Positions 1-50,274 of a DNA stretch of 50,274 bases are shown here, one piece after another (the stretch's first letter is position 1; every line of letters begins with the position of its first letter). The notes beneath the pieces were generated by a model. The model was given only the letters and a program-made list of their open reading frames with translations, made no database searches and was not told where the DNA came from. The stretch lies in NCBI GenBank assembly GCA_019752535.1, contig JAIEMA010000065.1, positions 1-50,274 of the forward strand. Direction: 5' to 3'. Source of the DNA: Bacteriovoracaceae bacterium. Its GTDB lineage: Bacteria > Bdellovibrionota > Bacteriovoracia > Bacteriovoracales > Bacteriovoracaceae. Both the position numbers and the translations under genes were made by a program.

Positions 1-94
1 CTAATAAAGCGTGACGCACAATACAAGTTATAATTGAAAAAAACGTTTCACTTATAAGGGGCATGTCCAGTGCATGCCACAGAAGTAAGTAAAG

Positions 95-949
95 ATGATT
101 GGAACCATCCTCCAAATTGATCAATGCCTTCTAAATAAAGATCAGCTCCACAAACGTCTACGTGAAACAAGTGATGAGAAAATATTTTTGCTTGAGAAAA
201 AATATGGAGTGAAAGCACCGTCTGTAGAAGAAGAGACTGAACGTCTTTGGACTCTTGGTCAAAATATGAAAGAGTTTGTTGGTGATGCGTTTGGTATTCT
301 TCAAGATGCTCTTGTTCGTGGAAAAAAAGTTCTTTATGAAGGGGCTCAAGGCTCACTTCTTGATGTCGACTATGGAACTTATCCTTATGTCACTTCCTCA
401 AACACCACGGCTTCAGGTGTCCACACCGGAGCAGGAACATTGAGCGGAAAGATTGATGAAGTATTGGGGATCACCAAAGCCTACACCACTCGTGTGGGAG
501 AAGGTCCGTTCCCTACTGAACTCTTTGATGATGTCGGTAAATACATTCAAAAAACGGGCAATGAAATTGGGGCCACAACAGGACGTATTCGTCGTTGCGG
601 CTGGCTCGATCTTCCACTTCTTCGCTACGCGATTCAGTGCTCATCACTAACTTCAATTGCACTCACCAAACTTGATATTCTCTCAGGCATGGATGTGCTT
701 AAAGTTTGTGAAGCCTATAAATGTGATGGAAAAATCTTCACCACTGCTCGCCCAGGAATGGATCTCTCTAGAGTTGAACCCGTCTATCGTGATCTCAAAC
801 CATTCAAAGATGATTTCAACTCAGACAAACTTTCTGTAGAACTGAGCGCTTACATTAATTTAATCGAAGAAGAACTTAAAATTCCTGTCGGAATTGCCGC
901 CTACGGCCCCGATCGCCAACAAATTAAATTCAGAAAAGACTACTTCTAA
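95..949 (+). CDS. purA: Adenylosuccinate synthetase, 5'-truncated
   Basis: This is the C-terminal two thirds of PurA, which joins IMP and aspartate using GTP in AMP synthesis. Visible motifs are EGAQG (residues 82-86), [12 protein letters not shown] (95-106), [11 protein letters not shown] (about 132-142) and the R-x-R-R-x-GWLD segment. The family is about 430 aa long; only about 284 aa can be read here. The N-terminal G-D-E-G-K-G-K nucleotide loop and roughly 130 residues are absent. Upstream of the ATG at 95 there are stops in all three frames (for example TAA at 86-88). Yet bases 50-95 still resemble the RGIGPxxxxKV region if several single-base shifts are allowed, so the listed start is not the biological one. 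Contig-edge sequence errors explain this better than true gene decay, because the rest of the frame is intact. Identity is certain; completeness is not. Confidence 0.9.
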
Positions 950-961
950 TTTATTTACATT

Positions 962-991
962 CAGGAATCAAGGCCTTGCACTTGATTCCTG
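962..991 (+). terminator. Hairpin after purA
   Basis: A perfect 11-bp inverted repeat (CAGGAATCAAG / CTTGATTCCTG) with an 8-base loop lies 12 bases after the purA stop. No clear T-run follows, so it may be a weak terminator or an mRNA 3'-end stabilising hairpin. Confidence 0.5.
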
Positions 992-1082
992 GATGATCAA
1001 ATCTAGTTTATTAAGCTGCCTTAAACATTCAACTTTTTCCTCAAACTTGCCGTAAACTAAAGATCAATTCTGAGGAGAATTC

Positions 1083-1841
1083 ATGAGTAGAAAGTCTGTT
1101 TTAATGATCGATGACAATGCTGATCTAGTTGAAGTGGCGAAAGTTCTCTTTGATGCCAAAGAGTTTATGTTTGTCGCCGCTAAAGATGGAACTGAGGGAT
1201 TGTTTAAAGCTAAAAATCAAAAATTTGATGTCATTATTTGTGATATCAAAATGCCTCGAATGGATGGAATTACATTCGCTCAAGAATTTAGACGAACCAT
1301 TAAACATGAAACGCCAATTTTATTTTATAGTGGCCATCTTGAAGAGATGCCGCTGTCTCTGAAGAACTTAAAGGGTCTCTACCGACTAGCGAAACCTTCT
1401 CAAGGCTATGAGCTCGTCCAAAAAGTGCGAAGTCTCGCCAGTGGCGTAACAGAAGCAGCTGCACCAACCCCGGCCAATATTAACCAAAGACGTTTTAGTG
1501 CCGGCTCATTTATTTTTCATGAAGCAGAAAATGGGGCAGAAGCCTTTATGGTAGATGAAGGTGAAGTGGAACTCGTCAAAGAGAATCCCGATGGCTCAGT
1601 CATTGTTCTCGATACACTTCATGCGGGTGAGTTTTTAGGAACCTGGGCTCCCACTGATGGACAATTTCGCTTTCATGGAGCTCGCGCTAAAACAGTCGTC
1701 AAATTAACTGAAATTCCACAAGCTTTGATCAAAAAAGAAATGGAAGGAAAACCTGCGTGGTTTGAAGCACTCGTTCGTGGGAAACATCAGCGCCTTCAGG
1801 CGAGCTTCCAAAGACTAAAAAAAGAACTTAAAGCAAGTTAG
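1083..1841 (+). CDS. Response regulator with cNMP-binding-like domain
   Basis: 252 aa. Residues 1-118 form a REC domain: acidic pair D10/D11, phospho-acceptor D54 in CDIKMPRMDG, and conserved K104 in RLAKPS. After a Pro/Ala linker (about 118-130), residues 130-250 look like a cyclic-nucleotide-binding beta-roll (GSFIFHEAENGAEAFMVDEG, then a GEFLG segment). There is no DNA-binding domain, so it probably acts through protein contacts or allostery. A strong Shine-Dalgarno (CTGAGGAGAA) precedes the ATG. The gene converges on mtaB with a 4-bp stop overlap. REC-cNMP fusions are known in Bdellovibrionota-type genomes; the ligand and the partner kinase are unknown. Confidence 0.82.
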   Translation: MSRKSVLMIDDNADLVEVAKVLFDAKEFMFVAAKDGTEGLFKAKNQKFDVIICDIKMPRMDGITFAQEFRRTIKHETPILFYSGHLEEMPLSLKNLKGLYRLAKPSQGYELVQKVRSLASGVTEAAAPTPANINQRRFSAGSFIFHEAENGAEAFMVDEGEVELVKENPDGSVIVLDTLHAGEFLGTWAPTDGQFRFHGARAKTVVKLTEIPQALIKKEMEGKPAWFEALVRGKHQRLQASFQRLKKELKAS

Positions 1842-3148
1842 AGGATGATTCCGTCTAAAACTGAACCATTCCAACTCATGAGGCTCACATGTTTGATTTG
1901 ATTAGAAAGATTTTCATTAGAGCGTGCTCGAACTTTTATAAATTGCGGAGTGTAGCCCTCCCACCATCCCTCTTTTTGAGATTCAAAGAGAACTTCCGTT
2001 TTTGATCCCGCAAGCTCGTGGGCAAATGCATCGAGCTTTGCCTCTCCAAGCATAATCAAATCACGCACTCGACGTTTTTTATCGACGGAACTCACCTGGT
2101 CCGGGAGTTTTGCCGCCGTGGTGTTTTGACGTTTTGAGAAGGGAAAAACATGAAAGTGAGTGATGGGCAGCTCTCTTAAAAGATTGAATGTCTCTAAAAA
2201 CTGCTCTTCGCTCTCACCCGGAAAGCCTGCAATGATATCTGCGCCAATTGCCGTTTTAGGAAAATAAGAGGTGACCATTGAAATCACTTCTTTATATTTA
2301 GCGACATCATACTTCCGTCGCATATTTTTTAAGATTGAATCTGATCCCGACTGCAAAGGAATGTGGAAATGATCCAAATACTTTCCAGAATTCTTTAAAA
2401 CTTTTAAGAGCTCTTCATTAATTGTATTGGGCTCGACCGATGAGAGCCTTAATCGCTTTAAGCCGTCAATTTCAACCAACTGCTGACAGAGATCAGAGAG
2501 TTTTTCACCAGAGCTCGCTTCATACTCACCTACATTCACTCCAGTTAGTACCACCTCTTTGAATCCACTACTCACAAGCTTATTGGCTTCTGCGATCACA
2601 TCTTTAATGGGCTGAGTCCGTGAGCGGCCGCGAGCAAAGGGGATAATACAAAAACTACAAATGTAGTTACAGCCATCTTGAATTTTTAAGAAAGCACGGG
2701 TGTGACTATCGGCAAGCGTGGTAGCCGCTCCCCAAAACTCAGAGGATTTATCGATTCTCACCATCACATCTTCATCAGTTTCAACGGCCAAAGCATCAAG
2801 ATGATCAAAGACGCGATATTTTTCAGACGTTCCTAAAATCAGGTCCACGCCTTCCATCTTCTTAATTTTTTCAGCTTCCATTTGGGCGTAGCATCCGGCG
2901 ACGACTATTTTTGCATCCGGAGCACTGGCACGGGCCTTTCGAATAAGGTTCCTGCAAGAACTATCCGCTCCATCAGTGACTGTGCATGTATTAAGAAAGA
3001 CCAAATCGGCCGGCTGGCCCAATTCGACAATTTCATAGCCTCTATCCACAAATCCTTGGGCTATAGAGCCAGTCTCTGAAAAATTTAGCCGACACCCAAG
3101 GGTGTGTAGGGCGACGCGTTTATGGGCTTCTGAGGGGTTTAATTCCAT
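1838..3148 (-). CDS. mtaB: MtaB-type tRNA methylthiotransferase
   Basis: 436-aa radical SAM methylthiotransferase of the MiaB/MtaB family. It is predicted to convert t6A37 to ms2t6A37 in ANN-decoding tRNAs. The N-terminal UPF0004 domain carries the auxiliary [4Fe-4S] cysteines C19, C55 and C86. The radical SAM C-x3-C-x2-C is C160/C164/C167, followed by IIPFARGRSR, which is closer to MtaB than to MiaB. A C-terminal TRAM-like region (about 375-436) should bind tRNA. Length and domain order are normal. No strong Shine-Dalgarno is seen before the ATG. It lies next to a tRNA-Lys(UUU) gene; lysine tRNA is a known MtaB substrate, but the adjacency may be chance. MtaB over MiaB or RimO is fairly secure. 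Confidence 0.88.
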   Translation of the reverse strand: MELNPSEAHKRVALHTLGCRLNFSETGSIAQGFVDRGYEIVELGQPADLVFLNTCTVTDGADSSCRNLIRKARASAPDAKIVVAGCYAQMEAEKIKKMEGVDLILGTSEKYRVFDHLDALAVETDEDVMVRIDKSSEFWGAATTLADSHTRAFLKIQDGCNYICSFCIIPFARGRSRTQPIKDVIAEANKLVSSGFKEVVLTGVNVGEYEASSGEKLSDLCQQLVEIDGLKRLRLSSVEPNTINEELLKVLKNSGKYLDHFHIPLQSGSDSILKNMRRKYDVAKYKEVISMVTSYFPKTAIGADIIAGFPGESEEQFLETFNLLRELPITHFHVFPFSKRQNTTAAKLPDQVSSVDKKRRVRDLIMLGEAKLDAFAHELAGSKTEVLFESQKEGWWEGYTPQFIKVRARSNENLSNQIKHVSLMSWNGSVLDGIIL

Positions 3149-3227
3149 TGAAAGCGCACTTTAGGTCACTGGATTTTATTTGTCCAAGCCCCATGGAAAT
3201 TTACCTCACTAAACAAGTCAAAACCGC

Positions 3228-3257
3228 TTGACGAATAACTCGCGCGACCATTACTTT
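3228..3257 (+). promoter_or_regulatory. Putative sigma70 promoter for the tRNA pair
   Basis: TTGACG (3228-3233) and TACTTT (3252-3257) are spaced by 18 bp, about 25 bases before tRNA-Lys. The -35 is close to consensus; the -10 is weak. The region between contains a G+C-rich run as often seen at stable-RNA promoters. Confidence 0.5.
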
Positions 3258-3281
3258 AGGGTTTCTGTTTTTTAGAGAAAT

Positions 3282-3358
3282 GGTCTCGTAGCTCAGTTGG
3301 TTAGAGCATCTCACTTTTAATGAGAGGGTCGGGCGTTCGAGTCGCCCCGAGATCACCA
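3282..3358 (+). tRNA. tRNA-Lys (anticodon TTT)
   Basis: Full cloverleaf. The acceptor stem is GGTCTCG paired with CGAGATC (one G-U), with encoded CCA at 3356-3358. The D arm is GCTC/GAGC. The anticodon stem is TCTCA/TGAGA with loop CTTTTAA, placing anticodon TTT at 3316-3318. The T arm is GGGCG-TTCGAGT-CGCCC. It lies 26 bases before tRNA-Glu and is probably co-transcribed. Confidence 0.97.
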
Positions 3359-3384
3359 TCTAAAACATTGAATTTGCTAGATAT

Positions 3385-3462
3385 GGTCCCATCGTCTAGC
3401 CCGGTCTAGGACATCGCCTTTTCACGGCGGTAACTGGGGTTCGAATCCCCATGGGACTACCA
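3385..3462 (+). tRNA. tRNA-Glu (anticodon TTC)
   Basis: Cloverleaf with acceptor GGTCCCA pairing TGGGACT (first pair G-U) and encoded CCA at 3460-3462. The anticodon loop is TTTTCAC with TTC at 3421-3423. The T arm is GGGGT-TCGAATC-CCC-like. A hairpin terminator follows within 6 bases. Confidence 0.96.
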
Positions 3463-3467
3463 AATAT

Positions 3468-3497
3468 AAAAAAGCCTCGCGAATGCGGGGCTTTTTT
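3468..3497 (+). terminator. Bidirectional terminator after the tRNAs
   Basis: An A-run and GCC-T-CGC face GCG-G-GGC and a T-run around a 4-base GAAT loop (stem 3468-3480 and 3485-3497). The A-run and T-run flank the stem on both sides, so it can terminate the tRNA transcript on + and the REC-CheX gene on -, whose stop codon (3496-3498) overlaps the T-run. Confidence 0.85.
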
Positions 3498-4356
3498 ATT
3501 TGTTCTCAGTTGAACGTAAAACCACCTCTAAAACAAATCCACCTTCTGGCGTTTCAAAGCGAGTAGAGAAACATAATCCCGGGACTGTGTGCTTGAGAGA
3601 ATGCTGAGAACCAGTGACGACAGTGGGAAGAGCAAGACCGAAAGCAAATCCCTTTTTATTCAATTCTGTTTTGGCATATCCATAGATCTGATTCGAGATT
3701 TCACCCACAGCATCCATTGTTCCTTCATCAATCTTTTCAATTTTTTCACCAAACATTCTTCCCACGGCCCCAAGAAAACATTCTTCCTCAAATGAAATCG
3801 ACATGCTTCCTTCGAGATGAGGACTCAGAAGTTGAATGACTCCAGAGATATCTCCCTTCACTTGCCCTTCTTTACGAACGTAGGTTTCCTGCTTTTTAGT
3901 AGGGGTTGTACAAAGTTTATCCATGACCATCAGAGTGCCATCAATAAATGGATTTGCAATTTCAGCCGTGATCGTTTGATTGATTTCATGAGTAAGGGTC
4001 GCTCCAACATATTTCGCCAGAGTTTGAAGCTCAACGGGCTTCTCCATGAATACGACTTGCCCATTCATCTTGTTTGCATCAAAGACATCATGTCCAGAAG
4101 CCACAACAACATAATCGGGTTGATTGATTTTTGGTAATTCTTGGACAGCTTCCATGAGTTGGTGGCCATCCATTTTAGGCATCTTGATGTCAGTGATCAT
4201 CAAATCATAATGATCTTGAACGAGCTTCACTAAGGCTTGAGTGCCATCGGCTGAATGATCTATTTTTAAATTATTATCTTTAAATCGATGAGAGAGGTAA
4301 TCGGTCATTACATCTCTAAACTCAGATTCATCATCAACAATTAGAATTTTTTTCAG
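3496..4356 (-). CDS. Response regulator with CheX-like domain, CTG start
   Basis: 286 aa from the proposed CTG at 4356-4354. REC domain: K-K-I-L-I-V-D8-D9, phospho-acceptor D56 in ITDIKMPKMDG, K106 in FMEKP. A CheX/CheC-type domain follows (about 136-286) with an E219-I-S-N222 motif matching the E-x2-N phosphatase signature of that family. The first in-frame ATG (4308) would delete the first REC strand and both acidic residues, so it cannot give a working receiver. The only upstream in-frame codons after the stop at about 4371 are CAG GGA GTT CTT CTG. An AGGGAG Shine-Dalgarno sits 5 bases before CTG. A sequencing indel in the adjacent A7 run is an alternative. It likely dephosphorylates, or acts on, a CheY-like protein. 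Confidence 0.8.
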   Translation of the reverse strand: MKKILIVDDESEFRDVMTDYLSHRFKDNNLKIDHSADGTQALVKLVQDHYDLMITDIKMPKMDGHQLMEAVQELPKINQPDYVVVASGHDVFDANKMNGQVVFMEKPVELQTLAKYVGATLTHEINQTITAEIANPFIDGTLMVMDKLCTTPTKKQETYVRKEGQVKGDISGVIQLLSPHLEGSMSISFEEECFLGAVGRMFGEKIEKIDEGTMDAVGEISNQIYGYAKTELNKKGFAFGLALPTVVTGSQHSLKHTVPGLCFSTRFETPEGGFVLEVVLRSTENK

Positions 4357-4418
4357 AAGAACTCCCTGTTAAACATTACTTATTCTAAAGAGAGTTCAAT
4401 TTTTATCTATGACAAAAA

Positions 4419-4817
4419 TCAGTTAGCTATTAAAAGCTCACTATCTGGATTTAAACACTGGGAAATTATATGACTAAAAGTGGGTAAATGTGATGACTTC
4501 AGAACGAATTGCACAGGCAATTGTGAATGTATGACAGCTTCTTTGTCGGACATTGCGATGATTTTTTTAGGGTGATAGAGAGCAGGCAGAGTTTCAAGTA
4601 AAGAAATAAGAGTAAGGCCTTGCTTGTCTGCCATATTGAGATCAGTCACCAAAAGATCAAAATTCTTCAAGGCCATAAGTGCCATGGCTTCCTCAACAGT
4701 CTTAGCCGTCACAAAACTAAGTGGAACATTATAAATAGTCCGTAGAATATGCATTTGAAACATTTCAGAAAAGAATGGCTCATTATCGACTAGCAAAACT
4801 CTTTTAAGATTTTCCAT
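4419..4817 (-). CDS. Stand-alone receiver (REC) protein
   Basis: 132 aa, a single receiver domain with no output domain. D11 is followed by N12 rather than the usual second acid (VLLVDNEP). The phospho-acceptor is D59 in LLVTDLNMADKQG, and the conserved Lys is K107 in FVLKSS. The usual MPxMDG loop is changed to NMADKQG. The D-to-N change at the Mg2+-binding pair may weaken or alter phosphorylation. Its start lies inside the end of the upstream Crp/Fnr gene (28-bp overlap), so the two are probably translationally coupled. Partner kinase and target unknown. Confidence 0.8.
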   Translation of the reverse strand: MENLKRVLLVDNEPFFSEMFQMHILRTIYNVPLSFVTAKTVEEAMALMALKNFDLLVTDLNMADKQGLTLISLLETLPALYHPKKIIAMSDKEAVIHSQLPVQFVLKSSHLPTFSHIISQCLNPDSELLIAN

Positions 4818-5494
4818 GGCATAATTCCTTCAGTAAATCTGGACGTAAAAAGATAATAGTTTTCAGACACACCAATAATTTTTTCATTTTTTAATTCGGC
4901 TAAAACGCGAATAAATGTTTCCGTGGCGACTCCAATCATTGATGACATCTCTTCCCTTGTAAGTGGAAGTTCAAGTCTTAATCCATAAGAGGTCTCTAAA
5001 CTGTGATTCTCTGCAAAGTCTGATAAAAGATACATGACTTTTGATCTCACACTTTTGCTTAAATTTTGAGACAATTTATCGAGTGTTTTCACTCTGCTCT
5101 GCTCACTTCTCTTGTAGAGAGAGAGCAAAAACTTGGGAGACTTTTCAACCAGCTCGGACAGATCATGAGAGACGATCTGCAGAGCCTTCACATCTGTTAG
5201 CGCAAATGCAGATAAGTTCATTTGTGATTCTAATTCAGCTAAAATGTCATTAGCCCCCAAGACTGAAACCACATTTTCCCGGCCATCTAGGCTCGTTTTT
5301 GAAAGCTTTAATTTTCCACTCAAAATACAGTGGAGACCACTGACTCGGGACCCTGCTTTAAACAGAAATTCACCTTTCTTAATGGCAACAGCTCTCTTTA
5401 ATCTTAAGACGTCGACCAAGGTTTGATCATCTATATCGGGAAACAAGTGCTGAGCTTGCTTGAGAGTCAGAGACTCATTTTCAGAGCTGTTCAT
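4790..5494 (-). CDS. Crp/Fnr-family transcription regulator
   Basis: 234 aa. The N-terminal cyclic-nucleotide-binding-like beta-roll spans about residues 20-115 (KKGEFLFKAGSRVSGLHCIL), then a dimerisation helix, then a winged helix-turn-helix (about 178-205; LTREEMSSMIGVATETFIRV), the typical Crp recognition region. The HTH is nearly identical to that of the paralogue at 5586-6275, so their binding sites may be alike. AAGGAA precedes the ATG. It overlaps the downstream REC gene by 28 bp in another frame. No FNR cysteine cluster is present; the effector cannot be told from sequence. Confidence 0.86.
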   Translation of the reverse strand: MNSSENESLTLKQAQHLFPDIDDQTLVDVLRLKRAVAIKKGEFLFKAGSRVSGLHCILSGKLKLSKTSLDGRENVVSVLGANDILAELESQMNLSAFALTDVKALQIVSHDLSELVEKSPKFLLSLYKRSEQSRVKTLDKLSQNLSKSVRSKVMYLLSDFAENHSLETSYGLRLELPLTREEMSSMIGVATETFIRVLAELKNEKIIGVSENYYLFTSRFTEGIMPWKILKEFC

Positions 5495-5520
5495 TCATTT
5501 CCTTTAAATTGATTAAGGAA

Positions 5521-5529
5521 ATCATAACA
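5521..5529 (-). promoter_or_regulatory. Putative extended -10 of the Crp-REC operon
   Basis: On the minus strand TGTTATGAT gives an extended -10 (TG-n-TATGAT), 27 bases before the start codon at 5494. No good -35 is visible at 17 bp, in keeping with an extended -10 promoter. Confidence 0.4.
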
Positions 5530-5585
5530 GCAGGAGTTTTCTAAATTGAAATCGTTAACATCATTTTACAAATGGAGTGTTAGGA

Positions 5586-6275
5586 CTATTTTACAAACAG
5601 AAGATCAGGTTTTAAGACAATGATTTTACGCCCATTAAGAGCGATGACTTCATTTTTCTTCAAATCTGTTAAAACACGTATAAACGTTTCTGTGGCGACG
5701 CCAATCATTGAAGAGAGCTCATCACGAGAGAGGCTTAAATCAATCTCAGTTGCAGTCCCTATTTTTTTACCATGCTCTTGATAGAGGTCTTGTAAAAGAT
5801 AAATCACTCTCTCTTTTGCATTTTTAGAAACTAGATCTGAGAGCCTACTTTGAATTTCATTCTTCTTCTTATAAAGCCTTTGAATAGAGCTCATCGCAAA
5901 ACCAGAGTTTGTCTTTATCAAATGACTAAACGTCGACTGCTCAAAACTGCACATTTTTACAGGAGAAATAGCGGTAGCTGTGAACTCATAGTTCTTCTCT
6001 AAACTTCCACACATATCTCCTGGCGAGAGAAGACGAATAAGGCTCTCTCTACCACTGTCGCTTTGATGACTAATCTTCACTTTCCCCGATCCTATGCAAT
6101 GAAAGTGAGAGACCTGACTTCCGATAAGACTCAAGTCCTCTAAGGTTCTTAATTCCGAAACAGTCTTTAGCTCTTTAACTGACTCAATAAAATCGGACTC
6201 AAGCTCATAGAAGAGACTTTTTTCAAAGGCAGGGCAATCCACGCAGGACAGTTTTTCAGCTGATTTTTTCATCAC
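5586..6275 (-). CDS. Crp/Fnr-family regulator with FNR-like cysteines
   Basis: 229 aa. Beta-roll (about 30-115), dimer helix and winged HTH (about 182-212, LSRDELSSMIGVATETFIRV). An N-terminal C11-V-D-C14-P motif and C109 (VKMCSFE) recall the N-terminal C-x2-C and the beta-roll cysteine (C122 in E. coli) that bind the oxygen-labile [4Fe-4S] of FNR. C60 and C89 are further candidates. The third close N-terminal Cys of E. coli FNR is missing, so an iron-sulphur or thiol redox role is an inference only. It lies upstream of the paralogous Crp gene in the same direction, 91 bases away with its own likely promoter between. Confidence 0.85.
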   Translation of the reverse strand: MMKKSAEKLSCVDCPAFEKSLFYELESDFIESVKELKTVSELRTLEDLSLIGSQVSHFHCIGSGKVKISHQSDSGRESLIRLLSPGDMCGSLEKNYEFTATAISPVKMCSFEQSTFSHLIKTNSGFAMSSIQRLYKKKNEIQSRLSDLVSKNAKERVIYLLQDLYQEHGKKIGTATEIDLSLSRDELSSMIGVATETFIRVLTDLKKNEVIALNGRKIIVLKPDLLFVK

Positions 6276-6337
6276 TTTTTATAAGATCAGATATTTGATA
6301 AATTCGGATTCAACAGCCTTTAGACAAACCTTGACGC

Positions 6338-6368
6338 TTGACACAAAGGAGAGCTTTCCTATTATAAA
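6338..6368 (+). promoter_or_regulatory. Putative sigma70 promoter for the secreted protein-TerC operon
   Basis: A perfect TTGACA (6338-6343) is followed by overlapping -10 candidates TATTAT (6360-6365, 16-bp spacer) and TATAAA (6363-6368). The start codon lies about 45 bases further on. Confidence 0.6.
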
Positions 6369-6412
6369 TCAACACTTTACCAACAGCAGCTCAACCCACT
6401 ACCCTTAGACTA

Positions 6413-7372
6413 ATGGCTTTATTTTTTTTCACCATTACACTCTTCATCTCTGGGTTGAGTTGGGCTCAAGAGACTGCCTCCATACCTCATGAGCCTACTC
6501 CCGCCATGATGGTTTCTCCCAAGGAGTCAGATAAGCCTGGTGAGACGGCCAGACTTCTCGATGGAACTCACTCTTTAGTCTCAAGTCGATTATCAGGCTT
6601 GGCCAACCGAGTGGACTCATTTTTTGGAGATAAGCGCGCAGATGATGAATTAAATCGCTCCTCCATCCGCCTTGCCTACTCCTACCAGCTGCGAATGGAG
6701 CAACTTCCTGTTAAAGACTTTCAATTTCGCTTCAATTTAAGGCTCCCTCATCTTGAAGAAAAATTTAAATACTCTGTAAAAAAAAATGAAGCGGATAAAT
6801 CTTCACCGGCCGATTCTCAAAACCCAACTCCATTACTGCCTCCCAAAGTAGTAGAGGAAGAAAAAGAGCCTTGGCGATTTAGGGCGGATACTGGAATAAA
6901 TGTCGGTTATCCACCAGTCGTGTTTACTCGAGGCCGAATACGTAAAAACTGGCATCTTCCAATCTTTATTCAACGTTTTACTGGTGAGATGGGTTGGTTT
7001 AGTAACCAGGGTTTTATTCAAGATACTTCCCTTTTTCATGACTATGATCTCGATGACGAAGTGCTATTTCGTATCTCCAATGAGCAATCTTGGACCATTA
7101 ACAGAAAAAATTTCGTCACTTCTCATGGGCCCAGTATCATTCACAAAATTACTGACGATGATGCCATTTCTTATAACTTGAGAGTTCAAAGCAAGGTCGA
7201 TCACATATGGTACGTGACTAACTATAGTGCAAGTGTGTCTTATCGACGCAATTTGAGAGATCAATGGTTGTACGGAGAGCTTACTCCTGCGCTAGACTTT
7301 CCTAGGTATAGAGATTTTAGAAGATCTCCATCAATTATGTTCAAATTAGAAACCCTATTCGGACCGAGGTGA
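6413..7372 (+). CDS. Secreted or outer-membrane protein of unknown function
   Basis: 319 aa. An N-terminal signal peptide (hydrophobic residues 2-17, cleavage probably after SWA at about 18) precedes a Pro/Glu-rich linker (about 130-150). The C-terminal half (about 155-319) is rich in alternating aromatic and charged strands such as TGINVGYPPVVFTRG and ends in an FRRSPSIMFKLETLFG segment, suggesting a beta-barrel or beta-rich envelope protein. I do not recognise a named family. The terC GTG starts 3 bases after its stop, so the two are co-transcribed and may act together in metal handling or envelope stress. No clear Shine-Dalgarno precedes the ATG. Confidence 0.7.
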   Translation: MALFFFTITLFISGLSWAQETASIPHEPTPAMMVSPKESDKPGETARLLDGTHSLVSSRLSGLANRVDSFFGDKRADDELNRSSIRLAYSYQLRMEQLPVKDFQFRFNLRLPHLEEKFKYSVKKNEADKSSPADSQNPTPLLPPKVVEEEKEPWRFRADTGINVGYPPVVFTRGRIRKNWHLPIFIQRFTGEMGWFSNQGFIQDTSLFHDYDLDDEVLFRISNEQSWTINRKNFVTSHGPSIIHKITDDDAISYNLRVQSKVDHIWYVTNYSASVSYRRNLRDQWLYGELTPALDFPRYRDFRRSPSIMFKLETLFGPR

Positions 7373-7375
7373 TTT

Positions 7376-8092
7376 GTGGATTGGTTCTCAGCTTCAACTC
7401 TCATAGCAATATCGACATTGACTCTTATGGAAATTGTCTTAGGTATTGATAACATTATTTTTATTTCCATTTTGGTCGCAAGATTACCTGAATCGGATCG
7501 GGCGAGAACCAGAAGCCTAGGGATAGGCCTTGCCTTAGTGATAAGAATAGGACTTTTGTTTTCTATTAGTTGGATTATGACTCTTCAGGAAAATTTATTC
7601 ACTTTGTTGAACAAAGGTTTTTCTGGAAGGGATCTTATCTTACTCGGGGGCGGTTTATTCCTTGTGGCGAAATCAACGATGGAAATCCATCATAAGGTTG
7701 AAGGTGATCCTCAACACTCGCTTCCCCATGAAAAAAAGGGCAAATCAATCAATGCCAAGATGATGCTTTTACAAATTCTCGTTTTGGATATTGTCTTTTC
7801 TCTCGACTCTGTGATTACGGCCGTGGGAATGGCCAGTCATGTCCCCATTATGGTAGTGGCGATGGTTTTATCCATGATTGTGATGTTGATGTCAGCTGGA
7901 TCAATTAATGGTTTTGTGGAAAAGCACCCTACAATTAAAATTCTTGCACTCTCATTCTTACTCTTGATTGGAGTGATGCTGATTGCTGAAGGCATGGGCG
8001 CTCATGTAAGCAAAGGCTACATTTATTTTGCGATGGCGTTCTCACTGACTGTTGAACTTTTAAACATGAGATACCGAAAAAAGAATAGTTAA
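7376..8092 (+). CDS. TerC-family integral membrane protein
   Basis: 238 aa, GTG start. A membrane protein with about seven hydrophobic helices and the two hallmark TerC acidic motifs: EIVLGIDNIIFIS (about 18-30) and LDIVFSLDSVITAVG (mid-protein). It is closest in layout to the YgdQ-like short TerC proteins, without a CBS or CorC domain. TerC relatives (Alx, MntP-like riboswitch partners) export manganese or affect metal loading of exported proteins; substrate here is inferred. It is translationally close to the upstream secreted protein and converges with the desaturase gene (4-bp stop overlap). No yybP-ykoY-type leader was recognised upstream of the operon. Confidence 0.85.
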   Translation: MDWFSASTLIAISTLTLMEIVLGIDNIIFISILVARLPESDRARTRSLGIGLALVIRIGLLFSISWIMTLQENLFTLLNKGFSGRDLILLGGGLFLVAKSTMEIHHKVEGDPQHSLPHEKKGKSINAKMMLLQILVLDIVFSLDSVITAVGMASHVPIMVVAMVLSMIVMLMSAGSINGFVEKHPTIKILALSFLLLIGVMLIAEGMGAHVSKGYIYFAMAFSLTVELLNMRYRKKNS

Positions 8093-8928
8093 CTAGAGAT
8101 TGGGCGTTTTGCGGTTTTCACATCCCACACTATGCCCAATTTTTCTAAAATTTTAATCACCCACCACCCAAAATCAATTTCCCACCAAGCAAGACCAATT
8201 CGTGCAGACATGGGAAAGCAGTGATGATTATAGTGCCATCCCTCTCCAAAAGTCAGAAGTGCAAGCCAGCCGACATTGTGACTGTTATCCCTGCCTTCTC
8301 TAGCCGGAAAGGGATAGGGTCTTTTGCCATAAATGTGTGCCCATGAATTAATAAGAAAAATAGTATGCAAATGAGCAATTCCACCAATGAGATAACCCCA
8401 GACAAGAAACTGTAATCCAGATGTAGAAAGCTGGGGCATAAAAATTTTAAGCCCTTCACCCAGCAAAAATAAAAAGGTTGCATAAATTCCATGTACAAGA
8501 TCACTGTGTTCATTGAGCCAGCGAAGCTCAGGGAAGGCATCAAAATCCCTGACTCTAGAATAGTCCGTCTCAAAAGCCTTCTCTTCAAGCGCCCACCCCA
8601 TGTGTGCATGCCAAAAACTTCCCGTCACTGGTGAATGCGGATCATTTTCAGTATCTGAGTATTGATGGTGACGTCGATGATTAGCGGCCCACCACAAAGC
8701 CCCTCGTTGCATACACATACTTCCTGCAAAAGCTAAAAAGAATTGAAAAGCACGTGAAGTTTTAAAACTACGGTGTGTGAAATAGCGGTGATAAGCAATT
8801 GTTAAACCCAGTCCTCGCCAAACAAAGAAAAAAAACGCGACGACAAGAGCGGCTGCAGATGTTCCAGTCCAAAAGACTGAAAGCATAAGCAGATGAATGA
8901 AAATCAGACGAACAGTTTGTTTATCCAT
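8089..8928 (-). CDS. Acyl desaturase (delta-9 type)
   Basis: 279 aa from the ATG at 8928. Membrane fatty acid desaturase introducing a double bond into acyl chains, using a di-iron centre. The three histidine boxes are HRYFTH (47-52), HRRHH (84-88) and HYNHH (232-236), plus the extra DNSHN histidine. Four hydrophobic membrane stretches are present. An earlier in-frame ATG at 8946 would add MGLFFV, but those codons are the right arm and T-run of the hppA terminator, so the 8928 start is preferred. No Shine-Dalgarno is visible. The substrate may be acyl-CoA or phospholipid acyl chains. Likely a membrane-fluidity enzyme. Confidence 0.88.
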   Translation of the reverse strand: MDKQTVRLIFIHLLMLSVFWTGTSAAALVVAFFFFVWRGLGLTIAYHRYFTHRSFKTSRAFQFFLAFAGSMCMQRGALWWAANHRRHHQYSDTENDPHSPVTGSFWHAHMGWALEEKAFETDYSRVRDFDAFPELRWLNEHSDLVHGIYATFLFLLGEGLKIFMPQLSTSGLQFLVWGYLIGGIAHLHTIFLINSWAHIYGKRPYPFPAREGRDNSHNVGWLALLTFGEGWHYNHHCFPMSARIGLAWWEIDFGWWVIKILEKLGIVWDVKTAKRPISS

Positions 8929-8937
8929 AACAAAAAA

Positions 8938-8959
8938 AAGGCCCACCGAAGTGGGCCTT
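8938..8959 (-). terminator. Rho-independent terminator of hppA
   Basis: Read on the minus strand, AAGGCCCAC and GTGGGCCTT form a perfect 9-bp stem with a TTCG tetraloop, followed at once by a T8 run. It lies 11 bases after the hppA stop and directly upstream of the desaturase start, with no further spacer. Confidence 0.92.
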
Positions 8960-8969
8960 AACTCTTAAA

Positions 8970-11030
8970 TTAGAGAAGTGCGATCAATGGAGCAATCAAT
9001 AAGCTCACAACTGACATCACTTTAATCAAAATCGCGATACCAGGACCTGAAGTATCTTTAAACGGATCTCCTACCATATCGCCAACAACTGCAGCTTTAT
9101 GAGTTTCTGACCCTTTCTTCTCTCCAGGAAGTTTTCCTTTCTCAATATACTTCTTAGCATTATCCCAAGCACCACCAGCATTTGCCATAAACAGTGACAT
9201 TGTCGCACCTACAGCAAGAGAGCCTGCCAATAGTCCTGCAAGACTTGCTGGCCCCATGAGGAAGCCAACAGCGACAGGAGCAAGAACTGCAATTAAGCCT
9301 GGAAGAATCATTTCATTCAAGGCCGCTTTAGTAGCGATATCAACGATCTTCTTCGGCTCTGGCTCAGCCTTAAGTTCCATCAATCCTGGAATCTCACGGA
9401 ACTGACGACCGATTTCTTCAACGATCGCACCGGCCGCACGTCCTACGGCCAACATCGTTGTTGAACCGACAAGGAACGGAAGGATTGACCCAAGAAGAAG
9501 TCCGATTAGAATTTTTGGATCATTAAGAACTAAAGAGAGTTCGCCAAGATTATTTAAGGCACGGACATGGTTCACTTCAATGTTAAACGCAGAGAAGAGA
9601 GCAAGCACAGTCAAGATCGCAGATCCAATCGCAAAGCCCTTACCGATCGCTGCAGTTGTATTTCCTACAGCATCAAGTTCATCAGTAATGTCGCGAACTT
9701 CTTTTCCAAGACCAGACATCTCTGAAATACCACCAGCGTTATCCGAGATCGGCCCGTAAGCATCGACAGTCATCACAACAGCCGTTCCACCGAGCATACC
9801 TACTGCAGAGAGGGCAATTCCATAAAGACCTAAGAATCGATTCGAAAGGTAAGCCACGACACAAACCACTAAAATAGGAATTGCTGTGGACTCCATTCCT
9901 ACGGCTAAACCGCGGATCAAGTTTGTCCCTGCACCAGTCTTAGCCGCTTCAGCAATTTTCATCACTGGAGTTGAAGAGGTGTAGTAGTCAGTCACTAAGC
10001 CAATAATCGCACCGCCGATCGCACCAAATGTGAGAATAGCTGTGACAGATTGAGTGATGCCTAAAGAATTAAGAATAATATAAGAGGCGATCGCTAAAAG
10101 AATTGGTGGAACAATTAAAGCGCCACGAAGAACTGTAGCTGCCGGGAAATTCTTCATTGCACGAGCAATAAAGATACAGATGATTGAAACCATCAAGCCC
10201 ACACCAGTGAGGACGAGAGGCAAAGCAATCGCAATTGTTTTATTCATTTGATAATCAGCTGCTTCCATTAAAGTAGGAAGCTCTGTTGATGTGATTGCAA
10301 TCGCCATCGCCGCAACGACAGCCGCTACCATTGATTCATAAATATCTGCGCCCATCCCTGCGACGTCACCAACGTTATCACCAACGTTATCGGCAATAAC
10401 ACCTGGGTTACGAGGATCATCTTCAGGAATATTCTCAATCACTTTACCAGCGATATCAGATCCCACGTCAGCTGCTTTTGTATAAATACCGCCACCGATA
10501 CGAGCAAAAAGTGCAATCGATGAAGCACCCACTGCAAAAGAGTGAAGAACTGAGCTGAGTTTGTCCGAATCTTTGAAACAAAGATAAAGAGCCCCCATAC
10601 CAATAGTACCTAAAGCGGCTACGGCAAGACCCATCACTGCGCCACCATCAAGAGCAGTAAGAAGCGCATTTGGCTTTGAACCTTCACGAGCAGCTTGAGT
10701 TGTTTTTAAATTTGCCCAAGTCGCAGCTTTCATTCCGATGAAGCCTGCAAGCAAAGATAAAAATGCGCCGAGGATAAAGCATCCACCAGCGACAGGACCC
10801 AAGGCCCAAGCGATAGCTGCGCCGACGACGACACAGTAAACAGCGAGTGCTTTATATTGGCGCATAAGGAAGGCCATGGCCCCTTCACGGATGTAGCCGG
10901 CAATCCGGTTCATCGTTTCGTTACCTTCCGGTAATCCCATAATACGCATGTAAAAAAACGCAGCGATAGCTAGACCAAAGACACCGAAAAAGATCGGTGT
11001 TTTAACCCACATTAACCAGGCATCAGACAT
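8970..11030 (-). CDS. hppA: K+-dependent membrane pyrophosphatase (ion pump)
   Basis: 686 aa, about 16 membrane helices. It couples pyrophosphate hydrolysis to H+ or Na+ export across the inner membrane. The active-site segment DVGSDIAGK (188-196) and the [20 protein letters not shown] run (starting about 214) bind Mg-PPi. The [10 protein letters not shown] motif (about 457-466) has Ala at the position where K+-independent enzymes have Lys, which places it in the K+-stimulated group; many of these pump Na+. GGGAGC serves as Shine-Dalgarno. The next gene upstream in the same direction encodes a KirBac K+ channel, which fits a K+-linked enzyme, though they are 119 bases apart. Confidence 0.95.
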
Positions 11031-11149
11031 TGTGTGCTCCCAATAAAACGAATGGTATATTGTTGTGCTAAGGTTTTACCGAATAGGCCTGCTATCGGCA
11101 ACGCAAATCATCAATAAAACACTGTTTTGCGCGGAGCGCGTGAGGCTTT

Positions 11150-11995
11150 TTAGAGAGGATTTATTTTTTCGAAGTCCATAAAATCTACGACGCGAGTGCC
11201 ATCTTCTAAAACTTCGACAATATCGGCCCACTGGCCATTCATTTGAATATCCTTGGCAGAATAGAATGTCGTGGCATGAATGGTTTGACCAAAAGTTCCA
11301 TCAGTCCCCACAATTGTGACAAAAAACTCAAACCCCTTCTCACACATCTCCTGGACACTCATTCCTTTGAGAGGACCATTTTCAAGTATGTGCATGGCCG
11401 TGAGACTCATGGCAAATAGCGGGGCATGGCTGAGTTCCAAAGGAAGATCAATAAATCGTCTTATACGCATCCCTTCATCTGAAACTTCAGGACGCAAAAG
11501 AGTAAGGCGCAAGCGTGCATCGATAATTTGGTTGGCCCTCTCATTGGCCATTCTAAACTTTAAGGTCGGTTTGCCATTATAATTGGCGATCAACATTTTC
11601 TTAGTAAACCGTAAGCGAGATTTGGCTTGAGAGAATTTTCCAAAAAATAGACCAGAGAGCAGCGCCATGATGATCACACCTGTGGCGGCTTCTATCGCAA
11701 CTAAAATGTGGGCGGCCGTTGTAGCAGGGGCCATATGGCCATAACCAATCGTGGCCATCGTTTGAACACTGAAAAAGACACATTCCATATAACTGCCAGT
11801 GGAATTATGGATGGCCCCATTTCCCAAAATCCAATAGCCAAGTCCAAAGAGCAAATTCCCACTCGCAAAAAAAGCCAGAAATAAGAGGACAGTCTTAAAC
11901 CACGAAAGGACTAGCCATGAGTGATACAGATCAATCCAGGGACTTTGTTTGACATTCTTTCGGATAATGTTGAGGGTTTCCAAATTGCGCTTCAT
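11150..11995 (-). CDS. KirBac-type inward-rectifier K+ channel
   Basis: 281 aa. TM1 (about 29-56), pore helix (70-80), selectivity filter TIGYG (82-86) and TM2 (92-118) are followed by an immunoglobulin-like cytoplasmic Kir domain (about 130-281; LRFTKKMLIANYNGKPTLKFRMANER is diagnostic in style). Length and order match prokaryotic Kir channels. It would carry K+ across the inner membrane, gated by the cytoplasmic domain and lipids. It lies upstream of hppA on the same strand and divergent from the YkgJ-like gene. Confidence 0.92.
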   Translation of the reverse strand: MKRNLETLNIIRKNVKQSPWIDLYHSWLVLSWFKTVLLFLAFFASGNLLFGLGYWILGNGAIHNSTGSYMECVFFSVQTMATIGYGHMAPATTAAHILVAIEAATGVIIMALLSGLFFGKFSQAKSRLRFTKKMLIANYNGKPTLKFRMANERANQIIDARLRLTLLRPEVSDEGMRIRRFIDLPLELSHAPLFAMSLTAMHILENGPLKGMSVQEMCEKGFEFFVTIVGTDGTFGQTIHATTFYSAKDIQMNGQWADIVEVLEDGTRVVDFMDFEKINPL

Positions 11996-12024
11996 AGACT
12001 AATCATGACTCGAGGGAATTCCAC

Positions 12025-12567
12025 ATGCAAGCGCTAGATAGAAGAAAAGTTTTAATTGATGAAATGCAGCGCTTGGCATCTGAGCAAAAGCACTGTGCCG
12101 CTTGTCCAGGGCATTGCTGCACCTCTGTGGCCAACTCAATGCAAACAACACCCATTGAAACTCAGGATGTTTTAAATTATTTAAGAGAATCTGGACGTTG
12201 GAATTCAGACCTCAAAGAACAGTTAAAGTTAAATATTGAAAAGTTTCGTCTGGATCATATTCCGGGTAACGGTCGAAGGAATTATTTGCGTAAAACCTAC
12301 GACTGTCCATTTTTTGCAGGCAAAAATCTAGGTTGCACAATCCCAAAAGAAGTAAAACCCTATGGATGTCTTGGATTCAATCCAAGTGAGGTCAATGAGT
12401 CTGAAGGAAAAAGCTGCAGTTCAAATCAAAAAATCTTGGCCGAAAGGGAAGAGAGTGATCCTAGCGAAAATGAAACGAACCTCAGACTCACAAATTTGCA
12501 TTCCCTTTGGTGGGATAAATTGCCCCTTCCTCTTGCACTCCTTGAAGCAGAAAAGAGCGGACTCTAG
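12025..12567 (+). CDS. YkgJ-family cysteine-cluster protein
   Basis: 180 aa. Cytosolic small protein with the metal-binding pattern of the YkgJ/CxxCxxCC family: C24-x2-C27-x3-C31-C32, then C94 (DCPFF), C104 (GCTI) and C115 (PYGC). The family is thought to bind zinc or iron, or an Fe-S centre; the exact role is unknown. Apart from an extended polar C-terminus, the length is normal. GAGGGAATTCC before the ATG is a possible Shine-Dalgarno. Confidence 0.82.
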   Translation: MQALDRRKVLIDEMQRLASEQKHCAACPGHCCTSVANSMQTTPIETQDVLNYLRESGRWNSDLKEQLKLNIEKFRLDHIPGNGRRNYLRKTYDCPFFAGKNLGCTIPKEVKPYGCLGFNPSEVNESEGKSCSSNQKILAEREESDPSENETNLRLTNLHSLWWDKLPLPLALLEAEKSGL

Positions 12568-12640
12568 GAACAGCAACGTTTACTTGTTGCGAACTTAAAA
12601 GTGCAAGCCTAAGGTGACTCAAATTAAACAGGAGTCCCAA

Positions 12641-13042
12641 ATGATTAAATATTTATTGGTTTTAGCTTTAAGTGTTCCCGCTTTTGCGAGTGAACTGCAT
12701 GTTGAATGCAAAATGATTGAACAAGCTTTCAGAAATCAATTTACGATTGAATTCACATCTCCTACGAATGCTGGAACGGCAGAAAGCTTGGCCCTTAATT
12801 TTAATTTAAAAAAAGTGGGAAGAGACACTCAGGCAGAGGAATTGAATCTTGTTAGAGATTTATCAGTAACAAAATTTGAAGCTGGAGAAATTACGACAAA
12901 GCCATTTTTCGTCATTACTTCCGCTGATCGTAATGCAGATCCAGTCTACGTAAATATTTTGGTAGATTACCCGCAACCACTTTCTTCAGTTATTCGCTTT
13001 CAGGATGGAATGACCTATTTTTCAACCTGCAAGTCGATTTAA
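12641..13042 (+). CDS. Small secreted protein, unknown
   Basis: 133 aa from the ATG at 12641, chosen because AGGAGT sits 7 bases upstream and the signal peptide (residues 1-15, VPAFA cleavage) then starts properly. An alternative GTG at 12614 adds 9 polar residues. The mature protein has two cysteines near its ends (HVECK and STCKS) that could form a disulphide, and beta-rich spacing. Probably periplasmic. No family recognised. Its stop overlaps that of the convergent PaaK-like gene by 4 bp. Confidence 0.65.
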   Translation: MIKYLLVLALSVPAFASELHVECKMIEQAFRNQFTIEFTSPTNAGTAESLALNFNLKKVGRDTQAEELNLVRDLSVTKFEAGEITTKPFFVITSADRNADPVYVNILVDYPQPLSSVIRFQDGMTYFSTCKSI

Positions 13043-14304
13043 GACTTTCTTAAATCAATCACTCGCTTCAACTTCCCTGTGCGCGGATTTTTCTCTAAAT
13101 CCGCGTGCTTTACGATTTCAACATGGGGAAGGTGAATATTACCCCGATTGAATTCATCGTTTAACATTGGACGTGCTTTCAATAATTTTTCAACCCAGTC
13201 CTTCTCAACTAAGCCCAAATGACTAGGACTTAAACGCACCACAAGCTGGTCCTTCTTATCGAAGTGTTTCAAAATGAGTTGAAAGCCAGATAAGGCGTAG
13301 CGATTGTCTAAAATTGATTCTTTGTAAAAAATTTCATGAACATCATCGTAATAAACAGAAACAGGACCAATACGAGCCGCTTCTTCGCTGCGACCAAGCA
13401 GTTTAAAGCGACGATCAAGACTGACTCCCTTCTCTTCACTCCAGCAAGCTCTATCACCAACAGGATAGCGTATGATCGGCATTAGCTTTCTATCTAAATA
13501 GGTAATGTAGGCTTTGCCTTCAACCCCAACCCGCTCAATAACTTCACCTGTTTCTTCATTGATAATTTCATAAATAGTTTCTCGCCCAAAAGTGCGATGC
13601 TCTTCTGGTCCACAAGAATCATCTGCGTAGCCCAATAGTCCCGCATCCACACTGGCATAACCGATTGATTGAATTTTGATCTGAGGCAGGATTTCTAATA
13701 GCCTTGCTCGTTGATCCTCATAAAGACTTTCTCCACCAAAGAGAAATCGCCTAAGGCTTGGGGTCGTCAAACCTTTTGAAGCGATGGTTTCAGCGAGCTG
13801 AACGAGTAAAGTCGGTGTTCCCGCAACAGTGGTCACATTAAAATCTTGGATCGTTTTGATCACAGTCTCGGGGCTGGCACTTCCAGCAAGAGGGAGATGA
13901 AGCGTATCAGGCCTCGCTTCTTCAAATGATTTCATAATAAAAATGAAAGAAGCATAAAGCTCACCGGCATAAAACAAATTGGCCACTCGCTCATTATTCG
14001 TTAAGCCTCCAGCCTCAAGACCTCGAGCAAAAGTGTGGCAGAAATGACTCCACTCTTGACGAGTAAAAACTGAAAACTTTGGAGCCCCTGTGGTGCCTCC
14101 ACTTTTGAAAACAATGCCGCCCTTCATCTCCGAAGTGAGAAGAGTATTATTGTGCAAAGTATTCGCTTCCCAAAAATGATTGGAATCGGTGAGTGGAAGA
14201 ATTGAAATCAAATCCTCAGGCAATTTCTCAGGAAGATGAGCAAAGGCCTTTTGATAATAAGCCGAGTGAGAACGCGCAAAGTCTACAAGCTCATGGAGGC
14301 TCAT
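13039..14304 (-). CDS. PaaK/CapK-like AMP-forming ligase
   Basis: 421 aa. Adenylate-forming enzyme related to phenylacetate-CoA ligase and CapK. P-loop-like SGGTTGAPK at 68-76, AGTPTLL and FGGESL in the centre, YASVDAGLLGY (adenine-binding region) and RYPVGDRACW (A7/A8-like) follow in the usual order. A C-terminal lid with a GKLKR-like end is present. The aryl or acyl substrate is not evident. It is the last gene of a four-gene operon (4-bp ATGA overlap with the LuxC-PaaK fusion) and shares fold and motifs with that fusion's C-terminal half, suggesting duplication. Confidence 0.8.
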   Translation of the reverse strand: MSLHELVDFARSHSAYYQKAFAHLPEKLPEDLISILPLTDSNHFWEANTLHNNTLLTSEMKGGIVFKSGGTTGAPKFSVFTRQEWSHFCHTFARGLEAGGLTNNERVANLFYAGELYASFIFIMKSFEEARPDTLHLPLAGSASPETVIKTIQDFNVTTVAGTPTLLVQLAETIASKGLTTPSLRRFLFGGESLYEDQRARLLEILPQIKIQSIGYASVDAGLLGYADDSCGPEEHRTFGRETIYEIINEETGEVIERVGVEGKAYITYLDRKLMPIIRYPVGDRACWSEEKGVSLDRRFKLLGRSEEAARIGPVSVYYDDVHEIFYKESILDNRYALSGFQLILKHFDKKDQLVVRLSPSHLGLVEKDWVEKLLKARPMLNDEFNRGNIHLPHVEIVKHADLEKNPRTGKLKRVIDLRKS

Positions 14305-16739
14305 TTCCCTCTCCTATCGATGACATGAATAAGCTTTCCACTTCCGGGCACTCGACTTAACTGATCACTAGGAATCTTTTCAATTTCAAAGATGAGAACT
14401 TTATCTTGAAAAACTGCTTCTTTGAAATCAGGTTCAAATTCGGTGAGTACTTTTTCAATGACCTCATTTGGAGGAGCCAGCTTATGATCAAGGATGAGAA
14501 CCATTTTTTCTGGCTCAAGTGGAGTTGCTCCAGAGAGCAACTTTAATTGCATTTCTCCAGCATAGTTTGCGTGATCAGATAAGAGCTTACTCATTCTTGC
14601 ATAGTTAAAAAAAGATGATCCGACTCGGATAACATCTCCATGTCGTCCTAATAATTCAACTCTTACGCCTGCTCTCCCACATGGACACGCTCCAGGAAGA
14701 ACTCTGACAAGGTCTCCCAAATCATATCTCGTTATTCTTTGTCCTTCACGCATATGGGTAGAGACGAGGAGTCGTCCAACTTGTGCAGGCTTATCAGATT
14801 CAAGTTCAACCACTTCAAATCCGTGAGCATCATGGTGAAGATGATGCTCGCCGCCTTTTTGAAAAAGACACTGATATCCTAAGGGACCTGCATCCACACT
14901 TCCATAGGCAGCTGAATGAATGAGTTCAACTCCAAAAGTCTCTTTTAGATAGCTCTTTTGAGATTCTTGAAAATGCTCACCACCGTAAAAAATCTTTTTT
15001 ACTATTTTATGCTTCTTGAATAACTCTTCATTGGCCGCAAACAATTGTATTAAATAAGAAGGCATGCCTAGAAGTGTGTTCGCTCGATGAGTGACAATAG
15101 ATTCTCCCACAGCTTGATGCTCCGGCATCGCGGCCATGGGAAACTGAGTCGCCCCTAAACTTTCTAGCACAGAGAAGAAACTTACAAATCCACCATACAA
15201 ACCTCCTCCAAAGAAGAGATTCATACAACGATCAGTTGAGGGATCAAGCCCTGAAGCGACTAGGCCAAAACCGGCAAGACGCATCTGAGCGTGATAATCA
15301 GAATATGTGAAACGAGAAAATTTTGGCTCTCCAGAGCTGCCACCACTTCTAAAAGTTAACGGCGCAAGTTCATCTGGGACTTCCATGGCCTGAAAATCTT
15401 CTTTCTGCATTATTTTAGTCCGACTCGCTACTTCATGGGGAGAGACAAGCTCTTCAAGTCGCCCGATTGTTTTAAAGCGAACATCTGCCTGCATCGAAAC
15501 ACGTTTCGTGTAGCGAGTAAGAGCGAAAACTCCATCATGCGGCTCTCCCTCATAAGAAGACATCATAAAACCGACAGGTGTAATACGCAAAACACCCGCT
15601 TGATAGAGAATTTGAGAGAGCTCCACACTTTCATTCAATCCACTGGCCAATCCCACGGTCTGAAGATAGCGACGCAAAGGTCGAAGTGTGGCCACAATCT
15701 CTTCGCGTTTAATCGTTTTCACCCATAAACTTCTATAAAGTGGTGAAGGGCGAAGAGCATTTTTAAAATCAAGCATCACTCTCCAACCATCTCCTGAAAT
15801 GACATCACCTAGTCCCATCGCTTTTTTTAGTTCAAGCATTCTCGTTGTGACTGTGATTTCTGACTGCTCGGCCATATCGGGAGATTGGGCTGTTATGTTG
15901 CTTGATTGTTTTTCAAAAGAAGTAGCTAGTTTTCTTGCAAAATCTTTTAATTCAGACTCACTTGCATTCTCAAGATAGACTGATTGTGGAGCAGAACACG
16001 CCTGTTGATCTCCTTCACACACTTCTTTAACGAATTGATCCAGAAGAGTTTCTGAGACACTCTCTTTGGTAAAGTAGCCAAAAGATATTTTGGGGCCCCA
16101 TTCAATAAAACGTGCCCCTTCTGGTGTCATCTCACGAAGAGATCGAATCGCCTCTTCTCCACCCCATGCAGAAACGCCATCGGCTTCTTTCATGAGAAGT
16201 TTCATTCTCTCTTTATCACTTGAGGAAATGCGCACACAATGGATGCGAGCGGCAAGCGCTCCTGTTGGCTCTAATGAGCCTAATTCTTTTAGGGCCTCGA
16301 TTGCAAAATCACTATCACTTGAAGAGAGCTTAAGAACATTTACATTTCCAGCTAAAAGTCCCTCAACCACGCTTAAGAAACCAACCGTCCAAGCATTGGC
16401 AGGGGTCACATGCACCAATAAACCCAGAGGGGCCCAACCCTCAAATGAAGTGTTCTTAAAATCAACTCGCTTCATTGAAAAAGGATCTTCATCTCCAAGC
16501 TCGCGCTTGAGTTTGGCTTTCAGATTTTTCAATTTCAGAAATTCTGCGACACCGGCCAAACCCTCTTCAATTTCACTCTTGGGAATATCCGCTGCTGAGA
16601 GAATCGCACTCAATTTTACATTTAACGAACCACTTTGAAGTGCAGTGGAAAAATCATCAAGTGCTTTAAGTGTTTGCGCACTTGTAAGAGGCATACGAAG
16701 AGCATCAATGGTGATCTGAGAAAGATTTTCGAGTTTCAT
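14301..16739 (-). CDS. LuxC-like acyl reductase fused to PaaK-like ligase
   Basis: 812 aa from the ATG at 16739, chosen for GGGGAA upstream and the ATGA overlap with the LuxE-like gene; an in-frame ATG at 16778 would overlap 43 bp. Residues about 1-415 match LuxC-type acyl-CoA reductase: NAD(P)H-binding region around VTPANAW, nucleophile C248 in GDQQACSAPQ. Residues about 425-812 are a complete PaaK/CapK-like domain: SGGSSGEPK (465-473), AAYGSVDAGPLGY, RYDLGDLVRV and a C-x-CGRAG knuckle. The enzyme could activate an acid to an acyl-adenylate and reduce it to an aldehyde on one polypeptide. LuxC and LuxE normally work as a complex; here the partners are fused or adjacent. The substrate is unknown. 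Confidence 0.82.
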   Translation of the reverse strand: MKLENLSQITIDALRMPLTSAQTLKALDDFSTALQSGSLNVKLSAILSAADIPKSEIEEGLAGVAEFLKLKNLKAKLKRELGDEDPFSMKRVDFKNTSFEGWAPLGLLVHVTPANAWTVGFLSVVEGLLAGNVNVLKLSSSDSDFAIEALKELGSLEPTGALAARIHCVRISSSDKERMKLLMKEADGVSAWGGEEAIRSLREMTPEGARFIEWGPKISFGYFTKESVSETLLDQFVKEVCEGDQQACSAPQSVYLENASESELKDFARKLATSFEKQSSNITAQSPDMAEQSEITVTTRMLELKKAMGLGDVISGDGWRVMLDFKNALRPSPLYRSLWVKTIKREEIVATLRPLRRYLQTVGLASGLNESVELSQILYQAGVLRITPVGFMMSSYEGEPHDGVFALTRYTKRVSMQADVRFKTIGRLEELVSPHEVASRTKIMQKEDFQAMEVPDELAPLTFRSGGSSGEPKFSRFTYSDYHAQMRLAGFGLVASGLDPSTDRCMNLFFGGGLYGGFVSFFSVLESLGATQFPMAAMPEHQAVGESIVTHRANTLLGMPSYLIQLFAANEELFKKHKIVKKIFYGGEHFQESQKSYLKETFGVELIHSAAYGSVDAGPLGYQCLFQKGGEHHLHHDAHGFEVVELESDKPAQVGRLLVSTHMREGQRITRYDLGDLVRVLPGACPCGRAGVRVELLGRHGDVIRVGSSFFNYARMSKLLSDHANYAGEMQLKLLSGATPLEPEKMVLILDHKLAPPNEVIEKVLTEFEPDFKEAVFQDKVLIFEIEKIPSDQLSRVPGSGKLIHVIDRRGK

Positions 16740-17896
16740 GAATTTTTCCCCAAAATCTCTGCAGCCGCTATCGCGCATGATTTATTTTGAGTCGTGCCAG
16801 CTCTCCCCTTAAGACGGAAAAAAGGCTGAGTATTTCCACAAGGACAGCTCTCATGCAGAGAAGCCAGATCTCCCATCACTACGGCATGGGCCGGCATGGA
16901 AGTCATATAAGGTGAGAGGAATGAGAGAAACCCAATTTCATTTAGGCCAATCGGCTTTAAATTTTTCACATCTCGAATAATCACTTTTGACCAAATAGGA
17001 ATATGAAACTCATGATGATCACATTCGACATAGGGAATGCAATGCTCAACAGAACCAAAGCCATCACGTAATCGATGATCAGGAATTCCCAACAATCTTG
17101 TCGTCTTCTCATAGAGTTCACTCTTAGGAATAGCTTTACTTGCCTTGCCTTTCCAACCGCCACCTAAAAAGACCAAAGAATCAGGATGAAGTTTTAGAGG
17201 CGCTAATCCCAAATTTTCCATGCGCTCTAATGTTTCAGCTAAAAAAGCGGGGAAACCAAAAATCCGAACTGGTAGTCCTTCTTTTTCAAAACGCTGAAGA
17301 GCACTCATGACTCCTGGGAAATCAAATCCGTGGCTTCCATCGCCTTGCATTTTGAGGGCGATCGTCACTTGATTCGCTGGAGCGTATTTACATAAATAAT
17401 GATCTGTATAAGCAGTCCCAAGCTTCGAGCCAGCTTCAGTCTCATAGGTATAGAGTAGATAATTCGTATTTTGTTTTGGAGTCACCCAACCGTAGGCTTC
17501 AAAAATCCGATCAAGCATTCCTTGAGGAGCCCGAATACTCCAATCATCAAAAAAAACTTGGGACTTCTGACCGGTGGTTCCTGAAGATGTCAGATGAAGT
17601 GCAACTGCTTTCTCTGGCACAGAGAGCACTTCATGCTCTTTAAAAAAATGGGCCAGAACTGTAGGGATTCGCTCTAGGTCTTTGGTTGTCTTAAGAACAT
17701 CTGGCGAGAAATTTTCTTGAGAACAAAGGGATCTATAAAATGGAGAATTCTCCATATGCCAAAGACAAACTTCTTTCATGGCTTCTATAAAAAGGGATGC
17801 ATCAATCTCTTGGTAGGGATTATGAATATCGCAAAAGCTTTGAACATGCTTTAAGCGAATTGGATCGATTACTTTTGGAGACTCATTCGTAGTCAT
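16736..17896 (-). CDS. LuxE-like acyl-protein synthetase
   Basis: 386 aa. Adenylate-forming enzyme of the LuxE family, which activates fatty acids with ATP and holds the acyl group on a cysteine before passing it to LuxC. SSGTTGQKS (104-112) is the P-loop-like motif; FGFPAFLAETL, FGSVEHCIPYVECD and a CPCGN knuckle follow. A C-terminal KSCAIAAAE (C374) matches the position and style of the acylated Cys in LuxE. No luxA or luxB is present in the window, so luciferase substrate recycling is not implied. It overlaps the GNAT gene upstream by 14 bp and the LuxC fusion downstream by 4 bp. Confidence 0.82.
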   Translation of the reverse strand: MTTNESPKVIDPIRLKHVQSFCDIHNPYQEIDASLFIEAMKEVCLWHMENSPFYRSLCSQENFSPDVLKTTKDLERIPTVLAHFFKEHEVLSVPEKAVALHLTSSGTTGQKSQVFFDDWSIRAPQGMLDRIFEAYGWVTPKQNTNYLLYTYETEAGSKLGTAYTDHYLCKYAPANQVTIALKMQGDGSHGFDFPGVMSALQRFEKEGLPVRIFGFPAFLAETLERMENLGLAPLKLHPDSLVFLGGGWKGKASKAIPKSELYEKTTRLLGIPDHRLRDGFGSVEHCIPYVECDHHEFHIPIWSKVIIRDVKNLKPIGLNEIGFLSFLSPYMTSMPAHAVVMGDLASLHESCPCGNTQPFFRLKGRAGTTQNKSCAIAAAEILGKNS

Positions 17897-19034
17897 TAAA
17901 TACCTGCAATGTGTCCAAATGCATTTGCTTCCAAAGCTCTACATATTGATCCATGTACGGCTTAAATGAACTATCTATTGTGATGCCTTTGAAGCTTAAA
18001 GGCTCAACTGAGCGACTCATAACGACGAAGTCGGTTGGGACTCCATCAAAGATCATCATCGCAGGGTAAACCGCAGAAGGCAGGAACTGAGATTGAATCA
18101 AGACTTCAATGGAAGCGATATTTTTTGCTCCAATTAAAACTTCGATGTAGCTTACGCCTTGCTCTCTTAAGAGCCTCAAGAGAGAGCGCATCACTCCTCG
18201 AAGTTCAGAAACTGGTTTACCGAAATTCACAATGGCGCAGTATCCATCACCTTTTGAGAGATGGGCCCAGATCTGAGTTTCGCCGTCTGGAGTTTCAATT
18301 AAAGTGTTAGGTTGATGGAAGGGATAGAATCGGTCATAGGGATCGGTAAATGTTTTGAGAAACAAACGGCGCACATGATTGGCAGCGGTGATACATTCTA
18401 GTTTGATATCAATATTCTGCTCTGGAAGCTCTGGCGCCGTATCAAAAGTCACTGAAGCGACTGGAATATTTCTTTCTGCCAACTCATTATTTAAAACAGC
18501 ATAAATCGGAGCAAGCTTTCCATGAGTCCTTAAAGCTTTTCTCGTTTCTAAAACACCTTCCCTAAATTTTACAAAAAGTGTGAACGTTTCAAAATCATGC
18601 AGCTTATGAGCATTCGGAAAAATTCCTAATGAGAGAAATCCTGATTTAATAAAAATTAGTTGAGGGCCCATCGAGATTGTTCGAACAGTCGTGTACATGG
18701 AATCAACAACACCCTCTTTTAAAAGGCGATCCACTGTTGAATCGACTAACTTCGTTGCAATACCACTTCCTCTGTGAGTGAGCTTTACAACAAGTGCAGA
18801 AACTTTGCCCACTCGATCAGCGCGGTCCAATTCAAAAACCACAGAACCAACAATTTTATTGATTCCAGTATCACGAGCCACGAGCCATTCAAAAGAATCA
18901 GACTCAATGGTGTCGATCATGATTTGGCGATCAGTTCCGAATTTAACTGGGTATTCGTTTCCATAAACTTCAAAGTAAAGCTTTAAAAGTTCATCCACAT
19001 CTTCAAGACATGCTTTATTTATGACTAGGGCCAT
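17883..19034 (-). CDS. GNAT-family acyltransferase with long C-terminal region
   Basis: 383 aa. Residues 1-160 form a GNAT fold with the acyl-CoA-binding loop RGSGIA (88-93) after the beta-4 strand SALVVKLTH. Residues about 180-383 form a second, less conserved half with a GNAT-like arrangement (LRLLREQGVSYIEVLIG), possibly a degenerate second acyltransferase domain. It is the first gene of the operon with LuxE, LuxC-PaaK and PaaK-like enzymes, so it may acylate or be supplied by that pathway. GGAGGGGCT is a strong Shine-Dalgarno before the ATG. Confidence 0.75.
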   Translation of the reverse strand: MALVINKACLEDVDELLKLYFEVYGNEYPVKFGTDRQIMIDTIESDSFEWLVARDTGINKIVGSVVFELDRADRVGKVSALVVKLTHRGSGIATKLVDSTVDRLLKEGVVDSMYTTVRTISMGPQLIFIKSGFLSLGIFPNAHKLHDFETFTLFVKFREGVLETRKALRTHGKLAPIYAVLNNELAERNIPVASVTFDTAPELPEQNIDIKLECITAANHVRRLFLKTFTDPYDRFYPFHQPNTLIETPDGETQIWAHLSKGDGYCAIVNFGKPVSELRGVMRSLLRLLREQGVSYIEVLIGAKNIASIEVLIQSQFLPSAVYPAMMIFDGVPTDFVVMSRSVEPLSFKGITIDSSFKPYMDQYVELWKQMHLDTLQVFNDYE

Positions 19035-19059
19035 AGCCCCTCCTCGTACTATTCAGCTG

Positions 19060-19065
19060 ACTATA
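19060..19065 (-). promoter_or_regulatory. Putative -10 of the GNAT-LuxE-LuxC operon
   Basis: TATAGT on the minus strand, 25 bases before the start codon and just upstream of the GGAGG site. No convincing -35 is seen, so this is a weak call. Confidence 0.35.
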
Positions 19066-19149
19066 CCTTTTCCTTCATAATGTGAGTGAAAACCGAGTAT
19101 TTTTTCCATAGAGAGTAGACGAAAATCTGATCTAGGATTATGCCCTTTT

Positions 19150-19983
19150 ATGGCCAAAGCCCACAAAGCAGCTCCCCCACTTCCTAACGGACTGATCTAT
19201 CAGCCTCTTTTTCTCACTCGACCTCAGAGAGAAGAGACTTTAAGTTGGCTTAAGACCCTTCACCCACTTTGGGAGATGCGTTTTTCGAAAAATAATCCCC
19301 CACCCGAAGGAGATAAACAGCGCCGTCTTTTAAGACCTGTTTACTGGCTTGGGAATTGGCAATTTGCGTGTTTGGATTATTACCATCCACCCGAGGGAAT
19401 TGAGAATCGATGTGTGAGAGCTGAGAATTATCCAAAATTCTTAGCCGACATTGTTGCTAGGATTGAATTTGTCGCAAAAAAACGCTTACCTAAAAATTTT
19501 ATTCCAGAAAATTGGACGCTCAACACTTGCCTGATTAATTTTTATGGAAGTGAACTGATCGAGGGAAAGTGGGTCGATAATGCTCGTGTTGGTGAACATA
19601 AAGATTTTGAACCTGGCCCAGTTGGCTCACTCTCATTTGGTGATCGTGCTTTTTTTCAATTCGTAGAAGGAAAATCTACTCTTGGTAAAAGCAATGAAGT
19701 CTTATCGCTTTGGCTGGAGGACTCTTCTCTTCAAGTTTTTGCTGGAGACAAATGGAAAAAACAAACCTTTCATAGGGTTCAAAGAGTAGAGGACAAGAAA
19801 TCAGAAGAACTCGGGCCCGTGATCGAGGGCTTCAAAACCAGAAGGATTAACTTCACGTTTCGCTACGTCCCTGAACAACATATTGTGCCTTGGAGGGAGC
19901 TTCCGGCCCCACTCAGGGAAGATACCTTACCTTATATGCAAGCACTGGCTGCTAACTCCCTGTTTTTTAATAAATCAATCTAA
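19150..19983 (+). CDS. AlkB-like 2OG-Fe(II) dioxygenase
   Basis: 277 aa. Iron- and 2-oxoglutarate-dependent dioxygenase of the AlkB superfamily. NFYG (130-133) leads the core; the metal ligands are H150 and D152 (GEHKD) and H208 (FHRVQ); R232 and R238 in RRINFTFR fit the 2OG-binding arginines. The spacing and the R-x-N-x-T-F-R end match AlkB family demethylases acting on nucleic acids, although the substrate could be another molecule. The N-terminal extension (1-50) is unusual. Divergent from the GNAT-LuxE operon; the ATG lies close to a possible TAGGAT -10, so the leader may be very short. Confidence 0.8.
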   Translation: MAKAHKAAPPLPNGLIYQPLFLTRPQREETLSWLKTLHPLWEMRFSKNNPPPEGDKQRRLLRPVYWLGNWQFACLDYYHPPEGIENRCVRAENYPKFLADIVARIEFVAKKRLPKNFIPENWTLNTCLINFYGSELIEGKWVDNARVGEHKDFEPGPVGSLSFGDRAFFQFVEGKSTLGKSNEVLSLWLEDSSLQVFAGDKWKKQTFHRVQRVEDKKSEELGPVIEGFKTRRINFTFRYVPEQHIVPWRELPAPLREDTLPYMQALAANSLFFNKSI

Positions 19984-20052
19984 ATCATTTTACTCAAGAT
20001 TTAGGCCTTTCCTGACGAAAAGACTCTCATAAGTCAAAACGACAGAGGGGCC

Positions 20053-21153
20053 GTGACGGTATTTAAACTGATCACATTTGTATCCATGCATTTCATATTT
20101 GCGAACATTTTCGCAGGCGAGATGTCGTGGCTAGAATCTCAAAGCAAAAGCTTTCATACAAATTCTCAATTGATTCAAAGTTACACTGATCGCGAACAGA
20201 CTTTTGTTTATGATCAAGCACTCGCAATAATTGCTTTTACTAAAGCAGGAAAATTTTCAACTGCTAAAAAACTCGCTTATGGCCTAGAGCAGATTCAAAA
20301 CAATGATGGCTCTTGGTATTTTTCCTATTATCCAGATGGAAAAAGTCCTCACCCAACTGAAGGTGATATGAGACCTAATGGGGCCATCGCTTGGGCCGTT
20401 TTATCACTGTTACAGTATCAAAGAGCGACAAATGATCGAAGCTTTTCTAAAACTTGGCGAAAATCCTTAGCCTATCTTGAAGCAAATATAGTCAATATTG
20501 GTGAAGAAAATCTTAAGGCCGTAAGGTTCTCATCAGTTGATTATAAAAAAACACCATGGGATGAAACTCAAGTTGCGGCACTAGAACACAATTTAAATTC
20601 CATTGCAGTATTTAAGCTCGCTTTCCAAATGACAAAACAAAAAAAATGGCACAAAAGACAACTTGAGTTGGAAAAGTTTGCACTCTCCTTATGGGATGAG
20701 AGTGTTGAACACTTCTGGTCTGGAAGAAACATACAAACGGGCAAGATTAATCGCTCTGAGTTTTACCTCGACAACCAATCATGGAGCGCATTGGCCCTCC
20801 ATCACTTGAAAGAAAATAAAAAAATTGTCTCCTCACTCAAGTCATCGTGTCGCTTAGAAGTTAAAAGTAAAAGCGGAAGTGGTTTTAGCGAAAGTCGCTC
20901 CCCTGCCTCGATTCAAGAGTTTATTTGGTCTGAGGGCACAGCAGGAAAAGCTCTGGCGCTTAAATTAAACAACACTCAATGTGACGACACTCATCCTGAT
21001 CACTATCAAGAAACCCTTGAAAAGATGAAAGTCTCAGGTGGGGTTAAGTACGTCGACCGCGAGAACGTGAACTCATTTGCCCATGCTCCCAGTGTGGCCG
21101 GAACAGTCTGGACATGGTTCTTAAAACATCAAATCAATCCCTTTGATGTGTAA
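20053..21153 (+). CDS. Secreted alpha/alpha-barrel-like protein
   Basis: 366 aa, GTG start; an ATG at codon 12 is an alternative. The signal peptide spans about residues 1-21 (IFANIFA). The mature part has repeated helix-turn-helix units of about 50-60 residues, with QALAIIAFTKAGK, NGAIAWAVLSLLQYQ and LDNQSWSALALHHL as equivalent helices, as in six-hairpin glycosidase-like or terpenoid-cyclase-like toroids. NNDGSWYFSYYPDG in loop 2 resembles the QxxDGSW-type motif of such folds. Likely a periplasmic or secreted glycan-acting or binding protein. The catalytic residues cannot be fixed. Confidence 0.65.
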   Translation: MTVFKLITFVSMHFIFANIFAGEMSWLESQSKSFHTNSQLIQSYTDREQTFVYDQALAIIAFTKAGKFSTAKKLAYGLEQIQNNDGSWYFSYYPDGKSPHPTEGDMRPNGAIAWAVLSLLQYQRATNDRSFSKTWRKSLAYLEANIVNIGEENLKAVRFSSVDYKKTPWDETQVAALEHNLNSIAVFKLAFQMTKQKKWHKRQLELEKFALSLWDESVEHFWSGRNIQTGKINRSEFYLDNQSWSALALHHLKENKKIVSSLKSSCRLEVKSKSGSGFSESRSPASIQEFIWSEGTAGKALALKLNNTQCDDTHPDHYQETLEKMKVSGGVKYVDRENVNSFAHAPSVAGTVWTWFLKHQINPFDV

Positions 21154-21203
21154 AAATCACATAGTTTAGGATCACACTTCAGAACTATGGCATAAATGTC
21201 TTT

Positions 21204-21686
21204 ATGCGATACTTTATTTTAGGGATGGCCATCTCTCTCATTACATCTTGGGCATCGGCCAATATTAAAAATCCAAAAGGAGATTCTGCCTTTCCTGTGG
21301 ATTATATCAAATACATAGACGGGATTTCTTTTGAAGATGAAGTTGAACTGTCGAAAGGGAAAGTTGTAGTTATTTTCTCAAATGGCGCCTGTCTTTGGAC
21401 CTCTTATCCTGCACGCTCTTGCTTTCTTTTTGAAAAACGTATCGATTATTTTGGGGCACAAATTAAATCACGCGGCTACAAATTAATTGGAATTGATGTG
21501 GGTTTTAGAAACACTGATATTTTTCAAAGATATTCACTTACAAGCAAGCCAACAGTCATTGTTTTCAATAAAGGTTATGAGGTTGAAAGATTTGAACCTA
21601 AATATAACCAACAGGACCGTGCTCCCTTTGTTCTTAGCTGGCAAGATGATCTCACCAAAAGAGTCATCGACTATCTTCAAAAATAA
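21204..21686 (+). CDS. Secreted thioredoxin-fold-like protein
   Basis: 160 aa. Signal peptide about 1-19 (TSWASA). Beta-alpha-beta pattern with VVVIFSNGAC, YKLIGIDVG and a cis-Pro-like SKPTVIVFNKGYEVERFE segment resembles thioredoxin/peroxiredoxin folds. The canonical C-x2-C is replaced by C-x8-C (ACLWTSYPARSC), so a normal thioredoxin redox role is doubtful. It lies 50 bases after the alpha/alpha-barrel protein gene and may be co-transcribed. Confidence 0.6.
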   Translation: MRYFILGMAISLITSWASANIKNPKGDSAFPVDYIKYIDGISFEDEVELSKGKVVVIFSNGACLWTSYPARSCFLFEKRIDYFGAQIKSRGYKLIGIDVGFRNTDIFQRYSLTSKPTVIVFNKGYEVERFEPKYNQQDRAPFVLSWQDDLTKRVIDYLQK

Positions 21687-21690
21687 AATT

Positions 21691-22413
21691 CTATTTTAAA
21701 ACCAGTATAATTCCATAAATCAAAATCATTAAAGTAATGATTTTTTGGAATAGATTTTCATGTGTTTTTAGATAGAGTTTTTTACCGAAAAAGATATACG
21801 CAAAAATCGCAATCAACATATACGCGAGTGCGCTCCAATTCAATAAATAAAAATTCAGGCTGATCAATAATCCATACTGAATGATCCCCATCAACAAATA
21901 GCCATAAGCAACTCCCGAGCGAGTTTTATCTTTATCGCCATTATGAATCGATGAGGAAAAAAGAGTGAGTAGTCCTCCCCCCATATTTGTTAATCCATGA
22001 ATGAGACCCATTAACATGAGATAGCTTTTTCTGAATTTCAGAACAAATTTTGAGAAAAAAAGTCTCAAGTGAGAAAACAGTCTAATTGACCCACTCAAGA
22101 GAAGCATCGAGCCAATATGAACACTCAAGTTAAATTTATTTGGGAGCTTTAAAACGAGAACTAAACCCAAGATGACAAAGGGCAAGCAGTAAAGATTAAA
22201 CTCTTTACGAAAATTGGTCTCTGATTTCTTGGAGTCTCTCACTTGCATAAAACTTATGCAAATTGAGGCCGGCAGAACGATGCTCAGTGTTTCAGTAAAT
22301 GAATAATTCAAAAGAAGTAAGGTCGGAGTTCCAAAAACTAAAAGACCCACACCGATGACTGATTGAACAATCGAGAGGACAAAGAGGATCAAAAAAAGAA
22401 TTAAAGCCGACAT
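21691..22413 (-). CDS. TauE/SafE-family membrane transporter
   Basis: 240 aa, about seven hydrophobic helices. The N-terminal helix pair SIVQSVIGVGLLVFGTPTL and the equivalent C-terminal MGLIHGLTNMGGGLLTLF are the duplicated G-x-G-rich halves of TauE/SafE proteins, which export sulphite or small organosulphur anions. Its ATG directly abuts the stop of the ABC-F gene (TAA-ATG), so it is the last gene of a three-gene operon. The substrate is inferred from family. Confidence 0.75.
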   Translation of the reverse strand: MSALILFLILFVLSIVQSVIGVGLLVFGTPTLLLLNYSFTETLSIVLPASICISFMQVRDSKKSETNFRKEFNLYCLPFVILGLVLVLKLPNKFNLSVHIGSMLLLSGSIRLFSHLRLFFSKFVLKFRKSYLMLMGLIHGLTNMGGGLLTLFSSSIHNGDKDKTRSGVAYGYLLMGIIQYGLLISLNFYLLNWSALAYMLIAIFAYIFFGKKLYLKTHENLFQKIITLMILIYGIILVLK

Positions 22414-24237
22414 TTAAGGTTCGCCCAGCTCGTTAAGCTTTTGCTCATACTTTTTCATGATCTCATCCAGCTTGAGACTTATCTCCGTGAGCTCCTCAAA
22501 TTCTTGATCAATCACTTTCCTCAGGGCTCCAAGCTCAATTGAGAGAGAGCTTGCATCTCCTTTCCCCTCGATTAAATCATTTTCAATATGCGAGGCACGC
22601 TTTTCATTTATATCAATCGTATGCTCTAAACGCTCAATCTTCTTTTTAAGAGGAGAAGTTTCACGCGAGCGCTCTTGAATTGATTCAGCTCTAAGCCTCT
22701 TAATTTCATTTCTATCTCTTTTAAAAACCTGAATGACCTTTTCATTTTCTTCCTCTTCACCCCATCCATCTCTTTTCAAGAAGTCGTCATAGGATCCAAG
22801 CACAAACTCTGCTCGATCGCCCCTAAAGACTATAAGTTTTTGCGCCAATTCTCTTACAAATGACTCTGAGTGAGTCACCACAATAACTGCGCCAGGATAC
22901 ACTTTTAATTCTTCTAAAAGGGCCTCGATGGATTGCTGATCAAGGTGATTGGAGGGCTCATCAAGCAAAAGTAAATTGGTAGGGCGAGCTAATAGTTTTC
23001 CAATCAGAACACGGGCTCTCTCACCACCTGAGAGCACAGAGATTTTCTTCTTCGCCAAATCGCCAGAGAACATCATGGTGCCACAAATGCTTCTCACTCG
23101 CTGCATCCCCATCTCTGGATTAGCCGAAGCAATTTCTTCTTCAACGGTGTGCTCTAGGTAGAGTCTTTGAATATTGGTTTGACCAAAATGACCAAGTAGA
23201 AGTGAAGGATGTTTTTGCAGACTGCCCGTCCAAGGATTTATTTCTCCAGCTAAAATATTGAGTAGCGTGGATTTACCCTTTCCATTCTTACCAATGACGG
23301 CCACTTTATCATTTCTCTGAATGGAAAAGTTTAAATCTCTAAAAAGAGGTTTATGATTCTCCCATCCGAAACTTAAATCTTTAACCTCAAGGAGGGTCTT
23401 GCCCGGGCATTCTTGAAAATTAAAAGAGAAATCGAGAGTCTCCACATTTTGAAGCTCACTCATGACTCCCATCTTCTCTAACATCTTCATCCGTGACTGT
23501 GCTTGCGTTGCTTTACTGGCCTTGGCCTTAAATCTCTCTACGAACTCTTCCATTTCTTTTTTCTTTTTATCTAGATTGGCCCGAGTCTTTTCATAGATTT
23601 CTTCTTCTTCAAAAACTTTGTCATAGAATTTTTGAGTGTTGCCACTGACTTTAACAAGCTTTTGTCTCCAAATCCCCATGGTATGAGTCGTGACTTCATC
23701 CATAAAACCGCTGTCATGGGTAATGAGTATGACTTCTCCACGAAACGCTCTCAGAAAGCGAGCGAGCCACCTCATCCCCACAATATCTAAGTAGTTGGTG
23801 GGCTCATCTAAAAACAAACAGTCAGGATCCTGAAGCAGAACTTTGGCTAAATTCAGTCGAATTTGCATCCCGCCTGAAAATTCATTTGGATGCCTTTGAA
23901 AATCAAGCTGAGTAAAACCAAGTCCCATCAAAACTTTTTCTGCTCGATAGGTGTCGAACTTTTGTTCTTCTGTCAGGGCCGAACAAGCTTCTTCTAAAAT
24001 ATTTTCATGAGTGAATTTGAGATGCTGCTTTAGGCTTGCGACTCGATAATTATTAGGAACGGAGACTTTTCCTGAATCTGCAGATTCTTCATCTAAAAGA
24101 ATTTTCAGAAGTGTAGACTTGCCTGAACCATTCCTGCCAACCAAGCCCACTCTCTCCCCCTTTCCGAGGGTAAAATTGATGTCAGAGAATAGGACTTGCA
24201 TCCCATAGGATTTGGTTAATTCTTTAACCTGAATCAT
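22414..24237 (-). CDS. ABC-F family ATPase
   Basis: 607 aa, soluble, two ABC domains. First: Walker A GRNGSGKST (about 35-43), signature FSGGMQIRLNLAK, Walker B CLFLDEPTNYLD. Interdomain coiled linker about 215-270 (DKKKKEMEEFVERFKAK). Second: Walker A GKNGKGKST, signature LSGGERARVLI, Walker B LLLLDEPSNHLD. A charged coiled coil ends the protein (about 525-607). No membrane segments, so it acts on ribosomes like the Uup/YheS/EttA group rather than as a transporter. It starts within the stop of the lipoprotein gene (ATGA overlap). Confidence 0.92.
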   Translation of the reverse strand: MIQVKELTKSYGMQVLFSDINFTLGKGERVGLVGRNGSGKSTLLKILLDEESADSGKVSVPNNYRVASLKQHLKFTHENILEEACSALTEEQKFDTYRAEKVLMGLGFTQLDFQRHPNEFSGGMQIRLNLAKVLLQDPDCLFLDEPTNYLDIVGMRWLARFLRAFRGEVILITHDSGFMDEVTTHTMGIWRQKLVKVSGNTQKFYDKVFEEEEIYEKTRANLDKKKKEMEEFVERFKAKASKATQAQSRMKMLEKMGVMSELQNVETLDFSFNFQECPGKTLLEVKDLSFGWENHKPLFRDLNFSIQRNDKVAVIGKNGKGKSTLLNILAGEINPWTGSLQKHPSLLLGHFGQTNIQRLYLEHTVEEEIASANPEMGMQRVRSICGTMMFSGDLAKKKISVLSGGERARVLIGKLLARPTNLLLLDEPSNHLDQQSIEALLEELKVYPGAVIVVTHSESFVRELAQKLIVFRGDRAEFVLGSYDDFLKRDGWGEEEENEKVIQVFKRDRNEIKRLRAESIQERSRETSPLKKKIERLEHTIDINEKRASHIENDLIEGKGDASSLSIELGALRKVIDQEFEELTEISLKLDEIMKKYEQKLNELGEP

Positions 24238-25025
24238 GGATTTTGTGCTGGTGCGGAGCCTTGATCATCACTAGGCTGCGACGGTTCTACAGGTGCAGCC
24301 GATGGAGCTGCTGGAGCTGGTTCAGCAGCTGGAGCAGGCTCTGAACCATTTAATGAAGGAGAGAGATTTAAATCGAGAGTACGAAGGCAAGCATCAAGAT
24401 AATTTTTTGCTGCCAAGTTGCTCCCCACGCCCTCTTTGGCTTGAGTGATCGCCAAAGCTCTTGATTCTAAAAAATCTCGTTTTGCTTCAACACTCACTTC
24501 AAGAGGAACAAGCAGAACAAAGTTACAAAGTTTATCTTCACTTCTCTTGCTCATATAATCCGCAAGCAATCCCGGAGCACTATCAAATCCTCTTGCAAGC
24601 ACCCCAAGCAGGTGATCTTTGTTTTCACCAACAACTAAAGGCAAAAGCTGGGTTAAGAGTTGAAATGTTGTGCTATCACCTTGTTGAATATTGGGAATCG
24701 CACGATTGAAAACGGTAGCTAGATTTGGATCAAGTTTAGTCGTGAAGACTGATTTGTTGTTAGCAAATTCTTGGTTCACGAGCTGGAGTAAGGTGCTGTC
24801 TGGACCGCGATTAAATTGCTCAAATAAGCTGATAAGTCTCTCTTTTGGCGAGACTTGTAAAATTTGATCTTGTTCTCTGCTTGGAGGAGGCTCGGGGATA
24901 TATTCTTTTTCTACTGCTTCTTCGACTTTAGGCTTTTGGCCGATTACAGATTCCAAACGTGACTTGAGCTTCTCAACACAGGAAGTTAAAAGAAGTAACA
25001 AGGATAAAAGAATAATGTTTTTCAC
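24234..25025 (-). CDS. Lipoprotein, unknown
   Basis: 263 aa. Signal peptide with lipobox LLTSC (lipidated C16). The middle (about 60-225) is helical; the last 40 residues are a low-complexity Ala/Pro/Glu/Ser tail, probably extended in the periplasm. No conserved family recognised. First gene of the operon with ABC-F and TauE/SafE; the functional tie is unclear. Confidence 0.75.
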   Translation of the reverse strand: MKNIILLSLLLLLTSCVEKLKSRLESVIGQKPKVEEAVEKEYIPEPPPSREQDQILQVSPKERLISLFEQFNRGPDSTLLQLVNQEFANNKSVFTTKLDPNLATVFNRAIPNIQQGDSTTFQLLTQLLPLVVGENKDHLLGVLARGFDSAPGLLADYMSKRSEDKLCNFVLLVPLEVSVEAKRDFLESRALAITQAKEGVGSNLAAKNYLDACLRTLDLNLSPSLNGSEPAPAAEPAPAAPSAAPVEPSQPSDDQGSAPAQNP

Positions 25026-25091
25026 AATTCTTAGATTACCCTAAGCTTGATCAAAGAGACAAACAATCAACGCACAAACTATGATTTAAAA

Positions 25092-26486
25092 ATGCCCGCA
25101 CTTCATACTCAATTAACTTCAATGGATTGGATCGTTTTCTTAGCGATTCTTGCCCTCACTGGCGCAGCCGTATGGTGGGGTGGGCGTGTGAGTAAAAAAG
25201 TCGGTGCAGATGATAGCTCTCCTCTCGAGTGGTTATTGATGGGGCGACGGCTGACTCTTCCTTTATTTGTCACCTCTTTGGTCGCGACCTGGTACGGAGG
25301 AATTTTTGGCGTCACGGCGCTGACTTTTGAGAGGGGTGTTTTTAATTTCATGACTCAAGGTGTGTTTTGGTATGGCACCTATCTCATCTTTGCTTTTATT
25401 TTAGTTAAAAGAGTTCGCCAATATCAATCGACTGGTCTCGCTGATCTTGCGGGTGGAATGTTTGGGACGAAAGCTAAAAAACTAACGGCACTCTTGGCAC
25501 TCGCTAATCTTTTACCTATTGGATACGTCGCAGGGCTTGGTCATTTTCTAGGACCTCTCCTTGGAATTGGTTGGTGGGAAGCTGCACTCTACGGCTTACT
25601 CATAATATATGCCTATGGACTGTGGGGTGGACTTCGTGCGGTTGTTTATCCCGATTTTATTCAATGCTTCGTCATGGTGATTGCTGTATGGTCTTTAGTT
25701 TTCTTTTGTTGGGCTCATCATGGTGGAATAAATTTTTTGCAAACTCATTTACCCTCAACACATTGGGACCCAACCGGGGGCAATGATTGGGCCTCATTAT
25801 TTATCTGGGGTGCTATTGCACTTGGAACATTAGTAGATCCAAATTTTCACCAACGCATTCAAGCGGCTAAAGATTTAAAAACAGCTCGCACTGGTTTAAT
25901 TCTCGCCACTGTGATTTGGATTTTTTTTGATATTGCTACAACTCTTGGTGGCCTTTACGCCAGAGCACTTCTTCCTCATTCAACTCCAGATCAATCCTAC
26001 TTATTGCTTGGACTTCAAGAGCTTCCTAGTGGGATGAGGGGTTTATTTTTAGCGGGAATTCTCGCCACCATACTCTCGACACTTGACTCATTTCTCTTCA
26101 CAGCAGGAGCTTCCCTAAGTAGTGATCTTCTCGGAAGAAATTCTAAGTGGTGGCTAAAAGGTGGAATGATTTTTTGCGGAATAAGCGCATGGTTAATCGC
26201 TCCTCTATTTGGAGGAAGCATTGTTCTCGTTTGGAAAACTTTAGGCGGCATGATCTCCGCTTGCTTGCTTCCGGCACTTCTTTGGGGTCTATGGCGGCCA
26301 AAAACTCTGTCGGAAAAAGGATTTCTCTTCTCAGTTGTGCTTGGCATTGTCTCTATGACGCTCTTCGCACTCATGAATTTTTATTACCCGAGCGGCATCG
26401 ATGAGTTTTACGCGGGACTTCTTGGCTCAATTTTAGGACTTGTCATAGCACTCACGCGCCGCACATTAGTGGTCTCACGACCTTAA
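25092..26486 (+). CDS. Sodium:solute symporter family protein
   Basis: 464 aa from the ATG at 25092; a TTG at 25047 and an ATG at 25122 are alternatives, and no Shine-Dalgarno decides. Thirteen or so hydrophobic helices in the SSS (LeuT-fold) pattern. MDWIVFLAILALTGAAVWWGG opens TM1; TSLVATWYGGIFGVTALTFE, PIGYVAGLGHFLG and the central LAGILATILSTLDSFLFTAG (Na2-site S-T-x-D-S-F-like) are family signatures. It would import a solute with Na+, consistent with Na+ gradient generation by a pyrophosphatase of this type. Substrate not predictable. Confidence 0.85.
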   Translation: MPALHTQLTSMDWIVFLAILALTGAAVWWGGRVSKKVGADDSSPLEWLLMGRRLTLPLFVTSLVATWYGGIFGVTALTFERGVFNFMTQGVFWYGTYLIFAFILVKRVRQYQSTGLADLAGGMFGTKAKKLTALLALANLLPIGYVAGLGHFLGPLLGIGWWEAALYGLLIIYAYGLWGGLRAVVYPDFIQCFVMVIAVWSLVFFCWAHHGGINFLQTHLPSTHWDPTGGNDWASLFIWGAIALGTLVDPNFHQRIQAAKDLKTARTGLILATVIWIFFDIATTLGGLYARALLPHSTPDQSYLLLGLQELPSGMRGLFLAGILATILSTLDSFLFTAGASLSSDLLGRNSKWWLKGGMIFCGISAWLIAPLFGGSIVLVWKTLGGMISACLLPALLWGLWRPKTLSEKGFLFSVVLGIVSMTLFALMNFYYPSGIDEFYAGLLGSILGLVIALTRRTLVVSRP

Positions 26487-26535
26487 GTCTGCTATCGTCT
26501 TGATCTCTTAATTTATTAGCAAAGGATGTGCTCAA

Positions 26536-28842
26536 ATGAGTACGAATAAAGACATTTCGAATGAAGAAAAATACCGTCAAGCCCTTGATTATCACTCGCA
26601 AGGCCGACCGGGAAAAATCGAAATCACTTCTACTAAACCTTGTTTAACTGCAAGAGATCTCTCTTTGGCTTATTCACCTGGTGTGGCCGGTCCATGTCTT
26701 GAGATCGCTAAAAATCCTGAAGACGTCTACAAATACACGGCCAAAGGAAACTTAGTCGCTGTTCTCTCAAACGGCTCGGCCGTTTTAGGTCTTGGCAATA
26801 TTGGCGCCCTTGCGGGAAAACCGGTGATGGAAGGAAAAGGCGTTCTCTTTAAACGCTTCGCTGATATTGACGTCTTCGATATCGAAATCAATGCAGAAAC
26901 TGTTGAAGAAATCGTGCGCACAGTGAAAGCCTTAGAGCCAACCTTTGGCGGTATTAACCTTGAAGATATTAAAGCTCCTGAATGCTTTGAAGTTGAAAAA
27001 CAATTAATCGAAATCATGGACATTCCAGTATTCCATGATGATCAGCACGGAACGGCGATCATTGCCGGAGCGGCTTTCCTTAATGCTCTAGAAATAACTA
27101 AAAGAGATATCACGACTGTGAAAGTTGTTGTCTCTGGCGCAGGAGCCGCTTCTATTGCTTGCGCCCTTTTCTTGCGTGACCTTGGTGTGAAAAAAGAAAA
27201 TCTCATGATGGTTGATTCTAAAGGCGTGATCTACAAAGGTCGCACTGAAGGAATGAATAAATACAAAGATATGTTTGCGGTTGAAACCAAAGCTCGCACG
27301 ATTGCTGACGCTCTTAATGGTTGTGACGCTTTCTTGGGTTGTTCAGCTAAAGGCCTTGTCACTAAAGAGATGGTTAAGACGATGGCAAAAGATCCTATCA
27401 TCTTTGCGATGGCCAACCCTGAACCAGAAATTACACCAGAAGAAGTTCACTCCGTTCGTGATGACGCCATTATGGCCACTGGTCGCTCGGATTATCCTAA
27501 CCAAGTGAATAACGTCTTAGGCTTCCCTTTTATTTTCCGCGGAGCCCTTGATGTGCGAGCTCGTAAAATTAATGAAGCTATGAAAAAAGCAGCGGCCAAG
27601 GCGATTGCTGATCTTGCTCGTGAAGAAGTTCCTGATGAAGTGAAGCGCGCTTACGGAAATGCGGATTTTGCTTTTGGACGTAACTATCTTATCCCTAAAC
27701 CATTTGATAAGCGTGTTCTTACTCGTGTTGCTCCTGCTGTAGCTAAAGCGGCCATGGATTCAGGTGTGGCTCGCATACAGATTCCTGATATGAATTTATA
27801 CGCTACTTCTCTGCAAGAGAGACTGGGCCAGGGTGGTTCATTCATGCGCCATATCCGCTCTCGTCTTCCAGGATCCGAGCGTCCTAAAATTGTTTTTGCT
27901 GAAGGATCTGAACCAAGAGTGCTTAAAGCAGTCGCCATCCTTGAAGAGGAAGGACTTATTAATCCTGTTCTTCTTGGAAGCAAAAAAACTATTCACAAAA
28001 AAATGGATGCACTTAATCTCTCTCACCTTAAAGAGATTGAAATTCTTCATCCTGAAGACACAGATCAATTTGAGGACTACGTTGAAAGATATTTCCAATC
28101 ACGTTCAAGAAAGGGTGTTTCTGCTTCATTTGCAAGGGACGTGATGAAACGTGGAAACTATTTCGGCTCAATGATGGTCACTTCGGGCCACGCTGATGGC
28201 ATGGTCACTGGGGCCACTCAAAACTATCCTGAATGTATGCGTCCGATTATGAAAATTGTAGGCTCAACTCGTGAAGGCCGTGAACGTGTGGCCGGCGTGA
28301 TGGTGCTTGTCTTTAAGCAAAGAGTGGTCTTCCTTGCAGACTGTACAGCGCAATCCACTCCGAACACAGAAGAGCTAGCTGATATCGCTGTCTCTACAGC
28401 AGAACTTTATCGCCGTCTGATGAAGAAAGAGCCAAGAGTGGCATTCCTTTCGTACTCAAACTTCGGCTCAAACCGTAGTGACTCACCAAGCTCTGTGGCC
28501 AATGCTGTTAAACTTGCGAAAAAGCTTGATCCAAAATTGATAGCGGATGGTGAGATGCAAGCTGACGTAGCGATGAATCATGAAATCATGAAAAATCTTT
28601 TTGATTTCTGCACTCTCGATAAAGCAGCGGACGTTCTAATTTTCCCAGATTTAAATTCAGCTAACATCAGCTACAAACTTTTGGTCCAACTTGGCGGAGC
28701 CACACCAGTGGGCCCGATTCTTCTTCCGCTTCAGTACGCTATTAACATTGTTCAAAGAACGGCCACGACTGAAGAGATTGTGAACATGGCCCATTTGACA
28801 GCGCTTATTTCGCAAGAAATTAAACAACCCACTAAACAGTAA
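26536..28842 (+). CDS. maeB: Malic enzyme with phosphotransacetylase-like domain
   Basis: 768 aa. Residues about 1-430: NAD(P)-dependent malic enzyme, with [12 protein letters not shown], the metal and substrate loop ADIDVFDIE and [10 protein letters not shown], the FHDDQHGTA signature and Rossmann [13 protein letters not shown]. Residues about 440-768: phosphate acetyltransferase-like regulatory domain ([15 protein letters not shown]). This layout is that of MaeB, converting malate to pyruvate with NADP+; the C-terminal domain usually senses acetyl-CoA and has no known PTA activity. AAGGAT precedes the ATG. ridA follows 9 bases later, so they are co-transcribed. Confidence 0.95.
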
Positions 28843-28851
28843 GAGAGATTT

Positions 28852-29229
28852 ATGAAGAGAGAAATTTTAAGTACACCTAAAGCCCCATCTGCAGTTGGTA
28901 CCTATAGCCAGGGAGTTAAACATCAAGGTGTTTGGTATTTTTCAGGACAGATCGGGCTCGACCTTCAAGGAAATATGCGTGAAGGTTTTGATGCGCAACT
29001 AGAACAAGTTTTAAAAAATATTGATGGTCTTCTTGAGGGCGCCAACCTGAAGAGAGACCATATTATTAAGACAACAATCTTTATGACTGACTTGGGTTTA
29101 TTCTCAAAAGTGAATGAAGCCTACACAAAATTTTTCCAGGCACCTTATCCTTCTCGCAGTACAGTTCAAGTTCCTGCCTTACCTAAAGGAGCTCTTGTTG
29201 AGATAGAAGTGATTGCGGCTGCAGAATGA
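28852..29229 (+). CDS. ridA: RidA-family enamine/imine deaminase
   Basis: 125 aa, complete YjgF/YER057c/UK114 family member. Reads through KAPSAVGTYSQGVK (start loop), SGQIGLD, the conserved NIDGLLEGANL and KTTIFMTDL, and ends with SRSTVQVPALPKGALVEIE, containing the catalytic Arg (R-S-T-V-x-V-x-x-L-P). It hydrolyses reactive 2-aminoacrylate-type enamines made by PLP enzymes. Cytosolic. It sits between maeB and the YdcF-like gene, with an ATGA overlap at its 3' end. Confidence 0.95.
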   Translation: MKREILSTPKAPSAVGTYSQGVKHQGVWYFSGQIGLDLQGNMREGFDAQLEQVLKNIDGLLEGANLKRDHIIKTTIFMTDLGLFSKVNEAYTKFFQAPYPSRSTVQVPALPKGALVEIEVIAAAE

Positions 29230-29864
29230 TTTTTTCGCGTAAATATGTTTTTGAAACGAAGAAGACAAAAGCCATAAGAATTATCCTCAATTCTCTAGCT
29301 GCGTTTTGCTTAGTTCTTATTCTTTACGCCACATTCTTAGTATTTATTGTCGTCACTGCTAAAACGGAAAACGATAGAACGGCCGAAGGTTTTTTCCAGA
29401 AAGCACCCGATGCGATTATTGTTTTCACTGGCGATAAAGGTCGAATCAAAAAAGCCCTAGAGTTGATGAAGAAGTGGCCTGAAGCCAAAATGCTGATCTC
29501 AGGCGTCCATGGGGCTAACACACTTAAAACGATCATGGCGGGCCACGCGGATGCTGAAGCTCTGCTCGCCTCTCCTTTGCAAGTTGATATTGATTATGAA
29601 GCCCTAGACACCTTAGGTAACGTGAGAGAGACGCTTCAACATTTAGATAGCTCTCAGGAGAAAGTTTCTCGTGTATTGGTAGTCACCAGTGACTATCATG
29701 TCCTTAGGGTTCGAATGATTTTTCGGGAACAATTAGGAAGCAGGCCTTACTTCATTTTCTATAATGGAGTGATGAGCGACTGGAGTGAGCTGGCCAATCT
29801 CAAAAAATTACTTCTAGAAAGTGTGAAGTTCGTTAGGATATGGTTTTTATTACTTTTCGCTTAA
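29226..29864 (+). CDS. YdcF/SanA-like (DUF218) membrane-anchored protein
   Basis: 212 aa. One membrane segment (about 20-47) followed by a DUF218 domain: PDAIIVFTGDKGRIKKALEL, PEAKMLISG, DTLGNVRET (nucleotide-like binding region) and VVTSDYHVLR, which is the family's signature near the end. Related E. coli proteins YdcF, SanA and ElyC act in envelope or vancomycin tolerance. The domain probably faces the periplasm. Start fixed by the ATGA overlap with ridA. Confidence 0.85.
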   Translation: MIFSRKYVFETKKTKAIRIILNSLAAFCLVLILYATFLVFIVVTAKTENDRTAEGFFQKAPDAIIVFTGDKGRIKKALELMKKWPEAKMLISGVHGANTLKTIMAGHADAEALLASPLQVDIDYEALDTLGNVRETLQHLDSSQEKVSRVLVVTSDYHVLRVRMIFREQLGSRPYFIFYNGVMSDWSELANLKKLLLESVKFVRIWFLLLFA

Positions 29865-30043
29865 AACTGGCCGTTTTACTTGGCTAAACATATAATATTG
29901 ACGGGCTTTGGTCTTTCGAAGAAACAAGTACTTAGATATAAAAGCCTAAGAGAAACTTCAAGTTCAACTCCGATTTTAAAATTAGCCGCTTGATAGCAAG
30001 GAATTGAGATAAAATTATCTTTAATTGGGCTTGGCTGATTGGC

Positions 30044-30049
30044 TATACT
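30044..30049 (+). promoter_or_regulatory. Possible -10 for the tandem peptide genes
   Basis: TATACT, 77 bases before the first micro-gene, with a poor -35 candidate TTAATT at 30021-30026 (17-bp spacer). A perfect TATAAT also occurs at 29891-29896 without a good -35, so the leader may be longer. The 260-base stretch 29865-30125 is AT-rich and holds nothing else I can support. Confidence 0.35.
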
Positions 30050-30125
30050 GCCTGTCAGATAACCTGTTAATGTTTGGGTTTATATTTGTCGATAAACTGA
30101 ACTGATTCATTAATTTTAGGAATTT

Positions 30126-30224
30126 ATGAAAACTATAAACTTTGGAACACTTGGCTCAGCGAGCGTGAAGCAACTTGAGTTTGATGAAACAGCTGTTTTG
30201 GCAGCTGCAGCTGCAAAAGATTAG
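30126..30224 (+). CDS. Small peptide A, candidate precursor peptide
   Basis: 32 aa, beginning MKTINFGTLG, continuing SASV-K-Q-LEFDET and ending VL followed by five Ala, Lys, Asp. Too short for ordinary gene calling, but real by three signs: TAGGAA lies just upstream at normal spacing, a second paralogous gene starts 8 bases after its stop, and the two differ mostly at third codon positions. There is no signal peptide. Shared with peptide B: I-x-FGT-x-GSASV-x-x-LEF-4x-VLAAAAA. It converges on the carrier protein/ligase/PqqD-like/GNAT operon. A modified-peptide precursor is my inference; it could also be a small structural or regulatory peptide. Confidence 0.75.
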   Translation: MKTINFGTLGSASVKQLEFDETAVLAAAAAKD

Positions 30225-30232
30225 GATTGAGC

Positions 30233-30334
30233 ATGACAATGATAAGTTTTGGAACATTCGGTTCAGCAAGTGTTAGAGAGTTAGAATTTGAACAAAGTGA
30301 AGTACTAGCTGCAGCAGCTGCCGCCGCTAAATAA
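30233..30334 (+). CDS. Small peptide B, paralogue of peptide A
   Basis: 33 aa, beginning MTMISFGTFG and ending VL, seven Ala, Lys. AGGA of the Shine-Dalgarno overlaps the TAG stop of peptide A, giving coupled translation. Against peptide A, the GSASV codons differ at four of five third positions with no change of residue, and LEF and VL are also kept through synonymous codons. The poly-Ala tail differs in length (five against seven) and uses mixed GCA/GCT/GCC, so it is not a simple triplet expansion. A Lys follows the Ala run in both. It stops 2 bases before the stop codon of the convergent GNAT-like gene. Confidence 0.78.
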   Translation: MTMISFGTFGSASVRELEFEQSEVLAAAAAAAK

Positions 30335-30336
30335 TT

Positions 30337-31041
30337 TTATTTAAAATACCCATATATTTTTGTCTTAGTGAATTTGTAACCAAGGGCCAGATGGAGTTGG
30401 ATTGATGTGACATTTTTCTCACTCACCCAAGTCACCCTTCTCCTCCCCACTCTCTGAACCTTTGTAACTTCTTTTATCAGCTCAATCCCTTTAAGCCTGC
30501 TCCACAAGTAATGACCTATGTAGAGATTGTCTTCTAGTTCCCATAGATGAAGATGAATAATCTCGCCGTTTGCATTTCGTATAAGATGAATTTTTGATCT
30601 TTCTGGTAAATGAAGATTTGAATTAAAGGTATCTTGAAATTCAGGATCCAATAGAAGGAATTCTCTGGCCCAATCTTCTTTTATTGGTGCGGGCTCAAAC
30701 GGATGATGATCTAAGGGTGGGGCTTCCATCAGGCTCATTTCTTTCTTAACCCAGCCACTGAGCCCCTCTATCGGCTTTGTAAGCCATATAGAGAGCCGAC
30801 TTCGTGAAAATGATTCTAGGGCCGTTTTTGGATCTTTCAGCAATCCATGGAGGATCATGTGTCCTTCGACCTCAGAGCCAAGAAGAAAGCCCGAATCTAA
30901 TCGAAAGAGTGTGACTGGGGTGGTGGCTTTAAGCTTTTCTATGAAATCTTGAATATGCGCAGTGGGAGCAAAACCTTGATAAAGGCTGCACCATTTAAGG
31001 ACTTCATCACGGAAAATTATTTTTGAATTCAGCTGGCTCAA
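30337..31041 (-). CDS. GNAT-like acyltransferase, putative peptide-modifying
   Basis: 234 aa, TTG start overlapping the PqqD-like stop as TTGA. The C-terminal third (about 150-234) resembles the end of a GNAT fold: IHLHLWELEDNLYIGHYLWS (beta strands) and VSEKNVTSIQLHLALGYKF, matching the usual N-x-x-S-x-x-x-H-x-x-L-G-F step before the last strand. The N-terminal part is not recognised and no clear R/Q-x-x-G-x-G/A acyl-CoA loop is visible, so the donor may be a carrier-bound group. It is the last gene of the carrier-ligase-PqqD operon and faces the two peptide genes. Function as the transferase of that pathway is an inference. Confidence 0.6.
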   Translation of the reverse strand: MSQLNSKIIFRDEVLKWCSLYQGFAPTAHIQDFIEKLKATTPVTLFRLDSGFLLGSEVEGHMILHGLLKDPKTALESFSRSRLSIWLTKPIEGLSGWVKKEMSLMEAPPLDHHPFEPAPIKEDWAREFLLLDPEFQDTFNSNLHLPERSKIHLIRNANGEIIHLHLWELEDNLYIGHYLWSRLKGIELIKEVTKVQRVGRRRVTWVSEKNVTSIQLHLALGYKFTKTKIYGYFK

Positions 31042-31322
31042 GCCGACACAATAAGTTCACGCTCAACAAGGAAGTTAAGCATTTTTTCAAAGTCTGGCTC
31101 AATCTCCGGAGTCAGATTTTGACCTAACTTCTTAGCCAAATCACTAGCGGCAGTTGTTCCATCACAGGCGAGGAAAAATTCGCCCACAAAGCCTTCGAGA
31201 GTAATAAGATCGGCACTTTCTTTGTCAGTGAAGACGATATTCAATTTATCGTTCTTTTTCACATGAACAGCTGAAGGATTACGAGAGAACACGTTTTTTG
31301 CAGTTATAGTAGATTTTGACAT
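31038..31322 (-). CDS. PqqD-like protein (RiPP recognition element fold)
   Basis: 94 aa from the ATG at 31322. The winged-helix PqqD pattern is clear: a beta hairpin (NKLNIVFTDKESADLITLEG without the first residue), then VGEFFLACDGTTAASDLAKKL and a closing helix FEKMLNFLVERELI. PqqD-like domains bind leader peptides of ribosomally made, modified peptides and present them to the modifying enzyme. An in-frame ATG at 31403 would add 27 residues inside the ligase gene; the 31322 start gives a normal PqqD length. No strong Shine-Dalgarno is seen. It overlaps the GNAT-like gene by 4 bp. Confidence 0.75.
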   Translation of the reverse strand: MSKSTITAKNVFSRNPSAVHVKKNDKLNIVFTDKESADLITLEGFVGEFFLACDGTTAASDLAKKLGQNLTPEIEPDFEKMLNFLVERELIVSA

Positions 31323-31353
31323 GCAGGCATTTTCACACAGCTCAAAACCGGGG

Positions 31354-32520
31354 TCAACTTCTAGTGTGTCTTCGCTTCTTTGACGCTGTTGCATTGCCGA
31401 CAAAACGAGGCACCCAAGAACCTTTAGGCAATAGAGCGTCTAGGAATTTAAGCTTTTCCCGCATTGAGTCTTCACTGTTTGACGGTGCAAGAACGAGCTC
31501 TAAAACCAAAGACTGACCGGCCAAGGGATCTTGTAGGGAGACTGCGGTGGCATCAACAATCCCCTCCACTTCTAAAAGTTTTGACTCGATCTCCAATAAA
31601 TTTATTTTTTGTCCCCAAAAGTTGGCGACTTCATGACGAGCGCTTTGAATTTGAAAATAGCCCTCTTCAATATTCCTGGCTTCATCACCTAATAAATAAG
31701 GCTTAACAAGAGGGGCCATCGAGCCATCAGCATAGAGCCAAAACTTAGCTAATCTTGAACTCGTAATTTGAATTTGATTTCCCTTGAGTGACCAGGATTG
31801 ATCAGTCAATTGAACCAACCAAGGCTTTTCTGGGTGAGTCTTTGTCGGGGCCTGCCAGGCCTCAGTACAACCATAGACCTGAATGATTTCTAAGTTTGGT
31901 GCTACAAGCTCTTTCTTCTTTATCCAAATAGGTTGCATCGCATCGGCACAAGAATAAAAGAGTTTCAAATTTTCTAAAATTCGATTTTTTGTCGCAAGCC
32001 AAATCCCTAATTGTTGTGGAGGGCCTGCGACTGCATCTGGCTTCATGGGAGAATTCTTTTCGCGCCAATGATCCCCAAGAGAAAGGGTTACTCCCTGACT
32101 GATGGCCCCAAATAAGACCTCTAGAGCCGCAGCATGAGAGGGCATAAGTGAGGCGGCGAGATGAGTGATAGGCTTTTCTATAGGTAAGCCTGGTTTTAGT
32201 GAGGACCAATCATGGGCCACCCACTTTGGTGCGCCCTCACTGCCGGATGTTCTTAAAAGAAGAAAGCCCTTAGACAAAACTTCAGGAATAGAATCAGGGG
32301 CAAGTGCGCCTTTGGGAGTCAACATCAGAGTCGCATTATCTCTTGCGGCTGCAAAAATTCTACAAAGTGAATCGAAACTCCATTCAGGTTGAAAAATGAG
32401 TGGAGATTGTGTTTGGGGAATTTTTTCTACTCGTTCTAAAATTTGCTTATAGCTCAATGAGCCTTCGTTTAAATAAATTTTCGAGTCAGGATGTTTATTA
32501 AGAGCGCTGATGAACGGCAT
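31354..32520 (-). CDS. Short AMP-forming acyl/aminoacyl ligase
   Basis: 388 aa from the ATG at 32520, which has a strong GGAGG 6 bases upstream; an ATG at 32547 is less likely. Class I adenylate-forming fold: A3-like TSGSEGAPK (91-99), A5-like VYGCTEAW, A7-like YLLGDEAR, and an A10-like NATASKKRRH close to the C-terminus. At 388 residues it is much shorter than typical acyl-CoA synthetases (about 500), with a reduced N-terminal subdomain. The gene overlaps the carrier protein gene upstream by 23 bp, so it probably loads that carrier. Substrate unknown. Confidence 0.78.
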   Translation of the reverse strand: MPFISALNKHPDSKIYLNEGSLSYKQILERVEKIPQTQSPLIFQPEWSFDSLCRIFAAARDNATLMLTPKGALAPDSIPEVLSKGFLLLRTSGSEGAPKWVAHDWSSLKPGLPIEKPITHLAASLMPSHAAALEVLFGAISQGVTLSLGDHWREKNSPMKPDAVAGPPQQLGIWLATKNRILENLKLFYSCADAMQPIWIKKKELVAPNLEIIQVYGCTEAWQAPTKTHPEKPWLVQLTDQSWSLKGNQIQITSSRLAKFWLYADGSMAPLVKPYLLGDEARNIEEGYFQIQSARHEVANFWGQKINLLEIESKLLEVEGIVDATAVSLQDPLAGQSLVLELVLAPSNSEDSMREKLKFLDALLPKGSWVPRFVGNATASKKRRHTRS

Positions 32521-32761
32521 CGCGTGCCTCCAGCAATATTCTTTCAAGATCTCTTATATTCATTTTTGCCAAATCATTTTCAATAAAAGCCATCTGAAAA
32601 AACTTATCCCGCCACAAGGGGTCTTGGTTTTCAAATAATTCAATAAGAAAGCTAGACCATTGCATACTGTCCCAATCGAGATTTCCTATAGTTCCTCCTT
32701 CACCCAATGAAGAGAGATACTTTTTAAAAACTGAATGAATGTGTGCCATAATATCAGACAT
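32498..32761 (-). CDS. Acyl-carrier-like protein
   Basis: 87 aa, acidic, four-helix pattern. NLDWDSMQW carries S32 at the position of the phosphopantetheine serine (canonical D-S-L/M). Helix 2 (WSSFLIELFE) and the end (LAKMNIRDLERILLEARDA) fit an ACP or PCP. It diverges from textbook carriers, with Trp on either side of the DSM core. GAGGAA lies 6 bases before the ATG. It is first in the operon ahead of the AMP ligase, and its 5' end overlaps the divergent glycosyltransferase start. Confidence 0.72.
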   Translation of the reverse strand: MSDIMAHIHSVFKKYLSSLGEGGTIGNLDWDSMQWSSFLIELFENQDPLWRDKFFQMAFIENDLAKMNIRDLERILLEARDAVHQRS

Positions 32762-33896
32762 GTCGCTTCCTCAAGTTACCATTTTAGGCTTTCACAAAAA
32801 GACACATTGGTCTAGCTTGCGGATCATTAATCAGCGACTCGAAAACATTTTCAGGCATAAATATCAGATCACTTCAGTCTATGCCGATGATCCTAATGCC
32901 TCACTACCAGTGAGTGACGCCTATGCTCTACTTGACCATAGATGGACTTCAAGAGAGCTTCTCACTGAAATCGCCAAAACTAAAAAGCCTGTATGGCTTT
33001 ATGTCTTTGGTGATCTCACAATCCGAGTTAAAGATCTAAATCTTACTCTTATGGCTTTAGAAGGATGCCCCGTTCATATTGTGCTGGCTTCACGGGCTCA
33101 AAAGAATCTCTTTCTCCTCCTCTACCCCGAACTGGAAAAAAATCTCATCATCGCCCCTTACCCGGTCAGTTCAAATTTTATGCCCGATCACCAAGCGCGG
33201 CAAAATATTTGCAATGAATTGAAAATCCCCTCAAATTCAAAAATTATTGGCTATGCCGGCCGATGGAGTGAGCAAAAAGGAACCCTCGATTTACTGAAGG
33301 CTGCGAGGCTTTTAGATGATGAGAATCTGCATGTCGTTCTTACTGGCCATAGTGACAACTTAGGTTTTGCTCAACTTACGGGTTCATGGGTTGATGAGAC
33401 TTTTCCTAAAAAAATCGCCCCTTTTCTTACCAAAAATGTGCACATCACAAAATCGATTCATCCTGATCAAATGCCTCATTTTCTCTCAGCTCTTGATCTC
33501 TTTGTTTGTTCTGGATGTTTTCATGACGAAGACTACAATCTCACAGCCGCTGAAGCTCTGAGCGTCGGCACACCTTGCTTGCTGAGTGCATGGGGAGGGC
33601 ATTTAGACCACGCCCAGAGAGTTCCAAAAAGTGTCACTTTACTCACTCCTCAACTAGGAAATGAAGGCTATAAGATTTCAATGAATGAGTTGGCCCATAA
33701 AATGAATGATTCGAAACTGATAAAAGAGTCTCATCTCACCTTGGACTACCGAGCACCAGAGATACCAAGCACATTATTAAAAAATGTCTCTCTCAATTTA
33801 AAAGCTCAAAGAATGATAGAGAGAGTTGATTTTCTCAGTCTCAATGGAAAATTAGATCAGGATTTTTATCAATGGCTGTATCAGAGTTATCTTTAA
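32760..33896 (+). CDS. GT4-type glycosyltransferase
   Basis: 378 aa from the ATG at 32760; an ATG at 32739 would overlap the carrier gene more and neither has a Shine-Dalgarno. GT-B fold: IIGYAGRWSEQKGTLDLLKA (donor-binding domain start), VVLTGHSD, and the E-x7-E region HDEDYNLTAAEALSVGTP typical of GT4 retaining enzymes. Likely cytosolic. It is divergent from the carrier protein gene with almost no intergenic space, so promoters must lie inside the neighbours' coding sequence. It could glycosylate the peptide, a lipid or a polysaccharide. The target is not shown by sequence. Confidence 0.8.
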   Translation: MSLPQVTILGFHKKTHWSSLRIINQRLENIFRHKYQITSVYADDPNASLPVSDAYALLDHRWTSRELLTEIAKTKKPVWLYVFGDLTIRVKDLNLTLMALEGCPVHIVLASRAQKNLFLLLYPELEKNLIIAPYPVSSNFMPDHQARQNICNELKIPSNSKIIGYAGRWSEQKGTLDLLKAARLLDDENLHVVLTGHSDNLGFAQLTGSWVDETFPKKIAPFLTKNVHITKSIHPDQMPHFLSALDLFVCSGCFHDEDYNLTAAEALSVGTPCLLSAWGGHLDHAQRVPKSVTLLTPQLGNEGYKISMNELAHKMNDSKLIKESHLTLDYRAPEIPSTLLKNVSLNLKAQRMIERVDFLSLNGKLDQDFYQWLYQSYL

Positions 33897-34732
33897 GGAA
33901 CAATACTCCAAGCACCTGGTAAAGTCGTAGGACAAGCTGAGGGATCAATGGCCACTGTTGGTGCCGCTAAATTAGAGAGTGTGTAGGGGACCTTGTAAGT
34001 AATTGGGGGAGTGTTTCCATCTCCAGTCGGAAGTGTCACATCACAAAAAGTCGCACTCCCATAAGCTGTGTAAACAGCCTCCAAATCTGCGAGGCCAGTA
34101 ATATAAGTCAGTGTACTGTTAAGAGTAGTGGTACTCGTGACAGTCCCACTTGAATCTTTTTTCTTCAATACACGATTAAACTTCCAAGCCGATCCCGTAA
34201 AAGCTAATTTATCAAAGTCAAAAGTATAAGTTTCTTTATACTCATAGGTCCCAGTTCCAACCGTCTGAGAATATTCTTCAACCACAGACATTGGTGAACT
34301 TGTTCCAGAGAGAGCAACTTGCTTTCTGCAGTATTGCTCTTTGAGATTATCAATCATCGAATCATTAACTGTGGAAGGTATTCTTAAAAAAAATATTTTT
34401 GTAGATGATCCAATGTCTTGAGTGATCAAAAAATAAATTTCTGTGCCACTGTTTTTCCACACACGAATATTATTAGTGACCTCAGCCGTTGTTGATCCAG
34501 AGGCTTTTAGCTCATGCTTCCAAGCCTTGTGCCTTTGCCAATTCGAGGAGCTATAAACACCGTAAGAGCCATCTTTAAAACTATTGAAGCGAGCTTCAAC
34601 ATCCGTTTTACATTCATTATAAGCGCGAAGCGAAATGGCGATACGATCTGCTGAAGAAAGAGTATCCCAAACTCCCTCTTTTTCATTGCAGGCAACGATC
34701 AACGAAAGAATAACATAGATTATAAATCTCAA
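33893..34732 (-). CDS. Lipoprotein, unknown
   Basis: 279 aa. Short signal peptide with lipobox LIVAC (C15). The mature part is Ser/Thr-rich with alternating beta-like segments (TYEYKETYTFDFDK) and several cysteines (NECK, QYCRK, TFCD, SACP) that may pair. No family recognised. Its ATG overlaps the stop of the beta-barrel gene upstream (ATGA), so the two probably form a surface or outer-membrane pair. Confidence 0.7.
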   Translation of the reverse strand: MRFIIYVILSLIVACNEKEGVWDTLSSADRIAISLRAYNECKTDVEARFNSFKDGSYGVYSSSNWQRHKAWKHELKASGSTTAEVTNNIRVWKNSGTEIYFLITQDIGSSTKIFFLRIPSTVNDSMIDNLKEQYCRKQVALSGTSSPMSVVEEYSQTVGTGTYEYKETYTFDFDKLAFTGSAWKFNRVLKKKDSSGTVTSTTTLNSTLTYITGLADLEAVYTAYGSATFCDVTLPTGDGNTPPITYKVPYTLSNLAAPTVAIDPSACPTTLPGAWSIVP

Positions 34733-35763
34733 AATTTATAGCCTCCGCCCAATGCAAAAATAGTTATCGGATCTATATCTGGATTCTTTATTGTCCGCTT
34801 AAGTGAATTGACTGCTCCGCTGCTTTCTTGACTTGACCCTCTAATTTCACGTTTATCTACAGTCAAACGAGTTTGAGTCGCTTTAAGATAAAGAAACGCT
34901 CCCGAAGAAGTAGATAAGAAGTTTAATCCAGCTGAGACATTTTGAGATGTATATGAGTCTTCCAGGATAAAATTATAATGATCAATTTTATCAGCTTCGA
35001 AATCATATTTCTTTCTTAAGTAAGTTTTCCCTCTACCAACACCTGCTTCAACAAAAATCTCCATCGCCATATAAGTCATCTCACCCAAGAATGGATTTTT
35101 TGTCTTATAATCAAACATCCAACCGAAATGAGCGACTGCATCTCCACCAAAATATTGACCAATGTCTTTTTCACTAGAAACATCCGTGCCTGGGTACTCT
35201 GGATCTGCCGTTTTAATACTATTAAACAGTGTCCCCATATAGTAGCCTTCCGCACGAACATTAAAGACAAAACCAGCTCCCAAATAAAGTTCACGCCCCA
35301 GACCTAAGCGTCCTCCCCAGAGCTGGGAAGAAGCCTTATCATTATAGCTTTTTGAAGCACCATTGAAATTCAAAGGCATTTTGTAGCGAGTGGATTCAAA
35401 ACCAAAAATACCTACCCAGTGACTTTTTCGGTGATTAAAACTGCCCTCATCTTCCTCTTGGTTGGCCAGTGAAACTGTTTCAGGCGCAAGTCCTCTCACG
35501 CCAAAAGCGGCCATCGGAGCTTTGACTCGATAATCTTCTTCTTTGGTTTCTTCTTTAACTTTTTCTTCTTCTACTGGCTGCTCTGAAACTATTGGGGAGA
35601 CTAACTCTTCAATCGGTGGAGCTTCAGTGGCCACTGGAGTTTCTTCAACTGGCGCAGATTCTAAAATGGAAGCTTCTTCCTCATTGGAGAGAACAGGTGT
35701 TGAATCCTGAGAATAGGAAACAAAAGAAGTCAGAATTAGCGCTGCTGTAATAAGTTTTTTCAT
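34729..35763 (-). CDS. Outer-membrane beta-barrel protein
   Basis: 344 aa from the ATG at 35763 (MKKLITAALI signal peptide, SYS cleavage); an upstream in-frame ATG at 35799 gives a non-signal extension. After the signal comes a Pro/Glu/Val-rich linker (about 20-85), then a barrel-like domain with strands such as WVGIFGFESTRY and WGGRLGLGRELYLG, ending GGGYKF with the terminal Phe used by the BAM machinery. Specific function unknown. Co-transcribed with the lipoprotein that follows. Confidence 0.75.
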   Translation of the reverse strand: MKKLITAALILTSFVSYSQDSTPVLSNEEEASILESAPVEETPVATEAPPIEELVSPIVSEQPVEEEKVKEETKEEDYRVKAPMAAFGVRGLAPETVSLANQEEDEGSFNHRKSHWVGIFGFESTRYKMPLNFNGASKSYNDKASSQLWGGRLGLGRELYLGAGFVFNVRAEGYYMGTLFNSIKTADPEYPGTDVSSEKDIGQYFGGDAVAHFGWMFDYKTKNPFLGEMTYMAMEIFVEAGVGRGKTYLRKKYDFEADKIDHYNFILEDSYTSQNVSAGLNFLSTSSGAFLYLKATQTRLTVDKREIRGSSQESSGAVNSLKRTIKNPDIDPITIFALGGGYKF

Positions 35764-35802
35764 ACATCTATTGAATCTCAAGCCCATGCATGACGTCAAA
35801 TT

Positions 35803-37989
35803 CTAGGCGCGACTTACAGTGATAACTTCTTCCATTTGCTCAATCGCTGAAATTGTTTTCAAAAGTTCGGAGTAATTCTTCACTTCAATCTCGAACACGA
35901 AGCTACCTTTCTGATCAGGCAGAGAGCGGGCCATGGCCGCTCGGATATTGATACCACCATTGGTGATGGTTTTTGAGATTTTTGAAAGAATTCCAGGCTT
36001 ATCATGTGTCATTACACGAATATTCACAGGGTGAGCAAAGGCATAGCCTTTGTTCCACTGCACATCAATTCTGCGTGAATTCTCAACTTCATGGGCCCGG
36101 TGACAGCCAACGGCATGCACAGTAATGCCCCTCCCACGCGTGATGAATCCAATAATGGGGTCACCAGGAATGGGGTTACAGCATCTTCCCATCCGAACCT
36201 GAACGTCATCAAGGCCATCGACAATGACAGCATTATCACGACCTAGCGAGCGGCGAGCATTTTTAACAATTTGATCGGCGTAGCTCTCTTTAACGACTTC
36301 TTCTTGAGGGACTTCAACGTAATCAATACCCATCACCTTGGGAAGAATATCGCGAAGATTATGCATCCGAGAGCCGATGTTCACTTGTAGCTCTTCAAGG
36401 GTTTTAATATGGAAGCTGTCATAAACATTATGAAAGCCACCCTGCTTCTCAATGTTCTTGGCCGTCGTACCATATCTTTTTAGAGCTTGATCCAACATCT
36501 GCTCACCATCTTCATGGTGTTTATCTCTTTCCACTTTTTGCAGATACTGTTTAATTTTTGTAATGGCTCTCGAGGTCTTACAAATTTTTAGCCAATCTTT
36601 GGACGGGACTTGTGTCTTAGAAGTGAGAACTTCAACAGTATCTCCAGACTTAAGACGGTACTTAAGAGGAACCATCTTGCCATTGACTTTGGCACCTACG
36701 CACTGATTCCCCACTTGAGTGTGAACTGAATAAGCAAAATCAAGAGCAGTGGCCCCATAGCGTAACTCTTTTACATCACCAGCTGGGGTAAAAATAAAAA
36801 TACCGCCGACGTCGAGATCATTCTTCACGACATCCATGAACTCACTTGAGCTTGTGACGTTTTGATTAAACTCCATGAGTTCTTCAACCCATTTTAGTTT
36901 ATTCACAGGAGCCGTTTTATCGCGCTCTTTATATTTCCAGTGTGCAGCGACTCCACGTTCAGCCACTTCGTGCATTTCAAATGTTCTGATTTGAATTTCA
37001 ATTCTCTCAGCACCGGGGCCAATAACAGTGGTGTGAAGAGATTGATAATTATTCACCTTAGGAATAGCGATATAATCTTTAAATCTCCCAGGTACGGGAG
37101 TGAAGGCTGAGTGAATAACACCTAAGACTTTGTAGCACTCAGTAATATTATTAGTGAGAATCCTAAAAGCTAGAAGATCTTGAATCTGATCAAAATCCAC
37201 TCCACGCTGACTCATCTTTTTGTAAATTGAATAAAAATGTTTGGGTCTTCCAGTGACTTCGGCCTGAACACTATACTCCATCAATTTTTCTTGAACAGTA
37301 TCAATGGTGTCACGGATGTACCCATCGCGCTCAGTGCGCTTCATGCTAATTTTCTCAGCTAATCGGTAATAAGTATCCGGGTGCAAATATCTTAAACAGA
37401 GATCTTCGAGCTCACCCTTAACTGAGTTAATACCGAGGCGACTGGCCAGAGGAACATAGATATCTAGCGTCTCTTGGGCCTTGGCCATCTGCTTTTCTTT
37501 TGAGACGTATTGAAGTGTGCGCATGTTGTGCATGCGATCGGAGAGCTTCACAATAATCACACGAAGATCTTGGGCCATGGCCACAACCATCTTTCTAAAA
37601 TTTTCAGCTTGTGATTCTTCTTTACTCTTAAATTTGATCTTTGAAATTTTCGTACAACCCACTACGATCTGGGCCACACTTTTACCAAATTCTTTTTCAA
37701 TATCTTCAGGCGAGACATCACAATCTTCAACCGTATCATGGAGCAAACCGGCCATGATGCTATCAAGATCCATCTTGAGCTTCACAAGCGTTGCGGCCAC
37801 ATTGAGAGGATGAATGATATAGGCTTCGCCGGAGCTGCGTTTTTGCTTGATGTGTTTGAGTTCTGCAAACTCGTAACACTTCTTTAAAAGCTCGGCATCG
37901 CCCTCTGGGTTTGAAGCCAAAACACGACGAACAAGTTCATCAATCGTGAGATTTGGTTCATGCGAGAAATCAATTCTTTCAGAAAACAT
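35803..37989 (-). CDS. Bifunctional (p)ppGpp synthetase/hydrolase (Rel/SpoT)
   Basis: 728 aa, full RSH domain set. The HD hydrolase has H60, H84/D85 (HPLNVAA, LLHDTVED). The synthetase domain has the RFKDYIAIPK region, the R-x-K-D form seen in bifunctional Rel/SpoT rather than the E-x-D-D of RelA, and YQSLHTTV. TGS is around 395-455 and a C-terminal ACT domain ends the protein. With both active sites intact it should make and degrade the alarmone. It lies directly after gmk (the stop and start share a base), so it is co-transcribed with guanylate metabolism. Confidence 0.95.
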   Translation of the reverse strand: MFSERIDFSHEPNLTIDELVRRVLASNPEGDAELLKKCYEFAELKHIKQKRSSGEAYIIHPLNVAATLVKLKMDLDSIMAGLLHDTVEDCDVSPEDIEKEFGKSVAQIVVGCTKISKIKFKSKEESQAENFRKMVVAMAQDLRVIIVKLSDRMHNMRTLQYVSKEKQMAKAQETLDIYVPLASRLGINSVKGELEDLCLRYLHPDTYYRLAEKISMKRTERDGYIRDTIDTVQEKLMEYSVQAEVTGRPKHFYSIYKKMSQRGVDFDQIQDLLAFRILTNNITECYKVLGVIHSAFTPVPGRFKDYIAIPKVNNYQSLHTTVIGPGAERIEIQIRTFEMHEVAERGVAAHWKYKERDKTAPVNKLKWVEELMEFNQNVTSSSEFMDVVKNDLDVGGIFIFTPAGDVKELRYGATALDFAYSVHTQVGNQCVGAKVNGKMVPLKYRLKSGDTVEVLTSKTQVPSKDWLKICKTSRAITKIKQYLQKVERDKHHEDGEQMLDQALKRYGTTAKNIEKQGGFHNVYDSFHIKTLEELQVNIGSRMHNLRDILPKVMGIDYVEVPQEEVVKESYADQIVKNARRSLGRDNAVIVDGLDDVQVRMGRCCNPIPGDPIIGFITRGRGITVHAVGCHRAHEVENSRRIDVQWNKGYAFAHPVNIRVMTHDKPGILSKISKTITNGGINIRAAMARSLPDQKGSFVFEIEVKNYSELLKTISAIEQMEEVITVSRA

Positions 37990-38573
37990 TAATGGCCCTT
38001 TAAAATCTTGGCCACGATTTGTGCTAAATCTTGGTAGGCCCGCTCAAAATCATCATTCGTAACAAGAAAATCGTAGTCATTAGCGCGTGTAAGCTCAACG
38101 CGAGCATTCTTCAATCGCTCTTCAACCACTTGAATTGAATCGGTCGCTCTTCCGCGAAGTCTCTTCTCAAGATCATCAATCGAGGGAGGACGGATAAAAA
38201 TAACCTTTGCTCCATCACCATAAATTTTCTTCATGGCATCAGCACCTTGAACGTCTAGATCAAACAGTAAAGCTTTGCCACCTTGAATACCTTGGTCGAC
38301 AAAAGTTTTGGATGTCCCATAATAATTTGAATGAACCCTCGCCCACTCAATAAAATCATTCGAAGCAATTCTCTTTTCAAAATCTTCTTTGCTTATGTAG
38401 TGGTAATCTACAGCATTCGTCTCACCTGCACGCATGGGCCGTGTAGTGCATGAAACAGACCAGTGAAGCTCGGGGTGCTCTTTTTTAAGTTGAGCCAAGA
38501 GCGTACTTTTTCCGGTGCCCGAAGGAGCACAAATAACAATGAGTCGTCCCTGATTTTGGGTCTTATCCATCAT
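37989..38573 (-). CDS. gmk: Guanylate kinase
   Basis: 194 aa. P-loop APSGTGKST (about 16-24), the SCTTRPMRAGE GMP-binding loop and YHYISKEDFEKR are typical. Phosphorylates GMP to GDP. Two ATGs in a row (MMDK) start the gene; the first overlaps the yicC stop (ATGA). The GMP/GDP pool links it to the neighbouring Rel enzyme. Confidence 0.95.
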   Translation of the reverse strand: MMDKTQNQGRLIVICAPSGTGKSTLLAQLKKEHPELHWSVSCTTRPMRAGETNAVDYHYISKEDFEKRIASNDFIEWARVHSNYYGTSKTFVDQGIQGGKALLFDLDVQGADAMKKIYGDGAKVIFIRPPSIDDLEKRLRGRATDSIQVVEERLKNARVELTRANDYDFLVTNDDFERAYQDLAQIVAKILKGH

Positions 38574-39442
38574 TCTAAGTTTAACGCCTGTTCACGAATT
38601 TTCTCGAGCTGTACCTTCATTTCTACCACGTTTTGAGAGATTTCCATGTGGGCAGATTTCGACCCCATCGTGTTGGTTTCTCTTCCAAGCTCCTGGAGCA
38701 GGAAATCGATTTGTCGTCCCACCTCTCCATTACCAGTCAGCACTTCTTTAAGCTTCGCCACGTGAATTTTAGCCCGATTAATTTCCTCATCTATTTCCAA
38801 TTTCTCGAGATAGAAAATCACTTCCTGCATGAGTCGACCTTGATCAACTTGGAATTCCTTCATTCGCTCATTGAGCTTAGAAGTGAGTTTATCTTTCATC
38901 ATCTCTGGATAGAGACCTTTGAGTTCTTCATTTTTAGTGAGTAATTTTTCATAAATAGAAAGATGCTCTAAAAGTTTTTCAACTAATGACATGCCTTCAT
39001 TTTTTCTAGAAACATCTAAGGCTTTAACCGCGATATTAAAAGCTTCAAGAACTGAAGGAGAAAGCTCTTGTCCTCTATCACTCTCGTCATCGCGCATGAA
39101 ATCTTGGCGCAAAAAATCAGTGGGAGAAACACTGATTGGCATTTTCCCTTCAATCAAAGGCATCACACTTTTAAGCCATGCTTGAACTTTCGCTTCATCC
39201 AAATTTGATTCTGCTACAGCTTCATTTTTTTTCTGATAAGTTACAGACACATCAAAAGTGCCACGTTTAAAACTTTTTTCTAATTTTTGACGAAGCTCAA
39301 ATTCGAGAGAGGAGAGAGCTGATCCCATCTTGAAGCGAAAATCTTTAAAACGATTATTGACGGTCTTGATTTCAACGACAACATTCCATTTAGTATTAGC
39401 TGCTTCACCACGCCCGAAACCTGTCATTGAATAAATACTCAT
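38570..39442 (-). CDS. yicC: YicC-family endoribonuclease
   Basis: 290 aa, full-length YicC/YloC protein. N-terminal SMTGFGRGEA and VEIKTVNNRFKD, and C-terminal EINRAKIHVAKLKEVL and GRQIDFLLQELGRETNT are hallmarks. YicC-type proteins are endoribonucleases acting on structured RNA. The yicC-gmk order is common in bacteria. ATGA overlap with accA upstream and gmk downstream. Confidence 0.95.
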   Translation of the reverse strand: MSIYSMTGFGRGEAANTKWNVVVEIKTVNNRFKDFRFKMGSALSSLEFELRQKLEKSFKRGTFDVSVTYQKKNEAVAESNLDEAKVQAWLKSVMPLIEGKMPISVSPTDFLRQDFMRDDESDRGQELSPSVLEAFNIAVKALDVSRKNEGMSLVEKLLEHLSIYEKLLTKNEELKGLYPEMMKDKLTSKLNERMKEFQVDQGRLMQEVIFYLEKLEIDEEINRAKIHVAKLKEVLTGNGEVGRQIDFLLQELGRETNTMGSKSAHMEISQNVVEMKVQLEKIREQALNLE

Positions 39443-40407
39443 TCTTGTGCACCACTTATTGTGTTATTTCCCATGCGACGAAACTTTTCAAATCTTTCAT
39501 TAAGAAGCTTCTCTTTTGGAATCTTTTTTAAAATTTCAAACTCTTTTATCACAGCATCTTTAACTAAATTTATTGCGACTTCTGTGTGTCGATGAGCTCC
39601 ACCTATCGGCTCCTTCACCACACTATCAATCACCTTTAGCTCCATCGCTTTATTTGGAGAGAGTTGAAGGGCATTGGCTGCCGTCTCGGCCATTTTCGGA
39701 TCACTCCAAAGAATCGACGCACACGACTCTGGAGAGATCACTGAATAGACACTGTACTCCATCATCAGAACGCGATCTGCAATCGCAATCCCAAGCGCTC
39801 CACCCGATCCCCCTTCACCAATCACAACTGTGACGATAGGAGTTTTTATTCCAAACATTTTTTCTAAATTTTCGGCAATCGCTAGAGCTTGCCCGCGCTC
39901 TTCAGCACCGATGCCAGGATATGCTCCCGGAGTGTCCACGAAAGTAAGAACAGGAACACCAAATTGCGAAGCCATTTCCATGAGGCGGAGAGCTTTTCTG
40001 TAACCTTCAGGTTGGGCCATTCCAAAATTATGACGAATCTTCTCTTGTGTCTTGCGACCTTTTTCAATTCCGATAACGGCTACACGTTGACCTTCTAGAT
40101 AACCAAAACCACAAACCATACACGGGTCATCTGAGAAACGGCGATCGCCATGAATTTCATGAAAATCAGAAATACATCCATTGATATAATCAATGGCATG
40201 AGGACGATTGGGATGTCTTGAAAGGAGTGTTCTCTCCCAAGGAGAGAGATTGAGATAGATCTCATTGATGAGCTTATCGACCTTAGCCTGAAGGGCAGAG
40301 ATTTCGGCCGTTAGATCAATATTTGGACGACTACCTGCAAGTTTCAGTTCACGAATTTGATTTTCTAATTCAAAGACTGGCTTCTCAAATTCAAGAGTGT
40401 ATTCCAT
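39439..40407 (-). CDS. accA: Acetyl-CoA carboxylase carboxyltransferase subunit alpha
   Basis: 322 aa, full AccA. An N-terminal coiled segment, then LSRHPNRPHAIDYI, GDRRFSDDP and GIEKGRKTQEKIRHNFGM, and the acetyl-CoA-binding FVDTPGAYPGIGAEERGQ and GEGGSGGALGIAIADRVLM with oxyanion glycines are all present. It pairs with AccD to transfer carboxyl from biotin to acetyl-CoA in fatty acid synthesis. First of the accA-yicC-gmk-rel block. Confidence 0.96.
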   Translation of the reverse strand: MEYTLEFEKPVFELENQIRELKLAGSRPNIDLTAEISALQAKVDKLINEIYLNLSPWERTLLSRHPNRPHAIDYINGCISDFHEIHGDRRFSDDPCMVCGFGYLEGQRVAVIGIEKGRKTQEKIRHNFGMAQPEGYRKALRLMEMASQFGVPVLTFVDTPGAYPGIGAEERGQALAIAENLEKMFGIKTPIVTVVIGEGGSGGALGIAIADRVLMMEYSVYSVISPESCASILWSDPKMAETAANALQLSPNKAMELKVIDSVVKEPIGGAHRHTEVAINLVKDAVIKEFEILKKIPKEKLLNERFEKFRRMGNNTISGAQE

Positions 40408-40464
40408 CGTTTTCCCCTGGTCAGTTGACGAGGCGACATCATAGCCGGGAAAACAAGGTTTGTC

Positions 40465-41097
40465 TTATCGAGAGGCAGTGCTCCATCCACCGACTTTGCC
40501 GGCTTCAAAGAAGACATACTTCGCTGCGCCATTGTGTCGATAAAGCCATCTTTCATTCTCAAAATTCGGATTTCCAGCTATATCGACGCGCTCAGGGCGT
40601 CCCCAATAAGACTCGACTTCTTCTTTCGTCATACCGAGGGTGATTTGGTCATGCTCAAAAAGAGCAGTCATACTCTGTGCAATTGGTGCAGAGGACTCGC
40701 TTAAACCACGAGCGGCAAGGTATTCATCTCTCTCATTTTTGCTTTTTAGTTGAAGAAAATAAATCTTCTCTGAAACAGATCCTAAGCGTGGCTTAAATTG
40801 TTGATAATGAGCTAGAGCTCCTTCGCTTTGGGAGGCTTCTAGACGAGCAAGTTCATTTTTAAGTGATATTTCTTCACGCTCTTTAAGACGAGTACTGGCG
40901 CTGGCGGGAGTTCTCTTGCGCCACTCTTTCTTCGATCTAAAGTCTCTTCCGGTATCTCCAGGGACCACTGGAAAATCCTTTCGAGGTTCAAAAAAAGAGC
41001 TGTCATCTTCTTCCATTTCGGCCAAATAACTTCTTTGCGGAATCATGCCACACGAAGCGCAGACAAAAATGAGCATTAAAATTGTAAATAACTTCAT
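40465..41097 (-). CDS. OmlA/SmpA-like lipoprotein
   Basis: 210 aa. Lipobox CASC (C16). The mature part is a charged, helical middle (RLKEREEISLKNELARLEAS) followed by a C-terminal BamE/SmpA-like module: LGMTKEEVESYWGRPERVD and ERWLYR, ending in FFEAGKVGGW. Modules of this type sit in the periplasm near the outer membrane. GAGGAGAATTT is a good Shine-Dalgarno. Not BamE itself, since the long middle region is extra. Confidence 0.78.
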   Translation of the reverse strand: MKLFTILMLIFVCASCGMIPQRSYLAEMEEDDSSFFEPRKDFPVVPGDTGRDFRSKKEWRKRTPASASTRLKEREEISLKNELARLEASQSEGALAHYQQFKPRLGSVSEKIYFLQLKSKNERDEYLAARGLSESSAPIAQSMTALFEHDQITLGMTKEEVESYWGRPERVDIAGNPNFENERWLYRHNGAAKYVFFEAGKVGGWSTASR

Positions 41098-41247
41098 AAA
41101 TTCTCCTCACTCAACTCCACCCACTTTTCGGAAATTCTTGGCCCTCCTTTTGAGTTTTATAGGGACTAGGCAAGTAATTCCCGACCAGATCACTCAGGAG
41201 AGGGGATTTGTTTAGGTTTTCCTCTTAAAAGTCCGATAGAGGAGGCG

Positions 41248-42093
41248 ATGAAGTTTTTACTAAAAATCGAAGATCTCATAAATAAAGGCCTTATTTGGTT
41301 GTCCGACCGAATGATGGCTATTTTGGCGAAAATTATTCCTCCATTTTTGAAAAATTTTTGGGCAAAGATTAAACTCTTCATTCAAAAAATTGTGATCTTC
41401 ATCAAGGGCTGCCCTGCCCAAGTGAAAGCAAAACTTTCCAATCCAAAAGAATTAATCAAAATTGATTATAAGGGTGTTTTCACTCAAGCTCTTGAAGCAG
41501 GAAAAGCGGCATTTCAGAAATCCAAAGACCAATCCCCAATCAAAGCGGCACTTCAAGCCTTATCGACACCATTTATCTTTTTATATAAATGGGCCAATAG
41601 CTTAAATCCTGCACATTTTATAGTTCTCTTCTTTTTTACAACGGCTTCCATTTTTGCAGTGCTTGGCATCGTCGTTTCTTCAAAATCTATTCTCAAAGAA
41701 GAGGAAGGCGCTTCTCGATTCCCAGCTTCGGATCCTGCCGACACTTACTCAAGACCTGACTACTACAAAAAGAACGAGCGCGAGGTCACCTTTAACAACG
41801 TTAAAATTCCTGTCTACATCGAAGGCATAAATGAATTGAGATCAGTGATCATTGACTTTAGTGTGACTGCCTCAAATAGAACGACACGTCGCTGGTTAGA
41901 AATTCATGAGTTTGAACTTCGCGACCACCTCGTGAGCACATTAGAGCCGGTTATGCCAACTTTCCCAATGACAGACGAGGGCCGCTCAATGCTCGCCGAA
42001 AAACTCAAAAATGAAGTCACAGATTTTCTCTCTACTCATAAAGTGGAAGGTTCGGCTAAAGAAGTGCGAATCGTGTATATACTTGCTCATTAA
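41248..42093 (+). CDS. FliL-like membrane protein
   Basis: 281 aa. Residues 1-110 are basic and amphipathic with hydrophobic stretches (MMAILAKIIPPFLKNFWA); the clear membrane helix is about 121-147 (FIVLFFFTTASIFAVLGIVV). The periplasmic end (about 190-281) has the FliL pattern: SVIIDFSVTASNRTTRRWLE, HLVSTLEPVMP and KLKNEVTDFLSTHKVEGSAK. The classic FliL is about 150-170 aa, so the N-terminal extension is unusual. No flagellar gene is nearby. It may support a flagellar motor or another ion-driven machine. GAGGAGGCG precedes the ATG. Confidence 0.68.
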   Translation: MKFLLKIEDLINKGLIWLSDRMMAILAKIIPPFLKNFWAKIKLFIQKIVIFIKGCPAQVKAKLSNPKELIKIDYKGVFTQALEAGKAAFQKSKDQSPIKAALQALSTPFIFLYKWANSLNPAHFIVLFFFTTASIFAVLGIVVSSKSILKEEEGASRFPASDPADTYSRPDYYKKNEREVTFNNVKIPVYIEGINELRSVIIDFSVTASNRTTRRWLEIHEFELRDHLVSTLEPVMPTFPMTDEGRSMLAEKLKNEVTDFLSTHKVEGSAKEVRIVYILAH

Positions 42094-43337
42094 CTTAGCC
42101 ACATTTTCAAAGTTTTAGAATTTATTCCCAACTCCTTAGCCGTTCTGTGTAGTTCAAAATTAAATCTTTGATACGCTTGTTTTGCATACTCTCTTTTAAT
42201 TTCTTCTATCGGTTTGACTTTATCTAACTGCAAAGCGATTCCTCGCAGTTCACTACTTGTCACCAGTAGGCTTTCATCCCATTTATCAAAGTCTAGTTTT
42301 CTGGTTTTGCTGCGTATTTTCTTAGCCATTAAATGCCCTCTTAATTGGCGCAAATTTCCTGGCCAAGGAAGAGTTAAATAGAAATCCATTAAGCGATTTG
42401 AAATAACAATTTCATTTTCAATTGAGAAAATCTGGCAATGTCTCTCAATTGATTTTGGATTACTCCTTAAACTTGGCAGTTGAGTTACGACTCCCTGACT
42501 TAATCGAAAATAAAAATCTTTCCTCATTAATCCTTTTGAAACCAATTTTTCTAGCAGCTGTCCGGAAGCAAATATCAGACGAGCATTCGTTCTCTCCTCT
42601 TGAATTCCACCGATCGGTCTAAAGAAGCCGTGATCCAAAAAGAGAAGTAGCTTCACTTGAAGCTCTAGCGGGAGTGAATCCACTTCATCAATAAACAATG
42701 TTCCCCCATTGGCTTGGGCTAAGGCCCCCTTGCGATTGGCAATTGCACCCGTAAATGATCCTTTCATGTGCCCAAACAATTCGCCTTCTATCAAACCAGA
42801 ACTTATTGCGGAGATATTGAGAGCAACAAAAGATCCTTTTCTTCCTGAGGCTTGGTGTATTTTTCGAGCCAAGTGACTTTTTCCGGTTCCTGTTTCTCCT
42901 TGAAGCAAAATGGGCAAAGAAGATTGAAGAACTTTCTCTTCCTTTAAATCTTCAGGCCAAAATGGAGTTTCAAAATCCTTTTGATAATCGATACGATTAA
43001 ATTCAAGTCGACCAGGAGATAGAAGTGAGAGGGTATCAAAACTTTCAACAAAAGCTTCGCGACTGGTTTGGCCATTTAAAGTAAATGGAGTTCCATCAAT
43101 TGACTTCAAGACAAACCGAGCCTCATTTTCAATTTTTTCAAGTTCAAGACGCCAACGAAATGAACGAGAAGCCGCTCCAGGAATTGTAATAGTAGGCCTG
43201 TCCTCCGCACTCCCATCACTTTCTGGAACAATGTCCCAACAAGTACGATTCAAGGTGATTTTTTTCTTCGGCTTCATTGGGGTAATGAGCGTGCAAGAGT
43301 CTCCGTAGCGAAGGCCTGAGTTTTTTAATTGATGCAT
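42090..43337 (-). CDS. FHA-domain sigma54-dependent regulator
   Basis: 415 aa. Residues about 25-115 look like an FHA phosphothreonine-binding domain (ITIPGAASRSF, then DGTPFTLNG). Residues about 130-340 are the sigma54 activator AAA+ domain: Walker A GETGTGKS (147-154), GSFTGA (193-198) and Walker B GGTLFIDEVD (211-220). The sigma54-contact loop reads GHMKGSFTGA instead of the usual GHEKGAFTGA. A short Fis-type HTH ends the protein (KELGINSKTLKMWL). GGAGGAATT precedes the ATG. FHA-NtrC regulators respond to Ser/Thr kinases. Targets unknown. Confidence 0.86.
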   Translation of the reverse strand: MHQLKNSGLRYGDSCTLITPMKPKKKITLNRTCWDIVPESDGSAEDRPTITIPGAASRSFRWRLELEKIENEARFVLKSIDGTPFTLNGQTSREAFVESFDTLSLLSPGRLEFNRIDYQKDFETPFWPEDLKEEKVLQSSLPILLQGETGTGKSHLARKIHQASGRKGSFVALNISAISSGLIEGELFGHMKGSFTGAIANRKGALAQANGGTLFIDEVDSLPLELQVKLLLFLDHGFFRPIGGIQEERTNARLIFASGQLLEKLVSKGLMRKDFYFRLSQGVVTQLPSLRSNPKSIERHCQIFSIENEIVISNRLMDFYLTLPWPGNLRQLRGHLMAKKIRSKTRKLDFDKWDESLLVTSSELRGIALQLDKVKPIEEIKREYAKQAYQRFNFELHRTAKELGINSKTLKMWLS

Positions 43338-43461
43338 AATTCCTCCAAAAAATGCTCCTTCTCATGATTTTTTTTTATCCGATACGCAACTTCAAGGTTT
43401 TGAGGGGATTTCTCAAAGATGGAACACTTTACGCATAGAACTTCAGAGGGTACAAAAGGCC

Positions 43462-44103
43462 ATGACTATACTTAAAGGCCAAACTGAATTTTTGATGGGG
43501 ATCGATAAAGTTGATCAGCTCGCCACCTGGTTGGGTGAACATCCTACTGCTCAAGGTGTAGCGTTCATTGGTCGATCAAACGTAGGAAAATCATCACTCA
43601 TTAATGCGATCTTTGGAAAATCAACGGCCAGAGTCTCAAAGACCCCAGGGCGCACTCGCCAGGTGAACGTTTTTAAATTTTTCTGGCTCCCTGAAGGAGA
43701 GAAAGTTCCGAAAGAATATTTTCTTTTTGATGTTCCAGGTTATGGCCATGCTGAGGTCTCAAAAGAGATGGGAAAAAATTGGCAGTTGCTACTTGATACA
43801 TTTTTTAAAAGCATTACTGGTAAAGTTCTCTTGCTGAATCTTCAAGATGCTCGTCATCCTCTACAAGATGCTGATCTTCAATTCCAGGATTACATCAAAC
43901 ATTTTGAGCTTGAAACTTATCTTGTGTTTAACAAAGTGGATAAACTTAAAACTCAAAGCGAGCGTTCAGTTTTACAAAAACAGATGCCTGCCATTTATGA
44001 GCGTAATAAGTGGGTGAAACAAATTTATTTTGCTTCAGCTGAGAAAGGTAACAACGTCGATAAAGTGATTGATGGGATGATGACTTTTCTTCTAAGGCTC
44101 TAG
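43462..44103 (+). CDS. engB: GTP-binding ribosome biogenesis protein EngB
   Basis: 213 aa, complete. G1 GRSNVGKSS, the G2 threonine in TPGRTRQV, G3 DVPGYG, G4 NKVDKL, and a G5-like SAEKG are in order. EngB (YsxC/YihA) helps assemble the large ribosomal subunit. Divergent from the FHA activator, with its own leader; stop overlaps the convergent small gene by 4 bp. Confidence 0.95.
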   Translation: MTILKGQTEFLMGIDKVDQLATWLGEHPTAQGVAFIGRSNVGKSSLINAIFGKSTARVSKTPGRTRQVNVFKFFWLPEGEKVPKEYFLFDVPGYGHAEVSKEMGKNWQLLLDTFFKSITGKVLLLNLQDARHPLQDADLQFQDYIKHFELETYLVFNKVDKLKTQSERSVLQKQMPAIYERNKWVKQIYFASAEKGNNVDKVIDGMMTFLLRL

Positions 44104-44405
44104 TTATCGTTTGGACGTTTTAAATCCTGAACCTGACCTTCCATCTCTTGCAATAAGACTTCTAATTCATCTGCATTTTGAATCAAGACGCGGGCCCTTT
44201 GACTATTCCAGTCTAGATCTCCCTCTTTCATCGCCTTGGCCACTAAACGTCCCAATTCTTCATAAGTGCTATGAAGATCAGTACTTGCCTTAGAGGCGTG
44301 GATCATCTTCATGCCGATAGCAGTCGTGCGGCGAAGCTCGTGCTCACAAGCTTGCAGAACGCCAATTGCTTTTTTCCGCCAGGACTCATTGTTTGGATCA
44401 CGCAT
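44100..44405 (-). CDS. Small helical protein, unknown
   Basis: 101 aa, almost wholly helical and heptad-rich (CEHELRRTTAIGMKMIHASK; ADELEVLLQEMEGQV), with no signal or membrane segment. Size and pattern fit a small coiled-coil or helical-bundle protein. I do not recognise the family. The strong codon pattern and a compact fit between engB and the acyltransferase gene support it as real. Confidence 0.6.
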   Translation of the reverse strand: MRDPNNESWRKKAIGVLQACEHELRRTTAIGMKMIHASKASTDLHSTYEELGRLVAKAMKEGDLDWNSQRARVLIQNADELEVLLQEMEGQVQDLKRPNDN

Positions 44406-44460
44406 AACCGGTATTATGCCTTAAAGAACTTAATGAGCAACGGGCAAGAGGTCTTTTCCC

Positions 44461-45348
44461 ATGCAACTTAGTCAGGCATTTAAATCAATTTGGGGACTTT
44501 CACCGGAAGACGATGCAAAAATCAGTGAGGTTTTTGAAGTTTTACGCGTTAAGTATCAAACCTATCAAGACCCCTGGGGTTTTAATCTCGAGCTTTGTGA
44601 AAAAGTTTTGAGGCAGCTCATTCCAGTTTATCGTCGCTATTTTAAAGTGAGAGTTTTTGGACAAGAAAATGTCAAGGACGATACTTACATTGTCGTCTCA
44701 AATCATACAGGACAAATTCCTCTCGATGGAATGTTGATCACCATTGCCTTTCTGCTTGAAGTGCAACCCCCAAGAGTTTTGCGTGCCATGATCGAGAGAT
44801 TCATGGCGCAGCTGCCGTTCATTGGTGATTTCACAGCTCAAACTGGAAGTATATTAGGTGATCGAGTGAACTGCCAATACTTGCTTGATCATGGCGAATC
44901 CATTCTCGTGTTTCCCGAAGGAGTCCGAGGTGTAAGCAAAAGCACACCGAAGTTTTATAAAACGCAACACTTCTCACATGGTTTCTACAGAATTGCTCTT
45001 CAAAAACATACGCCTATCCTTCCACTTGCTGTGGTAGGCGCAGAAGAGATGTTCCCCTTTGTTTGGCACGTTAAAAGTTTAGCGAAGCTCTTAAAAGTTC
45101 CAGCGCTTCCGCTCACCGCAAACTTTTTCCCACTCCCCTCGCCCATTGATATCTATATTGGAAAGCCGATTGAGACAAACAATGAACTCACCCCTGAATC
45201 TCCTGAGAAAGATATTAACGAGCAGGTCTTAAGAGTTGAAGGGCAAGTCAAAAAGCTTTTGGCCGTGGGACTAAAGCATCGCCGCCCATTCTTTGACGAA
45301 ATCAGAAAACCTCTTTCAAAATTTGTCATGAAACAGGATCTCGAATGA
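44461..45348 (+). CDS. PlsC-like lysophospholipid acyltransferase
   Basis: 295 aa. Acyltransferase motifs: VVSNHTGQIPLDGML (catalytic His with the spaced D of the variant NH-x6-D family), then FPEGVRG (motif III) and a LPLAVVG segment. It likely adds an acyl chain to a lysophospholipid or related lipid at the inner membrane. No obvious N-terminal membrane helix. It overlaps the downstream epimerase by 4 bp (ATGA). Confidence 0.85.
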   Translation: MQLSQAFKSIWGLSPEDDAKISEVFEVLRVKYQTYQDPWGFNLELCEKVLRQLIPVYRRYFKVRVFGQENVKDDTYIVVSNHTGQIPLDGMLITIAFLLEVQPPRVLRAMIERFMAQLPFIGDFTAQTGSILGDRVNCQYLLDHGESILVFPEGVRGVSKSTPKFYKTQHFSHGFYRIALQKHTPILPLAVVGAEEMFPFVWHVKSLAKLLKVPALPLTANFFPLPSPIDIYIGKPIETNNELTPESPEKDINEQVLRVEGQVKKLLAVGLKHRRPFFDEIRKPLSKFVMKQDLE

Positions 45349-46304
45349 GCGAAGTAAAAAAGAAAGTTCTCATTCTCGGAATGGCCGGTGGATTAGCTCA
45401 GATCACGACACGCCTATTACTCTCAGAGCATCCAGAATGGAGCGTATTGGGTATTGATACACGTCCACTTGAAAATGTCGCGACCATGCCAGGTCTTGAG
45501 ACTTTGAGTATGAAATACTCACGCGGTAATTTTGAAAACCTCTTTCGAAGTCATCACTTTGATGCTGTTTTGCATCTGGGAAGAATTTCTCACAGCTCAA
45601 ACGATGCCGATATACTGGCCAAGCGATTAGAGCTTTCTGTGATGGGTACGAGTCGCATCTTAGACTTATGCCTTAGGTCTGGGGTCGGGAAAGTGATCAT
45701 TCTCTCTACATTTCATGTCTATGGTGCCCTTCCAGACAATTCAATTTTCCTCGCAGAAGATGCGCCCCTCAAGGCCAGCATTAAACATCCTGATCTTCGT
45801 GATGTCATTGAGATGGATCAGATGTGTGGAAATTTTATGTGGAAGCATCAAAATGAACTTTCAACCGTAGTGCTCCGTCCATGCAATATTATTGGCACAC
45901 AGATTCAAAATTCGATGAGCCGCTTTCTCACGAATCATTTGTCATTGAGGCCTATTGACTACAATCCATTTTTTCAATTTATTCATGAATTTGATATGGC
46001 CCAAATTTTAGTTCGCTCTCTCAATGAACTCCCTACTGGGACTTACAATGTGGCCGGCAGTGAGTTTATTTCTCTTAGAGAAGCATTAGATATCGTGGGC
46101 TCAAGAGGGCTACCATTCCCCATTACATTGGCCAACGGACTCAATGACGTACTAAAAGTTTTTAAAATAGATGTTCCAGACTACCTTCTCGATTACCTAA
46201 AGTTCTCGTGCTTAATCGATAATCAACTTTTAAGAAAACAGCTCGGTGATGATTTTCTAAGATTTGGAATCAAAGAAACTCTTGAACTAATCAGGTTGCG
46301 TTAA
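45345..46304 (+). CDS. NAD-dependent epimerase/dehydratase-like SDR
   Basis: 319 aa. Extended SDR: ILGMAGGLA (loop in place of the typical G-x-x-G-x-x-G), VLGIDTRP (NAD-binding acidic end), LHLGRISHSS, the central VIILSTFHVYGA with the catalytic-site Y as part of VYG, and VLRPCNIIG. The usual Y-x-x-x-K pair is not clear (ENNL-like drift), so catalysis is uncertain. It may bind a nucleotide sugar or a lipid head group. Paired with the acyltransferase; the two may act in one lipid pathway. Confidence 0.78.
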   Translation: MSEVKKKVLILGMAGGLAQITTRLLLSEHPEWSVLGIDTRPLENVATMPGLETLSMKYSRGNFENLFRSHHFDAVLHLGRISHSSNDADILAKRLELSVMGTSRILDLCLRSGVGKVIILSTFHVYGALPDNSIFLAEDAPLKASIKHPDLRDVIEMDQMCGNFMWKHQNELSTVVLRPCNIIGTQIQNSMSRFLTNHLSLRPIDYNPFFQFIHEFDMAQILVRSLNELPTGTYNVAGSEFISLREALDIVGSRGLPFPITLANGLNDVLKVFKIDVPDYLLDYLKFSCLIDNQLLRKQLGDDFLRFGIKETLELIRLR

Positions 46305-46874
46305 ACATAGCCCCTTATCACAAACTGGCTTGATGTTTGCCATCTTCTCTTTAACGAGGATGCAATTTAATCGAGGAGCAATCTCTTTGACATAGGCTTC
46401 GAATTTTTTTCTATAGGCTGAGTTCACAGCAACACTTTCACCACAAGCAGCCTTCGTTAACTCACAGTCAGAACTGCTCAGACACGTTGACCACACAGGA
46501 TGGGCCTGTAACTGAGAGGGTTGAATATTTACAATCTTACCTAATAGATTTGAGGCTTCTGCGAGTTTCATAAAGACTGTACTACAAGAGCGAAAATTAT
46601 TTTTCTCTGAAGTCATAATTAGGTAGCGCTCTCCATCTTCAAGGAAGACTCTGCAAGATGTCTTATTCGTCAGATCAATTTTTCTCTCAGCAGGATTAAA
46701 CGAATGAGTGACTTCCACAAATTGTGACTCCTGAGCGACATGAGCCTTTGCAAAAATAATATTATGGGCACTCGCGGGACGATCTTTGAGTGAAATTAAG
46801 ACGGCAGGATCACACTTACAAGCCCACGTTTTAAAAGTGAACAAGAGCGTTAAAAATAATATTTTTTTCATCAC
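46287..46874 (-). CDS. Secreted Cys-rich NTR/TIMP-like protein
   Basis: 195 aa. Signal peptide ends at TWA, so the mature protein probably begins C-K-C-D-P. Mature N-terminal C-x-C is the hallmark of tissue-inhibitor-of-metalloproteinase (NTR) domains. NIIFAKAHV, TSCRVFLEDGERYLI and NFRSCSTV follow in NTR-like order. A second Cys-rich segment (about 125-190; STCLSSSDC, KAACGE, PVCDKGLC) is extra. Probably a disulphide-bonded periplasmic or secreted protein. The NTR match is by pattern only. Its stop overlaps the SDR gene's end by 18 bp (convergent). Confidence 0.65.
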   Translation of the reverse strand: MMKKILFLTLLFTFKTWACKCDPAVLISLKDRPASAHNIIFAKAHVAQESQFVEVTHSFNPAERKIDLTNKTSCRVFLEDGERYLIMTSEKNNFRSCSTVFMKLAEASNLLGKIVNIQPSQLQAHPVWSTCLSSSDCELTKAACGESVAVNSAYRKKFEAYVKEIAPRLNCILVKEKMANIKPVCDKGLCLTQPD

Positions 46875-46927
46875 TTGACCCTAGCAAATCATTGAAGGCA
46901 AGATCAACTCGCAACACGAGGTGAATA

Positions 46928-47884
46928 ATGCGTGATTTATATCCTGAAATAGAACCCTATAATACTGGATTCCTCAAGGTGTCTGACACTCACACTATCT
47001 ATTGGGAAGAAGTGGGCAATCCAAAAGGTAAGCCACTCATTTTTATTCACGGTGGGCCTGGCGGTGGTATCGATGCCGGCTCACGAAGATATTTTGATCC
47101 AACTTTATGGCGCGTGATTCGTTTTGATCAAAGAGGCTGCGGACTCTCAACTCCCTTCTCTGAATTAAATGACAATACCACCTGGGCTTCAATCGCTGAT
47201 ATTGAAAAGTTAAGAGTTCACTTTAACATTGAGAAGTGGAGTGTTTTTGGTGGCTCTTGGGGCTCTACACTTGCTCTTGCCTACGCCATAGAAAATCCAA
47301 ACCGCGTGAGTGATCTCATCTTAAGAGGAATATTCCTTTTAAGAGAGAAGGAAATTCGCTGGTTCTATCAAGAAGGGGCGAGCTTCTTATTTCCGGATGC
47401 ATGGGAGAAATACTTAGCACCCATTCCTCAAAATGAACGGCATGATTTGTTAAATGCCTACTACAGGAGACTCACTTCTAGCGACAGTAAAGTTCGCTCA
47501 GAGGCGGCGAAAGCTTGGAGTGTGTGGGAAGGTTCAACATCAAAGCTGTTATTTGATCCCTCATTTGTTGAGCGCTTCTCAGTGGGTGAGTTTGCTGACG
47601 CATTTGCACGTATTGAATGTCACTATTTCGTGAATAAAGGCTTTTTCAAAGAAGATGGATGGCTCCTTAAGAATGTTAATAAGATTCGCCACATCCCCAC
47701 TTGGATCGTTCAGGGCCGCTATGATGTGGTCTGTCCTGCTACCTCGGCCTATGAGCTTCATAGTGCTTGGCCGGAATCAGTTCTGCACATCATCCCAGAT
47801 GCCGGTCATTCGGCCTCAGAACCAGGAATTAAGTCCAAATTAATTGAAGCGACTGATTATTTTGGGAAGCAGCCGTTGACTTGA
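46928..47884 (+). CDS. pip: Proline iminopeptidase
   Basis: 318 aa, alpha/beta hydrolase of peptidase family S33. HGGPGGG (oxyanion region, 41-47), DQRGCGLS (67-74) and the nucleophile elbow GGSWGS (S110) are all present; DVVCP and GHSASEP near the C-terminus supply Asp and His. It releases N-terminal proline from peptides. No signal peptide, so cytosolic. ACGAGGTGAATA before the ATG contains a usable GAGG. Confidence 0.9.
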   Translation: MRDLYPEIEPYNTGFLKVSDTHTIYWEEVGNPKGKPLIFIHGGPGGGIDAGSRRYFDPTLWRVIRFDQRGCGLSTPFSELNDNTTWASIADIEKLRVHFNIEKWSVFGGSWGSTLALAYAIENPNRVSDLILRGIFLLREKEIRWFYQEGASFLFPDAWEKYLAPIPQNERHDLLNAYYRRLTSSDSKVRSEAAKAWSVWEGSTSKLLFDPSFVERFSVGEFADAFARIECHYFVNKGFFKEDGWLLKNVNKIRHIPTWIVQGRYDVVCPATSAYELHSAWPESVLHIIPDAGHSASEPGIKSKLIEATDYFGKQPLT

Positions 47885-47914
47885 CTCGCTGCGCTTTCTA
47901 GAATCCAAGCTCAT

Positions 47915-47999
47915 GCCCGGGTGGCGAAATGGTAGACGCAGAGGATTCAAAATCCTCCGACTAATCATCGTGGGGGTTCGAGTCCCTTCCCGGGCACCA
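47915..47999 (+). tRNA. tRNA-Leu (anticodon CAA)
   Basis: Class II tRNA with long variable arm. Acceptor GCCCGGG pairs CCCGGGC with encoded CCA at 47997-47999. Anticodon stem GAGGA/TCCTC with loop TTCAAAA gives anticodon CAA at 47948-47950. It lies between pip and AT-richer sequence and is a plausible integration point. Confidence 0.96.
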
Positions 48000-48152
48000 T
48001 TTTTCAAATCACAATCGCCAGAGCCAAGCGCCAAACACCATCCGAAAACTTTTATAATAAGAAAGTCATAGATATGTCGGGCAAGAGATATTTCTTGTTT
48101 TAAAAGTTGACTTCGTAATGGCTAAAGGAAAAAATTTTTTCAAAGGCTAGCT

Positions 48153-49172
48153 ATGGAAAACAAAATCCTGTCCGACAAAAAAATTGAACTCACACTAAGA
48201 AATCTCTTAAACAAAGAACAGAAATTAACCTTATCTATGGATGTTTTTGAAAATTCAATTTCTCAACGTTGGATACAAGAACTTGAAAAGGCCTTGATTC
48301 GAAAAGATAGAGTGGTAAAAGATTATAGTTTTTTAGGTTGGCCCAATACCCATCGCAACATTGAGTTTCTGTGCAATGAACTGAACAGAGAGATTGAAAC
48401 AATTAACGAGTTCTCTAATTCAGGAAAATGGAACAAGCCTTATAATATTTTGGATAAATTTACCAAAGAAACTATCCTGAATAGCGACAATCAGCTTAAT
48501 CAAGAAACGATGAACATTCTTCATCATCATTTCGCATTGCTATTTGGTCAGGTGTGGAACCCATCCTATTACATGATGAACTCACCTCGACATATTCAAG
48601 ATTCTATCGGAAGGCTCAATCTCAGATGTCATGAAATTGAAAACTATGTTGGTCAGCAAGAAACTATGAGAAAGCATGGTTATGATGCTGTTGCACCTGG
48701 TATTATTTTTAGCCTAGAGGATTGTCCTCGTCATGATCTCCTAGATCAAGATTATGAATTATTTGAATATAGGCAATTTTTCGGAGCAGTAAGTCTTCAC
48801 TATTGTCAGGTCGGCAAGAGATATGACGAAGCATTCGAAGACAGAGATCAAGTGGCAAGCTCAGAAGAGATTTGTGGATTAAGATATTATTCCGGGGAAT
48901 TCAACATCTACTGGGGGCTTTCCCATGACGATTACTACTCACAAAGACTCAAGGCCATTAAAGATTGGATCGCTAGCATTGGAAAAGATCCTAATGATAA
49001 AAAACTCTCACTGGGTTTCATCCATTTAGGTGAGTTCAATAGACAAAAAAACTTTGGAAATGCCTCGTTAAAGGAAATCCATGACCTAATATCGGCTCAT
49101 GCTGATATTTATTCTGTAAAAATCATTGATCAAAAGAGTGAAACGATCGCGAGTCATTGCTACGACTATTAA
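48153..49172 (+). CDS. Hypothetical protein
   Basis: 339 aa, no signal peptide or membrane segment. Rich in Asn, Lys, His and Tyr with AT-rich codons. A central His/Tyr-rich stretch (HHHFALLFGQVWNPSYYM) and a downstream FNIYWGLSHDDYY segment suggest an enzyme-like fold with possible metal-binding histidines, but I do not recognise a family. The AT-rich composition and its place after tRNA-Leu differ from the rest of the window and suggest acquisition. The start has a weak AAAGGCTAG upstream. Confidence 0.62.
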   Translation: MENKILSDKKIELTLRNLLNKEQKLTLSMDVFENSISQRWIQELEKALIRKDRVVKDYSFLGWPNTHRNIEFLCNELNREIETINEFSNSGKWNKPYNILDKFTKETILNSDNQLNQETMNILHHHFALLFGQVWNPSYYMMNSPRHIQDSIGRLNLRCHEIENYVGQQETMRKHGYDAVAPGIIFSLEDCPRHDLLDQDYELFEYRQFFGAVSLHYCQVGKRYDEAFEDRDQVASSEEICGLRYYSGEFNIYWGLSHDDYYSQRLKAIKDWIASIGKDPNDKKLSLGFIHLGEFNRQKNFGNASLKEIHDLISAHADIYSVKIIDQKSETIASHCYDY

Positions 49173-49236
49173 TCGTAATAATTGTAATCTGCCAACAAGC
49201 AAAACCCTTCATAGAAAGGCCATGCTGAATCATGAC

Positions 49237-49878
49237 TTAACCCCCCTCAATCAGCATCCAAATACGAATACTCTCTGTGTTCGTAACCTTTAAATTATTT
49301 CTATCAAGTGTTTGCAGAAGCTCTTCCTTTGAGCGTAAGAAAAGTGTATCAGAAATTCCGACACCAGCTTCATTGGTATTTATTCCAATGAGCTGACTTC
49401 CATCTTCTTCAACTTTTTCGTAGCTAGCAATCCAATCGGCGCGATTATTCGGATTAGCCGTTATGATCAAAAATTTTCCATCTTTCCTGAGAACACGATT
49501 TAATTCAGCATGTGCTTGGTTAATATCTTGTAACAAGTGCCAAACAGCAATACTAAACACTCCATCAAATGACTCTTCCGCGAATGGCAAGTGGTAAGCG
49601 TTTCCATTTATGAACTGATAGTTAGGATACAGCTCCTTTGCTCTAGTGAGTAAGAATGATGATGGCTCAACACCCGTATACTCTCTATCTGCAAGATTTA
49701 GCTTTTCAGTACAAACGCCTTGTCCAGAACCTAAATCTAAAACATTTTTGATTTCAAATTCTCTAAGCCACTGATTAATTCTTGGATAAATGTCGTCATC
49801 CCTCTTGCTGGATTTTTTAGACTCAATCGCATTTATCCACTCATAAGCGCTTTGGTTATCAAAATTCTTGTCGTCCAT
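49237..49878 (-). CDS. SAM-dependent methyltransferase (class I)
   Basis: 213 aa from the ATG at 49878; an ATG at 49905 adds nine residues and neither has a strong Shine-Dalgarno. Rossmann methyltransferase: motif I VLDLGSGQGVC, post-I YTGVEPS, motif II-like FDGVFSIAVWHLL and a typical ALNRVLRKDGKFLI-style strand (here AELNRVLRKDGKF). Methylation target unknown; UbiE/Methyltransf_11-like. Lies in the AT-rich area after tRNA-Leu, next to another methyltransferase gene. Confidence 0.82.
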   Translation of the reverse strand: MDDKNFDNQSAYEWINAIESKKSSKRDDDIYPRINQWLREFEIKNVLDLGSGQGVCTEKLNLADREYTGVEPSSFLLTRAKELYPNYQFINGNAYHLPFAEESFDGVFSIAVWHLLQDINQAHAELNRVLRKDGKFLIITANPNNRADWIASYEKVEEDGSQLIGINTNEAGVGISDTLFLRSKEELLQTLDRNNLKVTNTESIRIWMLIEGG

Positions 49879-50009
49879 ATTTAAAAATCTCAAGCATATA
49901 GACAAATAATATTAGTGAATATTGATTCAAGCGAAAACTATTAAATCAAATACTTCGACTCAAATCCTAATAGGCAGAGGGAAATTATCTCTGTCTATTT
50001 CACGCAATA

Positions 50010-50274
50010 TTAACTTCCCTGAACACCTAAAAGATCAATGGAGTAATCTTTGAGTGGCAATGTCTCAAAAGAAATTGCATCGAGTCCAAAACCGCTTTTA
50101 TCGATAATAAAAAATTTATAGGAAAAATTTCTCTCAAGAGTTCTATAGAGGTCCCACAACTTGGTTTTATCTTTTACTAAGTGTGTTTCAAACTCAAGAA
50201 ACAAGGTTGGTCGATCTCGCTCTATCATGTAGAGCATTCCTCTTATGACAGATTCTTCATAGCCTTGGGTATCG
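50010..50274 (-). CDS. FkbM-family methyltransferase, C-terminal part
   Basis: Partial: the gene runs off the window's right edge. Upstream of the first internal ATG (50237) the frame stays open to 50274 and reads DTQGYEESVIRG, the FkbM motif (usually D-x-E-G-x-E-x-x-x-L-x-G). Then RDRPTLFLEFETHL follows, also FkbM-like. FkbM methyltransferases O-methylate sugars or polyketides. Together with the neighbouring methyltransferase it suggests a surface polysaccharide or secondary metabolite locus beyond the edge. Confidence 0.72.
   Translation of the reverse strand, partial: DTQGYEESVIRGMLYMIERDRPTLFLEFETHLVKDKTKLWDLYRTLERNFSYKFFIIDKSGFGLDAISFETLPLKDYSIDLLGVQGS

Follow-up and report, generated by a model that had tools for sequence, protein, structure and literature searches.

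The window, a stretch of 50,274 nucleotides from a Bacteriovoracaceae bacterium, contains a block of ~4 kb (29865-33892) with seven intact ORFs, the last of which ends at 33896. The features of this block are as follows.

29865..33892, no strand: extent of the cassette, bounded by the stop codons of a DUF218 gene and a lipoprotein-like gene
30126..30224, plus strand: candidate precursor peptide 1, 32 aa, MKTINFGTLGSASVKQLEFDETAVLAAAAAKD; AGGA 5 nt before the ATG; paralog of peptide 2
30233..30334, plus strand: candidate precursor peptide 2, 33 aa, MTMISFGTFGSASVRELEFEQSEVLAAAAAAAK; AGGA, Shine-Dalgarno-like; paralog of peptide 1
30337..31041, minus strand: GNAT-like protein, candidate transferase, 234 aa, TTG start; C-terminal GNAT-type motif seen by eye
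31038..31322, minus strand: PqqD-like (RiPP recognition element, RRE) protein, 94 aa; PF05402, E 0.0098, under the cut-off
31354..32520, minus strand: short AMP-forming ligase, 388 aa; AMP-binding domain 8e-7, C-terminal domain 0.0031
32498..32761, minus strand: acyl-carrier-like protein, 87 aa; DWDSM holds the candidate phosphopantetheine serine, Ser32; profile comparison with ACPs by hhalign
32760..33896, plus strand: GT4 glycosyltransferase; Glycos_transf_1 2.3e-13, over the cut-off; start from alignment A2

The two peptide genes on the plus strand face a tightly packed minus-strand row, which encodes the carrier-like protein, the ligase, the PqqD-like protein and the GNAT-like protein. The stop codon of peptide 2 lies 2 nt from that of the facing GNAT-like gene. 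The carrier and GT4 genes are divergent, and their start ATGs overlap in CATG, with no intergenic promoter space. The stop codon of the PqqD-like gene overlaps the TTG start of the GNAT-like gene (TTGA), and a GGAGG inside the carrier gene precedes the ATG at 32520, which is most likely the start of the ligase and gives it 388 residues. Stop/start overlaps of this kind are typical of translational coupling, and each of the seven ORFs is intact and has either a ribosome-binding site or such coupling. The minus-strand operon described in the sequence-only reading keeps its tight packing and overlapping genes, whereas the starts of the ligase and GT4 genes had to be corrected (to 32520 and 32760, respectively).

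Two congeneric genomes (G001 and G003) have the DUF218 and lipoprotein-like genes immediately tail to tail, while in the window the same pair is split by exactly the 29865-33892 block. Because the block fills a precise junction and is absent in these two congeners, it behaves as one inserted unit, the product of a single insertion event. In several further genera of the family, the DUF218 gene lies near spoT and the block is missing, and gain of the cassette in the window's lineage is therefore more likely than repeated loss elsewhere. The base composition of the cassette equals that of its flanks, and a foreign-origin signal was not found. An Rfam search of the cassette returned zero elements, and promoter and terminator scans gave results at chance level. 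The sequence-only reading had proposed a search of related genomes for the same gene set; no second copy of the complete set was found in the genomes searched, and it is present in one genome only.

The tandem 32- and 33-residue peptide genes on the plus strand, which had been read as paralogs from the outset, are well borne out by their alignment, their substitution pattern and their AGGA sites. The two peptides align with a score of 88, while the best among 2,000 shuffles reached 34. Of the 36 base differences between the genes, 22 fall at third codon positions, and pS is 0.87 against a pN of 0.23. The peptides are thus selected, protein-coding paralogs under purifying selection. Both follow the pattern M..I.FGT.GSASV..LEF....VLAAAAA, which divides into an N-terminal candidate leader, FGTxGSASVxxLEF, and an Ala-rich C-terminal candidate core. 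The core regions are alike only in part; they have in common one hydroxyl residue (Thr22/Ser22), directly before VLAAAA, and each peptide carries a Lys at or adjacent to its C-terminus. Searches of Pfam and NCBIfam with both peptides gave zero matches, and neither has an NHLP or Nif11-type leader. The peptide-motif pattern gave three chance matches to unrelated proteins in the GTDB genomes and zero matches in IMG/VR.

The assignment of the 94-residue protein as PqqD-like was upheld by its PF05402 match, although this lies under the curated cut-off, and by a clear similarity to a true PqqD of its own genome (z 6.1-6.2), which is itself over the Pfam cut-off. The locus therefore holds the RRE/PqqD domain expected of a RiPP locus. 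A PDB sequence search with this protein gave zero matches, and only one homolog was found among 359 genomes of the phylum, in G039 (E 3.3e-4, z 12.4).

The locus around this homolog (L223) encodes two tandem peptides, the PqqD-like protein, a carbamoyltransferase and a GT4 glycosyltransferase of the window's subfamily. One peptide is MSDDLKKELIFDFEEFGTIEHTTIDDVDFSDDSVQISYAKTARTLIN, and it is accompanied by a paralog (pS 0.75, pN 0.14), so that gene-encoded precursors under selection, as expected of a RiPP, are found both here and in the window. The L223 and window peptides align gap-free over 19-28 residues, with scores reached by 0.02-0.5% of shuffles, and their leaders correspond as FGTIEHTTI in G039 and FGTLGSASV in the window. 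A second locus (L218), in a genome of the same genus as the window (G002), encodes a tandem pair of 51-aa peptides together with PqqD-like, carbamoyltransferase and GT4 proteins; its peptides resemble those of the window weakly, with scores reached by 0.4-24% of shuffles. Both loci are like the window in their tandem short FGx-leader peptides, PqqD-like protein and GT4 subfamily. They differ in that a NodU-type carbamoyltransferase occupies the place of the carrier, the ligase and the GNAT-like protein. No description of these tandem-peptide loci was found in the literature searched.

The leader resemblance extends to other PqqD loci of the family. The strict motif [YF]xFGx[LIF] occurs near the start of 19 small ORFs in these loci, against 1.55 expected from shuffling. 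Thirteen of the 19 belong to one family with a Peptidase_S74 domain, encoded beside PqqD and radical SAM genes, and the independent count is therefore ~6 families. The window peptides start the motif with I (INFGTL and ISFGTF) and conform to a looser form of it. The looser motif (46 observed against 21.4 expected) and its co-occurrence with the GT4 (p 0.017) gave weak signals, on which we do not rely. Searching the PqqD loci for GSASV itself had earlier returned zero related peptides, because only exact occurrences of that motif were sought; the looser leader motif was later the useful one. Together with the gap-free alignment to the G039 peptides, the enrichment points to a leader common to loci with the same RRE, and we read FGx[LIF] as a leader motif for the PqqD-like protein. 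The text of a survey of RRE recognition sequences names YxxP, Lx4F, HIxxI and FxLD, and the FG motif is unnamed there (PMC12710340).

The GT4 enzyme, identified by its Glycos_transf_1 domain, connects the same loci. A PqqD gene lies at most 8 kb away for 5/8 of its best homologs in relatives, against ~1/100 expected by our own estimate from 1-3 PqqD genes per 3-4 Mb genome, indicating that the window's GT4 subfamily recurs in PqqD loci. Because this subfamily recurs there, and because similar leaders occur in the tandem peptides near the PqqD proteins of G039 and G002, the window peptides are very likely the substrates presented by the PqqD-like protein, which agrees with the role first proposed for it. 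Further loci, L214 and L215 among them, likewise combine a PqqD gene and an adjacent YxFG[EG][LI]-leader ORF with the same GT4 subfamily; they differ in their radical SAM chemistry, in candidate precursors that are larger and contain an S74 domain, and in the presence of an ABC-2 exporter. On the basis of the G039 and G002 loci and the other PqqD loci with FGx[LIF] leaders, the peptides, the PqqD protein and the GT4 are supported as a recurring core belonging together, and the carrier/ligase/GNAT-like module appears to be the window's own variable part. Other members of this tandem FG-leader/PqqD/GT4 family otherwise seem to use carbamoylation or radical SAM chemistry.

Within the acyl module, support is uneven: good for the ligase, moderate for the carrier, and drawn from a C-terminal motif for the GNAT-like protein. 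The ligase is an AMP-forming acyl ligase with its core motifs intact (TSGSEGAPK, YGCTE, GDEARN and the C-terminal Lys region in alignment A1) and with the C-terminal domain present. Its two domain matches each fall slightly under the Pfam cut-offs, and it matches NCBIfam AcsA (acetate-CoA ligase) at 6.7e-11. Read against known motifs, the alignment shows PSH in place of the Asp typical of amino-acid-activating domains, a feature of ligases for acyl and aryl acids, and the substrate is therefore more likely a carboxylic acid that lacks an alpha-amino group. Across 369 phylum genomes, the three closest ligases are only 21-26% identical and lie in or near sugar or polysaccharide gene clusters. 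As a carrier gene is close by in 3/3 of these cases, loading of the carrier by the ligase is plausible.

The carrier-like protein gave zero matches in Pfam, including PF00550, and zero in a PDB sequence search. Pairwise alignment to ACP was at chance level, and a profile was used for this reason. With a profile built from seven carrier proteins, hhalign gave a score of 20.8, as compared to 10.1 ± 2.0 for shuffles, none of which (0/100) reached it, and Ser32 (WDSM) aligns with the phosphopantetheine serine of the profile. The fold model has four helices (pLDDT 66), and Foldseek gave nothing usable. We therefore identify the 87-residue protein as a putative acyl carrier with moderate confidence.

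The transferase role proposed earlier for the 234-residue protein fared less well. Its sole GNAT-like feature is the C-terminal motif WVSEKNVTSIQLHLALGYKF, from which we hypothesize that the protein is a GNAT; two GNAT-like halves are suggested. Pfam and NCBIfam gave zero matches up to E=10, hhalign scores were no better than those of shuffles, though in register, and the fold model (pLDDT 43) was unusable, with nothing usable from Foldseek. A PDB sequence search also gave zero matches. No homologs were found in 116 relatives, in the plasmids, IMG/VR or phages searched, or at close range in 84,980 GTDB genomes, and the 359 phylum genomes yielded only one chance stretch with stops. A GNAT maturase like that of selidamide-type RiPPs was thus not identified by profile, alignment or fold model, and the motif seen by eye is the one hint of it.

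Taken together, these features suggest a pathway in which the PqqD-like protein would bind the FG leader and present the peptide. The ligase would adenylate a carboxylic acid and load it on the phosphopantetheine of the carrier, from which the GNAT-like protein would pass the acyl group on to an amine, either of the peptide or of a peptide-borne sugar. The GT4 would add a sugar, perhaps at Thr22/Ser22. We infer the carrier loading, the acyl transfer, the order of the steps, the acceptor residue, the product and its role. That the product of the cassette is a ribosomal peptide modified through carrier-fed acylation, PqqD presentation and GT4 glycosylation is, in our estimate, an evenly balanced proposition. 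Counting against it are the GNAT-like protein's lack of profile and fold support, the moderate carrier identification, the absence of protease and exporter genes from the cassette, the missing promoter space between the carrier and GT4 genes, and the weak leader similarity to G002. More tentatively, the ligase and carrier may feed a GNAT-like enzyme that acylates the peptide presented by the RRE, and this module would be the exchangeable part of a tandem FG-leader family spread through the lineage; one locus only ties the acyl module to the peptides.

The main rival is that the cassette does make a RiPP pair, but that the acyl group lands on a sugar, which the GT4 would attach to the peptide and which the ligase, the carrier and the GNAT-like protein would acylate. 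A sugar is a possible acceptor because the carbamoyltransferase, joined with PqqD and GT4 in G002 and G039, replaces the acyl module there, and NodU/TobZ-type carbamoyltransferases often act on sugars. The position of the three nearest ligases in or near sugar or polysaccharide clusters is consistent with the same acceptor. The C-terminal Lys, named as a possible acceptor in the sequence-only reading, exists in both window peptides, arguing against acylation of the sugar, and is one option, but no Lys is conserved at this place in the related peptides, and none is common to the window and related cores. The absence of a sugar-nucleotide enzyme from the cassette is a further point against acylation of the sugar. 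We regard sugar acylation as rather unlikely.

Alternatively, the peptide could be not the product but, as in carrier-peptide pathways, a scaffold for assembling a small molecule that is released afterwards. The cassette encodes no protease or exporter, and the peptides are very small and end in a featureless Ala-rich stretch, as this would lead one to expect. However, it has no release or elongation enzyme either: the domain of PEARL/LanB-type ligases is absent from all cassette proteins, and the core is only partly alike between the two peptides, making a scaffold role improbable. We hold it to be just as improbable that two neighbouring systems are involved, with the peptides, PqqD-like protein and GT4 forming a RiPP core and the carrier, ligase and GNAT-like protein making an unrelated small acyl metabolite. 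While the acyl module has not been seen with such peptides elsewhere, the PqqD-like gene sits between the ligase and GNAT-like genes in one overlapping operon, and all of the genes came and went as a single block. A degenerate cassette of one lineage with no active product, as its occurrence in one genome only and a GNAT-like protein without recognisable relatives might suggest, is very improbable given that 7/7 ORFs are intact, each either translationally coupled or preceded by a ribosome-binding site, and that the peptide paralogs retain their protein sequence.

Acylation of the presented peptide, the preferred reading, has partial precedents. In the selidamides and other GNAT-acylated RiPPs (phaeornamide, nostolysamides and goadvionins), a GNAT is proposed to acylate a ribosomal peptide (PMC13060382). 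The window resembles them in pairing a ribosomal peptide with a GNAT for acylation, which here is a candidate only. These systems differ in having lanthipeptide enzymes and, for the GNATs studied with NpuN, precursors with NHLP or Nif11-type leaders (PMC13060382), whereas the window has a discrete PqqD-like protein, a dedicated ligase and carrier, and no leader of either type. In altemicidin biosynthesis, the ligase SbzL, the carrier SbzG/SbzK and the GNAT SbzI achieve N-acyl transfer to an amine, and with the sister pair SbzB/SbzC a test of transfer by way of CoA was negative (PMC6331615). SbzL-SbzG/K-SbzI, as well as FeeM, is like our model in the series of adenylate-forming ligase, carrier and GNAT transfer to an amine, but the acyl group goes to a small molecule instead of a ribosomal peptide, and a PqqD-like protein is absent. 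By analogy, the closest chemistry to the model would be that of SbzL/SbzG/SbzI and the selidamide GNATs.

If the preferred reading is true, the carrier-protein loading of small-molecule pathways would be joined here to leader-guided peptide modification, and one leader/RRE/glycosyltransferase core would be combinable with different chemistry modules. The loci point to an undescribed candidate RiPP group in this lineage, recognisable by the FGx[LIF] leader motif, and this motif offers a direct handle for further mining and for binding tests.

In the cassette of the window, the start codons of the carrier and GT4 genes overlap in opposite directions (within 32739-32790), leaving zero intergenic room for a promoter between them.

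Elsewhere in the source genome, a possible second and a possible third RiPP locus lie on separate contigs (C31 and C1), and a further contig (C32) encodes apparently NRPS-type proteins:

L087 (C31), 6992-9582: PqqD gene near a YcaO-like gene and a JmjC/cupin gene; the possible second locus
L088 (C1), 4832-4984 and 7072-8398: PqqD gene paired with a radical SAM/SPASM gene, plus a candidate precursor of 50 aa; the possible third locus
L176 and L178-L180 (C32): large ORFs, 1785 aa and 2108 aa long, containing multiple carrier domains

The candidate precursor of L088, which contains …VTFGAVCNGTTTGGRKAV…, is located about 2 kb from the PqqD and radical SAM/SPASM pair.

Among the comparison loci, L123 and L126 represent one PqqD/GT4 locus common to two genomes, with a peptide of 85-87 aa composed of an FFGELKKIEL leader and a Pro-Gly-rich tail. 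Larger proteins are encoded in other PqqD loci of the Bacteriovoracaceae:

L214, L215, L091, L093, L094, L101, L103, L110, L122, L127-L129 and L137: proteins of 141-169 aa with a YxFG[EG][LI]KEFNL-type start

In those tested, this start is followed by a Peptidase_S74 domain. Radical SAM genes are close to several of these loci, and some of the proteins are encoded near GT4, S24/S26-like protein and ABC-2 export genes. The proteins of the L214/L215-like loci look like unusual, large RiPP precursors.
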